From: an uncultured Acidobacteriota bacterium
GTDB lineage: Bacteria > Acidobacteriota > Vicinamibacteria > Vicinamibacterales > UBA2999
Assembly (NCBI GenBank): GCA_902826065.1
Contig: CADEDM010000010.1
Coordinates: forward strand, 1-51,800
Reading direction: 5' to 3'
DNA: 51,800 bases
The notes below the pieces were generated by a model, which was not told the DNA's origin, made no database searches, and saw only the letters and a program-made list of their open reading frames with translations. The translations under genes were made by a program, and so were the position numbers. Shown in pieces: positions 1 to 51,800 of the stretch. Each line of letters starts with the position of its first letter. The first letter of the stretch is position 1.

Positions 1-209
1 GCCGAGCCGCCCTTGCCCAGGATGGTCACGCCGGCCTCGACCGCGAGCGGATTAGCCGCCGCCACCATGTCGCGATTGGCGAACTGGGTGGTCTTGGGCG
101 TCCAGCCCGAGGGGAACTCCGGCTGGCTCGGCGTCTGGGCGGCGAGATAGCTGGCCGGGGCGAGCAGCGTGGCCAGCACGAACGCGAGTGCCAGGGGAGT
201 GATGCGCAT
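1..209 (-). CDS. ggt: gamma-glutamyltransferase, N-terminal part (runs off window)
   Basis: Only the first 69 codons are present; the gene continues past the left edge. The product begins with a signal peptide (about residues 1-25, ending ...SYLAAQ). It then reaches a segment reading MVAAANPLAVEAGVTIL followed by GKGGSA, which is the conserved N-terminal region of gamma-glutamyltranspeptidases, where the family continues into VDAAIA. The family hydrolyses or transfers the gamma-glutamyl group of glutathione and related peptides in the periplasm, and matures by autocleavage; the cleavage site lies outside the window. The ATG at 207-209 has no Shine-Dalgarno but has TATGAT (216-221, minus strand) exactly 6 nt upstream, suggesting a leaderless mRNA. 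Family assignment is good, substrate unproven. Confidence 0.8.
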   Translation of the reverse strand, partial: MRITPLALAFVLATLLAPASYLAAQTPSQPEFPSGWTPKTTQFANRDMVAAANPLAVEAGVTILGKGGS

Positions 210-215
210 CCGCGC

Positions 216-221
216 ATCATA
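216..221 (-). promoter_or_regulatory. -10 box of a probable leaderless promoter (ggt)
   Basis: Reads TATGAT on the minus strand, with a 6-nt spacer to the ATG at 209. Transcription starting 6-8 nt downstream of this box would begin at or next to the start codon. No good -35 element is visible. Confidence 0.5.
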
Positions 222-284
222 GCGGGCGCGGCACCACTTGAAGCGTCGCGCGCGGCGCCGGCCGGCCGCGACGCGCGCTCCGCC

Positions 285-1631
285 TCACCTCGCCTGGCTG
301 AAGAACTCCCGCGTCAGTCTCTTGAGCAGGCCGAGCGAGCCAAGCACCGCGATCAGGTTCGGGATGGCCATCAGCCCGTTCAGCGTGTCGGCCACGTCCC
401 AGACCAGGTGCAGCGAGCCGACGGCCCCGAGATAGATGAACACCAGCCACGCCAGCCGATAGGGCATCGCAGCGCCGCGTCCGAACAGATAGACGATGGC
501 GGTCTCGCCGTAGTAGCTCCAGCCGATCACGGTAGAGAACGCGAACAGCGTCAGGCTCGTGGTGACGACGATGTTGCCCCAGGTGCCGGGCAGGCCGACT
601 GAGAACGCGTGGCCCGAGAGCGCGGCGCCGGTCTCGCCGTTCGCCCACACGCCGGTGACGAGAATGACCATGCCGGTGGTGGTGCAGACCAGGATGGTGT
701 CGACGAACACCTCGAAGATGCCGTAGAGTCCCTGCCGCACTGGATGGTCCGTGCGCGCGGCGGCGTGCACGATCGGGGCGCTGCCCAGTCCGGCTTCGTT
801 CGAGAACAGGCCGCGGGCGATGCCATAGCGCATCGCCACCAGCATCGTCGAGCCCACGAAGCCGCCGGTGGCGGCGGTGCCGCTGAATGCCGACGACACC
901 ACCAGCGACAGCGCCGCCGGGATCTCGCCGGCGAACCGCACCAGGATCACGAGGCCGCCACCCAGATAGAGCAGCGCCATGAACGGCACGAGGATCTCCG
1001 TGAAATCGCCGATCCGCTTGATGCCGCCCAGAATCACCGATGCCGTGAGCACCGCGAGGACGACGCCGGTCAGCGACGGGCTGATGCCGAACGAGTCCTG
1101 CAGGCTCGACGCCACCGAGTTGCTCTGCACCATGTTGCCGATGCCGAAGGCCGCCAGCGAGACCAGCGCGGCGAACAGCGTGCCCAGCCACGGCAGGCCC
1201 AGGCCCTTGCGCAGGATGTACATCGCGCCGCCGCGCATCTGGCCGGCGTCGTCCGGTTCGCGGTAGTGCAGCGCGATCACGATCTCGGCAAACTTCGTGC
1301 ACATGCCGAGCACGCCCGAGACCCATAGCCAGAACAAAGCGCCCGGCCCGCCGATCGAGATGGCCGTGGCCACGCCGGCGATGTTGCCCACGCCCACCGT
1401 GGACGCCAGGGCTGTCGCCACCGCCTGGAAGGGCGAGACTTCGCCGGGGCCGGCCGCCTTTTGCGTGATCTTGCCCAGCACCTCGCGCAACGCGAAGGGG
1501 AGGTAGCGGAACTGGACACCGCCGGTGAGCACGGTCAGGAGCAGGCCCGTGCCGACCAGCAGCACGATCATCGGCCAGCCCCAGACGTAGCCGTTCAACC
1601 AGCCGTTTGCAGCAGCAATCAGTTCGATCAT
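285..1631 (-). CDS. AGCS-family sodium:amino acid (alanine/glycine) symporter
   Basis: A 448-residue polytopic inner-membrane protein of normal length for the alanine/glycine:cation symporter family (AlsT/AgcS/DagA type), which takes up small neutral amino acids with Na+. The family signature lies near residues 75-100 (ASTVGVGNIAGVATAISIGG, then PGALFW). Further recognisable blocks are FSNEAGLGSAPIVHAAARTD near residues 275-295 and about ten hydrophobic helices along the chain. The ATG at 1629-1631 lacks a Shine-Dalgarno, but TATCCT lies 7 nt upstream on the same strand, so the transcript may be leaderless. It stands alone next to a gamma-glutamyltransferase on the same strand; released amino acids could be its substrate, but that is only suggested by proximity. 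Confidence 0.9.
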   Translation of the reverse strand: MIELIAAANGWLNGYVWGWPMIVLLVGTGLLLTVLTGGVQFRYLPFALREVLGKITQKAAGPGEVSPFQAVATALASTVGVGNIAGVATAISIGGPGALFWLWVSGVLGMCTKFAEIVIALHYREPDDAGQMRGGAMYILRKGLGLPWLGTLFAALVSLAAFGIGNMVQSNSVASSLQDSFGISPSLTGVVLAVLTASVILGGIKRIGDFTEILVPFMALLYLGGGLVILVRFAGEIPAALSLVVSSAFSGTAATGGFVGSTMLVAMRYGIARGLFSNEAGLGSAPIVHAAARTDHPVRQGLYGIFEVFVDTILVCTTTGMVILVTGVWANGETGAALSGHAFSVGLPGTWGNIVVTTSLTLFAFSTVIGWSYYGETAIVYLFGRGAAMPYRLAWLVFIYLGAVGSLHLVWDVADTLNGLMAIPNLIAVLGSLGLLKRLTREFFSQAR

Positions 1632-1707
1632 CGCAGCGAGGATAACCTGCCGCGGGGGGCTGTGACCCGCGGATCGGAGATCGGCATGCGTCCGCGGTCG
1701 CCGGCCG

Positions 1708-1723
1708 GGCCGTGGCCACGGCC
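1708..1723. promoter_or_regulatory. 16-bp perfect palindrome over the expected -35 region
   Basis: GGCCGTGG followed by its reverse complement CCACGGCC, a perfect palindrome without spacer. It lies 11 bp before the TACGAT box (1735-1740) of the serine hydrolase gene, where a -35 element would be. An operator is possible; GC-rich palindromes also arise by chance in DNA of this composition. Confidence 0.3.
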
Positions 1724-1734
1724 GACCGGTGCGC

Positions 1735-1740
1735 TACGAT
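1735..1740 (+). promoter_or_regulatory. -10 box of a probable leaderless promoter (serine hydrolase)
   Basis: TACGAT followed by a 7-nt spacer and the ATG at 1748. There is no Shine-Dalgarno before this start, which fits a leaderless transcript. Confidence 0.5.
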
Positions 1741-1747
1741 GCGCGCC

Positions 1748-2938
1748 ATGCGCACGATCCATCGCCTCGTCACCCTGGCAGTCGCGCTCGGCTTGAGCAC
1801 GGCGAAGCCGGTCGCACAGCCGGGGCCCGACGCCGCGGCGATGATGGCCCGCATCGAGGCCCCGCAGGTGCCCGACCGGCAGGGGCTCGACGCGCTGACG
1901 CTCGACCAGGTGATGCGCCGCTTCCGGGTGCCGGGCGTCAGCGTGGCCGTCATCAAGGACTTCAAGATCCACTGGGCCAAGGGATACGGCGTGGCCGACG
2001 TCAGCACCAGCCGGCCGGTGCGCACCGACACGCCCTTTCAAGCGGCGTCGATCAGCAAGCCGGTCACGGCGCTGGCGGCGATGACGCTCGTGCAGGACGG
2101 CAAGCTCGGGCTCGACGACGACGCCAACCGGCATCTCAAGTCCTGGCGCGTCCCCGAGGGCGCCCTCACGCGCCCGCAGCCGGTGACGCCGAGATCGCTG
2201 ATGAGCCACACCTCGGGTGCCGATGACGGCTTCGGCTTCCCGGGCTACGAGCCCTCGGCGCCGCGGCCGACCGTGGTGCAGATTCTCGACGGCGCGTCGC
2301 CGTCCAACGTCGGGAAGGTCACGTTCGCGCGTCCGCCGTACGCCGCCTACAAGTACTCCGGCGGCGCCGTGACACTCATGCAGCTGCTGCTCACCGACCT
2401 CACCGGCGAGGACTTCGCGGCGCTGACGCAGTCGCGCGTCCTGGGCCCGCTCGGCATGGCCGACAGCTCGTTCGAGCAGCCGCCGCCCGAGGCGCGCGCC
2501 GCGCGTCTGGCGCATGCGCACAACGGCCAGGGCGCGCACGGCAACGTGCCGTGGCACATCTATCCCGAGCAGGCAGCCGCGGGACTGTGGACGACGCCGA
2601 GCGACCTGGCGCGACTGGTGATCGAGGTGCAGACGGCCGCGCGCGGACCAAAGGGGCAGGTGCTGTCGCAGGTGTCGGCGCGCGAGATGACGGCGCCGGT
2701 CGGCACCGGGCCCTACGCGGTGGGCTTCGGGGTCGAGCAGCGCGGCCAGGGCTGGTACTTCGGCCACGGCGGCTCGAACTGGGGGTTCCGCTGCTCGCTC
2801 CTCGCCCACGTGCGCAAGGGCTACGGCGTGGTGGTGATGACCAACGGCGACGCCGGCGGCGGCGTGATCACGGAGATCGAAGCGCGCGTGGCCAGCGCCT
2901 ACGGCTGGGACTCGCTGGACAAGCCGCTGCTGCGCTGA
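1748..2938 (+). CDS. exported serine hydrolase, beta-lactamase class C/esterase family
   Basis: A 396-residue protein with a signal peptide (MRTIHRLVTLAVALGLSTA) followed by a serine beta-lactamase/penicillin-binding-like domain. The nucleophile motif SxxK is S101-I-S-K104; the second motif appears as YSG (in KYSGG) instead of the usual YxN; the third motif is HGG (FGHGGSNWGF). This set is typical of the broad beta-lactamase-related family of D-aminopeptidases, esterases and DD-peptidases, whose substrates cannot be told from sequence. The in-frame open frame extends to 1712, but the ATG at 1748 gives the signal peptide directly and sits 7 nt behind TACGAT. It ends before a strong hairpin separating it from the convergent DUF2911 gene. 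Confidence 0.82.
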   Translation: MRTIHRLVTLAVALGLSTAKPVAQPGPDAAAMMARIEAPQVPDRQGLDALTLDQVMRRFRVPGVSVAVIKDFKIHWAKGYGVADVSTSRPVRTDTPFQAASISKPVTALAAMTLVQDGKLGLDDDANRHLKSWRVPEGALTRPQPVTPRSLMSHTSGADDGFGFPGYEPSAPRPTVVQILDGASPSNVGKVTFARPPYAAYKYSGGAVTLMQLLLTDLTGEDFAALTQSRVLGPLGMADSSFEQPPPEARAARLAHAHNGQGAHGNVPWHIYPEQAAAGLWTTPSDLARLVIEVQTAARGPKGQVLSQVSAREMTAPVGTGPYAVGFGVEQRGQGWYFGHGGSNWGFRCSLLAHVRKGYGVVVMTNGDAGGGVITEIEARVASAYGWDSLDKPLLR

Positions 2939-2944
2939 CGATCC

Positions 2945-2986
2945 GCCCGGCCGCGCATCCCTCGTGGGGATTGCGCGCAGCCGGGC
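2945..2986. terminator. long imperfect hairpin between convergent genes
   Basis: GCCCGGC (2945-2951) pairs with GCCGGGC (2980-2986). An inner stem CGCGCA/TGCGCG and then TCCC/GGGA continue it with two small bulges. It lies between the ends of the serine hydrolase and the DUF2911 gene and could work in both directions. There is no T-tract, so this is a candidate only. Confidence 0.5.
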
Positions 2987-3008
2987 CAGTCGTCAGACGT
3001 GACGTCGG

Positions 3009-3554
3009 CTAGCCGACGGTGAAGGGCGCCGACGCGCGGGTCGTGCCCCAGTCGATCACCAGGGTGCCGCCCTGGGCCGAGTCCTCGACCGCGATGGTCA
3101 GGTTCTCGCCGGCCTTCGGCGCCTTGCCCATCGTCATCGGGATGCGCGCGAGCTCGTCGGCCTTGCCGGGATACGGAATACCCCAGCCCTTCGGGCGCTT
3201 GTGCACGATCAGCTGCCAGGTGCCGTTCACCGGCATCGTGTGCAGGCCGTAGCGGCCGGCGGGCACCGACACGTTGCCGAACTTCAGCGCCTTGTCGGTG
3301 ATGAGCGTGGTCTGCTCGTCGGCGCCGGTGCGCCATTCCTTGCCTTCATAAGGATCGACGTCCTTCCCCGGCGTGCGTCCCTTGAGCAGCGGGCGTCCGT
3401 ACTCGATCGCGACGTTCGCGCCGTCGACGACCGACTCGGATCTCACATGCGGGCTGCCGCCCGACCCCTTGCCGAGTTCCGTGACCTTCTGTGCCGACAC
3501 GGCGATACCGAGCGCAGCGACGCTGACCGTCGCCGCAACCATGAATGCGCGCAT
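3009..3554 (-). CDS. exported DUF2911 protein
   Basis: A 181-residue protein with a signal peptide (MRAFMVAATVSVAALGIAVSAQ). The mature part matches the DUF2911 pattern: an N-terminal VAIEYGRP motif, then LKGRTPG, EWRTGADEQT and a C-terminal WGTTRASAPF segment. DUF2911 proteins are small, mostly beta, exported and of unknown function; they are frequent in Acidobacteriota and Bacteroidota. The upstream frame stays open to 3785, but the ATG at 3552-3554 is preceded by GGAGG with a 5-nt spacer and begins the signal peptide, so this start is well supported. It is divergent from the DinB gene across 272 bp. Confidence 0.85.
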   Translation of the reverse strand: MRAFMVAATVSVAALGIAVSAQKVTELGKGSGGSPHVRSESVVDGANVAIEYGRPLLKGRTPGKDVDPYEGKEWRTGADEQTTLITDKALKFGNVSVPAGRYGLHTMPVNGTWQLIVHKRPKGWGIPYPGKADELARIPMTMGKAPKAGENLTIAVEDSAQGGTLVIDWGTTRASAPFTVG

Positions 3555-3826
3555 TCCTGCCTCCACAATGTGATCGCTGATGATGACGCGTGCAGCTCTT
3601 CTGCATGAGCCGATCGTCTCAACCGATGACATCACGTTCGGCAGGCGTTGTTCAATGCCAAGCGCTCCACACGCCCGGCTCGACCGTGCCCCCAAGGCCC
3701 AGGGAGCGACGCGGTGGGGTTGGCGGCTCCCGACCGCCGTTCTCGATACCTCAGCAGGGGCGCATGACGCGCCCGCAACCCGCACGACCCGCCGGGCCGA
3801 CTCTGCCCGCGGTGCAGGAGGACGAG

Positions 3827-4351
3827 ATGAAGACCGCAGCTTCCGCCACAGCCACCCCTTCGGCCGTCACGAGCGCCCGCGCCAACGCGCTGGCCGAGCG
3901 CCTCGAACAGGGCGCCAACGCCCTCGCCATCCTGGCCCGCGGACTCACCGAGGCACAGTGGCAGACGCGCATCCCGCACGACGGGCGCACGGTGGGCGTG
4001 GTGGTACACCATGTGGCCAGCGTCTATCCGATCGAGATCCAGCTGGCGCAGGTGCTGTCCACGGGTGAGCCCGTCGCGGGCGTGACCTGGAACGACGTGC
4101 ACGCCATGAACGCCGCGCACGCCAAGGACAACGACGCCGTCACCAAGGAAGCCGCGCTGGCCCTGCTCGCCACAAACAGCGCCGCGGCCGCCGCGGCCAT
4201 CCGCGCCATGACCGACGCGCAGCTCGACGCCTGCAACACCAACTCGCTCTACGCCGACGCGCCGCTCACGTGCCAGCACATGCTCGAAGACCACGCCGTG
4301 CGACACAGCTATCACCACCTGGCGAAGATCAAGGGCGCGCTGGGCGAGTAG
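3827..4351 (+). CDS. DinB-family protein
   Basis: A 174-residue cytoplasmic protein with the four-helix DinB/YfiT-like fold pattern. Candidate metal ligands are the histidines in VVHHVASVYP (near residue 63) and the C-terminal HAVRHSYHHLAKIKGAL block. The family includes metal-dependent thiol S-transferases and damage-induced proteins; the reaction here is unknown. The start is fixed by AGGAGG (3816-3821) 5 nt before the ATG; the open frame to 3590 upstream has no such signal. A hairpin (4379-4397) lies just after the stop codon. The N-terminal 15 residues are Ala/Thr/Ser-rich and look unstructured. Confidence 0.75.
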   Translation: MKTAASATATPSAVTSARANALAERLEQGANALAILARGLTEAQWQTRIPHDGRTVGVVVHHVASVYPIEIQLAQVLSTGEPVAGVTWNDVHAMNAAHAKDNDAVTKEAALALLATNSAAAAAAIRAMTDAQLDACNTNSLYADAPLTCQHMLEDHAVRHSYHHLAKIKGALGE

Positions 4352-4378
4352 CCACACGCCGACCGCGAATCGCGACGC

Positions 4379-4397
4379 CCGGGCCACGCCGGCCCGG
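4379..4397. terminator. hairpin between convergent genes
   Basis: CCGGGCC, loop ACGCC, GGCCCGG: a perfect 7-bp GC stem between the end of the DinB gene and the end of the metallo-beta-lactamase gene. There is no T-tract. A second weaker stem (GCCGC/GCGGC at 4401-4418) follows. Confidence 0.4.
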
Positions 4398-4420
4398 TGC
4401 GCCGCCTCGCTGAGCGGCGG

Positions 4421-5386
4421 TCAGCGGCAGTGCAGGTCGGCGAACGGGTCCGTCGGCTCCCACAGCACAGGGAGCACGACGTCCACGCAGTCGGCGGCCG
4501 CGCGTTGCGAGATCCGCGACAGCATCGCCTCGAACCGCTCCCGCGACTGCGGCCAGAGCGGCTTGTCGAGGCTGCGGAAGAAGTTGTCCCAGTGCACGAG
4601 GATCACGCGGCGGGCCCCGGTGCGGCGCACCACCTCGTCCCAGTACGTGTCGATGAAGCCCTTGCGCGGCCAGCGCGACGTGCCGATGCCCAGGTAGACG
4701 ACATCGGCGCGACGATTGCGCAGGGCGCCGCGCTTGTACCCCGCGCTGCCGTGTACGAGCAGCGACGTCTCGCCATGGCGGATCAGCACCGACCATGTGG
4801 CGCCGGTCTTCCATCGCAGGGCGTGCGCCGGCGGCCGGAGCGGGGCGCGAACGTCGCCCGGCGCCGGATTGCCGCCGCCGTGCTCCGACTCGATGAACGT
4901 CAGCTCGAAGTCGCCATAGCGGCGCGTCTCGCCGTCGCGGACGACGTCGATCTGCCGTTCCGGCAGGCCAAGGCCACGCCCCACGTTGGCCGTCGACTCC
5001 GATCCCAGCAGCATGGCGCCAGTCGTCTTCGCGATCACTGGAGCGTCGAGCGCGTGGTCGTAGTGGGAGTGCGACGCGAACACGGCGTCGATCGTCGACA
5101 CGCCGACGCGCCGGAGCACGGCGTCGATGCGTACCTCGTTCGGAGCGATGCGCCAGAACGCAGTCCGCCACTCCCCGGGCCGGCTCACGAACCCGTCGGC
5201 GAGGATCGTGGTCCGTCCGTCGCGGACAAGCAGCGCGCTCGTGCCCAGGAACTGCGCCGTCACTGTACCGGCGATCGACGAGGGCTGATTCTCGACCCGC
5301 ACCCGGCCGAAGTGGCCAAGGGAGCCCGACGCGCAGCCGCCCAGCGGCAGCGCCGACGACAGCAGGGCGGCGAGTCGCCGGTTCAT
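4421..5386 (-). CDS. metallo-beta-lactamase-fold hydrolase, probable lipoprotein
   Basis: A 321-residue protein starting with a lipoprotein-like signal (MNRRLAALLSSALPLGGCAS; lipobox LGGC). The metal-binding motif is SHSHYDHALDAP (HxHxDH), placing it in the MBL superfamily near the UlaG-like/RomA-like L-ascorbate lactonase and NAPE-PLD-like groups. A later IESEHGGGNPA and a C-terminal ILVHWDNFF supply further candidate metal ligands. The lipobox predicts that it acts at the cell envelope. The ATG at 5384-5386 gives the lipobox directly. An upstream ATG at 5449 would add 21 residues ahead of it and cannot be excluded, since no Shine-Dalgarno marks either start. It is divergent from the kinase gene at 5568. 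Confidence 0.75.
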   Translation of the reverse strand: MNRRLAALLSSALPLGGCASGSLGHFGRVRVENQPSSIAGTVTAQFLGTSALLVRDGRTTILADGFVSRPGEWRTAFWRIAPNEVRIDAVLRRVGVSTIDAVFASHSHYDHALDAPVIAKTTGAMLLGSESTANVGRGLGLPERQIDVVRDGETRRYGDFELTFIESEHGGGNPAPGDVRAPLRPPAHALRWKTGATWSVLIRHGETSLLVHGSAGYKRGALRNRRADVVYLGIGTSRWPRKGFIDTYWDEVVRRTGARRVILVHWDNFFRSLDKPLWPQSRERFEAMLSRISQRAAADCVDVVLPVLWEPTDPFADLHCR

Positions 5387-5555
5387 GTCCCGTCGAGACA
5401 GCTGATGTGGCCCTGGCGCGTCCGGCTCGGGCCGAGGTCTCTCGTCCATGGGCGTTCCGACCGCTACGATACGCCACGCGTTCGGGGCTGATCGACGTGG
5501 AGAACCGATCACGTCGCAGGCCCGCTCCAGCCGCCTGCCAGCCGCGGTCCGGCGG

Positions 5556-5561
5556 TAGAGT
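5556..5561 (+). promoter_or_regulatory. -10 box of a probable leaderless promoter (kinase)
   Basis: TAGAGT, then a 6-nt spacer and the GTG start at 5568. The same box and spacing recur before the VOC gene (24505-24510). Confidence 0.5.
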
Positions 5562-5567
5562 AGCGCC

Positions 5568-7184
5568 GTGGCGGAGCCCGACGTGGCGGCGTCGCTCGAA
5601 CCGACGACGATCGGCGCGTCCGGCGAACGCACGGGACGCTTCGATGGCGTCTCGCCCTTTGGATCGGGGGCCACGCCGGCCCACGAAGTCGCCGTGGTGC
5701 TGCAACAGCGCCTGCGCAGCCTGGCATCCATCGCCCTGATCGCGATCGGCTACTTCAACCTCGTTCGCTTCCAGCGATTCGAGATGACGCCCGCGTTCGT
5801 CCGCGCCTACATGGTGCCCGGCGCGCTCACGCTGCTCTTCCTGGCTGTCTGTGCCGCGGCCTTGTGGTGGACGCGCGAACAGCATTCGCTGCGTCGGCTG
5901 CGCTGGCTCGAGGGGCTTCTGTTCGGCGTGCTCACGGCCTCGTTCGCCAGCGATACGGTGAACGGCCTGTTCGTCTCTCCGGGTTACCTGGCGGTCTATG
6001 CGGGCCGGCCCGTGGCCGAGTTGTCGATCCTCGGACGCCAGCAGAGCATCCTGTGGCTGACGCTGATCGTCACCTACGGCACCTTCATCCCGAACACCGG
6101 CCGGCGTTGTGCGTCGGTGACCGGCCTTATCGCGCTGGTGGCGCTGTCGGTGACGATCGGCGGCTGGCTGGCCACTCGCGTCGTGTCGGGGCGGGTGCTG
6201 GTGTTCTTCCTGGCCGAGACCGTGCTCTGGCTCGCCGTCGGTGTCGCCCTCGCCGTGTACGGATCGCACCGGATCGCCGTGCTGCAGGACGAGGCGATGG
6301 CCGCGCGACGACTCGGGAAATATCGCCTGACGCGACGGCTCGGCGGTGGTGGCATGGGCGAGGTGTTCCTGGCGGAACACGTGCTGCTGCGGCGCCCCTG
6401 CGCCGTCAAGGTGATTCGTCCGGAGCAGGCCGGCGACCCCGCGGTCCTTCGCCGGTTCCTGCGCGAGGTGCAGGCGACCGCAACGTTGACCCACCCGAAC
6501 ACGGTGCAGGTGTTCGACTACGGCCAGGCCGCGGACGGCACGCTGTTCTACGCGATGGAGTACCTGGAAGGCCTGAGCCTGGAGCAGTTGGTCACGCAAC
6601 ATGGGCCGCTGCCGCCGGCGCGCGCCGTCCATGTGCTGCGGCAGCTATGTGGCGCGCTGACGGAAGCACACGGCGCCGGGCTGATACATCGCGACATCAA
6701 GCCCTCGAACGTGATTCTCTGCCGCCGGGGCGGCGTCCAAGACGTCGTCAAGCTGCTGGATTTCGGGATCGTCCGGCTGCGGCCCACTGATGGCGCCGCC
6801 AGCGGCGCGACCCAGACCGGGCTGGTGTTCGGAACGCCGGCCTACATGTCGCCCGAACAGGCCGAAGGCGGCGAACTCGACGAGCGCAGCGACATCTACT
6901 CGGTTGGCGGTCTGGCCTATTTCCTGGCGAGTGGGCAGCCGCCGTTCGATCGCGACAACGCCATGCGGGTGATGGCGGCGCACCTCAGCGACCCCGTCGT
7001 TCCGCTCGCCACCCACCGTGCCGACTGGCCCCTCGCGCTGGACGCCGTCGTGATGCGCTGTCTGGCCAAACGGCCTGACGATCGCTTCGCCAGCGCCGCC
7101 GAACTCGATCGTGCACTCAGCGCGGCAGGCGTGGCGCCGCCGTGGACCGAGACCGATACGACCGAACCGTCGGGGGGACGCTAG
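5568..7184 (+). CDS. Ser/Thr protein kinase with six-TM N-terminal domain
   Basis: A 538-residue protein. Residues 1-45 are polar; about six hydrophobic helices follow between residues 46 and 240; a eukaryotic-type kinase domain fills about residues 250-525. Kinase motifs visible: glycine loop LGGGGMGEVF, Lys in CAVKVI, HRDIKPSN near 373-380, DFG near 397, and GTPAYMSPEQA for the activation-loop end. All catalytic residues are present, so it should be active. Bacterial PknB-type kinases normally place the kinase before the membrane helix; here the order is reversed, so the kinase is cytosolic at the C-terminus and the membrane domain could sense envelope or lipid signals. The GTG start is chosen from TAGAGT 6 nt upstream. 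Its stop overlaps the convergent HpaI gene by 4 bp. Confidence 0.88.
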   Translation: MAEPDVAASLEPTTIGASGERTGRFDGVSPFGSGATPAHEVAVVLQQRLRSLASIALIAIGYFNLVRFQRFEMTPAFVRAYMVPGALTLLFLAVCAAALWWTREQHSLRRLRWLEGLLFGVLTASFASDTVNGLFVSPGYLAVYAGRPVAELSILGRQQSILWLTLIVTYGTFIPNTGRRCASVTGLIALVALSVTIGGWLATRVVSGRVLVFFLAETVLWLAVGVALAVYGSHRIAVLQDEAMAARRLGKYRLTRRLGGGGMGEVFLAEHVLLRRPCAVKVIRPEQAGDPAVLRRFLREVQATATLTHPNTVQVFDYGQAADGTLFYAMEYLEGLSLEQLVTQHGPLPPARAVHVLRQLCGALTEAHGAGLIHRDIKPSNVILCRRGGVQDVVKLLDFGIVRLRPTDGAASGATQTGLVFGTPAYMSPEQAEGGELDERSDIYSVGGLAYFLASGQPPFDRDNAMRVMAAHLSDPVVPLATHRADWPLALDAVVMRCLAKRPDDRFASAAELDRALSAAGVAPPWTETDTTEPSGGR

Positions 7185-8149
7185 CGGCCGACGGCCTTCC
7201 GCTGCTCCGGCGTCAGGCTCGGCCCGCCGCCGGCGAACGCCGGGCCGATGTCGAAGAACGCCCGCACGCCCTGGTCGTAGCGCGTCTGGAAGTCACGCGT
7301 GCCGTTGATGCCCACCGGCAGGCCGAACTCCTTGCCGGCGTCGATGACCTTGCGCAGGCCGGCCTCCGTGAGCTTCTCGTCGTAGCCATACGAGAGCGCC
7401 ATGTCGCCGCCGCCGGCCCAGAGGATGCACTTGATGTGCGCGTCGCGCAGCGTGCGCGCGATCTCGCGGACGTTCTCGACGCCCAGCTTGTTCTCGATGA
7501 TGAGCAGGATCAGCATGTCCGCGTCGGGCTGCAGGCCCCACACGTCCGACCGCCGCTCGTACTCGCGCGAGCCAAAGCCCCAGTAGCGCGCGGCGATGCT
7601 GTTGCTGGCGCCGCGCAGGCCTTCCGGCATGACGTTCGGCGCGTTGGGCGGCTGCGGATAGCGCACCGCCTTGATGGCGTTGATCGCCTGCTCCGGCGTC
7701 TCGATGTGCGGGAACATCAGGCCGGCCACGCCGGTGTCGAGAATCTGCTTCACCATCCACTGGTTGTGATGGATCTCGCGGCCGTTGGGCGGGATGCGCA
7801 CGATCACCGGCTTCACCACGCTCACGCCCTCGCGGGCGATCGCCGCCGGGTCGAGCAGCGCGCGCAGGAACTGGCTCAGGCCCTCGACGTCGAGCGGGTC
7901 GTGTTCGAGGTCGTAGATGATGAAGTCGAAGTTCCGGTTGTTCTGCAGCGTCACCGCCGCGTGGTAGTCCCGCCCCACGCCGATGTAGTTGGCCCAGATC
8001 GAGAACGCGGGTTTCCCCTGGTCCAGCAGCCTGATCACCGGGTTGCTGCGCGGCGGCGGCGTGGCTGCGGTCTGTGCCTGCGGTCCGGGAACGGACAGAA
8101 GGGCAAGGGCGACGAAAACGGCTCCCCCGATGACGAAGCGTGGGCGCAT
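7181..8149 (-). CDS. HpcH/HpaI aldolase-family protein, apparently exported
   Basis: A 322-residue protein with a clear signal peptide (MRPRFVIGGAVFVALALLSV, then PGPQAQ) followed by an HpcH/HpaI TIM barrel. Active-site correspondences: DLEHDP (catalytic His region), PVIVRIPPNG (pyruvate-binding Arg), LLIIENKLGVENV (metal Glu) and GGGDMALSYG (metal Asp). Family members are class II pyruvate aldolases that cleave 4-hydroxy-2-ketoacids, normally about 250-270 residues and cytoplasmic. A secreted member with an extra 40 residues is odd, and the in vivo substrate is unknown. A Shine-Dalgarno AAGGAG precedes the ATG at 8147-8149, and TAGAAT (8192-8197, minus strand) is a plausible -10. Confidence 0.8.
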   Translation of the reverse strand: MRPRFVIGGAVFVALALLSVPGPQAQTAATPPPRSNPVIRLLDQGKPAFSIWANYIGVGRDYHAAVTLQNNRNFDFIIYDLEHDPLDVEGLSQFLRALLDPAAIAREGVSVVKPVIVRIPPNGREIHHNQWMVKQILDTGVAGLMFPHIETPEQAINAIKAVRYPQPPNAPNVMPEGLRGASNSIAARYWGFGSREYERRSDVWGLQPDADMLILLIIENKLGVENVREIARTLRDAHIKCILWAGGGDMALSYGYDEKLTEAGLRKVIDAGKEFGLPVGINGTRDFQTRYDQGVRAFFDIGPAFAGGGPSLTPEQRKAVGR

Positions 8150-8191
8150 GTGGAGCTCCTTGGCGTGCGAGCGGACGGTCCGCCCGCGGCG

Positions 8192-8197
8192 ATTCTA
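8192..8197 (-). promoter_or_regulatory. candidate -10 box (HpaI-like gene)
   Basis: TAGAAT on the minus strand, about 43 bp before the ATG at 8149. This gene also has a Shine-Dalgarno, so its mRNA would have a normal leader. The -35 region is not convincing. Confidence 0.35.
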
Positions 8198-8326
8198 CCC
8201 AACCGGGTCGATCGGCCGAGTTGGGTCGCCAAACGCGGCGTGCTGCGGCATCCGCCGGAGTCAACCGGCCCCTCCGCACACGTTTCGGCCCGCCAGCCCG
8301 TCCGAGGTGGTCTAATTAGGGCGCCT

Positions 8327-8617
8327 ATGCCCTACGACATGATGTTGACGTGCGAGAAACGGACGCTCTACAAGATCGGCGGCGCCTACGAAAAGCGCTG
8401 GAAAGAGGTGTCCGTAGCGGACGCCGTGGGCACGGCGACGGGTGACCTGCGATGCGTGCATTGCGGCGGCGAAGTGCGGTTGCATCACCGGAAGGTCACT
8501 ACGACCACCGGCCCGCAGGATCATGCCGAGCATCGCCGCCGGCAGGACTCCGAAGGCTGCAAGGCGGGACACTACTTCCAGGGCGAGCATCGCCGGTCGG
8601 CCACGCCGATCGAGTGA
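8327..8617 (+). CDS. small conserved-looking zinc-ribbon-like protein
   Basis: A 96-residue, basic, cytoplasmic protein. It has a CxxC motif (LRCVHCGGEV, near residue 45), followed by LHHRK, DHAEH and a C-terminal GCKAGHYF. Together these give three Cys and several His, consistent with one structural zinc site. I do not recognise a named family. The frame is open far upstream in the antisense shadow of the HpaI gene, but the ATG at 8327 follows an AT-rich stretch (TCTAATTAG at 8311-8319) that can act as a promoter with a very short leader. It is convergent with the YkgJ-type gene 18 bp downstream. Confidence 0.6.
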   Translation: MPYDMMLTCEKRTLYKIGGAYEKRWKEVSVADAVGTATGDLRCVHCGGEVRLHHRKVTTTTGPQDHAEHRRRQDSEGCKAGHYFQGEHRRSATPIE

Positions 8618-8635
8618 CGGGGCGCGTCAGGTCGA

Positions 8636-9139
8636 TCAGTCGGCGAAGTTCACCTTCAGCGTGCGCCTGAGCGCGGTAGACGCGGTCCGAAGCTCGGTCC
8701 GCCGTCGCGCGGTGCGCGAGTCCTCCCGGACCGGACCAGCCGCCAGCGCGTTCGCGACGCGCTCCGACAGCGGCAGACGCGCGGCCTGACGCGACTCGAG
8801 CGGCGCCAGCAGCGCGTGGACGCGTCGCACTTGCGCTCGCGCGTCATCGATGGCTTTCACGGCGTCGTCGACGGACACCTCTCCGCGCCGAGCCTGCTGC
8901 AGCAGCCGGCACTCGAACGTGCGGCAGCACTGCGGGCGATGCGGGTACACGCTGCACCGCGTGCCCGTCAGCCCCGCGCACGGCAGCGCCAGCAACTCCG
9001 TGTCGGCATCGTCCGTGTCGACCTCGAGCCCGAGCGCCTCGACGCGCGCGGCTTCTGACGGCCCGCGCAGTTCGACATCGCCGAAGAGCGTGCCGTCGCA
9101 GCAGAGGCCGCAGCGGGTACAGAGCGTGTCGGTCAGCAT
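8636..9139 (-). CDS. YkgJ-family cysteine-cluster protein
   Basis: A 167-residue protein with an N-terminal CTRCGLCCDG motif and a second cluster YPHRPQCCRTFECRLL near residues 65-85, the spacing of the UPF0153/YkgJ putative zinc- or iron-chelating domain. The C-terminal half is a helical, Arg-rich tail without a recognised domain. The ATG at 9137-9139 is chosen; it lies 4 nt after the stop codon of the MFS gene, so the two are probably co-transcribed and translationally linked. A GTG at 9163 in frame would overlap the MFS gene. Function in the cell is unknown. Confidence 0.78.
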   Translation of the reverse strand: MLTDTLCTRCGLCCDGTLFGDVELRGPSEAARVEALGLEVDTDDADTELLALPCAGLTGTRCSVYPHRPQCCRTFECRLLQQARRGEVSVDDAVKAIDDARAQVRRVHALLAPLESRQAARLPLSERVANALAAGPVREDSRTARRRTELRTASTALRRTLKVNFAD

Positions 9140-9143
9140 CGCG

Positions 9144-10403
9144 CTACCCGGTGACGTTCGCACCTCCCACCGCCTGGCCGGCGTCGACCTTCAGCCACAG
9201 CACCGCGCCCAGCGCCAGCACGCCGGCCATCGGCACGAACGGCGCGTCGTAGCTGCCGGTCGTGTCGACGATGTAGCCGTAGAGCACCGATCCCAGCAGG
9301 CCGCCCACCTGGGCCACGGTGTTCATCAGGCCCACCATCGAGCCGGCGCGCGGTCCGCCGACATCCAGACAGACGCCGAAGACACCCGACTGCTGGAAAG
9401 TGATGGCGCCGTAGGCCAGCGTGAGCCACACCACCGTCAGCATCTGGTGCTGCGTGAGCATCGCCGCCGCCACGCTGGCTGCGGCCACGCCTAACGATAT
9501 GGAGCCGATGGCTCGGCGTCCGCGGGTATTGCCGACGCGCGCCACGAGGTAGTCGCTGGCCGCGCCGCCGCCAAGGTTGGCGCCGGCCGCGATCACGAAC
9601 GGCAGAGCCGAGAGCAGCAGGTTGCCCTCCTCGAAGCCGCGGCCGCGGACCAGGAACGTGTGAAACCACGTCTGGAAGAAGTTGTAGACGTAGATGTAGC
9701 AAAAGGCCACGCCCAGGATCGCCCACACCGTCGTGGATCGCGAGGCGAGACGCCAGGGGAAGGCCCCATGCGCGGCGGGCGTGTGATCGTGGCCGCCGCC
9801 TACTATGCGCGTGGCCGGACCGCCGCGCATCTCCTCGGGCGAATCGCGAAACCATCCGTACCATACGGCCGCCCACAGCACGCCCGCCACGCCGAACACG
9901 AAGAACGACATCCGCCAGCCGTAGCGCGCCTGGATCGGCACGACCAGCAGCGGCGCCAGCGCGCCGCCGATCTGCGCCGCCATCAGGTTCACGCCCGACA
10001 AGGTGGCGCGCTGCGCCGGTGGGAACCAGCGGGCCACGACCACCGACGAGTTGGGGAACACGCCGGCTTCACCCGCGCCGAACAGGAAGCGCACGACGAG
10101 CAGCGGGAGGAAGCTCGTGACCGTGCCGGTGAGCACGGTGAACGCCGACCACCACAGCACGATGCGCGTCAGCACGCGGCGCGGGCCGATGCGGTCGCCC
10201 ATCACGCCGCTGGGAATCTCGAAGACGCAGTAGGCGAAGGTGAAGATGCCGGTCACCCAGCCCCAGCCCACCGGGCCGATGCCGAGCTCGGCCTGCATGC
10301 GCGGGCCGGCCACCGACAGGCAGACGCGATCGAGGTAGGTGATCGCGAAGAGCAGGATCAACAGGCCGACGACGCCTCGGCGACCGCCGGCAACGGACGG
10401 CAT
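9144..10403 (-). CDS. MFS transporter, anion:cation symporter (ACS)-like
   Basis: A 419-residue protein with about twelve transmembrane helices. The loop 2-3 signature is GVMGDRIGPRRVL, and RFLFGAGEAGVFPNSSVVVARWFP near residues 105-130 is the typical helix-4 region of the ACS family (tartrate, glucarate, phthalate and hexuronate carriers). It most likely imports an organic anion by proton symport, but the substrate cannot be read from the sequence. The ATG at 10401-10403 is used; an in-frame GTG at 10421 would add six residues. The gene lies just downstream of the amidohydrolase gene on the same strand (43-bp gap), so it may be the distal part of the gnd operon. Confidence 0.85.
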   Translation of the reverse strand: MPSVAGGRRGVVGLLILLFAITYLDRVCLSVAGPRMQAELGIGPVGWGWVTGIFTFAYCVFEIPSGVMGDRIGPRRVLTRIVLWWSAFTVLTGTVTSFLPLLVVRFLFGAGEAGVFPNSSVVVARWFPPAQRATLSGVNLMAAQIGGALAPLLVVPIQARYGWRMSFFVFGVAGVLWAAVWYGWFRDSPEEMRGGPATRIVGGGHDHTPAAHGAFPWRLASRSTTVWAILGVAFCYIYVYNFFQTWFHTFLVRGRGFEEGNLLLSALPFVIAAGANLGGGAASDYLVARVGNTRGRRAIGSISLGVAAASVAAAMLTQHQMLTVVWLTLAYGAITFQQSGVFGVCLDVGGPRAGSMVGLMNTVAQVGGLLGSVLYGYIVDTTGSYDAPFVPMAGVLALGAVLWLKVDAGQAVGGANVTG

Positions 10404-10446
10404 GGGCGCGGATTGTGTCACGCCCGTCGCGCCGCCGCCGCCGAAA

Positions 10447-11688
10447 TCAGCTCGCGGCCACCATCGCCACCGTCTTGTCGATCAGGCGCAGGAAGGCCTC
10501 GATGGTGACGTCGAGGTCACGCTCGGGGGTGTCTTCTTCCTTGCAGTGCGACAGACCATTCGACGACATCGCGAACATCATCACCGACGGCATGATGCGG
10601 CCCATCTCCACCGCGTCGTGCAACGGCCCCGACGGCAGGCGCGGCGCATGGCCCGTCACCTCCTGCACCGCCTCGGCGCAGAGATCCACGAGGCGCGGGT
10701 CGAAGCGGCACGGGTCGATGCGCCACACGTGCCGCCACTCGACGCTCACGTGGTTGGCGGCGGCGGCCCTGGCGGCTGCGGCCTGCGCGTCGGCCAGCGC
10801 CGACTTCAAGATGGCCGGCTCGAGCGCGCGTTGATCGAGCGCGATCTCGCACACGCCGGGCACCGCGGTGACGATGGCCGGTTCCACCATCACGGTGCCG
10901 ACCGTGCACACCATGCCGTGCTCGGGCGTCGAGTGCGCGCGGGCGATCTCGCGGCAGGCGAGCGCCGTCTCCGCGGCGGCGAGGAAGGCGTCGCGGCGCA
11001 TGGCGATCGGCGTCGACCCCGAGTGCGCCGCCTGGCCCACGAAACGCAGCACGTGCCGTTCCACGCCGTAGGTGCCGATGACCGCGCCGGTGGATCGGCC
11101 CATCGACTCGAGCACCGGGCCCTGTTCGATGTGCAGCTCCAGGTAGGCGTGCGGATGTCGCGCGTCCAGCGCCTGGCGGGCCTCCGGCATGCGCTCCACG
11201 TCCACGCCGTGCTCGGCCAGCGCGTCGGCGAGGCAGATGCCCTTGCGATCGACGAGATGGCGGACGGCGTCGGGCACGAGGCTGCCACTGGCCCCCGACG
11301 ACCCGAGCAGGCTGCGCGAGAATCGCGCGCCCTCTTCGTCGGCGAAGTCGGCCACGGCTAACGTCACCGGCGGGGTCGTGCCCTTGTAGCGGCGCAGCAC
11401 CTCCACGCCAGTGAGCACGCCGAGCGGGCCATCGAGCCAGCCGCCGTTGGGCACCGAGTCGAGATGCCCGCCGATGATCACGGTGTCGGGCCGCGCGCCG
11501 GGCAGCGTGATCCAGTTGTTGCCGGCGGCATCGGTCTCGGCCGTCAGGCCCTCGGCGGCGAGCACCTCATCGAGCCACGCGCGCGCGTCACGCCAGATCG
11601 GTCCCCACGCCACGCGCTGGGCGCCGTGCTCGTCGCTGGTGCGCACCGCCAGCGCGCGCAAGTCCGCGATCACGTTGGCGGCGCTCAC
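10447..11688 (-). CDS. M20-type amidohydrolase (N-carbamoyl-L-amino acid/allantoate hydrolase family)
   Basis: A 413-residue cytosolic metallo-hydrolase of the expected length. Binuclear metal-site residues are visible: GGHLDSV (H75, D77), GWLDGPLG (bridging D86), DEEGARF (E118/E119), and HIEQGPVLE with a later His. This family hydrolyses N-carbamoyl-amino acids, ureidoglycine or allantoate, releasing CO2 and ammonia; the exact substrate is open. The GTG start at 11686-11688 overlaps the TGA of zwf by 4 nt (GTGA), implying translational coupling. That choice gives a normal N-terminus, whereas the longer open frame to 11838 is the zwf shadow. Why it is tied to pentose-phosphate enzymes is not obvious. 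Confidence 0.85.
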
Positions 11689-13079
11689 GCCTTTAGCTCC
11701 TGCTCCGGGTTGTGCCACGCGGCATCGCCGTCGCCATCGGCGCGCATGAGCGCGTCGGCCTCCGGGGGGCCCCACGTCCCCGGGTCGTAGTCGTAGAGCG
11801 TCGTGCACGGACCCAGCACCGGGTCCACGATGCGCCACGCCTCGAGCACCGAGTCCTCGCGCGCGAACAGCGTCTGGTCACCGCGCATCGCGTCGCCGAG
11901 CAGCCGTTCGTACGGCGACTTCTCGTCCGGCTGCTGGTGGAAGGCGTCGAGCTCCACGTCCTCGCCGGCCATCGCGTCGCCGGGCCGCTTGGCGCGCGCC
12001 CCCAGCGACAACACCACCTGCGGACTGAGGCGGAACCGGAAGTGATTCGGCCGCGCCGCCGCGCAATCCGCGAACACGTTGACCGGTGGTCGCTTCAGCT
12101 CCACCAACACCTCGGTGGCCGTGACCGGCAGACATTTGCCGGCGCGGATGTAGAACGGCACGCCGGCCCAGCGCCACGAGTCGACGTGCAGGCGCAGCGC
12201 CACGAACGTCTCCACCTTCGAGTCCTTTGCGACGCCGTCCTCATCGCGATAGCCGCGGAACTGGCCGCGCACGACGTCGGCAGGCGTGAGCGGACGCATC
12301 GAGCGGAAGGCCTGCGTCTTCTCGTCGCGCACGGCCTCATCGCCGCGGCCGCCCGGCGCTTCCATCGCCAGCAGGCTCACCACCTGCAGCAGGTGATTCT
12401 GCACGACGTCGCGGATGGCGCCGGCCTCCTCGTAGAACCTGCCGCGGCCATTGACGCCGAACGACTCGGCCATCGTGATCTGCACCCGCGAGATGTAGTT
12501 GCGGTTCCAGATCGGCTCGAGGAACGCGTTGGCGAAGCGGTAGTAGAGGATGTTCTGCACCGGCTCCTTGCCCAGGTAGTGGTCGATGCGGAAGATCGAC
12601 GGCTCGTCGAAGTGCTGGTGCAACGTCGCGCTCAGCGCCTCGGCCGACGCGAGATCGCGGCCGAACGGCTTCTCCACGATCACCCGGCCCTCGTCGGCCA
12701 GGCCGACCGCCGCGAGGCCGGTTGCCACCGCGCCGAACATGCTCGGCGGAATCGCCAGATAGAACGTCGGCCGCTTCGCGCCGTCGAGCGCTGCCTTCAA
12801 CGCCTCGAACGTGGCCGGGTCCTCGTAGTTGCCGCCGACGTAGCGAAGCAGGCCCGAGAGTGTCGCGAAGGCGGCCGGGTCGACGTCGCCCCGCTCGTCG
12901 ATGCTGGCCCGGGCTCGCGTGCGCAGCTCTTCCACGCTCGAGCCCGCGCGCGCCATGCCGATCACCGGCACGTTCAGGTGGCCGCGCCGCACCAGCGACT
13001 GCAGGGCGGGGAAGATCTGCTTGTAGGCGAGGTCGCCGGTGATGCCGAAGATGACGAGCGCGTCCGACGGCGCCGTCAC
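11685..13079 (-). CDS. zwf: glucose-6-phosphate 1-dehydrogenase
   Basis: A 464-residue cytosolic enzyme oxidising glucose-6-phosphate to 6-phosphogluconolactone with NAD(P)+, the entry step of the oxidative pentose phosphate pathway. Visible motifs: nucleotide-binding [16 protein letters not shown] (residues 11-26, with GITGDL in place of the usual GASGDL), EKPFG (136-140) and the substrate/active-site signature RIDHYLGKE (164-172, catalytic His region). The GTG start at 13077-13079 overlaps the gnd stop codon by 4 nt (GTGA), and its own TGA overlaps the next GTG the same way. The longer open frame to 13571 lies inside gnd and is rejected. No 6-phosphogluconolactonase gene lies in this operon. 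Confidence 0.93.
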
Positions 13080-14101
13080 GCCTTGCCTCCGTGCGGCGTC
13101 TCGCGATGGCCGCCGAACTGAAAGCGCAGCGCCGAGAGCACCTGGTGCGCGAAGTCGCCCTCGCCGCGCGAGGTAAAGCGGTCGTAGAGCGCGGCGCTCA
13201 GCACCGGCGTCGGCACCGACTCGTCGATGGCGGCGTTGATGGTCCAGCGCCCTTCGCCGGAGTCCGACACGCGGCCGGCAAAGCCCTCGAGCGTCGGGCT
13301 GTCGGCCAGCGCCGTCGCCGTGAGATCGAGCAGCCACGACGCCACGACGCTGCCGCGCCGCCACACCTCGGTGATCTCGGCCAGGTCGAACGAGTACTGG
13401 TAGTGCTCGGGATTGCGGAGCGGCGTGGTCTCGGCGTTCACCTGCCGCGAGGCCAGGCCCACGCCGGCGTGGCGCAGCACGTTCAGGCCCTCGGCATAGG
13501 CGGCCATCAAGCCGTACTCGATGCCGTTGTGCACCATCTTCACGAAGTGGCCGGCGCCGGCGGGACCGCAATGGAGGTAGCCGCGCTCGGCCGTGTGCGC
13601 CTCGCCCGTGCGCCCCGGTGTGCGTGCAATGGCCCCGGCCCCCGGCGCCAACGCCGCGAAGATCGGGTCGAGCCTGCTCACCGCCGTCTCATCTCCGCCG
13701 ATCATCAGGCAGTAGCCGCGGTCCAGCCCCCAGACACCGCCGCTCGTACCCACGTCCACGTAGTGGATGCCGCGCGCGGTCAGCGTCTGCGCGCGCCGGA
13801 TGTCGTCGTGGTAATGCGAGTTGCCGCCGTCGACGATCGCGTCGTCGGCCGACAGCAGCGCCGCCAGCGCCTCGACTTCGGCGTCGACCAGCGCCGCAGG
13901 CACCATCAGCCACACGACCCGCGGCGGACGCAGCGCCGCGACGAAGGCCGCCAGCGAGGCCGACGGCGTGGCGCCTTCCGAGGCGAGCTGGCCGATGGCC
14001 TGGGGCGAGACGTCGAACACCACGCACTCGTGCCCGGCGCGCATCAGCCGCCGCACCATGTTGCCGCCCATGCGGCCGAGTCCGATCATTCCGAGCTGCA
14101 T
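13076..14101 (-). CDS. gnd: 6-phosphogluconate dehydrogenase (decarboxylating), short form
   Basis: A 341-residue enzyme of the short 6PGDH class (about 300-340 residues, as in the GntZ/YqeC-like group, often NAD-dependent) rather than the 470-residue E. coli type. Rossmann motif GLGRMGGNM at residues 7-15; substrate-site block [11 protein letters not shown] near 90-100; catalytic region [12 protein letters not shown] near 188-199 with the expected Lys and His-Asn. It oxidatively decarboxylates 6-phosphogluconate to ribulose-5-phosphate. It is the first gene of the gnd-zwf-amidohydrolase operon. The ATG at 14099-14101 has CATACT 6 nt upstream, a near match to the leaderless-type -10 seen elsewhere here. 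Confidence 0.92.
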
Positions 14102-14166
14102 GTCCGCAGTATGACCGCGGCGCGTGCAGGCCAGTCAATGGCGGCAGTCGGGCCACGACGCGCTGT

Positions 14167-14172
14167 TACAAT
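14167..14172 (+). promoter_or_regulatory. candidate -10 box (glycosidase-like gene)
   Basis: TACAAT, 49 bp before the ATG at 14222, in the intergenic gap divergent from gnd. The -35 side is poor. Confidence 0.35.
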
Positions 14173-14221
14173 CCACCACAGCCTCGCTTCGTGGCCGCGC
14201 AGCGGCCTCGCTCGGCCGAAC

Positions 14222-15619
14222 ATGTCGAAACGGACGCTGCAGCTCCTCCTCGTCGTCGCCCTCGGGGCGATCGTTGCGTTCATCGCCGCCATGCGCCGGC
14301 AACCGGCTACGGTCGACGTCACGGTGGACCCGTCGCAGCGCTTCCAGGTGTTCCGTGGCTGGGAAGCGACGTCGGAATCCGGCCTCGACGACGCCTCGAA
14401 CCTGGCGTACGTGCCGGAGCTGCTCGACGACGCCGTGGAGCTGGGACTCACGCGGCTGCGCGTGGAGGTCCGCTCGTCGATCGAGAACAGCCGCGACATC
14501 GCGCAGGAGTTCAAGGACGGCCGGCTCACGCCCGAGCAGTTCCGGTGCCTGCGCTACGCCACCGTCAACGACGACGGCGACCCGCAGACGATCAACGCCG
14601 CCGGCTTCCGCTTCGCCCGTCTCGACACCATGATCGAGACCATCGTGCTGCCGCTGCGCGACCGGTTGAGCGCGCGTGGGCAGCCGCTGTGGCTGAACTT
14701 CAACTACGTCGCCTTCCCGAGGCAGCTGTGCGATGGCGGCCGCTACATCCACGATCAGCCCGGCGAGTACGCGGAGTTCGTGCTGGCGGTGTACCAGCAC
14801 GTGAAGGCAAAGTACGACATCACCCCCGACAGCTGGGAGGTGGTGCTCGAGCCCGACAACACGCGCGAGTGGACGGGCTCGACGATGGGCGACGCCATGC
14901 TGCAGAGCGCCGCCCGGCTGCGCGAGGCCGGGTTCACGCCGTCGTTCGTGGCGCCGTCGACCACCGCCGCCGCGCAGGCCGTGCCGTTCATGCGCGCGAT
15001 GTGGAACCGCGAGCCGCTGCGGCCATTCATCCGCGAGCTGTCGTACCACCGCTATGACGTGCCGGCCCGGCGCGTGATCGACGACATCGGCAGCTACGCG
15101 GCGACGGCGGGTCTCGAGACGTCGATGATCGAGAAGATCGGGGCCACGCACTGGCAACTGAACGAGGATCTCGTGGCCGGGCGGGTCTCGGCGTGGCAAC
15201 AGTACACGCTGGGATTCCCCGAGCCCGACAGCGGCGGACACTACTTCGTGATCGATCCCGACGCCGCCGAAGGCCGCCGTGCCACCTTGTCGGCGTCCGG
15301 CCACTACCTGCGCGAGTACTTCCGCGCCATTCGCCCAGGGGCCCAGCGCATCGACGCCACGGCCAGCCACCGCGACTTCAGCCCGGTGGCCTTCACCGGC
15401 GCCGACGGTCTCGCTGTGGTCGTCAGCGCCTCGCGCGCCGGGCGGATGACGCTGCACCGGCTCCCCGCCGGACGCTACCGGATCTCGTGCTGGACCGACC
15501 AATCACATGACGACGATGCCGGCAGCAGATGTGACCGGGACGTGACCGTGCCCGAGACCGGGAGCCTTGCCCTCGACATGCCGGCGCCAGGCGTCGTCAG
15601 CGTCGTGCCGACACGCTAG
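14222..15619 (+). CDS. membrane-anchored glycosidase-like protein (clan GH-A, GH30-like)
   Basis: A 465-residue protein with an N-terminal membrane anchor or uncleaved signal (TLQLLLVVALGAIVAFIAAM). The rest resembles a GH30-like glycosidase: an opening FQVFRGWEATSESGL segment, a TIM-barrel-sized region, then a C-terminal beta-sandwich-like part after about residue 345. Candidate catalytic acids are E210 (VVLEPDNTREW, in the place of the NEP motif) and E304 (LETSMIEKIG, nucleophile position). Substrate is unknown. The ATG at 14222 is preferred because it starts the anchor; the open frame reaching back to 13091 is a gnd shadow. It precedes a membrane glycosyltransferase, so it may act on cell-surface glycans. 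Family call is from pattern recognition only. Confidence 0.55.
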   Translation: MSKRTLQLLLVVALGAIVAFIAAMRRQPATVDVTVDPSQRFQVFRGWEATSESGLDDASNLAYVPELLDDAVELGLTRLRVEVRSSIENSRDIAQEFKDGRLTPEQFRCLRYATVNDDGDPQTINAAGFRFARLDTMIETIVLPLRDRLSARGQPLWLNFNYVAFPRQLCDGGRYIHDQPGEYAEFVLAVYQHVKAKYDITPDSWEVVLEPDNTREWTGSTMGDAMLQSAARLREAGFTPSFVAPSTTAAAQAVPFMRAMWNREPLRPFIRELSYHRYDVPARRVIDDIGSYAATAGLETSMIEKIGATHWQLNEDLVAGRVSAWQQYTLGFPEPDSGGHYFVIDPDAAEGRRATLSASGHYLREYFRAIRPGAQRIDATASHRDFSPVAFTGADGLAVVVSASRAGRMTLHRLPAGRYRISCWTDQSHDDDAGSRCDRDVTVPETGSLALDMPAPGVVSVVPTR

Positions 15620-15951
15620 GTCGTGGGCCCCTGTGCCCCGGGCGAAGTCTGCGCCGCTGCAGAACATGTTCTGCCTTGTTCCACGGCCGCGATCGGCCAG
15701 TTCCCCCCGACGTCGCCCGATGCGCGAGCCTGCACGCAGCGCCGTCCCCCTGCGAGCGCCACGGTCGCGGCACGACAATCGCATACGCTTGAGCTGATGC
15801 GGATGCGTTCGTCGACCCTGTTCCCACGCTGGAAGTCGACACCGGCAGCGTCGCTCAGCACCACGCTTGCGAACATCGGGCAGCTCCCACGTCCTGACGA
15901 CGTGTCGGCGCCACCCGTGTCGTAGCGGCTCACCACCACGGCCCCCTCCCT
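15620..15951. other. 332-bp intergenic stretch
   Basis: This is the only gene-free stretch above 300 bases. Reading frames of about 100 codons exist on both strands but have no start signal and no recognisable protein. The only clear structure is the palindrome at 15659-15674. A promoter for the downstream glycosyltransferase gene should lie here but I cannot point to a convincing one. Confidence 0.5.
15659..15674. promoter_or_regulatory. 16-bp perfect palindrome
   Basis: GCAGAACA followed directly by TGTTCTGC, an uninterrupted perfect palindrome 40 bp after the glycosidase-like gene and 278 bp before the glycosyltransferase gene. It could be an operator or a weak terminator stem. The core GAAC-N2-GTTC does not fit the GAAC-N4-GTTC spacing of the Gram-positive LexA box. 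Confidence 0.35.
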
Positions 15952-18057
15952 GTGAACCATCCGCTCACAAGTCGTCGTCTGCCTGTTTCCGCCGGACTCC
16001 TGCTCGGCGTCGGCGCCGCCGGCCTGGCCGCACTCGCCATCAACATCGCCGGCGTCGACCTCTTGTGGGTGCACTCGCAGCTCCAGTGGCGGACCCCTGT
16101 GCTGATCGCCCTGGCGATCGGCGCCCACCTGCTCCGGCGCTCCTCACCGTCGGTCTCCGTCGCCGTCCTGCACCTGGCGGCGGTTGGCTCGTGCATCACC
16201 GATCTGATGGCCACCGGCTCGTGGGCCATGGGCTGGGGACCGCTGGCGCACGTCAACGACTGCCTGACGCTGCTCAACCTCTGTGTCATCAGCGTGAGCA
16301 CCGGCTTCGCCCTGGCCCGCATCGAGCCCGAGGCCCGCCTGCTGACGAAGGTCGCGCTCCTGGCCGTTGCGAGCGGTATCGCCGGCACGGCCCTCGGACG
16401 TCAGCCGCTGCCGCCGCTCGCCTGGGCGCTCTTCGGCTCGGTGATCGGCTTCATGGCGTTGATCTGGGCGCTGGAGCTGTCGCGAGCCGTCGTGCGCCGC
16501 GGTCCCGCCGCCTTCGACTGGCCTGCCCGCCTCGACGTGATCCTGGCGCTGTGGGTGTTCGCGGCCGCGGCCACCATCTCGGTCCTGGTGTTCGAGGGCA
16601 TCCCGCACGTCCCCGACGAGACCGCCTACCTGTTCCACGCCAAGTACTTCGCGGAAGGCCGTCTGTTCCTGCCGGTGCCTCCCGACGTCGCGGCCTTCGA
16701 GCTGATGCACACGCTCGACGACAACGGCCGCTGGTACAGCATCTTCCCCCCCGGCTGGCCGGCCGTCCTGGCCCTGGGCGTGCGGGCCGGCATCCCGACG
16801 CTGCTCAACCCGCTGCTGGCGGCGGCGACGATCCTGCTGCTGTTCCGGATCCTGACCCGTCTCTACGGCCGCCGGGTCGCGACGCTCGCCTGCACACTGC
16901 TGGCGCTCTCGCCCGAGTTCCTCCTGATGTCAGCCGGGCTGATGTCGCACCCGCTGGCGGTGGTGTGCACCCTGGTGGCGGCCTACGCCATGCTGCGCGC
17001 GGAGACGAGCAAGCCGTTCGACTGGGCGGCGCTGGGCGGCCTCGCGCTGGGGCTGCTGGCGTTGACCCGGCTGTTCGAAGCGGCGCTCGTGGTCGCCGCG
17101 TTCGCGGTCTACTTCCTGTCGCAGAAGCCGTGGCAGTCGCGACAGCGCGTGCTCACTGTGTGCGTGTTCTACTGCGTCTCGCTGATCGGCCCGGTGGCCA
17201 CGTTGCTCTATCAGCAGCAGCTGACCGGCAACGCCTTCGCCGATCCGATCACGAAGTACTTCGACCGCCATTTCTATCCCGGCAGCAACCGCCTCGGCTT
17301 CGGCCCGTCGATCGCCAACCTGGGCTGGGCCAACGACATGCTGCCCGGCCACAGTCCACTCGAAGCCGCGCTGCACGTGCAACTCAACACTCAGCTCGTC
17401 GACACCGAGCTGTTCGGTTGGCCGTTCGGCTCGCTGGTGGCGCTGCTGCTGTTCATCGCGTGGAGAAAGCGCTTATGGCAACGAGCGGACTTGTTGTTCG
17501 TATGCCTGATCGCGTTCCCCATCATCGGCCAGGCGTTCTACTGGTATTCGGGCGCCGACTTCGGCGCCCGCTACTGGTACCAGATCGTCGTGCCCTGCGT
17601 CGTGCTGTCGGCTCGGGCGCTGACGTCGGACTACGCGGAGCGATACCGGCTCCGGCGGGTCGCGGTACTGGCCTCGGTGTGCGGCCTGCTGGTGTTCCTG
17701 CCGTGGCGGGCGGCGACGAAGTACCACAACTACCGCGGGGTCGGTGACAGCGTGCGGCGCCTGGCGCAAACCTGCGACATGCGTCGCGGCCTCGTGCTCG
17801 TGCGCGGGGCGGCCGGCGCCAACGACTCGCCCAAGTACGCGTCGGCGGCGTTCCTGAACGAGGCCAGCCTCGGCGGTGAGCCGCCGGTGTTCGCCCGCGA
17901 GGTGTCGGCCGACGCCACCGCGAGGATGCGCGCGGCCTGGCCCGCGCGTCCGCTGTGGGTGATCGAGGTGCCTGACGATCCACGGGGCAATGCCCGTGTG
18001 ATCGAGCGGCCCGTCAACGCGCCGGAATGCATGGCGGCGCCTGTCGAGGTGCCCTGA
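15952..18057 (+). CDS. membrane glycosyltransferase, GT-C/GT39 (PMT-like) family
   Basis: A 701-residue polytopic membrane protein with ten or more hydrophobic helices. The key motif is HVPDETAYLFHAKYFAEG with the acidic pair D222-E223 in the first large extracytoplasmic loop, the catalytic Asp/Glu position of GT-C enzymes that use polyprenyl-phosphate sugars. A soluble C-terminal part of about 150 residues follows. Such proteins glycosylate proteins or envelope lipids on the outer face of the inner membrane; the acceptor is unknown. The start is a GTG at 15952-15954. Its TGA overlaps the ATG of the methyltransferase by one base (TGATG), so the two are coupled. Confidence 0.8.
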   Translation: MNHPLTSRRLPVSAGLLLGVGAAGLAALAINIAGVDLLWVHSQLQWRTPVLIALAIGAHLLRRSSPSVSVAVLHLAAVGSCITDLMATGSWAMGWGPLAHVNDCLTLLNLCVISVSTGFALARIEPEARLLTKVALLAVASGIAGTALGRQPLPPLAWALFGSVIGFMALIWALELSRAVVRRGPAAFDWPARLDVILALWVFAAAATISVLVFEGIPHVPDETAYLFHAKYFAEGRLFLPVPPDVAAFELMHTLDDNGRWYSIFPPGWPAVLALGVRAGIPTLLNPLLAAATILLLFRILTRLYGRRVATLACTLLALSPEFLLMSAGLMSHPLAVVCTLVAAYAMLRAETSKPFDWAALGGLALGLLALTRLFEAALVVAAFAVYFLSQKPWQSRQRVLTVCVFYCVSLIGPVATLLYQQQLTGNAFADPITKYFDRHFYPGSNRLGFGPSIANLGWANDMLPGHSPLEAALHVQLNTQLVDTELFGWPFGSLVALLLFIAWRKRLWQRADLLFVCLIAFPIIGQAFYWYSGADFGARYWYQIVVPCVVLSARALTSDYAERYRLRRVAVLASVCGLLVFLPWRAATKYHNYRGVGDSVRRLAQTCDMRRGLVLVRGAAGANDSPKYASAAFLNEASLGGEPPVFAREVSADATARMRAAWPARPLWVIEVPDDPRGNARVIERPVNAPECMAAPVEVP

Positions 18058-18779
18058 TGGCCGTCAGCAAGCAGTACGCCGAGGCGACACCCGTGCTGAG
18101 CGCGGGCCAGGTGGTCGACCATCGTGATCAGCGGCAGGTGCTGCGCCGCATCATCAATGCCTACGACGGCACGATCGTCCGCGCCTACTGCTACGTCCGC
18201 TTCCTGATCATCAACATCAACATGCTGCACATCCTCTCGCTGTGCCTGCAGCGGAAGGGGCGCGTGCTGGAGATCGGCTGTGGATTCGGGCTGTTCGGCT
18301 GCTACTTCGCGAGCCGATCGCACGACATCACCTACCACGGACTCGACCTCGATGCCGGCCGCATCGACATGGCCCGCGAGGCCGCACGGAAGCTCGGCCT
18401 GACCAACGTGCAGTTCGATTGCGGCGACGCGTCGAAGCCCCTCGAAGTCCAGGGCACCTACGACGCCGTCCTGATGATGGACCTGCTGCACCATATCCCC
18501 GACGACGCCAAGCGCCAGTTGCTCGACAGCGTCACGCGCATGCTGAAGCCGGGCGGGCGCCTGATCATCAAGGACATCACGCGGCGGCCGGCCTGGAAGA
18601 TGGGCTTCACGTGGCTGCTCGACGTGCTGATGACCCGCAGCTTCGACATGTGGTACTGGGATCCGCAGTCGTTCCGGAACGCCGTGGATCCTTCGCTCGA
18701 CGTCGAGATGTATCCGATCTCCGACTGGCTCCCGTACCCCCACATCGTCTATCTCTTCCGCAAGCCGGGCGCGCTGTGA
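18057..18779 (+). CDS. class I SAM-dependent methyltransferase
   Basis: A 240-residue cytosolic protein. SAM-binding motif I is VLEIGCGFGLFG (residues 70-81), motif II HGLDLDAGRID, then FDCGDAS and the post-motif VLMMDLLHHIPD, with MLKPGGRLIIKD as motif IV: a complete Rossmann methyltransferase. The target could be a lipid, quinone or glycan. The ATG at 18057 shares its A with the stop codon of the GT39 gene, so it is translated with that gene and may modify the same surface glycolipid. The C-terminal quarter (DMWYWDPQSFRNA) is like methyltransferases of glycan clusters, but this is weak evidence. Confidence 0.82.
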   Translation: MAVSKQYAEATPVLSAGQVVDHRDQRQVLRRIINAYDGTIVRAYCYVRFLIININMLHILSLCLQRKGRVLEIGCGFGLFGCYFASRSHDITYHGLDLDAGRIDMAREAARKLGLTNVQFDCGDASKPLEVQGTYDAVLMMDLLHHIPDDAKRQLLDSVTRMLKPGGRLIIKDITRRPAWKMGFTWLLDVLMTRSFDMWYWDPQSFRNAVDPSLDVEMYPISDWLPYPHIVYLFRKPGAL

Positions 18780-18845
18780 TCCAGAGAGGCCGCGTCGAAC
18801 TGGCCCTCCCCCCGTGCGGCGCCTGTTGCTGAGATCCGCGGTCGC

Positions 18846-19739
18846 GTGACGCGTATCTGGGTCGCCCGTGTCGTGGTGCTGGGCATGTTCGGCTTCCTCG
18901 GCTGGGCCTATTGGCAGGGCACGCCGGAGGACGTGGTCGAGGCCGTGCGTCGGGGCGACGTGGCGGCGTTGACGTCGGCCCTCGGCCGCGACCCCGAGAA
19001 CGTGCACACCAAGGTCTACCCGCAGGCGTACGCGTCGGTGTCGTCACGCCAGAACTACACCGCCCGCACGGGCGAGAGCGCCTGGGAAGGGCGCTACATC
19101 GTGCACGACGCGGTGGAGCACGGCCGGAACGCGCTTGCCGTCCTCGACGTGCTCGCGGCCGGCGGCGTCGACCTGACGGTGCGACTGAAGGGCAGGACGC
19201 TGTTGCACCTGGCGGCCGAGAAGGGCGACGTGCCCGTGGCGACGTGGCTCGTCGAGCACGGCGCCGACGTCTCGGCCGGCATCGACTGCGACGACGGCTG
19301 TCCCGAGCGGGGCTACACGGCGCTCCACTCCGCCCTGGCGTTTCCTGCCGACGCGATGATCGAGTTACTGGTGTCGCGCGGGGCGAACCTCGACGCCACC
19401 GGCGCCGACGGCCGGACGCCGCTCCACACGGCCGCGGACCGCGGACACGTCAGCGGCGCCCTGGTACTGGTGCGCCATGGCGCAGACCTGACGCGCACCG
19501 ATGCGTCCGGCAAGACCGCGTTCGATCTCGCAGGCACACCGCGGCCGGGTGGCATGACCGATCCCAGGGAACTGGCCGGATTGGCGGCCTGGTGGGCCCC
19601 TGACGGCAAGTTCGCGGCAGTCTCGGCAGCGGCGAAGGCCAACGGGTCGCCCCCGGGCGACGAGTACGCGCGCCGGTTGATGGACGAGGTCGAGGCGAAG
19701 GCGGCGGCGCGGGCCGCTACGGCGCCGGCGTCGAAGTAG
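18846..19739 (+). CDS. membrane-anchored ankyrin-repeat protein
   Basis: A 297-residue protein with an N-terminal hydrophobic anchor (residues 5-24) and an ankyrin solenoid. Repeats are visible as GRTLLHLAAEKGDVPVATWL (about 116-145), GYTALHSALAFPADAMIELL (152-184) and GRTPLHTAADRGHVSGALVL (186-217), with a half repeat GKTAFDLAG. A degenerate repeat probably sits at 28-58. The anchor points the repeats to the periplasm. The C-terminal 60 residues are Ala/Lys-rich. Ankyrin domains bind proteins; no partner is evident. The start is GTG, with no clear Shine-Dalgarno, 66 bp after the methyltransferase. Confidence 0.75.
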   Translation: MTRIWVARVVVLGMFGFLGWAYWQGTPEDVVEAVRRGDVAALTSALGRDPENVHTKVYPQAYASVSSRQNYTARTGESAWEGRYIVHDAVEHGRNALAVLDVLAAGGVDLTVRLKGRTLLHLAAEKGDVPVATWLVEHGADVSAGIDCDDGCPERGYTALHSALAFPADAMIELLVSRGANLDATGADGRTPLHTAADRGHVSGALVLVRHGADLTRTDASGKTAFDLAGTPRPGGMTDPRELAGLAAWWAPDGKFAAVSAAAKANGSPPGDEYARRLMDEVEAKAAARAATAPASK

Positions 19740-19833
19740 CCGGACGCGTCGGCAAGAGCGACGTCCAGTTGCTGACGCCCACCACCGACAGACGATCTCG
19801 CAGCCGTTCAGCTGCTCCCGGGCGTGAGCGCCA

Positions 19834-22422
<2,589 letters not shown>

Positions 22423-22473
22423 GCGTCGGCGATTCTACGTCGGGACCGGCGAGGCCGGCTCCGCCCCGGCCAC

Positions 22474-24423
22474 CTAGCGCTTCGCCGGCATCACCGGCAG
22501 CTCGATGAAGCTCGCCGCCCCGGGAGCGTGATAGATGCGCTGGGTGGCCTTCACGTAGTCGGCCGGCTTCGCCGTGAAGATGTTCGGCACGAACGTCTGC
22601 GGGTTGCGGTCGTAGAGCGGGAACCACGACGACTGCACCTGCACCAGGATGCGGTGCCCGGGCTGGAATACGTGGTTGGCCTGGGGCAGGATGAACCGGT
22701 ACGGCAGCGGCGTGTTCGACGCGATCGCCTTGCCCTCGGTGAAGCCCTCGCGGTAGCGGCCGCGGAAGATGTCCATCGACACCGGGAACTGGTAGCCGGC
22801 CATCTCGGGCTGGCTCGTCGTCTCGTCGGGATAGACGTCGATGAGCTTCACCACCCAGTCGCTGTCGCTGCCGCTCGTCGAGGCGACGAGGTTCACCATC
22901 GGCGTGCCGGCGACGCGTACCGGCTCGGTGAGCACCGGCGTCATGTAGCTCACGACGTCGGTGCGGTCGGCGGCGTGCCGCTGATCCGACAGCAGCCACG
23001 TCTGCCAGCGCTGGCCCTCGCTGAACCGCACCGGCCGCGGCAGGTACGGCACCGGCTTGGCGGGGTCCGACACGTACTCGTCGTAGCCGCTCGCGTCCTT
23101 CGCCGTGCCGCTCGTCGGCGCGGTGAACGACAGCCCGAAGTTGCCGGTGAAGTAGAGCGGCTTCGACGGCGCGTCGCAGCCCTTCGCGCACGACAACGGC
23201 CAGCGCGGCAGGCGATCCCAGTGGTTCTCGCCGGTGTTGTAGATGAACACCGGCGGCGTATCGGCCTTCGGCGCGCCCGGCTTCAGGTACTGATCGAAGA
23301 ACGGCTTGAGGACGTCGCGGCGGAACTGCAGCGCGGTGTCGCCCTCGAACTTCAGCGGCCCGAGCGTCGAGCCCTCGTAGTTCACGCCGCTGTGCCGCCA
23401 CGGGCCCATCACCAGGTAGTTGAGGGTGTTGGCCGTGTCCTTCGGCTCGACCTTCAGGTAGGTCTGGATCGCGCCCCACATGTCTTCCTGATCCCAGATG
23501 CCCTGGATCCACATCGTGGGCACGGTGAGCGGCTGCTTCGCCATCACCGCGTCGAGCGCCTGCTCCGACCAGAACTGGTCGTAGGCCGGGTGCTCCTTGA
23601 CCTTGCGCCACATCGGCAACTGGTCGAGCCCGTTGGCTGCGGCGTAGTCGCCGGCGGATCCGGCGCGGCGGAAGTTCTCGTAGTCGTCGGGGCCCTGCCG
23701 GATGATCGTGCTGCCGGCAGAGCGTCCGGCGCTCTGCCCGGCGAAGAAGTCGAAATTGGTCTGGCGGAAGGCGCCGAAGTGGAACCAGTCGTCGCCCATC
23801 CAGCCGTCGATCATCGGGCTCATCGGCGCGGCCACTTTCAGCGCCGGATGCGGGTTCACCAGCGCCATCACCACGGTGAAGCCCTCGTACGAACTGCCCA
23901 GCATGCCGATGCGGCCGTTGCTCTCGGGCACGTTCTTCATCAGCCAGTCGATGGTGTCGTAGGCGTCGGTGGAGTGGTCGGTGTTGGTCGGGTTGAGCGG
24001 CCCGCGCAGCGGACGCGTCATCAGGTAGTCGCCCTCGGAGCCGTACTTGCCGCGGACGTCCTGGAAGACGCGGATGTAGCCGTCGGCCACGAACACCTCG
24101 TCGCCCTGCGGCAGCGTGGCCAGCATGCTGGCGGACTGCGTGCGCGTCGCGCGTCCGGCCGCGTTGTAGGGCGTGCGCGTCATGATCATCGGCGCGTTCT
24201 TCGCGCCCTTGGGCACGACGATCACCGTGTAGAGCTTGACCCCGTCGCGCATCGGGATCATCGCGACGCGCTTGTCGTAGTCGAAGCCGGTCGTCGGGCG
24301 GACGAACTTCTCCGGGATGTCGGGCTTGTCGACAGGCGTCTGTTGCTGCTGGGCGGCCGGCAACGCGGCCAGGAGCCACAGCGTGACCACGGCGATGAGC
24401 GGCGTCGAGATGCGGGCGATCAT
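22474..24423 (-). CDS. exported CocE/NonD-family alpha/beta hydrolase (S15 peptidase-like)
   Basis: A 649-residue protein with a signal peptide (MIARISTPLIAVVTLWLLAA, then LPAAQ). The alpha/beta hydrolase domain carries the acyl-enzyme motif GSSYEG (S178) of the X-Pro dipeptidyl-peptidase/CocE family. RDGVKLYT and RTPYN near residues 59-86 are the typical N-terminal strands. The C-terminal third is the jelly-roll X-Pro dipeptidyl-peptidase domain (ANHVFQPGHRILVQVQSS). Members are peptidases, glutaryl-amidases or esterases; which one this is remains open. The ATG at 24421-24423 is set by the signal peptide and by TACACT 6 nt upstream. The frame upstream to 25161 is a shadow. Confidence 0.87.
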   Translation of the reverse strand: MIARISTPLIAVVTLWLLAALPAAQQQQTPVDKPDIPEKFVRPTTGFDYDKRVAMIPMRDGVKLYTVIVVPKGAKNAPMIMTRTPYNAAGRATRTQSASMLATLPQGDEVFVADGYIRVFQDVRGKYGSEGDYLMTRPLRGPLNPTNTDHSTDAYDTIDWLMKNVPESNGRIGMLGSSYEGFTVVMALVNPHPALKVAAPMSPMIDGWMGDDWFHFGAFRQTNFDFFAGQSAGRSAGSTIIRQGPDDYENFRRAGSAGDYAAANGLDQLPMWRKVKEHPAYDQFWSEQALDAVMAKQPLTVPTMWIQGIWDQEDMWGAIQTYLKVEPKDTANTLNYLVMGPWRHSGVNYEGSTLGPLKFEGDTALQFRRDVLKPFFDQYLKPGAPKADTPPVFIYNTGENHWDRLPRWPLSCAKGCDAPSKPLYFTGNFGLSFTAPTSGTAKDASGYDEYVSDPAKPVPYLPRPVRFSEGQRWQTWLLSDQRHAADRTDVVSYMTPVLTEPVRVAGTPMVNLVASTSGSDSDWVVKLIDVYPDETTSQPEMAGYQFPVSMDIFRGRYREGFTEGKAIASNTPLPYRFILPQANHVFQPGHRILVQVQSSWFPLYDRNPQTFVPNIFTAKPADYVKATQRIYHAPGAASFIELPVMPAKR

Positions 24424-24429
24424 GCTGTG

Positions 24430-24435
24430 AGTGTA
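24430..24435 (-). promoter_or_regulatory. -10 box of a probable leaderless promoter (CocE)
   Basis: TACACT on the minus strand with a 6-nt spacer to the ATG at 24423. It faces the divergent VOC promoter box across about 70 bp. Confidence 0.5.
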
Positions 24436-24504
24436 GCGTTCGCCAGCACATCTGCACGCGCCGTAGTGATGAGCCGCGGGACCAGTCGAGCTTCTGGCGC
24501 GCAG

Positions 24505-24510
24505 TAGAGT
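24505..24510 (+). promoter_or_regulatory. -10 box of a probable leaderless promoter (VOC gene)
   Basis: TAGAGT followed by GGGGAC and the ATG at 24517. The GGGGAC is not a good Shine-Dalgarno and is too close to the start to act as one. Confidence 0.5.
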
Positions 24511-24516
24511 GGGGAC

Positions 24517-24933
24517 ATGGCAACCACCACACACACGCTGAACGCGCGCGGCCTGATGGCCAGCCTGACGGCCACCAACATCCAGCAGAGCCTGGACTAC
24601 TACACGACGCTCGGCTTCGAGGTCACCGACCGGTTCGAAGAGAACGGCGCCGTGCTCGGCGCGATGCTCAAGGCCGGGTCGATCGAGATCGGCCTGAGCC
24701 AGGACGACGGCAAGAAGGGCGCCGGTCGCGTCAAGGGCGCCGGCATGCGGCTCTACATCGAGACCGGCGACGACATCGACGCGACGGCCGGCCGCGTGAA
24801 GGCCTCGGGTGTCGCACTCACGCGCGACGCCTACGATACCGAGTGGGGCACGAGGGCCTTCGACACCAAGGACCCCGACGGCTTCCTCATCACCATCTCG
24901 TCGCCCGAGCCCGAGACGAAGCGGCGCTCGTAG
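24517..24933 (+). CDS. VOC-superfamily (glyoxalase/bleomycin-resistance fold) protein
   Basis: A 138-residue protein built of the paired beta-alpha-beta-beta-beta modules of the vicinal oxygen chelate fold. NIQQSLDYYTTLGFEVTDRF (about residues 21-40) is the usual first module; FDTKDPDGFLITISSPEP is the last strand with the typical DPDG turn. A metal-ligand Glu may be in RLYIETGDD. Function could be a small lyase, dioxygenase or binding protein; no specific substrate is suggested. It is a single gene, divergent from CocE. Confidence 0.82.
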   Translation: MATTTHTLNARGLMASLTATNIQQSLDYYTTLGFEVTDRFEENGAVLGAMLKAGSIEIGLSQDDGKKGAGRVKGAGMRLYIETGDDIDATAGRVKASGVALTRDAYDTEWGTRAFDTKDPDGFLITISSPEPETKRRS

Positions 24934-25081
24934 GCGCCGGCCGGCGTCGCCAGGCCGGTCGCCGGACCGCCGTCCTCCTCGCCCGAAAAATGCGGCGTCC
25001 ATCCGTCCTTCCCTGTGAGGGCCGGCGCGACGCCGCGATCGGCCGCGCATCCCGGCGCCCGATCCGGGACGAGGAGGACCC

Positions 25082-26572
25082 ATGGCCAAGGCACGCTCGC
25101 GCCGCGCTCCGTCGACGCGCGGCACCCCGGGATTCATCGGCGGCGATTTCGCCTCCCCCAAGACCCCCGACTACGTCGTCGCGGAACTCCGCTACGAAAG
25201 CCCCGTCGTCTACTCGGCGCGCGGCTTCACGGCCCCGGCCGCCGACCGGGCGCCGGCCGACCGGCTGAACGACGTGCTGGAGCGCTTCGACATCACGTCG
25301 ATTCGATCGCAGTTCGGGATGTCGGCCACCGCCGTGCGGCGGCGTGTGGCGACGGCCGAGGCGTTGCCCGCGGACCCGTCGAGCGCCACGCTCGACCGGC
25401 ACGGCGTCGACGCCGACTTCCGCCAGAGCGGCTTCGTGCAGATCGTGCCGAAGCGGTCGGCCGACGCGAAGAAGGTCGCCGAGGCGCTGAACCGGCAGGG
25501 CGCGATCTGGAAGGCCTACGTGGCCCCGCGCCCGGTGCCGGCGTTCCTCTCGGGCTCGGCCGCCGGGACGCGCCTGTTCGAGCCGACGCAGGGCTACCTG
25601 TACTCCGCGCCGGTCGGCATCGGCGCCGCCGACGTCTGGCCGCTGGCCGGCGCCAAAGGCAAGGGCATCACCATCTGTGACATCGAAGGCGCGTGGAACC
25701 TGAGCCACGAGGACCTGCCGTCCGGCATCTCGCTGATCGGCGGCACGATGATCGCCGACCTGGGCTGGCGCAATCACGGCACCGCGGTGCTGGGCGAGAT
25801 GATCTCGATCCCGAACAGCAAGGGCTGCGTCGGCATCTCGCACGAGGCCAAGGCCAAGGTGCACTCGGCGGTGATCAACGGCGTCTTCAACCTGGCCCAG
25901 GCGCTCACCAACGCCACCGCCGCGCTGTCGAAGGGCGACGTCATCCTGATCGAGCTGCAGGCCACCGGCCCGAACAACAAGTACGTCGCTATGCAGTTCT
26001 GGCCCGACATCTTCTCGGCCATCGTCGCCGCCACGGCCAAGGGCATCACGGTGGTGGAAGCCGCCGGCAACGGCAACGAGAACTTCAACCTGCCGATCTT
26101 CGCGGGCACCGGCCTGCAGAAGGACAGCGGCGCGGTCGTCGTCGGCGCGGGCATTCCGCCGTCGAACGCGTTCGACTTCGACGGCAGCGGCGGCTTCGGT
26201 GCGTCGTACCAGTCGATCGGCGTGCCGCGGTCGCGCATCTGGTTCTCGAACTACGGCAAGATCGTCAACGTGCAGGGGTGGGGCTTCCACGTCAGCACGC
26301 TGGCCTACGGCGATCTGCAGGGGAACGCGTCCGAGAACCGCTGGTACACCGCGCGTTTCTCGGGTACCTCGAGCGCCTCGCCGATCGTCACCGGCGCCGT
26401 CGCGTGCCTCCAGGGGCGCGCCAAGGCGAAGAACGGCGGGCCGATGACGCCGGCAAAAGTGCGCTCGATCCTGATGCAGACCGGGACGCCACAGGTCGCG
26501 GGGCCGGGCGTGCCGCTGTCGCAGCACATCGGGCCGCAGCCGAACCTGCTGAAGGCGATGACGAAGGTCTGA
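25082..26572 (+). CDS. S8-family (subtilisin-like) serine peptidase
   Basis: A 496-residue protein with a complete subtilase triad: D200 (ICDIEGAWNLSHEDL), H232 (NHGTAVLGEM) and S430 (GTSSASPIVTG). GNGNEN supplies the oxyanion Asn. The N-terminal 180 residues contain a proline/arginine-rich start and a segment (FVQIVPKRSADAKKVAEALN) that looks like an inhibitor-type prodomain. No signal peptide is seen: the protein opens MAKARSRRAPSTRGTPG, so it is either cytosolic or exported by an unusual route. The start is set by GAGGAGGA just before the ATG at 25082. A 125-codon gene follows after 19 nt and may be functionally tied to it. Confidence 0.87.
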   Translation: MAKARSRRAPSTRGTPGFIGGDFASPKTPDYVVAELRYESPVVYSARGFTAPAADRAPADRLNDVLERFDITSIRSQFGMSATAVRRRVATAEALPADPSSATLDRHGVDADFRQSGFVQIVPKRSADAKKVAEALNRQGAIWKAYVAPRPVPAFLSGSAAGTRLFEPTQGYLYSAPVGIGAADVWPLAGAKGKGITICDIEGAWNLSHEDLPSGISLIGGTMIADLGWRNHGTAVLGEMISIPNSKGCVGISHEAKAKVHSAVINGVFNLAQALTNATAALSKGDVILIELQATGPNNKYVAMQFWPDIFSAIVAATAKGITVVEAAGNGNENFNLPIFAGTGLQKDSGAVVVGAGIPPSNAFDFDGSGGFGASYQSIGVPRSRIWFSNYGKIVNVQGWGFHVSTLAYGDLQGNASENRWYTARFSGTSSASPIVTGAVACLQGRAKAKNGGPMTPAKVRSILMQTGTPQVAGPGVPLSQHIGPQPNLLKAMTKV

Positions 26573-26579
26573 CGCGCGG

Positions 26580-26585
26580 TAGGCT
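26580..26585 (+). promoter_or_regulatory. -10 box of a possible leaderless promoter (small ORF)
   Basis: TAGGCT followed by ACGGGG and the ATG at 26592. The box is one of the weaker examples in the series. Confidence 0.3.
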
Positions 26586-26591
26586 ACGGGG

Positions 26592-26969
26592 ATGCAGCCG
26601 CCGGTGCCGGCGCCTCGTGGCCTGCGACGCGCCGTCGTTCTCACCCTGAAGCCGGGGTGGACTTTCGACGCGTCGACGCGACGGTTCGCCGGGCCGAAGC
26701 AGGAGAGCTGCACGCCCGGCGGCCTGCCGCCGCGGACGCGGGTGACACCGCTGGTGTCGGGCCTTGCCGAAAGGCCGGCCCGCGCCCGCAGTCGCGCCGC
26801 GCGCGCCCAACGCGACCTGCAGCGTTACGTGCACCTCGTGCTGCCACCGGGCCACGACCCCGAGGCGTATCTCGAGGCCGTCCGCGCCTGGCCGTGCGCG
26901 GAGTCGGCCGTCGCCGCGCCGGAGATCAGCCTGCCGGCGTCAGCGCCGCCGCCACGGCAGCCCCGCTAG
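26592..26969 (+). CDS. small unknown protein downstream of the subtilase
   Basis: A 125-residue protein of unknown family. It opens with VVLTLKPGWTFD, has a basic middle (RARSRAARAQRDLQRYVHLV) and a segment LPPGHDPEAYLEAVRAWP followed by CAESA, which resembles the alpha-beta pattern of peptidase inhibitor/prodomain (I9-type) modules. The end is Pro-rich. Codon use and GC match the neighbours. It starts 19 nt after the subtilase stop and ends 24 bp before the convergent AHSA1 gene stop. An inhibitor or chaperone for the preceding protease is a guess from position and the I9-like segment. Confidence 0.5.
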   Translation: MQPPVPAPRGLRRAVVLTLKPGWTFDASTRRFAGPKQESCTPGGLPPRTRVTPLVSGLAERPARARSRAARAQRDLQRYVHLVLPPGHDPEAYLEAVRAWPCAESAVAAPEISLPASAPPPRQPR

Positions 26970-26993
26970 CGTCGCGTCGGCAGGGCTCGACGC

Positions 26994-27815
26994 TCACCCG
27001 TCGGTCTTGACGGGCGCCGGGAATCGTTCGCTGAGCCACTCGCGCCAGCGCGGCTCGGCCTCGGCGGCGCGAGCCGCGGCCTCGTCGCCGTAGAAGTAGT
27101 GCGTGGCGCTGACGTTCACCTGGCCGGGCGACATCTCGTAGGCAGCGAACATCGCGATGCCGGGCGCCGGCGCCTCCACGCGCAGCAGCAGGATCCGCTC
27201 GCGCGGCTGCTGCGTGATCTTCTCGACGACGCCCGTCAGCGGTTGCGGCGCCGCGGCAGTGGTGCGCGTCTCGCCGGCATCGGCGCCGGTCAGGTCCAGA
27301 GCGTCCATCATGCGCTTCCACGCCGTGCCGCCGTCGGTGCCGGCCGGCGTCATGGCCATGCACTGCGCCGTCGGACGTCCGGCGAAGTGCGCCAGGTAGA
27401 CGCGCAGGACGTCGAAGAACGACGGCCACCCGGTCTCGAAGCCCTCCATCAGGTCGTCCCACTCGTCGGACGTCGTGACGAACGAGTGCACCATCCTGAC
27501 GACGCAGCGCGCGCCGTCGCGCGCGGTCACCGTGACCTCGGTCGCGACCGGCGGTGCGCCCGGGCTCCAGTCGCGCTCGACGTAGCCGAGCCGCGACGGC
27601 GGCTCCCAGGCCGTGACCTCGCCGGCCGACGCACCGCTGGAGCCGAAGTCGAAGCGCAGCGCGCCGCCCACGCGCTCCTCGATCGTCGTCTTCGTGAACC
27701 ACCCGGTGTTGCCGTTGCCGGTGGCGATGGCGTTCCACACTTCCTCCGGCGTGCCGGGGACGGTGAGTTCCATCTCCACCCAGCGCTTGCCCGTGTCGTC
27801 CTTCTTGATCGCCAT
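26994..27815 (-). CDS. AHSA1/SRPBCC-family protein
   Basis: A 273-residue protein. Residues 1-155 form a typical Aha1-type START-like fold (WVEMELTVPGTPEEVWNAIA, GGALRFDFG, EVTAWEPPSRL), followed by a second, less typical part ending VNVSATHYFYGDEAAAR. AHSA1 proteins in bacteria bind small hydrophobic ligands; their roles are mostly unknown. It follows the ArsR-type regulator after 15 bp on the same strand. Adjacent ArsR-AHSA1 pairs are a widespread arrangement in which the regulator represses its own operon, so co-expression is likely. Confidence 0.85.
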   Translation of the reverse strand: MAIKKDDTGKRWVEMELTVPGTPEEVWNAIATGNGNTGWFTKTTIEERVGGALRFDFGSSGASAGEVTAWEPPSRLGYVERDWSPGAPPVATEVTVTARDGARCVVRMVHSFVTTSDEWDDLMEGFETGWPSFFDVLRVYLAHFAGRPTAQCMAMTPAGTDGGTAWKRMMDALDLTGADAGETRTTAAAPQPLTGVVEKITQQPRERILLLRVEAPAPGIAMFAAYEMSPGQVNVSATHYFYGDEAAARAAEAEPRWREWLSERFPAPVKTDG

Positions 27816-27830
27816 GAGTGCCAGGTCCCT

Positions 27831-28421
27831 TCAGGCGCGGCGTGTGGCCGGTGCGGGGTACGACGTCACGACCAGCCGGTACGACCGACGCCCGGGCTCG
27901 GGGTCGGCGTGGTACTTCGCCGCGAGTCGAGTGACCGCCGCCGCGAGATCGTCGGCGAAGGCCGACCGTTCGGCTGGTGTGCGAAAGGTGAGGATCGTGT
28001 CGATGGCGAGCGTGGCCAGGCGCGTGTCACGCACGCGAGCACTGCTCCACATCGCGCCGACCTCGCGCACGATGCGCGCGCCCAGCGCGATGACGTAGCT
28101 CGCCGACAGGCGATCGGCGTGCCGCTTGGGGTCGGAGGCCACCGGTCCGAGGGCCGCGGGCGACACCACGTACGAGATCGCGGTGGCCACGAGCAGCCGC
28201 TCCCGCAGCCCGCCCCAGCGCCGCTCGTCGACATGGCGCACGAGCTTTCGATCCTCGAGGCCACGCAGGTGGTAATTGACCTTCTGCCGCGCCATGCCGA
28301 CGCGGGCCGCCAGCGCTGCCGCCGACGCCGGCGTCGACAGCTCCGAGAGGAGACGCGCCTTGATGGGGTCCAGTGCGGCCATGGCCGCGGCGGGATCGTC
28401 GATGACGGCGACATCGAGCAT
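27831..28421 (-). CDS. ArsR-type winged-helix transcriptional regulator
   Basis: A 196-residue protein with an N-terminal winged helix: DPIKARLLSELSTPASAAAL then AARVGMARQKVNYHLRGLED (HTH, residues 18-58), and the wing LVRHVDERRWGGLRERL. The remaining 120 residues are an effector or dimerisation domain typical of ArsR regulators next to AHSA1 genes. There is no CxC metal motif, so metal sensing is unlikely. The ATG at 28419-28421 has no Shine-Dalgarno; TACGGT lies 6 nt upstream and a perfect 22-bp palindrome 15 bp upstream, which is the probable operator for autoregulation. Confidence 0.85.
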   Translation of the reverse strand: MLDVAVIDDPAAAMAALDPIKARLLSELSTPASAAALAARVGMARQKVNYHLRGLEDRKLVRHVDERRWGGLRERLLVATAISYVVSPAALGPVASDPKRHADRLSASYVIALGARIVREVGAMWSSARVRDTRLATLAIDTILTFRTPAERSAFADDLAAAVTRLAAKYHADPEPGRRSYRLVVTSYPAPATRRA

Positions 28422-28427
28422 GCCGTC

Positions 28428-28433
28428 ACCGTA
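28428..28433 (-). promoter_or_regulatory. -10 box (ArsR-AHSA1 operon, leaderless)
   Basis: TACGGT on the minus strand with a 6-nt spacer to the ATG at 28421. TTGACA at 28456-28451 on the same strand gives a 17-bp promoter spacing, so the -35 element lies inside the palindrome. Confidence 0.55.
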
Positions 28434-28435
28434 GC

Positions 28436-28457
28436 CTTGACAAATTAATTTGTCAAG
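28436..28457. promoter_or_regulatory. perfect 22-bp AT-rich palindrome, probable ArsR operator
   Basis: The arm CTTGACAAATT is followed without spacer by its reverse complement AATTTGTCAAG. It is the most AT-rich spot in this region. It contains TTGACA on both strands and includes the stop codon (28445-28447) of the upstream universal stress gene. A repressor bound here would cover the -35 element of the ArsR-AHSA1 promoter. Confidence 0.7.
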
Positions 28458-29398
28458 ACGCGCGCCGCGGCCTTTTCGGGAATCAGGGCCTCAAGCCCGA
28501 CGGTCGCCGGCAGGCGGACCGTCGCCGGGCCGGGCACGAGCAGCACCGGGGACAGCGCCCTGCGCACCACCTTGTGCGCCGTCGACCCGGCCACGATCGG
28601 GTCGAGGCGCCGCCGCCGTGGCAGGCCCAGGACGATCAGATCCGCCGCGTGCTCCAGGGCGGCCTCCACGATGGCGTCGGCCGGAGTGGCCGACACCGTT
28701 GCCACCTCGACGTCCACGCCGCCGGCATCGCCGGTCGGCAACAGCGATCGCAGTCGCGCCTCGAGCGCCGCGACCTGCGTGTCCATCTCCTCGAGGGCCG
28801 CGAGTGCCCACGCGCCCGAGTAGGTCAGATCGAACGGGTACTCGGGTACGTGCAGCACCCTGAGGCGCGCGTCGCCTTCCTGCGCGAGCGCCAGGGCCAC
28901 CGACAGCCCGCGCGACGACGCCTCGGAGAAGTCGACGGCGGCCAGAATCGTGCGGAACGGCGTGGTCGCCGGCGCCACCAGCGGCGCCTCGCTCGCGATT
29001 GCCATGGTCGACGCCGACGCGGCCGTGCCCAGCGCCGCGGCGAACGACCCGGCCGACCAGTAGCCGTCGCTGCGCCGCGGCTCGGTGCCGGCGATCACCA
29101 GGTCGGCGCCCACGCGGCCGGCGTAGTCGGCGCTCGCATGGACGGGATTCCCGCGCAGCCCGACCGGCGTGACGGCGACCCGCCCGGCGCCCGCGGCCTG
29201 CATGCCACGGGTGATGCGTGCGGTGAGCGCATCCTGACCGGTGTCGCCGGCGCGATCGTCGTAGCCGTGCGACGGCCGCACCTCGACCACGTGCAGTTCC
29301 GCCTCGTACCACCGGGCCATCGACACGGCCCGCGTCAGCGCGGCGTCGAGCGTCGCCGGCGCCGTCTCGAGCACGCACACGATCGTTCTGGGTCTCAC
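28445..29398 (-). CDS. universal stress protein, two UspA domains
   Basis: A 317-residue protein made of two tandem UspA domains (about 1-140 and 150-300). Domain 1 opens PRTIVCVLETAPATLD; domain 2 opens FRTILAAVDFSEASSRGL and carries LIVLGLPRRRRLDPIVAGST, an ATP-binding-loop-like pattern with the usual PVLLVP end. The GTG at 29396-29398 is preferred because AGGAG sits 5 nt before it; an in-frame ATG at 29437 would add 13 residues without such a site. It follows another two-domain Usp gene by 64 bp, and its stop codon is inside the 22-bp palindrome. Likely part of a stress response operon started by the sigma-54 promoter upstream. Confidence 0.82.
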   Translation of the reverse strand: MRPRTIVCVLETAPATLDAALTRAVSMARWYEAELHVVEVRPSHGYDDRAGDTGQDALTARITRGMQAAGAGRVAVTPVGLRGNPVHASADYAGRVGADLVIAGTEPRRSDGYWSAGSFAAALGTAASASTMAIASEAPLVAPATTPFRTILAAVDFSEASSRGLSVALALAQEGDARLRVLHVPEYPFDLTYSGAWALAALEEMDTQVAALEARLRSLLPTGDAGGVDVEVATVSATPADAIVEAALEHAADLIVLGLPRRRRLDPIVAGSTAHKVVRRALSPVLLVPGPATVRLPATVGLEALIPEKAAARVLTN

Positions 29399-29462
29399 GG
29401 CAACTCCTGACGTCACTTCCTGTTGACTCGAGTGCATGGCGTTTGCGGTACGGGTCGCGAGG

Positions 29463-30356
29463 CTACGCCGCCGGCTTCTCGACGGCGCGCGGCCGCGGCA
29501 CGTCCGGTACCGTCAGCATGGGGACGCGGGTGGCCGCGAGCAGCTGCGAGGCAGTCGTGCCGAACAGCGCGCGCGTGACGACGCCGCGTGTCGTGGTGCC
29601 CACCACCAGCAGCTCCGCGCCGATTCCGTTCACGACGCCGGTGACTTCGGTGACGGTTTCGCCCTGCAGCACGCGTACGTCGAGGGTGCCCGTGGCCTTC
29701 CAGTCGTCGGGCACCAGACGCTGCAGGCGCTGCGCCGCGTCACGCATCACCTCCTGCTGGAACTCCGAGATGCCGTAGCGGTAGAGATACGGAGGCACCC
29801 CGTCCGAGAACCCGGGCACGACGTGCAGCAGCGTGATCCGGCCCCCCTGCTGGCCGGCCCACCGCTGCGCTTCGTCGATCGCCTGCGTTGCGCTGGCTGT
29901 AAGGTCGACGGCGACGGCGACATGACGGAGCGGCCGGCGCGCGGCGGCACGCCGCCCCGGGGGAATCAACAGGACCGGAGCGGCGGCGCCGGACACGAGC
30001 CGCGCGCCCACCGATGGCGTGCGCAGCCGAGCGAGACCGCGACGCTGGTGCGTCCCGGCCACGATCACGTCCGGGTTCAGTGCCCGCGCATGCAGCAGGA
30101 TGACGTTCGCGGGATCGCCCTGCTGCACCCGGTGCTCGAACGGCACGCCGGCCTCGTCGGCCCGCTGCCGCAGCGCGTCGATCGACGCCTGACGTTCGGC
30201 GGCGTGCCAACTGAACGACTCATCGAGCGGCACCGCGCGCACGACGACGAGCTCTGCCTCATGCGTCTGGCTGAGCAGCAACGCGTGGTCGAAGGCGCGT
30301 CGCGCCGGTGACGATCGATCGACGGCGACAAGAACGCGGGAATAGCGGCGTGACAT
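29463..30356 (-). CDS. universal stress protein, two UspA domains
   Basis: A 297-residue protein with two UspA domains. Domain 1: YSRVLVAVDRSSPARRAFDH, ending VSGAAAPVLLIP. Domain 2: LRHVAVAVDLTASATQAIDE, with the ATP-loop pattern VVGTTTRGVVTRALFGTTAS and the end VPMLTVP. The start at 30354-30356 is clear: GGGAGGGACCC directly before ATG. Upstream lie a sigma-54 -24/-12 promoter (30412-30426) and an inverted repeat about 100 bp further up, and beyond them the gene for a sigma-54 activator. This arrangement makes regulated, activator-dependent expression very likely. Confidence 0.85.
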   Translation of the reverse strand: MSRRYSRVLVAVDRSSPARRAFDHALLLSQTHEAELVVVRAVPLDESFSWHAAERQASIDALRQRADEAGVPFEHRVQQGDPANVILLHARALNPDVIVAGTHQRRGLARLRTPSVGARLVSGAAAPVLLIPPGRRAAARRPLRHVAVAVDLTASATQAIDEAQRWAGQQGGRITLLHVVPGFSDGVPPYLYRYGISEFQQEVMRDAAQRLQRLVPDDWKATGTLDVRVLQGETVTEVTGVVNGIGAELLVVGTTTRGVVTRALFGTTASQLLAATRVPMLTVPDVPRPRAVEKPAA

Positions 30357-30411
30357 GGGTCCCTCCCGAACGCGCGGCGATACCCGTCGCCGCCGTTCAC
30401 CCGCCACAATC

Positions 30412-30426
30412 GCAAGAAGGGCACCA
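30412..30426 (-). promoter_or_regulatory. sigma-54 (RpoN) promoter of the universal stress operon
   Basis: Reads TGGTGCCCTTCTTGC on the minus strand. Against TGGCACG-N4-TTGC it keeps the invariant GG and GC at the exact 10-bp separation, plus the TT before GC. Transcription would start near 30400, giving a leader of about 45 nt before the ATG at 30356. Confidence 0.65.
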
Positions 30427-30524
30427 TCGGCCGCCGCTGTCCGTGGCGTCCTACAAGTGGCTCATAGAGAAGAGGTTAGCGTTGGATCTCGGCGTGCGCC
30501 GCGAAGCTGGAGTCCGACCGTCGT

Positions 30525-30541
30525 CGTTTCATCATGAAACG
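30525..30541. promoter_or_regulatory. 17-bp inverted repeat, probable activator-binding site
   Basis: Arms CGTTTCAT and ATGAAACG around one central C, perfect. It lies about 100 bp upstream of the sigma-54 promoter and between the activator gene and the first stress gene, the normal place for an enhancer-like site of a NtrC/XylR-type activator. Confidence 0.55.
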
Positions 30542-30564
30542 GCACGCTCAGATTGAAAGCTCGG

Positions 30565-32253
<1,689 letters not shown>

Positions 32254-32261
32254 CGCCGCTG

Positions 32262-32267
32262 ATTGTA
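32262..32267 (-). promoter_or_regulatory. candidate -10 box (sigma-54 activator gene)
   Basis: TACAAT on the minus strand, 8 nt before the GTG at 32253. If used, the transcript begins at or just before the start codon, and the in-frame start at 32286 would be outside the mRNA. Confidence 0.4.
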
Positions 32268-32306
32268 CGGGCGAACTCACGGGCACCGGCCCGCGCCGCT
32301 CGACCG

Positions 32307-33200
32307 TCAGCGGCTCGAGACGAAGTAGCCCGGGCGGGCGCGCACGTCGCCGCTGACGCCTTTGAGCCGCACCTTGACGTCGTGCCAGCCCTGGGCCGGC
32401 GTCCCCTTCGGCGTGTACAGCAGCAGGTAGCGCGCCCGCATCTCGCGCAGGACCTCGGCGAAGCGATTGCCGAGGTGCTCGGGTTCCTCAGCGCTCCAGA
32501 ACCGCCCGCCGCCCGCATCCAGGGGCAGCCTGAGCGACCGCGTCAGAACCTCGCGGCGATTGCGGGTCGCCAGCCCCACGGCGTGTACCACGACGCCCGA
32601 TCGTCGCACCACGTCATCGACGTCGGGGGCGTCCAGCCAACTGGCGTTGTCGTGGCCATCGGTGAAGAGCAGGACGAGCGGCCGCCGGTCCACCGGAGCG
32701 CCAGCGAGCTGCAGGCCCGCGAACAGCGCGTCGCGCCACGCCGTGTCGCCGTTCGCCTGCAGGCCGCCGAGCGCGCCCGCCACGTCATCGTGCTGCAGCG
32801 TGGGTGCCACCGCGAGCTGCAGCGCGTGCGAGAAGGTGACCAGGCCCACCTGGTCCTCGGGGCGCAACGCGCGTATCAGCGACCGCGCGGCCGCAACGAG
32901 CGCCCGCAAAGGCGCGCCCTCGAGACTCCGGCTGGTATCGAGCACGAGCAGGAGGCGCAACGGCACGTCTTCCTGCAGCACGCGCTCCACGGCGTGCACG
33001 ACGCCGTTGTCGTGCACCTCGAACTGCTCGGCCGTCAGGCCGGCGACCGGGTTGATTCCCCGCGTCACGGACACGTCCACCCGCACCTGCTCGATGCCGG
33101 CGCGGAAGAACGGATCCTGCGCCTGCACCAGCGGCGAGGGCCACGCCGACAGCACGGCGACGGCCGCGGCCGTCAGCGTGACAGACGTTCGCGCAGCCAT
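32307..33200 (-). CDS. exported VWFA-domain protein (acidobacterial VWFA-related type)
   Basis: A 297-residue protein: signal peptide (VTLTAAAVAVLSAWPSPLVQ), a short Ig-like strand set with the LTAEQFEVHDNG motif of VWFA-related Acidobacteriota proteins, then a von Willebrand A domain with an intact MIDAS DTSRS and a later LFTDGHDN. It ends RARPGYFVSSR, the RxGYF-type end common in this group. Function is unknown; VWFA domains bind proteins through a divalent metal. The ATG at 33198-33200 lies 28 nt inside the end of the preceding VWFA gene, so the two are overlapped and co-expressed. Confidence 0.82.
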   Translation of the reverse strand: MAARTSVTLTAAAVAVLSAWPSPLVQAQDPFFRAGIEQVRVDVSVTRGINPVAGLTAEQFEVHDNGVVHAVERVLQEDVPLRLLLVLDTSRSLEGAPLRALVAAARSLIRALRPEDQVGLVTFSHALQLAVAPTLQHDDVAGALGGLQANGDTAWRDALFAGLQLAGAPVDRRPLVLLFTDGHDNASWLDAPDVDDVVRRSGVVVHAVGLATRNRREVLTRSLRLPLDAGGGRFWSAEEPEHLGNRFAEVLREMRARYLLLYTPKGTPAQGWHDVKVRLKGVSGDVRARPGYFVSSR

Positions 33201-35239
33201 TCCAGGTCCTCGGTTTGCACCCCGCCGCTGCGGTAGGTCCACCACTCGTCCGCGTCACTCGCGGAGCCCAGGTGTGACGCCACCACCTCGCGGGCCCGCT
33301 CCAGGCGCCCTGCCCGCTGCTCGAGTTGCGCCAGCGCCAGCCAGGACGTCTGGCGATTCGGCGCGATGGCCTCGAGGCCCTCGAGCAGGGCGCGCGCGGG
33401 CTCGACGTCCCCGGCGCGTTCGTAGTCGGCGGCGAGGAACAGCGTGGCCAGGTAGCGATCGCCAGTGGAGCGGGCTTCGGCGGCCACCGATTCGAGCAGG
33501 CGGCGACCCTCCTCCCGGCGATCCAGCGCCAGCAGCACGCGCCCCAGATGAACCTGCGCTCTCACGTAGCCGGGATCGTCTGCAACCGCCGCGCGATACT
33601 CGCGTTCAGCCGACGCCAGCCGCGCCCGCAGTCTGCCGTGGTCGAGGCGCGCGTCGTAGACTTCGAGGCTCAGGCCCGCCACTTCCTCGATCCGGCCGGC
33701 CACGAACCGCACTCGTGACGCGTTGGGCACCTGGCGCTTCCCGCGATCGAGAATCTCCTTCGCACGCGGCCCATCGCTCTGGGCGAGAAAGATCGACGAC
33801 GCGGTGCCGTACCACCGATCCAGGAACTCGCGCACGCCTTCGTCCTTCACCGCTGGCGGCAGCGCTGCGAGCAGGCGTTCACCGAGCCTGAGGTGGTACA
33901 TGGCGTTGTCGGCGCTGCGCGGGGCGACGTCGAGCGCCACCTCGAGGTGGAACGTCGCTGCGGCGAACGCGAACGCCGGTTCGTTGCGCTGCGCCGCCGT
34001 CACCGCGTCCTCGAGCATCTCGCGCGACCAGCGGCCGACCAGCGTGTCGGCGCCGCGAAATGCCAGCGTCGTGCGAAAGCTCTCGACCGCCGCCTCGTAG
34101 GTCGCGCGCAAGGCGGGGAGTTGATCGGACGGGGACGCGCGTGGCACGAGGGCCGGTGCCGCCGTGGGCCCGATGACCACCGGCGCCGCAGGGGCGTCCC
34201 CAGTGGCGCCGTCCGCCGGTGGCAACTCGACCGTCGTCGTCGTGCGCACGTCGGGTGACGACGCGAGGTAGCCGGCCCGATGCCGGGCCCGCGCGCCGCT
34301 CCGCGTCGCCTCCACCGTGACGCGGTGGAAGCGCCCGTCCTCCGGAGACGTCGGCGTGTACTCGACCGTGTATTCGAAGGCGAGGTCGGTGACCAGGTGT
34401 GTCACCGCCTCCGCGGCTTCCGAGGCGTCGCCGATCCGCTGGAACAGGCCGCCGCCTTCTACGACCACCCGCTCGAGCGCCGGATCGGGCTCGCGCGCGC
34501 GCACCGGCGAGTCGAAGAGCTGCGGCTTCACGATGCGGCGGTCCCGCACCGGCATGTAGCCCCGCCCGTAGTCCGGCGGCATGCCGATCGCCATCTCGAT
34601 GGCGTGCACGGTCGTCTCGCTGCGGAACCGCGTCGTCACCAGGTTCGACAGCAGCACCTGGCGGTCGCCGCCGATGCCGTCGCTCACCAGCAGCACCACA
34701 CGACGCGGATGGCGGGCGCGGTCGAGCACGTCGAGTGCGGCGAGCATCGTGTAGTCGAGGCTCCAGGGTCGCTGGCGTACGGCGGTCCAGTCGACCGTCG
34801 TGACGTCGCCTGCGGGCGTGAGCGGCAGCCGCACGTCGGCGGCGGTGAGCATCACCAGCGCCGCGATCTCGTCGCGCGGTTCGAGCGCCTGCGACAGGGC
34901 GCGGATGGTCGCGTCGGCGATGCGGCGCTTGGCCGGCTGGTCGTCGCTCATCGAGGCGTCGAACACGACGCACACGCTCACGGGACGGCGGACCGTCCTG
35001 AGCCGGGTGATGGCCTGCGGCCGCCCGTCCTCGACGACGCGGAACTCGGCCGCCGTCAGATCGTCGAGATAGCGGTCCTGGCCGGCGTTCGTGACGGCGA
35101 CGCCCAGCGTGACCGGCGGCGCCGGCGTCGAGGTCGCAGGCGCGGGTGGCACGACGATGGGCGCCTGCGCGAAGCCGACCGCGCCACCCGTCGCCGCCAG
35201 GGCGATCCACAGATACCGAACCGCACGCGGCCCGACCAT
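33173..35239 (-). CDS. exported VWFA-domain protein with TPR-like C-terminus
   Basis: A 688-residue protein: signal peptide (WIALAATGGAVGFAQAP), the LTAAEFRVVEDG motif, VWFA domain with MIDAS DASMS and LLVSDGIGG, ending RHRAGYLAS near residue 320. A proline/alanine-rich linker follows, then a helical C-terminal region of about 330 residues with TPR-like units such as YVRAQVHLGRVLLALDRREE and YLATLFLAADYERAGDVEPA. It probably scaffolds an envelope complex together with the smaller VWFA protein. It is divergent from the ECF sigma gene (147 bp between starts). Start ATG at 35237-35239, with GATACT 9 nt upstream. Confidence 0.82.
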   Translation of the reverse strand: MVGPRAVRYLWIALAATGGAVGFAQAPIVVPPAPATSTPAPPVTLGVAVTNAGQDRYLDDLTAAEFRVVEDGRPQAITRLRTVRRPVSVCVVFDASMSDDQPAKRRIADATIRALSQALEPRDEIAALVMLTAADVRLPLTPAGDVTTVDWTAVRQRPWSLDYTMLAALDVLDRARHPRRVVLLVSDGIGGDRQVLLSNLVTTRFRSETTVHAIEMAIGMPPDYGRGYMPVRDRRIVKPQLFDSPVRAREPDPALERVVVEGGGLFQRIGDASEAAEAVTHLVTDLAFEYTVEYTPTSPEDGRFHRVTVEATRSGARARHRAGYLASSPDVRTTTTVELPPADGATGDAPAAPVVIGPTAAPALVPRASPSDQLPALRATYEAAVESFRTTLAFRGADTLVGRWSREMLEDAVTAAQRNEPAFAFAAATFHLEVALDVAPRSADNAMYHLRLGERLLAALPPAVKDEGVREFLDRWYGTASSIFLAQSDGPRAKEILDRGKRQVPNASRVRFVAGRIEEVAGLSLEVYDARLDHGRLRARLASAEREYRAAVADDPGYVRAQVHLGRVLLALDRREEGRRLLESVAAEARSTGDRYLATLFLAADYERAGDVEPARALLEGLEAIAPNRQTSWLALAQLEQRAGRLERAREVVASHLGSASDADEWWTYRSGGVQTEDLEWLRERLSR

Positions 35240-35347
35240 GCGGAAGGCAGTATCGCCTGCCCGGACGATTCCCGGCCATGGCGGCCGGCGGTTGGGCTGG
35301 TGGGGTGCCTGGCGGTCACACCGCCGGCCGGCCGTCCCGGCCGACCG

Positions 35348-35384
35348 GTAACACCGCCACCCGTCCCTGGTGTTCCACTGTTAC
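35348..35384 (+). promoter_or_regulatory. nested inverted repeats just before the ECF sigma start
   Basis: GTAACA (35348-35353) can pair with TGTTAC (35379-35384), while the overlapping AACACC (35350-35355) can pair with GGTGTT (35369-35374). The two pairings exclude each other. The block ends 2 nt before the GTG start. It may be a promoter/operator of the sigma gene or a structured leader. Confidence 0.3.
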
Positions 35385-35386
35385 GC

Positions 35387-35866
35387 GTGACCGACGACGA
35401 GGTGGAGGCGTTGTGCCACCGCTACGGCCCGATGGTGCTGCGGCGCTGCCAGCGGCTGCTGGGGACGGGCGAGGACGCCCGCGACGCGTGTCAGGACGTC
35501 TTCGTGCGGCTGGTGCAGCACCGCCGGCGGCTCGACGACGCCTACCCGTCGAGCCTGCTGTACCGCATCGCCACCAACGTGTGCCTGAACCGCATTCGCG
35601 AACGCGGCCGGCGGCCGGCGGCCGACGAGGGAGAGCGATTGCTGCACGAGATCGCGTCGATCGGCGAACCCGGCGCGTTGAGTGACGCGCGCCTGGCGCT
35701 GGAGCGGTTGTTCAGCCGGCATCCGGTGTCGAGTCGCACGATGGCCGTGCTGCACTTCGTCGATGGCCTGACGCTGGAGCAGGTGGCCGAGGAGACCGCG
35801 ATGTCCGTCTCGGGCGTGCGCAAGCGCCTGCGGCGGCTGCGTGCGTCGCTGGTGGGAGGGCAGTGA
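35387..35866 (+). CDS. ECF-type RNA polymerase sigma factor
   Basis: A 159-residue sigma-70 family protein with sigma-2 (YGPMVLRRCQRLLGTGEDAR, DVFVRL, and SSLLYRIATNVCLNRIRERG) and sigma-4 (HFVDGLTLEQVAEETAMSVS, then GVRKRLRRLR) regions and no sigma-3, i.e. the ECF layout. The GTG at 35387 is the only reasonable start in the frame; nested inverted repeats end 2 nt before it. The stop codon TGA shares its A with the ATG of the next gene, whose N-terminus looks like an anti-sigma factor. It most likely controls its own operon, including the caspase-like gene. Confidence 0.87.
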   Translation: MTDDEVEALCHRYGPMVLRRCQRLLGTGEDARDACQDVFVRLVQHRRRLDDAYPSSLLYRIATNVCLNRIRERGRRPAADEGERLLHEIASIGEPGALSDARLALERLFSRHPVSSRTMAVLHFVDGLTLEQVAEETAMSVSGVRKRLRRLRASLVGGQ

Positions 35867-36657
35867 TGACGACGACCGAGACCGACCCGGCCGCGATTCC
35901 CGACCTGGTCCTCGAGCGCCATCAGCTCGGCGAGCTGCCGGCGGCCGCCGCGGCCGGCGTGCGCGCGGCGCTCGACGTGGACGGCGATCTGCGGGCGCGG
36001 CTCGAGGCCCTGGCCGCCGATGACGTCCGGCAGCGCGAGCAGTACCCGCCCGCGGCGCTCGCCGCCGACGTGCAGCGTCGGGTCCGCGCCGGGTCCGCGC
36101 CGTCGCGCGCCTGGCGCTACGCACTGCTCGCGCCCGCCGCCGCCGTGCTCGCGGTCATCGTCGCCCGCGGACTGCCGCCGACGTCGCCATCCGCGCGTGG
36201 CAGCGACCCGGGCGTGGACGACGACGTCCGCATCAAGGGCGTCGACGCGTCGCTGATGGTGTACCGCCATGTCGGCGGCGGCAGCGAGCCGCTGCGCGAG
36301 TCGGACGTGGCCCGGCCCGGCGATATCATCCGCGTCGGCTATCGCGTGTCAGAGGACGCCTACGGCGCCATCGTGTCGATCGACGGCCGCGGCGTGGTGA
36401 CCCAGCACCTGCCGGCGCGGGGCGGCGCCGCGGCGGCGCTGCACGCCGGCGCCACCGTGCTGCTCGATGACGCCTTCGAGCTCGACGACGCGCCGCGCGT
36501 CGAGCGTTTCTACCTGGTCAGCGCCCGGCATCCGTTCGACGTCGCGACGGTGGCCGAGGCGATTCGCGCCACGCCGGACGGCAACGCCGCCCGGCCCGCG
36601 CTGGCCGACGACTTCACGTTCACTACGTTCTCGCTGCGGAAGGAGCCCCGTCCATGA
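35866..36657 (+). CDS. anti-sigma-like membrane protein with DUF4384 domain
   Basis: A 263-residue protein. N-terminus: ERHQLGELPAAAAAGVRAAL and DGDLRARLEAL, an arrangement like the helical anti-sigma (ZAS-like) domain but without the zinc HxxxCxxC motif. A transmembrane helix follows at about 86-103 (YALLAPAAAVLAVIVARGLP). The outer part is a DUF4384 beta domain (LMVYRHVGGGSEPLRESDVA, VSEDAYGAIVSIDGRGVV). The likely role is to hold the ECF sigma factor at the membrane and release it on an envelope signal read by DUF4384; this is inferred from order and domains. ATG 35866 overlaps the sigma stop by one base; GGGAGGG precedes it. Confidence 0.78.
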   Translation: MTTTETDPAAIPDLVLERHQLGELPAAAAAGVRAALDVDGDLRARLEALAADDVRQREQYPPAALAADVQRRVRAGSAPSRAWRYALLAPAAAVLAVIVARGLPPTSPSARGSDPGVDDDVRIKGVDASLMVYRHVGGGSEPLRESDVARPGDIIRVGYRVSEDAYGAIVSIDGRGVVTQHLPARGGAAAALHAGATVLLDDAFELDDAPRVERFYLVSARHPFDVATVAEAIRATPDGNAARPALADDFTFTTFSLRKEPRP

Positions 36658-38237
36658 CCTCACGTCGACTGCTCTCCAGCCTCGCGGTGGCCATGCTCTG
36701 GACGGCGGGCGCGCAGGCGCAGACGCTCGAACGGCATGCGCTCATCGTGGGCGCCAACAACGGCGGCCCCGATCGGCCGCGCCTGCACTACGCCGTGGCG
36801 GATGCCGAACGCGTCGCCCGCGTGCTCGGCGAACTGGGCGGCGTGGGCGCGGCGCACGAGACGGTGCTGCGCGATCCGCAGGCCGCGGACCTGCTGGCCG
36901 CGCTCGACCGCCTCAAGGCCCGCCTCACCGCCGCGCGCGCCAGCGGACGTCCGCCGGCGCGGACCGAGGTGTTCGTCTACTACTCGGGACATGCGGACGA
37001 ACGGGGGCTGCTGCTCGACGACGACCGCGTGTCGTACCGCACGCTGCGCGAGCGTCTCGACGCGCTGCCGGCCGACGTCCGTATCGCCGTCCTCGACGCC
37101 TGCTCGTCGGGCTCGTTCACGCGTCCCAAGGGCGGCACCCGCCGTCCGCCGTTCCTCGTCGACGAGTCGGCCGCCATGAAGGGCTACGCGTTCATCACGT
37201 CGAGTGCGGCGTCGGAAGCGGCGCAGGAATCGGACCGCATCCGCGCCTCGTTCTTCACGCACTATCTCGTCTCGGGCTTCCGTGGTGCAGCGGACACCTC
37301 GGGCGACGGGCGCGTGACGCTCAACGAGGCCTACCAGTTCGCCTTCGCCGAGACCCTGGGCCGCACCGTGGATACGCGCGGCGGCGCGCAGCACCCGACC
37401 TACGAGATCAACCTCACCGGCGCCGGCGACGTGGTGATCACCGACGTCCGCCAGACCACCGCGCGCCTGGTGCTCGAAGACGCCCTCGAGGGCCGCACCT
37501 TCGTGCGCACGCCGTCGCGGATGCTCGTGGCCGAGCTGTACAAGCCGGCCGGCCGCGAGATCGAGATCGCGCTGGCGCCCGGTGCCTACGACGTGAAGGT
37601 GGAACGCGGCCGCGCCACCGTGGGCGCCACCATCACGGTCGCCGACGAGGCCCGTGCGGTCGTGCGTGCGGCGCAGCTCACGCCGGCGGCGCCCGAGCCC
37701 ACGCGCCGGCGCGGCGCCGACACCGGCGACCACGCCGTGCAGGGCGCCTATCGATTCACCCTCCAGTCGAGTCTGTGGGGCACGCACGGCGACGCCATGA
37801 GCCTGGGCGGCTGGCGTCCGGATATCACCGGCGGCGCGCTGCTGTCGCGCTACCTGACCGAGCGGCTGGCCGTCAGCGCCGGATTCACCGTCTACGGATC
37901 CGGCGAGCAGGTGGATGTCATCGGCGGCTTCGCGCTGCCGCTGGGCGTGCAGTGGAATCCACGCCGCGGCGCTGCGTCGGCCGGCCGGTTCAAGCCCTTC
38001 CTGTCGGCGCAGCTGCTGCCCATCACCGCCGCCGACTCCGAATGGTCGCGACGCTACAGCGTGGGCGTGGGGGTGGGCGCGGGATTCGACCTGCACCTGT
38101 CGCCCGCCTTCGCGCTCGGCCTCACCGGTGCGTTCAATGCCGTGCCGCGATTCACGCGCACCGCCGGCCGGCACGACACCTATCACGGGCCCGAGCTGGC
38201 GCTGCGAACGAGCTGGATGATCGGACGTGGCCGCTAG
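36654..38237 (+). CDS. caspase-family (C14) protease with beta-barrel-like C-terminus
   Basis: A 527-residue protein: signal peptide (LLSSLAVAMLWTAGAQAQ), then a caspase/metacaspase-like p20 domain opening ERHALIVGANNGG, with the catalytic dyad H113 (YYSGHADERG) and C150 (VLDACSSGSF). HYLVSGFRGAADTSGDGRVT closes the domain near residue 220. A PEGA-like beta segment lies at about 255-345 (LYKPAGREIEIALAPGAYDV). From about 360 the chain is a run of alternating amphipathic strands (FTLQSSLWGTHGD, YSVGVGVGAGFDLHLSPAFA) that looks like an outer-membrane barrel. Export means any cleavage would act in the envelope. Start overlaps the DUF4384 stop (ATGA). Confidence 0.85.
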   Translation: MTSRRLLSSLAVAMLWTAGAQAQTLERHALIVGANNGGPDRPRLHYAVADAERVARVLGELGGVGAAHETVLRDPQAADLLAALDRLKARLTAARASGRPPARTEVFVYYSGHADERGLLLDDDRVSYRTLRERLDALPADVRIAVLDACSSGSFTRPKGGTRRPPFLVDESAAMKGYAFITSSAASEAAQESDRIRASFFTHYLVSGFRGAADTSGDGRVTLNEAYQFAFAETLGRTVDTRGGAQHPTYEINLTGAGDVVITDVRQTTARLVLEDALEGRTFVRTPSRMLVAELYKPAGREIEIALAPGAYDVKVERGRATVGATITVADEARAVVRAAQLTPAAPEPTRRRGADTGDHAVQGAYRFTLQSSLWGTHGDAMSLGGWRPDITGGALLSRYLTERLAVSAGFTVYGSGEQVDVIGGFALPLGVQWNPRRGAASAGRFKPFLSAQLLPITAADSEWSRRYSVGVGVGAGFDLHLSPAFALGLTGAFNAVPRFTRTAGRHDTYHGPELALRTSWMIGRGR

Positions 38238-39327
38238 ATCGGCCGCCGTCGTCGCGGCGGTGCTCGCGGCCCTGACGCTGGTCCGGGCCGAGCCGGGATC
38301 CGTGCCCGTCGTGCCGGCGTCCATGGCCGACGCGCTCGATGGCGCGTTGCGCGAGTGGCTCGACGCGCCCGGCCACGTGGGCGTCAGCGCCGCCGTGATT
38401 CGGCCCGACGGCGCACGCTGGGAGGGCGCGGTGGGCGCGGCATCGCCCGACGCGCCGTTGACGCCCGACCACCGCATGCCCATCGCCAGCATCACCAAGA
38501 CGATGACGGCAGGCGTGGTGTTGACGCTCGTCGACGACGGCGTGCTGCAGCTCGACGACACCGTGACCCGCTGGCTCGGGCCGCGCCGGAACGTCGATGC
38601 CCGCATCACCCTGCGCCAGTTGCTCACGCACTCCGCCGGACTCGCCAACGTCGCGGAGTCGCCGGCGCTGCAGCGGGCCGCGGCCGCCGATCACGCGCAC
38701 GTGTACACGGCCGACGAGCTGTTGACGTATCTCGGGCCGCCCGTGGCGCCGCCAGGCGCTCGCACGCAGTACACCAACACCGCCTCGGTGCTGCTGGCGC
38801 TCGTCGCGGAACACGCCACCGGCCGCCCGCTCGTCGAGCTGTATCACCAGCGCCTCTGGGATCCGCTGGACCTGCGCGAGGTGTACTTCCCGGGCTACGA
38901 GGAGCCGACGCTGCCCGTGGCGTGGTCGTTCGGCACGATCGGCTGGTTTCCATCGGTGACGCGCATCTCGCAGCTCACCGCCGGCCACGCCGCCGGGGGC
39001 CTCGTCGCCTCCGCGCGCGACATCGCCACGTGGGGCCATGCACTCTTCGCCGGCCACGTGATCTCGGACGATCTGCAGACGGCGATGCGCGAGCTGCGTC
39101 CCGCGGCGGGGAACATCCCCGGCGAGACCGGCGTGGGCCTCGGCATCCGCGGCTACGGCTTCTTCGACCGCGTCCAGTACGGACACAGCGGCGGCGGTGG
39201 GTTCAACAGCAGCCTGCTGCTGTTCGATCCCGACTCCGGTGTGACCGTCGCCGTGTCGATGAACCAGGCCCTCGACGCCGCGCACTTCGAACTGGCGCCG
39301 CGGCTGCTGACGATCGCCGCGCCCTGA
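38227..39327 (+). CDS. exported serine hydrolase, beta-lactamase class C/esterase family
   Basis: A 366-residue protein with an N-terminal signal (AAVVAAVLAALTLVRAEP). Active-site motifs: S88-I-T-K91 (SxxK), YTN in RTQYTNTASVL (YxN), and HSG (YGHSGGGGFNSS) in the third position, with THSAGLANV as a supporting block. All three are canonical, unlike the YSG variant of the serine hydrolase at 1748. Typical roles are peptidoglycan peptidase or esterase. The GTG start lies 11 bp inside the end of the caspase gene, so it belongs to the same operon and may process envelope material in the same response. Confidence 0.83.
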   Translation: MAARSAAVVAAVLAALTLVRAEPGSVPVVPASMADALDGALREWLDAPGHVGVSAAVIRPDGARWEGAVGAASPDAPLTPDHRMPIASITKTMTAGVVLTLVDDGVLQLDDTVTRWLGPRRNVDARITLRQLLTHSAGLANVAESPALQRAAAADHAHVYTADELLTYLGPPVAPPGARTQYTNTASVLLALVAEHATGRPLVELYHQRLWDPLDLREVYFPGYEEPTLPVAWSFGTIGWFPSVTRISQLTAGHAAGGLVASARDIATWGHALFAGHVISDDLQTAMRELRPAAGNIPGETGVGLGIRGYGFFDRVQYGHSGGGGFNSSLLLFDPDSGVTVAVSMNQALDAAHFELAPRLLTIAAP

Positions 39328-39422
39328 GCCGCCGTCGCGCGGAACACATTCCCGATCTCCCGGTGTTCAAGCCCTTGCGCGACTGACCGCGCAGCGCGCC
39401 GTGCCGGCGCGGGGAGGCGCGG

Positions 39423-40028
39423 ATGAATCGATGGGCAACGGCTGCCGTGGTCGCAGCGCTGGTGATGCTGAGCGCGGGCGACGCGTTGGCACAGCGCGTC
39501 GGGTGGGGGGTGAAGGGCGGATTCGTGGCGGGCTCGCTGGCCGTGAGCGGCCCCGGCGAGTTCGAGACCTCGGCGGACGCAGGCGCCATGGTCGGCGTCT
39601 TCGCCGGCGTCGATCTGCATCCGCTCGTCCGCCTGCAACCCGAGATCTACTGGAGCGTGCGCCGGTTCTCCACCACCGATCAGCCGACGAAGTTCTCCGT
39701 GTCGGCCTCGGGCCTTGAGCTGCCGCTGCTGCTGCAGGTACGTGCGCCACGCGCCTCGGCCACCCGCGCCGTGGTCTTCGCCGGACCGCAGTTGAACGTG
39801 ATCCGCGGCGTCACGCAGGACGTCGGCAACCTGCGGATCGACATCGACGACCAGGTCGAGGACACGGACATCGCGCTGGTGTTCGGCGCCGGCGTCGAGC
39901 GAGCGCTGGCGCGAGGCGCGCTCGTGGCCGACGTCCGCTATGTGCTGGGGACGCGCAACCTGAACGCCGCGGCCGGACCCGATCAGAAAGCGCGTGCGCT
40001 GCAGGTACTCGTCGGCTACCGCTTCTGA
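39423..40028 (+). CDS. outer-membrane beta-barrel protein (PorT-like)
   Basis: A 201-residue protein with a signal peptide (TAAVVAALVMLSAGDALA, then QR) and about eight alternating amphipathic strands, e.g. GWGVKGGFVAGSLAVSG, GVFAGVDLHPLVRLQPEIYW and a last strand ALQVLVGYRF that ends in Phe, the classical barrel-insertion signal. This matches the small outer-membrane barrel (OMP_b-brl) family. A Shine-Dalgarno GGGGAGG precedes the ATG at 39423. It is 95 bp after the serine hydrolase; it could be the last gene of that operon or separate. Its end is 7 bp from the convergent AraC-type gene. Confidence 0.8.
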   Translation: MNRWATAAVVAALVMLSAGDALAQRVGWGVKGGFVAGSLAVSGPGEFETSADAGAMVGVFAGVDLHPLVRLQPEIYWSVRRFSTTDQPTKFSVSASGLELPLLLQVRAPRASATRAVVFAGPQLNVIRGVTQDVGNLRIDIDDQVEDTDIALVFGAGVERALARGALVADVRYVLGTRNLNAAAGPDQKARALQVLVGYRF

Positions 40029-40035
40029 TCGAGCG

Positions 40036-41112
40036 CTATTCCCGCCGCCGCACGCCTTCCCGGTAGGCCGTTGGCGTCGTCCCTTCCCAGTGCCGGAAGA
40101 CGTCGTAGAGTGCCGAGCGCGACCGGAAACCGGCCGACGCGCCGATGCCCTCGATGGTGTAGCGGTCGTTCGCGGGGTCGGCGAGCTGCCGCTTCACGTC
40201 GTCGACGCGACGCCGGTTCACCAGGTCGCGGAACGGCGTGCCGCCCACGCGGTTCAACGCCTCCGACACGAGGTGCGGCGTGGACCCGGCGGCGCCGGCG
40301 AGCATCGCCAGCGTGAGGTCGGGACGCGCGAACAGACGCTCGCTGTTCAGCGCGTCGTCGATGGCCGAGAGCAACGCGCGGGCCGACGCGTCATCCAGTG
40401 CCGAGCGCTCGTAGCGCGCGGCCGGCGGCGCAAGCGTGTCGTGGGAGGTCGCGGACGCCGTCGCGGCGAGTTCCCCTGAAGTCGTGGACGTGGCGCCGGC
40501 CACCTGCCGCCACGCGACGAACGCCACCATCGCCACGAAGCCGAGCACCATGACGAGTGGGACGACGGCGCGCACGGCCGGCACGTGCCCCAGGTCCATG
40601 CGCGCGATCTGGGCCACGTTCACGAGCGCCATGAACGCCACGACCCAGCGCGGCGGCACGAGCGCCGGCCCGGCCGGCGTCCGCCACACCGTGACGGCGG
40701 CGGCCACGGTCGACCCGACGGCAAACGGCAGCAGCCACGCGAACGGAACCACTGAGGTACCGGTCAAGCCGGCACGCACCGCCGCTGCGACGGCGTAGCA
40801 CCCGAGCGGCCACGCGAACACAGGGTGGAAGGCCGGCGACGTCCCGGTCGCCACCCGAACGTAGGTCAGGGCCAGCGGAAACGCCGCGCAGCCGACGACG
40901 TTCACGAGATGGCCCACCAGCGTCGAGGCGGGCACGAGGCCGGCGAGCCGGGCGCTGATCAGCCCGGCGAGCAGCGCCACCGCGAGCGTGGCGGCACCGA
41001 GCACCCGGGCGTCCGCCCGGCGTTCGTGGCCGGCCCAGAGCAGGGGCGCGCCCAGGGCGGCGCCGACGCCCGACCCGACCAGGCCGACGACGGCCAACTC
41101 GTAGGTGCCCAT
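40036..41112 (-). CDS. AraC-family regulator with membrane N-terminal domain
   Basis: A 358-residue protein. Residues 1-205 hold about seven hydrophobic helices; a loop follows, then a C-terminal AraC/XylS double helix-turn-helix (LTLAMLAGAAGSTPHLVSEA and IEGIGASAGFRSRSALYDVF, then TPTAYREGVRRRE). A membrane-embedded AraC regulator can read a membrane signal directly, without a kinase. Start ATG at 41110-41112 with GGAGA upstream. It is divergent from the amidohydrolase gene (113 bp between starts), which is the natural candidate target. Confidence 0.85.
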   Translation of the reverse strand: MGTYELAVVGLVGSGVGAALGAPLLWAGHERRADARVLGAATLAVALLAGLISARLAGLVPASTLVGHLVNVVGCAAFPLALTYVRVATGTSPAFHPVFAWPLGCYAVAAAVRAGLTGTSVVPFAWLLPFAVGSTVAAAVTVWRTPAGPALVPPRWVVAFMALVNVAQIARMDLGHVPAVRAVVPLVMVLGFVAMVAFVAWRQVAGATSTTSGELAATASATSHDTLAPPAARYERSALDDASARALLSAIDDALNSERLFARPDLTLAMLAGAAGSTPHLVSEALNRVGGTPFRDLVNRRRVDDVKRQLADPANDRYTIEGIGASAGFRSRSALYDVFRHWEGTTPTAYREGVRRRE

Positions 41113-41225
41113 GCTGGTGTCTCCGTTGACGAACGGCCGGCGCCGCCGGTTCCTTGTCCGGGCCGTTCGGACCGCACAGATCGGACGTTCCGGCGCCGGT
41201 GGACCTCACGTCCAATCCGATCGTC

Positions 41226-42818
41226 ATGTTCACCCATTCTTCGGTCCGCACCGCCGCGATCGTCGCCATCGCCGTCTCAGCCCTCGCGCCGCTCGGCGGA
41301 CAGATCGGCCCCGGCCCACTCGACGTCGTGATCGCCGGCGGGAGGGTGATCGACCCCGAGTCGGGCCTGGACGCCACCCGCCACGTCGGGATTCGCGACG
41401 ATCGCGTCGTCGCCGTGTCGGAGGCGCCGCTACAGGGGCGCGAGACGATCGACGCCACCGGTCTGGTCGTGGTGCCAGGATTCATCGACCTGCACCGGCA
41501 CGCTCACGGCGACCAGAGCTACCGCTACGCCGCCCGCGACGGCGTCACCAGCGTGTTCGAGATCGAGATCGGGGCGCAGGACGTCGACGCGTGGTACCGC
41601 GGCATCGGTCCGGCGCGGCTCGTCAACTTCGGCGTCGGCGCGAGCCACATCGGCGCGCGGATGCAGGTGCTGGGCGACAAGGGCTTCCTGCTGCCCACCG
41701 GCCCGGGACGCGGCGCAGCGACCCCGGCCCAGATCGCGCAGATCGTGGCGCTCGTCGACGCCGGCTTGCGCGACGGCGGCGTGGCCGTCGGCACGGGACC
41801 GGCCTATACGCCGGGTGCCTCGGCCGAGGAGCTCGAGGCGGTGTTCCGCACTGCGGCGTCGCACGGCGCGTTCGTGCTCGCGCATCTGGGCGGCAGCAGC
41901 GGCGGGTTCGAGGCGCTGATGTCCCTGGCCGCCACGACGAAGACCGCACTGCACATCGCCCACGTGAACAGCACGGCCGGCGACGACGTCCGCGCCTGGC
42001 TCGACACGATTGCCCGGGCCCGTGCCGCCGGGCAGGACGTCACCACCGAGGTCTATCCTTACACCGCGGGCGCGACGCTGATTCAATCCGCGCTCTACGA
42101 CGGCTGGGAGGCGTGGCCCGACGCGCGCTTCGGGCGGTTCCAGTGGGCCGCGACCGGTGAGCGGCTGACACGCGAGACCTTCGGGAAGTACCGCGCGCAG
42201 GGCGGGTCGGTCATCGCGCATGGCAACACCGAGGAGATGTTGCGCATCGGCCTCGCGGATCCGTTGCCGGTGTTCGCGAGCGACGGCGGGCGCGATCTCG
42301 AGGATCGACCCACCCATCCGCGGGCGTCAGGCACCTTCGCGCGCGTGCTCGGCCACTACGTGCGCGATCAGCGCGTGCTGACGTTGCCGGAGGCCGTACG
42401 GCGCATGACGCTGGCGCCGGCACGCCGTCTCGAAGCGCGCGTGCCCGGGATGCGCGATCGCGGACGCCTCCGCCCCGGCGCGTACGCCGACATCACGGTG
42501 TTCGACCCGCGCCGCGTGATCGACAAGTCCACCTACGCGGACGCGGCCGTGGCGTCGGAAGGGATCGTGCACGTGCTCGTCAACGGCGTGCCGGTCGTGC
42601 GCGCCGGATCCCTCGACGAGTCCGCTACACTCTTCGGCCAGCGCGTGCCCATCGGCGCCCGCATGCCGGGCCGGCCGATTCGGGCGCCGCGGCGCAGACC
42701 GCTCCCTGACGCTGGCCCTCGCAGGCGAATTGGCGCGGCGCGACCGTCCATTCGTCAGAGGGGGCTTCGTTCATGGCCACAGGGTCCGCCGTCTGCCGTC
42801 AGTCGCTGCTCGTCGTGA
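41226..42818 (+). CDS. exported D-aminoacylase-like amidohydrolase
   Basis: A 530-residue protein with an N-terminal signal (VRTAAIVAIAVSALAPLGGQ) and an amidohydrolase-superfamily barrel. Metal-site motif H90-R-H92 in GFIDLHRHAHGD; further candidate ligands HIAHVNS (middle) and ASDGGRD (the last Asp). The GGRVIDPESG and PGAYADITVFD segments are the N- and C-terminal small beta domain. This fits N-acyl-D-amino-acid deacylases. The last 50 residues are Arg/Pro-rich (RAPRRRPLPDAG...) and unlike the family; they overlap the next gene by 46 bp, so this tail may be a late extension of the frame. ATG 41226 is used because it starts the signal. Confidence 0.8.
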   Translation: MFTHSSVRTAAIVAIAVSALAPLGGQIGPGPLDVVIAGGRVIDPESGLDATRHVGIRDDRVVAVSEAPLQGRETIDATGLVVVPGFIDLHRHAHGDQSYRYAARDGVTSVFEIEIGAQDVDAWYRGIGPARLVNFGVGASHIGARMQVLGDKGFLLPTGPGRGAATPAQIAQIVALVDAGLRDGGVAVGTGPAYTPGASAEELEAVFRTAASHGAFVLAHLGGSSGGFEALMSLAATTKTALHIAHVNSTAGDDVRAWLDTIARARAAGQDVTTEVYPYTAGATLIQSALYDGWEAWPDARFGRFQWAATGERLTRETFGKYRAQGGSVIAHGNTEEMLRIGLADPLPVFASDGGRDLEDRPTHPRASGTFARVLGHYVRDQRVLTLPEAVRRMTLAPARRLEARVPGMRDRGRLRPGAYADITVFDPRRVIDKSTYADAAVASEGIVHVLVNGVPVVRAGSLDESATLFGQRVPIGARMPGRPIRAPRRRPLPDAGPRRRIGAARPSIRQRGLRSWPQGPPSAVSRCSS

Positions 42819-44731
42819 TCGCCCTGGCCAGCGCTGCGCCCGCCCTGGCTCGGGGCCAGGCCGCCACGGCCGAGGCCTGCGAGCCGCCTCTCGCGAGCCC
42901 GTTCGACGCCGCCTACGCCAAGGCCTGCCCGATGGGCGCGACGACGCCTGCGTGCGACCGCTGGTGGCATCTGCGCCAGAGCGGCATCCTGAAGGCCCGC
43001 GTGTTGCTGGCGGAGCACCTCACGAAGACCACCGGCGCCACGGTGGACAAGTGCAGCGCCGGCGACCGGGTCGTCGTGGCGCAGATGGACACTGGTGTCA
43101 TCGATCGCTTCTCCGACGACGAGCACGGCGCCGGTGAAGCGCTGGATCGCGGCACGATGCATCCGCTGCTGCAGCGCAGCACCTACCGCCCGTACGCCGT
43201 CCTCACCCGCACCGCCGACGACGCCGAGACGTTGCCGCTCAGCTACAGCCGCGGCGTGCCGGCGGCCGGGGCCTGCCAGCCCGGCGACCTCATCGAGCAT
43301 CTCGAGACGTGTGCCGCCCGCGACCAGGGCGCGAAGGTGGTGCCGCGCGACCGTTACTCCACGGGCGACTCGGTGCCTGGTCTCACCCAGATCGGCCACG
43401 GTACCGGCACCATGCACGTGCTGCTGCAGGCCGTGCCGGGCGCCGCCGTGGTGCCGTACAAGTTCGCCGGCGGCATCGTGGTCACTCCCGGGCGCGCCGC
43501 CCAGCTCACCCGGGCGGTGATCTCCGCCGCCGTCGAGAATCGGCTGCCCGACAGCGACGAGGGGCGCATCGACGTGATGACGATGAGCCTCGGGCGGCGT
43601 TCGCCATCCGAAGAACTGGAGCACGCGATGCTTCTCGCGGAAGCCAGGGGCATCATCCTCGTGGCGGCGGCCGGCCAGTGGCCGCTGCACGCCACGCGCA
43701 CGCGCTATCCGGCGCGTTATCCCAGCGTGATTGGCGTCACCGGCAGCGACATCCACCTGAAGCCGTGGAAGAAGGCCGGGCACGGCGCCAACGTGCTGGC
43801 GGCCCCGGCCGTCGACGTGTGGCGGGCGAGCTGGAACGGCAAGAGCGCCGACTACAAGACCGGACGCGGCACCTCGTTCGCGGCGCCGCAGGTGGCGGCG
43901 ACGGCCGCGATGTGGATTCAATACCACGGGGGTCGCGAGAAACTCGACGCGAAGTACGGCCGCCCCGCCGTCGCTTCTGCGTTCCGCTACATCCTGATGA
44001 GAGACGGGACGCGCAGCCCCGACGAGGTGTGCACGCAACTCCTGGCCGGCGAGCCGCAGTGGACGGCGATCTGCGGCGAGACGCGCACGACGTGGGACCG
44101 CGACGCGTGGGGGCGCGGCATCCTGGCGGCCGACAAGGTGCTGCAGTACACGCTGCCGGAACGCGGCGCCGTGTGCCGGTGGGTGATGGAGGAGCGCGGC
44201 CCCGTGGCCTACGCCGTCATCTGCCCCGAGGCGCCGCAGACCGCCGCGCCGACCCACGACGAGGGCGACCTCGATCGCCGGCCGAAGGCGCGCCGCTCGA
44301 CACCGGTGACCTACGTGGCGGGCGCGTCGCTCATCGGCAAGGACGACACGCGCGCCGGCTGGTTCGAGCCGGCCGTGAGCTTCGGTCTCGTCTGGTCGGG
44401 CTACGAGCTCGAATCTCCCGGGGGGCTGTTGACGCAGGCCACCGTGAATCGACACACGCAGGAGCTGTCGATCGGGGTGGCCGGCCTGGTGGAGTACGGC
44501 GCGAACGGATCGACCGGCAAGCTCGACGTGTTTCCGGTGTTCGGCCCGACGATCGGCGTCGCGTTGTCGCTCACCGGCATCCGCGAAGACACCGGCGGCA
44601 CCGACATGTGGTGGATCGGGCCCAAGGCGCAGCTCACCTACTACCGCGTGCGACTGCAGACCGGATGGGTGTGGGGCATCGGCGGCACGCGCGGCAATCA
44701 CGGCCTGTTGACGCTGGGCGTCGGCTTCTGA
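42773..44731 (+). CDS. exported S8-family peptidase fused to a beta-barrel-like C-terminus
   Basis: A 652-residue protein with a signal peptide (SLLVVIALASAAPALARGQ). Subtilase triad: D106 (VVVAQMDTGVID), H209 (QIGHGTGTMHV) and S368 (GRGTSFAAPQVAA). About 100 residues separate D and H, more than double the usual, with a Cys-containing insert. The oxyanion-hole Asn (AAGN in the family) reads AAAGQW, i.e. Gln at about 302. Residues 505-652 are amphipathic strands (VTYVAGASLIGKDDTRAGWF ... LLTLGVGF) ending in Phe, an outer-membrane barrel signature. The start has GAGGGGG 8 nt upstream. It overlaps the amidohydrolase tail by 46 bp and ends inside a hairpin. Confidence 0.82.
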   Translation: MATGSAVCRQSLLVVIALASAAPALARGQAATAEACEPPLASPFDAAYAKACPMGATTPACDRWWHLRQSGILKARVLLAEHLTKTTGATVDKCSAGDRVVVAQMDTGVIDRFSDDEHGAGEALDRGTMHPLLQRSTYRPYAVLTRTADDAETLPLSYSRGVPAAGACQPGDLIEHLETCAARDQGAKVVPRDRYSTGDSVPGLTQIGHGTGTMHVLLQAVPGAAVVPYKFAGGIVVTPGRAAQLTRAVISAAVENRLPDSDEGRIDVMTMSLGRRSPSEELEHAMLLAEARGIILVAAAGQWPLHATRTRYPARYPSVIGVTGSDIHLKPWKKAGHGANVLAAPAVDVWRASWNGKSADYKTGRGTSFAAPQVAATAAMWIQYHGGREKLDAKYGRPAVASAFRYILMRDGTRSPDEVCTQLLAGEPQWTAICGETRTTWDRDAWGRGILAADKVLQYTLPERGAVCRWVMEERGPVAYAVICPEAPQTAAPTHDEGDLDRRPKARRSTPVTYVAGASLIGKDDTRAGWFEPAVSFGLVWSGYELESPGGLLTQATVNRHTQELSIGVAGLVEYGANGSTGKLDVFPVFGPTIGVALSLTGIREDTGGTDMWWIGPKAQLTYYRVRLQTGWVWGIGGTRGNHGLLTLGVGF

Positions 44732-44745
44732 CCGTCGCCCAGCGT
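44711..44745. terminator. hairpin across the stop codon of the S8 gene
   Basis: ACGCTGGGCG (44711-44720) pairs perfectly with CGCCCAGCGT (44736-44745): a 10-bp stem with a 15-nt loop that contains the stop codon TGA. It lies before the convergent exported hypothetical gene. There is no T-tract. Confidence 0.5.
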
Positions 44746-44771
44746 GATCGAGGTGCGTGCCGCGGCGTCGA

Positions 44772-45590
44772 CTACGGCCGCGCGAACGCCAGCTCCACCC
44801 CGCACACGCGGTGGAGGCCCGTCGTGCTCAACCCGGTGAACATCAATCCCATGCTGTCACCCGAGTTGATGACGCGCGCCTCGTGCACCGTGCCGTCGAC
44901 GACGCGCGTCGCACTCGACGCGCCGCTGGTGCCGATCGTGGCCACGGGGTACACCGCGGCGTTGGCGAGCAGGCCGACGACCACGCTGGCGTCGTTGACC
45001 GCGTCGTTGTCGTAGAACAGGCCCTTCACGCCGACGAGTGTCCAGCCGACGGGCGCCTGGACGCTGGCGTACAGGGACGAGGTGCTGGTGGAGTTGTAGG
45101 AGCAGCCCCCGAACGAGCGCGTGACGACCTGCGAGCCGCTGGGGACGAACGCCGCGCCGTTCACCGACACCGTGGTGCGCGTGGGGCGAGGCGGACCGCC
45201 GGCGTTGGCCAAGAACGCGAACGTCCCGGTGTTGCCGGCGCTGTCGCTCCACGAGCCCTGGCCGTTGGCGGGGCTGACCAGCGCCGACACGTGCACCGCC
45301 TGCCCGGACGGCGCGGCGACGATCGTGAACGTGAAGGTCACGGCGCCACTGGCGTTGAACGTGGCGATGCCCACCGCGCCGGCCTTGTTGGCCGCGCCGC
45401 ACTGGTTGTCGGTGCCATCCACGAGGAAGCCGGCGGGCGTGAGGCTGAGCGTCAGCGTGACGACGTTGCAGTAGGGCTGCATCTGCCACGCGAACGTCCC
45501 GAACACCTGCGCCTCACTGGCGGCAGGCGCCACGAGGCCGCCGAGGAGCACGAACGCACGAACGAGGGAAGCATTGCGATGACCTGACAT
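44772..45590 (-). CDS. exported protein of unknown function
   Basis: A 272-residue protein with a signal peptide (ASLVRAFVLLGGLVAPAASEA). The mature chain is beta-rich, Gly/Ser/Thr/Ala-rich, with few charges: an N-terminal beta domain (YCNVVTLTLSLTPAGFLVDG to GTFAFLANAGG) and a second part with GCSYNSTSTSSLYASVQAPV and a C-terminal MGLMFTGLS / HRVCGVELAF. Paired Cys (YCN/NQC and GGC/RVC) suggest disulphides. It does not match a family I know. The ATG at 45588-45590 has GGAG 5 nt upstream. It is convergent with the S8 protease gene. Confidence 0.7.
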   Translation of the reverse strand: MSGHRNASLVRAFVLLGGLVAPAASEAQVFGTFAWQMQPYCNVVTLTLSLTPAGFLVDGTDNQCGAANKAGAVGIATFNASGAVTFTFTIVAAPSGQAVHVSALVSPANGQGSWSDSAGNTGTFAFLANAGGPPRPTRTTVSVNGAAFVPSGSQVVTRSFGGCSYNSTSTSSLYASVQAPVGWTLVGVKGLFYDNDAVNDASVVVGLLANAAVYPVATIGTSGASSATRVVDGTVHEARVINSGDSMGLMFTGLSTTGLHRVCGVELAFARP

Positions 45591-45681
45591 CGGCACTCCT
45601 TCCGGGGGCGCGGGGATCATAGCGCCGGAGGCCAGATGGGCGAACAACGCCGCCGGGCGTTTTGGAAGTAGATTGCACGTC

Positions 45682-47151
45682 ATGACGTCATCTCCCGATC
45701 GCCGGACGTTCATGGGCGCGATGTCCACCCTCGGTCTCGGCGCTCTGGCGCCAGGTGTCGCCGCCGGCGCTGCTGCTGCCGCGACGCAACCGCAGGGTGA
45801 AGTGGCGACGGCCGCCACCGGCGTCACGCGGGCGCTGGCCCGCTACGTCGTCACGGCGCGCTACGCGGACGTGCCTCCTGCCGTGCGCAAGGAGGCGCAT
45901 CGCACGCTGCTCAACTGGATGGGCTGCGCCGTGGGCGGCTCACGCCACGAGACCCTCGACGCCGCCATCGGCGCGCTGGCGCCGTTCTCGGGTCCGGCGC
46001 AGGCGTCGGTGCTGGGCAGGCGCGAGCGGATGGACGTGCTGCACGCGGCGCTGATGAACGGCATCAGCTCGCACGTCTTCGACTTCGACGACACGCACCT
46101 CAAGACCGTGATCCATCCGGCGGGCCCGGTCGTGTCCGGCCTGCTGGCGCTGGCGGAGCATCGGCCAATGGCGGGCGCCGACTTCATGCACGCGCTGATC
46201 CTCGGTGTGGAAGCGGAATGCCGCATCGGCAACGCCGTGTATCCCGCGCACTACGATCGCGGCTGGCACATCACCGGCACGGCCGGCGTCTTCGGCGCCG
46301 CCGCCGCGTGCGGTCGGGCGCTGGGTCTCACCGAACAGCAGATGGTGTGGGCGCTGGGGATCGCGGCCGCGCAGCCGGTGGGCCTGCGTGAGATGTTCGG
46401 CTCGATGACGAAGAGCTTCCATCCTGGACGCGCGGCACAGAACGGCCTCACGGCGGCGCTGCTCGCCTCGCGCAACTTCACCAGCACCGAGGTCGCCCTG
46501 GAAGGGAAGAGCGGCTGGGCCAACGTGCTCAGCACCACCCGCGACTACGGCGAGATCACCGGCGGCTTCGGCCAGCACTACGAGATTGCGCTCAACACCT
46601 ACAAGCCGTTCGCGTGCGGCATCGTGATCCACCCGACGATCGACGCCTGCATCCAGCTCCGCACCCAGCACACGCTGACCGCCGCGCAGATCGAGCGCAT
46701 CGACCTTCGCGTGCATCCGCTGGTGCTCGAGCTGACCGGCAAGAAGACGCCGCAGACCGGACTCGAGACGAAATTCAGTGTCTACTTCGCGGCGGCGTTG
46801 GCGATCGTGCGCGGGTCGGCGGGGATGCGCGACTTCAGCGACGCGAACGCGAAAGACCCGGTGCTCGTGGCGTTGCGCGACCGCGTCACGGCCACCGTCG
46901 ATCCGGCGATCGAGGAGCACCAGGTGCGCGCGCGCATCACGCTCAAGGACGGGCGCGTGCACGAGCGGTTCGTCGAGCACGTCGTCGGCAGCCTCGAGCG
47001 GCCGATGAGCGACGCGGATCTCGAGGCCAAGGCGCTCGACCTGATGAAGGACGTGCTGCCCGACACACAGGCGCGGGCGCTGCTCGACTTGTGCTGGAAG
47101 GCCGAGAGCCTGCCGAGTGCCGCGGCCCTGGCCACGGCGGCCAGGACCTGA
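45682..47151 (+). CDS. MmgE/PrpD-family protein, Tat-exported
   Basis: A 489-residue protein of the MmgE/PrpD family (2-methylcitrate dehydratase, itaconate/cis-aconitate decarboxylase and relatives). Visible blocks: LLNWMGCAVGGSRHE near residue 75, GISSHVFDFDDTHLKTVIHP (the family DDTH motif), HITGTAGVFGAAAACGRALG and SMTKSFHPGRAAQNGL. The first 30 residues are a Tat-type signal (SPDRRTFMGAMSTLGLGALA), so the enzyme acts in the periplasm, unlike the cytosolic 2-methylcitrate dehydratases. The ATG at 45682 is used; a TTG at 45673 is an alternative. The reaction cannot be set from sequence. Confidence 0.85.
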   Translation: MTSSPDRRTFMGAMSTLGLGALAPGVAAGAAAAATQPQGEVATAATGVTRALARYVVTARYADVPPAVRKEAHRTLLNWMGCAVGGSRHETLDAAIGALAPFSGPAQASVLGRRERMDVLHAALMNGISSHVFDFDDTHLKTVIHPAGPVVSGLLALAEHRPMAGADFMHALILGVEAECRIGNAVYPAHYDRGWHITGTAGVFGAAAACGRALGLTEQQMVWALGIAAAQPVGLREMFGSMTKSFHPGRAAQNGLTAALLASRNFTSTEVALEGKSGWANVLSTTRDYGEITGGFGQHYEIALNTYKPFACGIVIHPTIDACIQLRTQHTLTAAQIERIDLRVHPLVLELTGKKTPQTGLETKFSVYFAAALAIVRGSAGMRDFSDANAKDPVLVALRDRVTATVDPAIEEHQVRARITLKDGRVHERFVEHVVGSLERPMSDADLEAKALDLMKDVLPDTQARALLDLCWKAESLPSAAALATAART

Positions 47152-47172
47152 CTCGACGCGCCCAAGGACGCG

Positions 47173-48360
47173 CTACGGCGCAACGGGCTTGACAGGTGGC
47201 GCGGCGCTGGCCGTCGCCCCCGTCGGTTGCGACCGGAAGCCGAAGAAGCCACCCTGGTTGAAGGTGAAGCCGACCTGGACGCGGTGAATCGTCTCGAACA
47301 ACTGGACGTTGTAATAGTCCTGCCCGCCCACGTAGCGCACGAAGAAGCCCCAGCCGCCGCGGTTGAGCGGCATGCACGTGGCCTGCGCCGACCACGAGTT
47401 GTTCGTGACGTCGTCCTTGGTGTCGAGGCCCACTGTTGCGTTCGCCGCCACATCGAGGCGGCGGTCGCAGATCCACGCGTCTCGCCACGCGGCGCCGGCC
47501 GTCGCGTTCAGGCGCTTCGAGCTGTAGTAGTCCTTGATGCGGTCGTTCTTGAAGTGCCACTCGAGCTCGAGCCCGGCGCGCAGCTCGCGATGGGCTAGCC
47601 ACTCGCGTGAATTCGTCGGTGGGCCCTCGACGGCCTTGAGGTTGTTCCGCATGTAGTTCATGCCGACCGCCACGAAGTTGGTCGAGAAGCTGCCGTTCTT
47701 CCGGTTGATGGTCTCGCCGTCGAGGGGCACGGTCTCGGGCACGCACTCCGTCTGGTCGTCGTCCTCCTGCCTGGCCTGGTTCACGCTCAGGCAGCCTTCC
47801 TGGCCGTTGGAGTAATGCGCGATGCGGACGTGGGCCTCGTAGAGACCGACGTTGCCACTGGCGGCAGTCCTGGCCCCGCCTCGCAGCCGTTCCTTGAGTC
47901 GCCGCGCCCACAGCCCCTGCAGGTTGATCCGCGGAGTGAAGCTCGGCGTCCGAACCGGGCTCGATTCGGACGTCAGCATGCGCAGGCGTACTCCGGGTGT
48001 CCCGGAGATCGAGTAGGCGAACTCCTTCTTGTTCTCGGCGTCGAGCGTGTTCTGATTCTCGATCTCGATCACGTCGGTGTAGGTCTGCCTGAAGATCAGG
48101 TGCGGGAAGATGTTCGCTTCGAGCTTGAAGGGCGGCTGGTAGTAGTCGCGGACGCCGTCGACCTTGCGGTCGTTCTTGAAATCCGGCGTGCTCAGGAACA
48201 CGTCGGTCGCTTCGAGGAACGGCACGATCGGGCCCATGCTGAACGGCGACGGCGGAGGCGGGGGGGGCGCGGCGGCCGACTGGGCCGCCGCTGTGGCCAC
48301 GGTCATGACGCCACCCGCACAGGCGGCGACCAAGAGGCGAGCGATACGTCGCGAAGTCAT
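47173..48360 (-). CDS. outer-membrane beta-barrel protein with HxSNG motif
   Basis: A 395-residue protein with a signal peptide (ARLLVAACAGGVMTVATAAA), a Pro-rich stretch (APPPPPPSP) and a body of alternating amphipathic strands rich in aromatic residues (ANIFPHLIFRQTYTDVIEIE, FHRVQVGFTFNQGGFFGF-like end). In the middle RIAHYSNGQEGC resembles the HxSNG motif around the catalytic His-Ser of outer-membrane phospholipase A (PldA), with later NFVAVGMNYM as a possible Asn; overall similarity is too weak to call it PldA. The ATG at 48360 is chosen over 48378 because AAAGGA lies 8 nt upstream. Divergent from the SDR gene. Confidence 0.6.
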   Translation of the reverse strand: MTSRRIARLLVAACAGGVMTVATAAAQSAAAPPPPPPSPFSMGPIVPFLEATDVFLSTPDFKNDRKVDGVRDYYQPPFKLEANIFPHLIFRQTYTDVIEIENQNTLDAENKKEFAYSISGTPGVRLRMLTSESSPVRTPSFTPRINLQGLWARRLKERLRGGARTAASGNVGLYEAHVRIAHYSNGQEGCLSVNQARQEDDDQTECVPETVPLDGETINRKNGSFSTNFVAVGMNYMRNNLKAVEGPPTNSREWLAHRELRAGLELEWHFKNDRIKDYYSSKRLNATAGAAWRDAWICDRRLDVAANATVGLDTKDDVTNNSWSAQATCMPLNRGGWGFFVRYVGGQDYYNVQLFETIHRVQVGFTFNQGGFFGFRSQPTGATASAAPPVKPVAP

Positions 48361-48487
48361 GCGAGACCGTCCTTTCATGCCTACTTGGACGGGCTCTTCG
48401 ACCAGATTTCCGGCGGCGGGCCCGGCAATGCCGTGGCCGGCCTGTCCATGGAGGTACGATCACCGGGTCCAGAGAACGGATGCCGCC

Positions 48488-49384
48488 ATGCTCCACGCCG
48501 TCTTCACGCTGTCGCTCGTTGTCCTCGGGTGCGCCGTCGCGCTGGCGCAACCCGCCTCATCCGCCAGGCCCGCCGTGCCTGCAGCGGGCCAACGCGTCGT
48601 GCTCATCACCGGCTCGACGGACGGGCTGGGTCGCGAAGTCGCCCGCCGCCTGGCCGCGCAGGGCGCGCACGTCATCGTCCACGGCCGGAACGCCGAGCGC
48701 GGCAACGCCGTGGTCGCCGAGATCGCGGCGAGTGGCCAGGGCTCGGCCCGGTTCTACCAGGCCGACTTCGCTTCACTTGCCGACGTGCGTCGACTCGCCG
48801 CCGACGTCCGCCGCGACTACACCCGCCTCGACGTCCTCGTGAACAACGCCGGCGTCATCACGCGCGAGCGCGTCGTCACGGCCGACGGCGTCGAGACGCA
48901 GTTCGCGGTGAACTACCTCTCCGGGTACGTGCTGACGTACTCACTGCTGCCGCTGCTCGAGAAGGGCCAGGCGGCGCGCGTCGTCAACGTCTCGTCGCTC
49001 GCCGCCAGCCCGCTCGACTTCAGTGACGTGATGCTCGAGCGCGGCTATTCGTCTGGCCGCGCCTACGGACAGAGCAAGCTCGCCCAGGTGATGTTCACGA
49101 TCGACCTTGCGCAAGAGCTGAAGGGGAAGGGCATCGTGGTGCAGGCGCTGCACCCGGCCACCTACATGGACACGAACATGGTGCGGTCCGGGGGCGGCAC
49201 TCCTCGCACCACCGTCGATGAGGGCGCCGCTGCCGTGATGAACGCCATCGCGACGACCGCCGCGCCCAGCGGCACCTACTTCGTGGGACAGAAGGCGAGC
49301 TCACCGCCTCACGCCCAGGCCACGGACGCCGACGCGCGCCGACAACTGCGCGAGTTGAGCCGGAAGCTGACCGGTCTGCCGTAG
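48488..49384 (+). CDS. short-chain dehydrogenase/reductase with N-terminal signal
   Basis: A 298-residue SDR. NAD(P)-binding TGSTDGLG at residues 41-48, NNAG at 119-122, catalytic Y193-xxx-K197 (RAYGQSKLAQ) and Ser at about 169. The core (residues 36-298) is a complete oxidoreductase of the retinol-dehydrogenase/WWOX-like kind. The first 22 residues are hydrophobic (FTLSLVVLGCAVALA), a signal or anchor, unusual for a nicotinamide-dependent enzyme, since the periplasm lacks free NADPH; it may be an uncleaved anchor with the catalytic domain in the cytosol. The ATG at 48488 is the best start; upstream frame is a shadow. A TACGAT sits about 30 bp upstream as a possible -10. Confidence 0.8.
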   Translation: MLHAVFTLSLVVLGCAVALAQPASSARPAVPAAGQRVVLITGSTDGLGREVARRLAAQGAHVIVHGRNAERGNAVVAEIAASGQGSARFYQADFASLADVRRLAADVRRDYTRLDVLVNNAGVITRERVVTADGVETQFAVNYLSGYVLTYSLLPLLEKGQAARVVNVSSLAASPLDFSDVMLERGYSSGRAYGQSKLAQVMFTIDLAQELKGKGIVVQALHPATYMDTNMVRSGGGTPRTTVDEGAAAVMNAIATTAAPSGTYFVGQKASSPPHAQATDADARRQLRELSRKLTGLP

Positions 49385-49385
49385 C

Positions 49386-49408
49386 CGGCGTTTCCGCCTC
49401 GAACGCCG
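49386..49408. terminator. hairpin between convergent genes
   Basis: CGGCGTT (49386-49392) pairs with AACGCCG (49402-49408), 7 bp with a 9-nt loop, just after the SDR stop and before the end of the ABC permease gene. Confidence 0.4.
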
Positions 49409-49416
49409 ACGGCGGG

Positions 49417-51800
49417 CTACTCCGTGCGCAGTGCCTTCATCGGCGCGATGGCGGCCGCGCGCAGGGCCGGCAGCATCGCGGCGATGAACGCCGCGACCGC
49501 CAACGACCCGGCCGCGATAGTCAGCGCCACCGGATCCCAGAACTTGACCCCGAAGAGCTGCGCCGACATCAGATAGCCGGCGCCCACCGCCAGCGGGACG
49601 CCCAGCACGAGCCCGATCGCCACCCGGCGGAAGGCGCTGCCCAGCACCAGGTTCATCACCTTGCCGCGGTCGGCGCCCAGGGCCATCCGCACGCCGATCT
49701 CGCTGGTGCGCTGCGCCACCGAGTAGGCGGTCACGCCGTAGAGGCCGATGGCCGCCAGGATCAGCGCGATGACGCCGAACAGCCCGGCCAGACTGGCCAC
49801 GGCGCGCTGCTGGTTGAAGACGCTGGCGATCTGTTCCGACAGCGTGCGCACGTTGATGATGGCCAGGTTCGGGTCGGTATCCGCCAGCACGCGGGCCACC
49901 TGCGACTCGATCAGCCCCGGCGGCGTGTTCGTGACGAGCATGATGCCGCCCACGTAGTGGGACCGCGTCTCGACCTGCAGCATCAGTGGGTTGGTGTACT
50001 TCACCGTCTGCGCGAGCGGCACGTAGAACATCGGGCGAGGCGGACGGTCCAACTGGAAGCCGGCGAACCGCGCGTCCTTGATCACGCCGACGATGCGGAA
50101 GGAGTTGACGTTCTCGGGCAGGTTGAGGCCGAAATGCTGGTCGAGCGGGTCTTCCCCCGTGGCGAAGAACTTCCGCACGAACGCCTCGTTCACGACGGCG
50201 ACGTTCTCGGTGGTCTCGGTGTCGGTCTCGCTGATGTGGCGGCCCTTCACCAGCGTCACACCTAGGTTCTGCAGGTAATTGGCGCTGACGCGATCCCACG
50301 ACGCCCCGCTGTCGGACGACGGCGGCGGCGCCGGCTTGCCGGCGATGAGAATGCCCTCGCCCCAGTTGTCGGTGAGCGGATTGTAGAGCGCGAGATCGAC
50401 GCCGGTGACGCCGGGAATACGCCCGAGGCGTGCCTCGAGATCGCGGTACAGCGCCGTCAGGCGCGGCCCGGTGGTGGTACCCGATGGCCGGCCCACGGCC
50501 ACGAGCACGCGGCCGTCGCGGGCGTAGCCGAAGTCCTGGCCCTGCAGGTTGCCCAGGCTGCGGCCCAGCATCGTCGAGCCGGCCACGAGCACGACCGAGA
50601 GCGTGGCCTGCACGACCAGCAGCGCCTTGCGGGCGAACGACGACGAGTCGCCCTTGGTGCGGCCGGCGCCGCGCAGCGCCTCGATGGGATCGGTGTGAGT
50701 GGCGAGCCAGGCCGGCGCGGCGCCGAAGATGAGACCGGTGAGCAGCGCCAGGCCGGTGGCGAAGGCCAGCACCGTGGGCGACGGCAGCGTGTCGATGGGC
50801 AGCACCTGGCCGCCGGCGAAGGCCAGCGACAGCAGCAGCCGCGAGGCCGCGACCGACACGACCAGGCCGGCCACCGCGCCACCGATCGCGAGCAGCACAC
50901 TCTCGACCAGCGCCTCGGTGATGATCTGCTTGCGCGACGCGCCCATGGCCAGACGCACGGCCGTCTGGCCGCGCCGCGAGACGCCGCGGGCGAGCATCAG
51001 GTTGGCCACGTTGGCGCACGCGATGAGCAGCACCAGCCCGCAGACCGCCAGCAACAAGCGCAGGCTGCGGCCGTACTGCTCCTTCATCACGGCGACGCCG
51101 GCGCCCGCCGGTACCACCGAGATGGTCTGCTTCGGCAGCTCCTTCTCGATCGTCGGCATCCAGTTGTTGGGATAGCCGGCTTCGCGCAGCATCCAGTTGC
51201 GCATCAGTTCCGTCAGGCGCGCGTCCATGCCGGCGGTGCTGGCGCCCGGCTTCAAGCGCCCGATGACGCGCAGCCAGGCCGGGATCACCTGGCGCAGCAG
51301 CGACCCCGACTCGCCGGCGATCAGCGGTTCCTGTTGCAGCGGCAGCCAGATGTCGGGCGGGTTGGCGCGCAGTGTCTCGCCGAAGAACCCCGGCGGAGTG
51401 ATGCCGGCCACGGTCATCGCCCGGCCTTCGACGATGAGGGTGGCGCCGACGATCGACGGGTCGCCACCGTAGTACGCCTGCCACGCCTGGTACGACAGCA
51501 TCAGCACCGGTGCCGCCGCGGCCGAATCGTCGTCCGCCGTGAACGGCCGGCCCGCGAACGCCCCCACGCCAAGCGTCGTGAAGTAGTTGCCGGTCACGTA
51601 GTTCGAACGCAGCGGCCGCGGCGTGGCATCCTGCCCCTCGCGCCGCACCGCCATCCGCCCCATGCCGGCCTGGAAGGCCGTGATCGACTCGAACTCGGGC
51701 GACGCGGCCGCCAGCTTCTGGAACAGGTCGTAGGAGTAGAAGCCCCAACGCTCCTGCGGCCCGCCCTGCACGCAGCAGTTGTCGCCGTCGCCGATGCGGT
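49417..51800 (-). CDS. MacB/FtsX-type ABC transporter permease, N-terminus outside window
   Basis: About 794 codons are visible; the reading frame stays open through the right edge (upstream residues read RIGDGDNCCVQGG), so the N-terminus is missing. It has the repeated layout of the Acidobacteriota-type permeases: MacB-like periplasmic core (SNYVTGNYFTTLGVGAFAGR, LSYQAWQAYYGGDPSIVGAT), an FtsX domain (LLLAVCGLVLLIACANVANL, MLARGVSRRGQTAVRLAMGA), a second periplasmic core and a second FtsX domain ending GAMKALRTE-like (IAPMKALRTE). These permeases export macrolide- or lipoprotein-like cargo with an ATPase encoded elsewhere; no ATPase gene lies in the window. The product would exceed 800 residues. 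Confidence 0.88.
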   Translation of the reverse strand, partial: RIGDGDNCCVQGGPQERWGFYSYDLFQKLAAASPEFESITAFQAGMGRMAVRREGQDATPRPLRSNYVTGNYFTTLGVGAFAGRPFTADDDSAAAAPVLMLSYQAWQAYYGGDPSIVGATLIVEGRAMTVAGITPPGFFGETLRANPPDIWLPLQQEPLIAGESGSLLRQVIPAWLRVIGRLKPGASTAGMDARLTELMRNWMLREAGYPNNWMPTIEKELPKQTISVVPAGAGVAVMKEQYGRSLRLLLAVCGLVLLIACANVANLMLARGVSRRGQTAVRLAMGASRKQIITEALVESVLLAIGGAVAGLVVSVAASRLLLSLAFAGGQVLPIDTLPSPTVLAFATGLALLTGLIFGAAPAWLATHTDPIEALRGAGRTKGDSSSFARKALLVVQATLSVVLVAGSTMLGRSLGNLQGQDFGYARDGRVLVAVGRPSGTTTGPRLTALYRDLEARLGRIPGVTGVDLALYNPLTDNWGEGILIAGKPAPPPSSDSGASWDRVSANYLQNLGVTLVKGRHISETDTETTENVAVVNEAFVRKFFATGEDPLDQHFGLNLPENVNSFRIVGVIKDARFAGFQLDRPPRPMFYVPLAQTVKYTNPLMLQVETRSHYVGGIMLVTNTPPGLIESQVARVLADTDPNLAIINVRTLSEQIASVFNQQRAVASLAGLFGVIALILAAIGLYGVTAYSVAQRTSEIGVRMALGADRGKVMNLVLGSAFRRVAIGLVLGVPLAVGAGYLMSAQLFGVKFWDPVALTIAAGSLAVAAFIAAMLPALRAAAIAPMKALRTE

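Follow-up and report, generated by a model that had tools for sequence, protein, structure and literature searches.

The stretch of DNA analysed, hereafter the window, comprises 51.8 kb of the 5.6 Mb genome of an uncultured Acidobacteriota bacterium. It carries four forward-strand genes that overlap by 1, 4, and 11 bp, exactly as the original prediction had claimed, and their coordinates were confirmed. A fifth gene, which that prediction had missed, begins 95 bp after the fourth. The features of the locus are as follows.

35346–35374, forward strand: predicted operon promoter, GGTAACACC-N13-GGTGTT, 12 nt 5' of the GTG of the sigma gene (19.5 bits)
35387–35866, forward strand: ECF sigma factor, 159 aa, GTG start (Sigma70_r2, 2e-15; Sigma70_r4_2; TIGR02937, 1.4e-19)
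35866–36657, forward strand: anti-sigma, 263 aa, with a helical N-terminus, one TM helix, and an outer DUF4384-like beta-sandwich (profiles, AlphaFold)
36106–36168, forward strand: anti-sigma TM helix, residues 81–101 (secondary structure of the model; hydrophobic stretch in the alignment)
36229–36240, forward strand: R122-I-K124-G125 of the anti-sigma, candidate cut K124/G125 (R in 33/34, K in 34/34, G in 34/34)
36654–38237, forward strand: exported C14 caspase with a C-terminal eight-strand outer-membrane barrel, 527 aa (Peptidase_C14, 3e-12; model)
36990–36992, forward strand: catalytic His113 (YYSGHAD)
37101–37103, forward strand: catalytic Cys150 (LDACSSG)
37119–37136, forward strand: T156-R-P-K159-G-G161 of the caspase, the (T)R-x-K-G-G loop, a candidate self-processing site (caspase comparison)
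37749–38222, forward strand: C-terminal barrel domain of the caspase protein (Foldseek, OprG profile)
38227–39327, forward strand: exported PF00144 serine hydrolase, 366 aa (Beta-lactamase PF00144, 6e-56)
39339–39367, forward strand: second predicted sigma promoter, GGAACACATT-N11-GGTGTT with one mismatch, 55 nt 5' of gene 5 (16.1 bits)
39423–40028, forward strand: outer-membrane beta-barrel protein, 201 aa, gene 5 (OMP_b-brl PF13505, 1.4e-14)

The product of the first gene consisted of sigma regions 2 and 4 only, as is characteristic of ECF sigma factors, and its profile matched the structures of SigW, SigE, and RpoE. The adjoining gene encodes a predicted single-pass membrane protein with a cytoplasmic helical anti-sigma domain, the N-terminus of which matched anti-sigmaE-like sequences (E 2e-5). 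In its AlphaFold model (mean pLDDT 85), the helical N-terminus and the TM helix were followed by a hypervariable linker and then by a beta-sandwich. The profile of the N-terminal part also retrieved other anti-sigma proteins, and a sigma gene adjoined 8 of 10 of these. The outer part had originally been assigned to DUF4384 (PF14326); a match was indeed obtained (4e-5), but its score of 24 bits lay under the Pfam cut-off of 27 bits and only 7 of 34 family members matched at all, so the term DUF4384-like is used here. A fold search with this domain returned only generic Ig-like or RhoGDI matches, none with E below 0.001, and the anti-sigma profile had no match among the sequences of solved structures. 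Another DUF4384 match, at full strength, was observed elsewhere in the same genome (L001, G000:C53).

Caspases are proteases known from animal cell death. In the third gene product, the intact His-Cys of a C14 protease stated by the original prediction was borne out, as the p20 domain contained His113 and Cys150, both invariant in 24 homologues. The protein comprises a signal peptide (approximately residues 1–23), the caspase part (27–255), a small beta domain (approximately 270–340), and a C-terminal barrel (366–523) that had previously escaped notice. Foldseek comparison of the predicted model related the caspase part to procaspase-7, metacaspases, and MALT1, and the eight antiparallel strands of the OmpA/OmpW-type barrel to NspA, OmpW, OprF, and OmpA; the sequence profile of the barrel matched OprG (E 0.003). 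The middle region of the model was of low confidence (pLDDT below 50 at residues 151–190 and 213–268). As a small outer-membrane barrel keeps its N- and C-terminus on the periplasmic side, a periplasmic location is expected for the caspase domain. In the Fibrobacter and Myxococcota caspases, the C-terminus was formed by G-x-Q-x-x-x-x-N repeats that matched the NCBI LA_2272 "surface repeat" and for which no solved structural relative was found. The last residue of the Fibrobacter copies is Phe, in which outer-membrane barrels often end. Judging from these sequences, the anchor of the caspase differs between lineages yet appears to remain of the surface type. Two other C14 caspase matches were present in the host genome (L244, G000:C97; L261, G000:C88); sigma and anti-sigma genes were absent from both stretches, and the L244 caspase carried no K-G loop.

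The scan of species genomes with the caspase as the sole query yielded 79 loci in Acidobacteriota, Gemmatimonadota, Fibrobacterota, Myxococcota, Latescibacterota, Eisenbacteria, Fermentibacteria, and Spirochaetes; the closest full-length relatives were acidobacterial. In 71 of the 79 loci, a sigma gene and an anti-sigma gene were located directly upstream on the same strand, commonly with overlaps of 1 or 4 bp, and the eight exceptions include contig ends (L043, L046) and one reordering (L021). The conserved core thus consists of three genes, which encode, in this order, an ECF sigma factor, an anti-sigma that has a single TM helix and an outer domain of the DUF4384-like kind, and an exported C14 caspase. 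The reverse search, with the anti-sigma profile against 396 Acidobacteriota genomes, gave 10 full-length matches (E < 1e-68), separated by a clean gap from partial matches (E > 1e-9) that mostly covered the N-terminal part of the protein. The sigma gene adjoined all 10 full-length matches, and a caspase was present in all 10 stretches (nine at full strength and one partial). At E 1e-15, the anti-sigma family was detected in 134 of 195 Myxococcota and 107 of 150 Fibrobacterota genomes. No further neighbours of the triad that are broadly common across phyla were found.

Within the window's own family (43 genomes searched), the other 42 genomes gave weak caspase matches in three only, and no match to the window caspase stronger than weak was found in four congeners, of which only G013 had close orthologues of the flanking genes, on separate contigs, so that the comparison yielded no empty site. 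This distribution would suit a reading in which the four genes are only loosely clustered and do not act together. However, such a reading is refuted for the first three genes and barely credible as a whole, because the same genes, in the same order and behind the same promoter, recur across phyla. Thus, the operon of the first three genes is real, and chance is excluded for them. The idea that all four genes form a conserved unit did not hold: as a conserved member the serine hydrolase was rejected, since the other retrieved loci were devoid of it apart from one distant match (L009).

Several variants of the arrangement were observed. At L241, L242, L264, and L266 (Myxococcaceae G546 and G560) and at L025, anti-sigma and caspase genes formed pairs with no sigma gene found adjoining; L241 and L242 had a sigma-type promoter directly 5' of the anti-sigma gene. 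Such pairs may be extra sensors feeding a sigma factor encoded elsewhere. Two tandem caspases per sigma/anti-sigma pair, with another gene between, were present at L026, L033, and L047 (Latescibacterota) and at L043. L008 had an anti-sigma devoid of its N-terminal part, no sigma gene, and an intact caspase, and is possibly a decaying or misassembled copy. In the window, the operon is adjoined by two divergent genes for VWA proteins (32307–35239, reverse strand; TIGR03436, acidobact_VWFA), one with TPRs.

When the upstream regions (180 bp each) of 52 non-redundant sigma genes were compared de novo, they revealed the bipartite motif GTRACA-N15-GGTGTT, the core pair of which occurred in 36 of the 52 upstream regions and in at most 5 in shuffles. 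A looser pattern preceded 70 of 71 sigma genes, the window counted. The consensus was GGTGACACTTT-N-GGTGTT, and the spacer was 15 in 43 of 44 sites. These features correspond to a predicted autoregulated −35/−10 promoter of fixed spacing; the short distances between promoter and start codon should not be over-read, since the start codons in the relatives were chosen by the analyst. When a matrix trained without the window was run over the 51.8 kb, the operon promoter ranked first (19.5 bits), followed by the site before gene 5 (16.1 bits) and by a site of 7.2 bits. A score of 15.6 bits was reached in one of six shuffles, so the evidence for the second site, which is likely without being certain, is moderate. 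The exact N15 form occurred once in the whole host genome, at the window operon.

The promoter is near-palindromic, GTAACACC and GGTGTTAC being inverted copies, and the window site scored weakly on the opposite strand (35350–35378), toward the divergent VWA genes. Such symmetry would also be expected if GTRACA-N15-GGTGTT were the operator of an unlinked regulator and not a sigma promoter. That explanation is very improbable, given that the orientation was fixed, the spacing nearly invariant, and the site located directly 5' of a gene and present only together with the module. The original prediction of a sigma/anti-sigma/caspase regulatory unit in the envelope is supported, as the three-gene linkage, the anti-sigma-type N-terminus, and the self-directed promoter agree with it.

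Counts of the motif, which cover the exact N15 form only and so miss weaker targets, gave 57 copies in 14 genomes against 5 for the reversed pattern. Module-bearing Myxococcota genomes (n = 10) contained 65 sites against 5 of the reversed control, and module-free ones (n = 20) contained 1 against 1; the former genomes are larger, but the difference in size is too small to account for the excess. Similarly, in Fibrobacterota, 45 sites against 13 were counted in module-bearing genomes (n = 15) and 5 against 14 in module-free genomes (n = 15). The motif is thus enriched only in genomes with the module. Genes behind the sites encoded MotA/ExbB and DUF2807 "head GIN" proteins in both phyla, as well as TonB-dependent receptors, LA_2272 repeat proteins, and PF00144 hydrolases. 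In two Myxococcaceae genomes (L273, L274), a sigma-site operon comprised ExbB, ExbD, a TonB-like protein, a receptor with an N-terminal TonB_C-like domain, a lipoprotein, and a caspase that again had the K-G loop (names assigned partly by eye), which ties the caspase family to the TonB machinery. In Fibrobacter G424 (C72 4271, L206; C72 8663, L207), the promoter preceded an FMN-reductase-like gene upstream and also, immediately behind the caspase, a gene for a TonB-receptor plug protein.

The window hydrolase showed the S-x-x-K, Y-x-N, and H-S-G motifs by eye. Two myxobacterial genomes had PF00144 hydrolases behind the sigma-specific promoter; the existence of these relatives in the same regulon supports its membership of the regulon and not of the core. 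It is an accessory gene whose place in the operon may be due to chance. Gene 5 probably belongs with the set as a regulon member.

The anti-sigma and the caspase share a short sequence motif. In the anti-sigma, the invariant R-x-K-G lies between the hypervariable linker and the outer domain, just outside the membrane. In the caspase, (T)R-x-K-G-G starts six residues past the catalytic Cys, with the Lys nine past it; the region after the catalytic Cys is where caspases undergo inter-subunit cutting and self-processing. R-x-K-G was missing in 9 of the 10 anti-sigmas that were not adjoined by a caspase, and (T)R-x-K-G-G was missing in three acidobacterial caspases (L004–L006) and six others with no such anti-sigma partner. 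Distant Myxococcal paralogous triads had x-x-K-G in both proteins, with one exception (V-R-G in the L271 anti-sigma). The caspases L259, L262, L265, and L268 were devoid of the Arg, as were their paired anti-sigmas; this co-loss is suggestive only, because the sequences are related. Other pairs were Arg-less on one side (L245, L264, L266, L269), so only K-G is near-universal. Caspases of the family with no adjoining anti-sigma were also encountered (L272, L012, L072, L077). The two occurrences could have separate explanations, K-G being structural in the caspase loop and marking the start of the DUF4384 fold in the anti-sigma. Orthocaspases cleave after basic residues, according to the abstract of PMC6426788.

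The three-gene linkage, the architecture of the anti-sigma, the export of the caspase and its C-terminus of barrel or surface-repeat type, the promoter and its dependence on the module, and the shared motif are computed results. We infer a cleavage and its position, an order of events, a direction of control, a topology, and a signal. In the proposed mechanism, the ECF sigma would be held at the inner membrane by the anti-sigma, and the caspase would be exported and anchored in the outer membrane through its C-terminal domain, with its protease domain facing the periplasm, in the same compartment as the DUF4384-like domain. A signal at the outer membrane would activate the caspase, probably through self-cleavage at TRxK/GG, and the activated caspase would cut the anti-sigma at R-x-K/G just outside the inner membrane. 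Further proteolysis would then free the sigma factor, and GTRACA-N15-GGTGTT promoters would allow it to transcribe both the operon that encodes it and the envelope regulon. That the tethered caspase cuts the anti-sigma at K/G and so frees the sigma for an envelope regulon appears, from the sequences, slightly more probable than not. It is favoured by the three-gene linkage, the predicted outer-membrane location, the promoter and regulon, the shared motif, the specificity of orthocaspases, and the precedent of Craspase; the Arg-less pairs, the V-R-G of L271, the caspases with no adjoining anti-sigma, the possible structural roles of K-G, and the low-confidence region of the caspase model count against it. 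The fuller version, in which the caspase is the site-1 protease of this transmembrane signalling and R-x-K/G serves both its own activation and the cut in the anti-sigma, is tentative and falls somewhat short of even probability.

The main alternative is that the caspase is an output: another protease would free the sigma, and the caspase, with the hydrolase and the barrel protein, would degrade envelope proteins, whether damaged, foreign, or the cell's own, and might kill the cell or an attacker. In that case, the K-G found in both proteins would be a matter of general specificity or of feedback. The caspase gene does lie downstream of the sigma gene in an autoregulated operon, the Myxococcaceae caspase in the sigma-driven TonB operon is not accompanied by its own anti-sigma, and metacaspases have been linked to bacterial cell death (PMC3501461). 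Nevertheless, the strict co-inheritance of the caspase with the anti-sigma family, the matching R-x-K-G in an exposed position next to the membrane, and a regulon made up of genes for transport and the cell surface, not toxins, make this reading unlikely, although by no means negligible. The original prediction had likewise envisaged a protease/hydrolase pair as a "cell-death" output; the regulon instead contained genes for TonB/ExbB, outer-membrane receptors, and surface lipoproteins, and the caspase seems to belong to the switch rather than to its output, which counts against that proposal. The switch and effector readings both predict induction of the caspase and differ on the need for its Cys in sigma activation.

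A pairing with no proteolysis at all is still less probable. The R-x-K-G of the anti-sigma might dock as a pseudo-substrate and keep the caspase inactive, or the caspase might be an outer-membrane receptor that shields the anti-sigma in the manner of a TonB-dependent transducer. The mimicry of the motif suits binding as much as cutting, and the title of PMC11637429 speaks of transducers that protect an anti-sigma factor from proteolysis; the invariance of His and Cys among close homologues, on the other hand, argues for catalysis.

Comparable genes have been recorded before. According to PMC3501461 (2012), four Myxococcus xanthus metacaspase operons include sigma-70 genes, and such operons recur in other Deltaproteobacteria, Ralstonia, and Fibrobacter. 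Those of Myxococcus, Anaeromyxobacter, Haliangium, Sorangium, Ralstonia, and Fibrobacter very probably represent the same cluster; the passage that describes them contains no anti-sigma, DUF4384, outer-membrane domain, promoter, regulon, motif, or mechanism. The earlier statement that no function had been described for the set thus stands as regards mechanism, since none for a sigma/anti-sigma/caspase module was found in the open-access literature searched, but the sigma–metacaspase operons themselves were noted in 2012.

A likeness in logic exists with Craspase, in which Csx29, a protein with a caspase fold, cuts Csx30 and so frees the ECF sigma (CASP-sigma) that Csx30 inhibits (PMC10028731). 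The caspase-fold protease of the window module would free its ECF sigma likewise, through the cut in the inhibitor proposed above. However, Csx29 is cytoplasmic, RNA-guided, CRISPR-associated, and of the CHAT type, whereas the window protease is predicted to be an exported, outer-membrane-tethered C14 enzyme; Csx30 has its cut between residues 427 and 429 and, in contrast to the membrane inhibitor of the window, does not belong to the membrane anti-sigmas. The window protease matched Peptidase_C14 and not CHAT, and Cas genes, of which Cas7-11 accompanies the CHAT protease in a type III-E CASP, were absent from the operon and the neighbour proteins scanned. The window module would therefore resemble Craspase only in logic. 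ECF54 sigma factors, with CHAT, subtilase, and carboxypeptidase neighbours, likewise have a caspase-clan neighbour proposed to control the sigma by proteolysis, but they differ from the window module in having no anti-sigma and no exported C14 caspases (PMC8999054). More generally, the module shares several features with signalling of the FecA/FecR/FecI type and with DegS/RseA/sigmaE. An outer-membrane or periplasmic signal, a single-pass anti-sigma, an ECF sigma, an envelope regulon, and TonB machinery characterise these systems. The outer-membrane partner of the FecA type is a TonB-dependent receptor, whereas in the module described here this part falls to a caspase that carries a barrel or surface repeats of its own, and the site-1 cutter of the DegS type is a PDZ serine protease, in place of which the window module would use a caspase. 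The outer-membrane C-terminus of the caspase, the GTRACA-N15-GGTGTT promoter with its regulon, and the paired R-x-K-G motifs are new.

The purpose of bacterial caspases is usually given as "programmed cell death." For a large conserved group of them, the present analysis names a specific substrate and a cleavage site, both as candidates, together with a promoter sequence and a regulon. If the proposed mechanism is true, the link between a caspase fold and a sigma inhibitor in Craspase would have a counterpart outside CRISPR, and non-lethal caspase signalling would be widespread and have a regulon that can be predicted in Myxococcota, Fibrobacterota, and Acidobacteriota. Proteases of the caspase type would then serve ordinary envelope signalling in bacteria.
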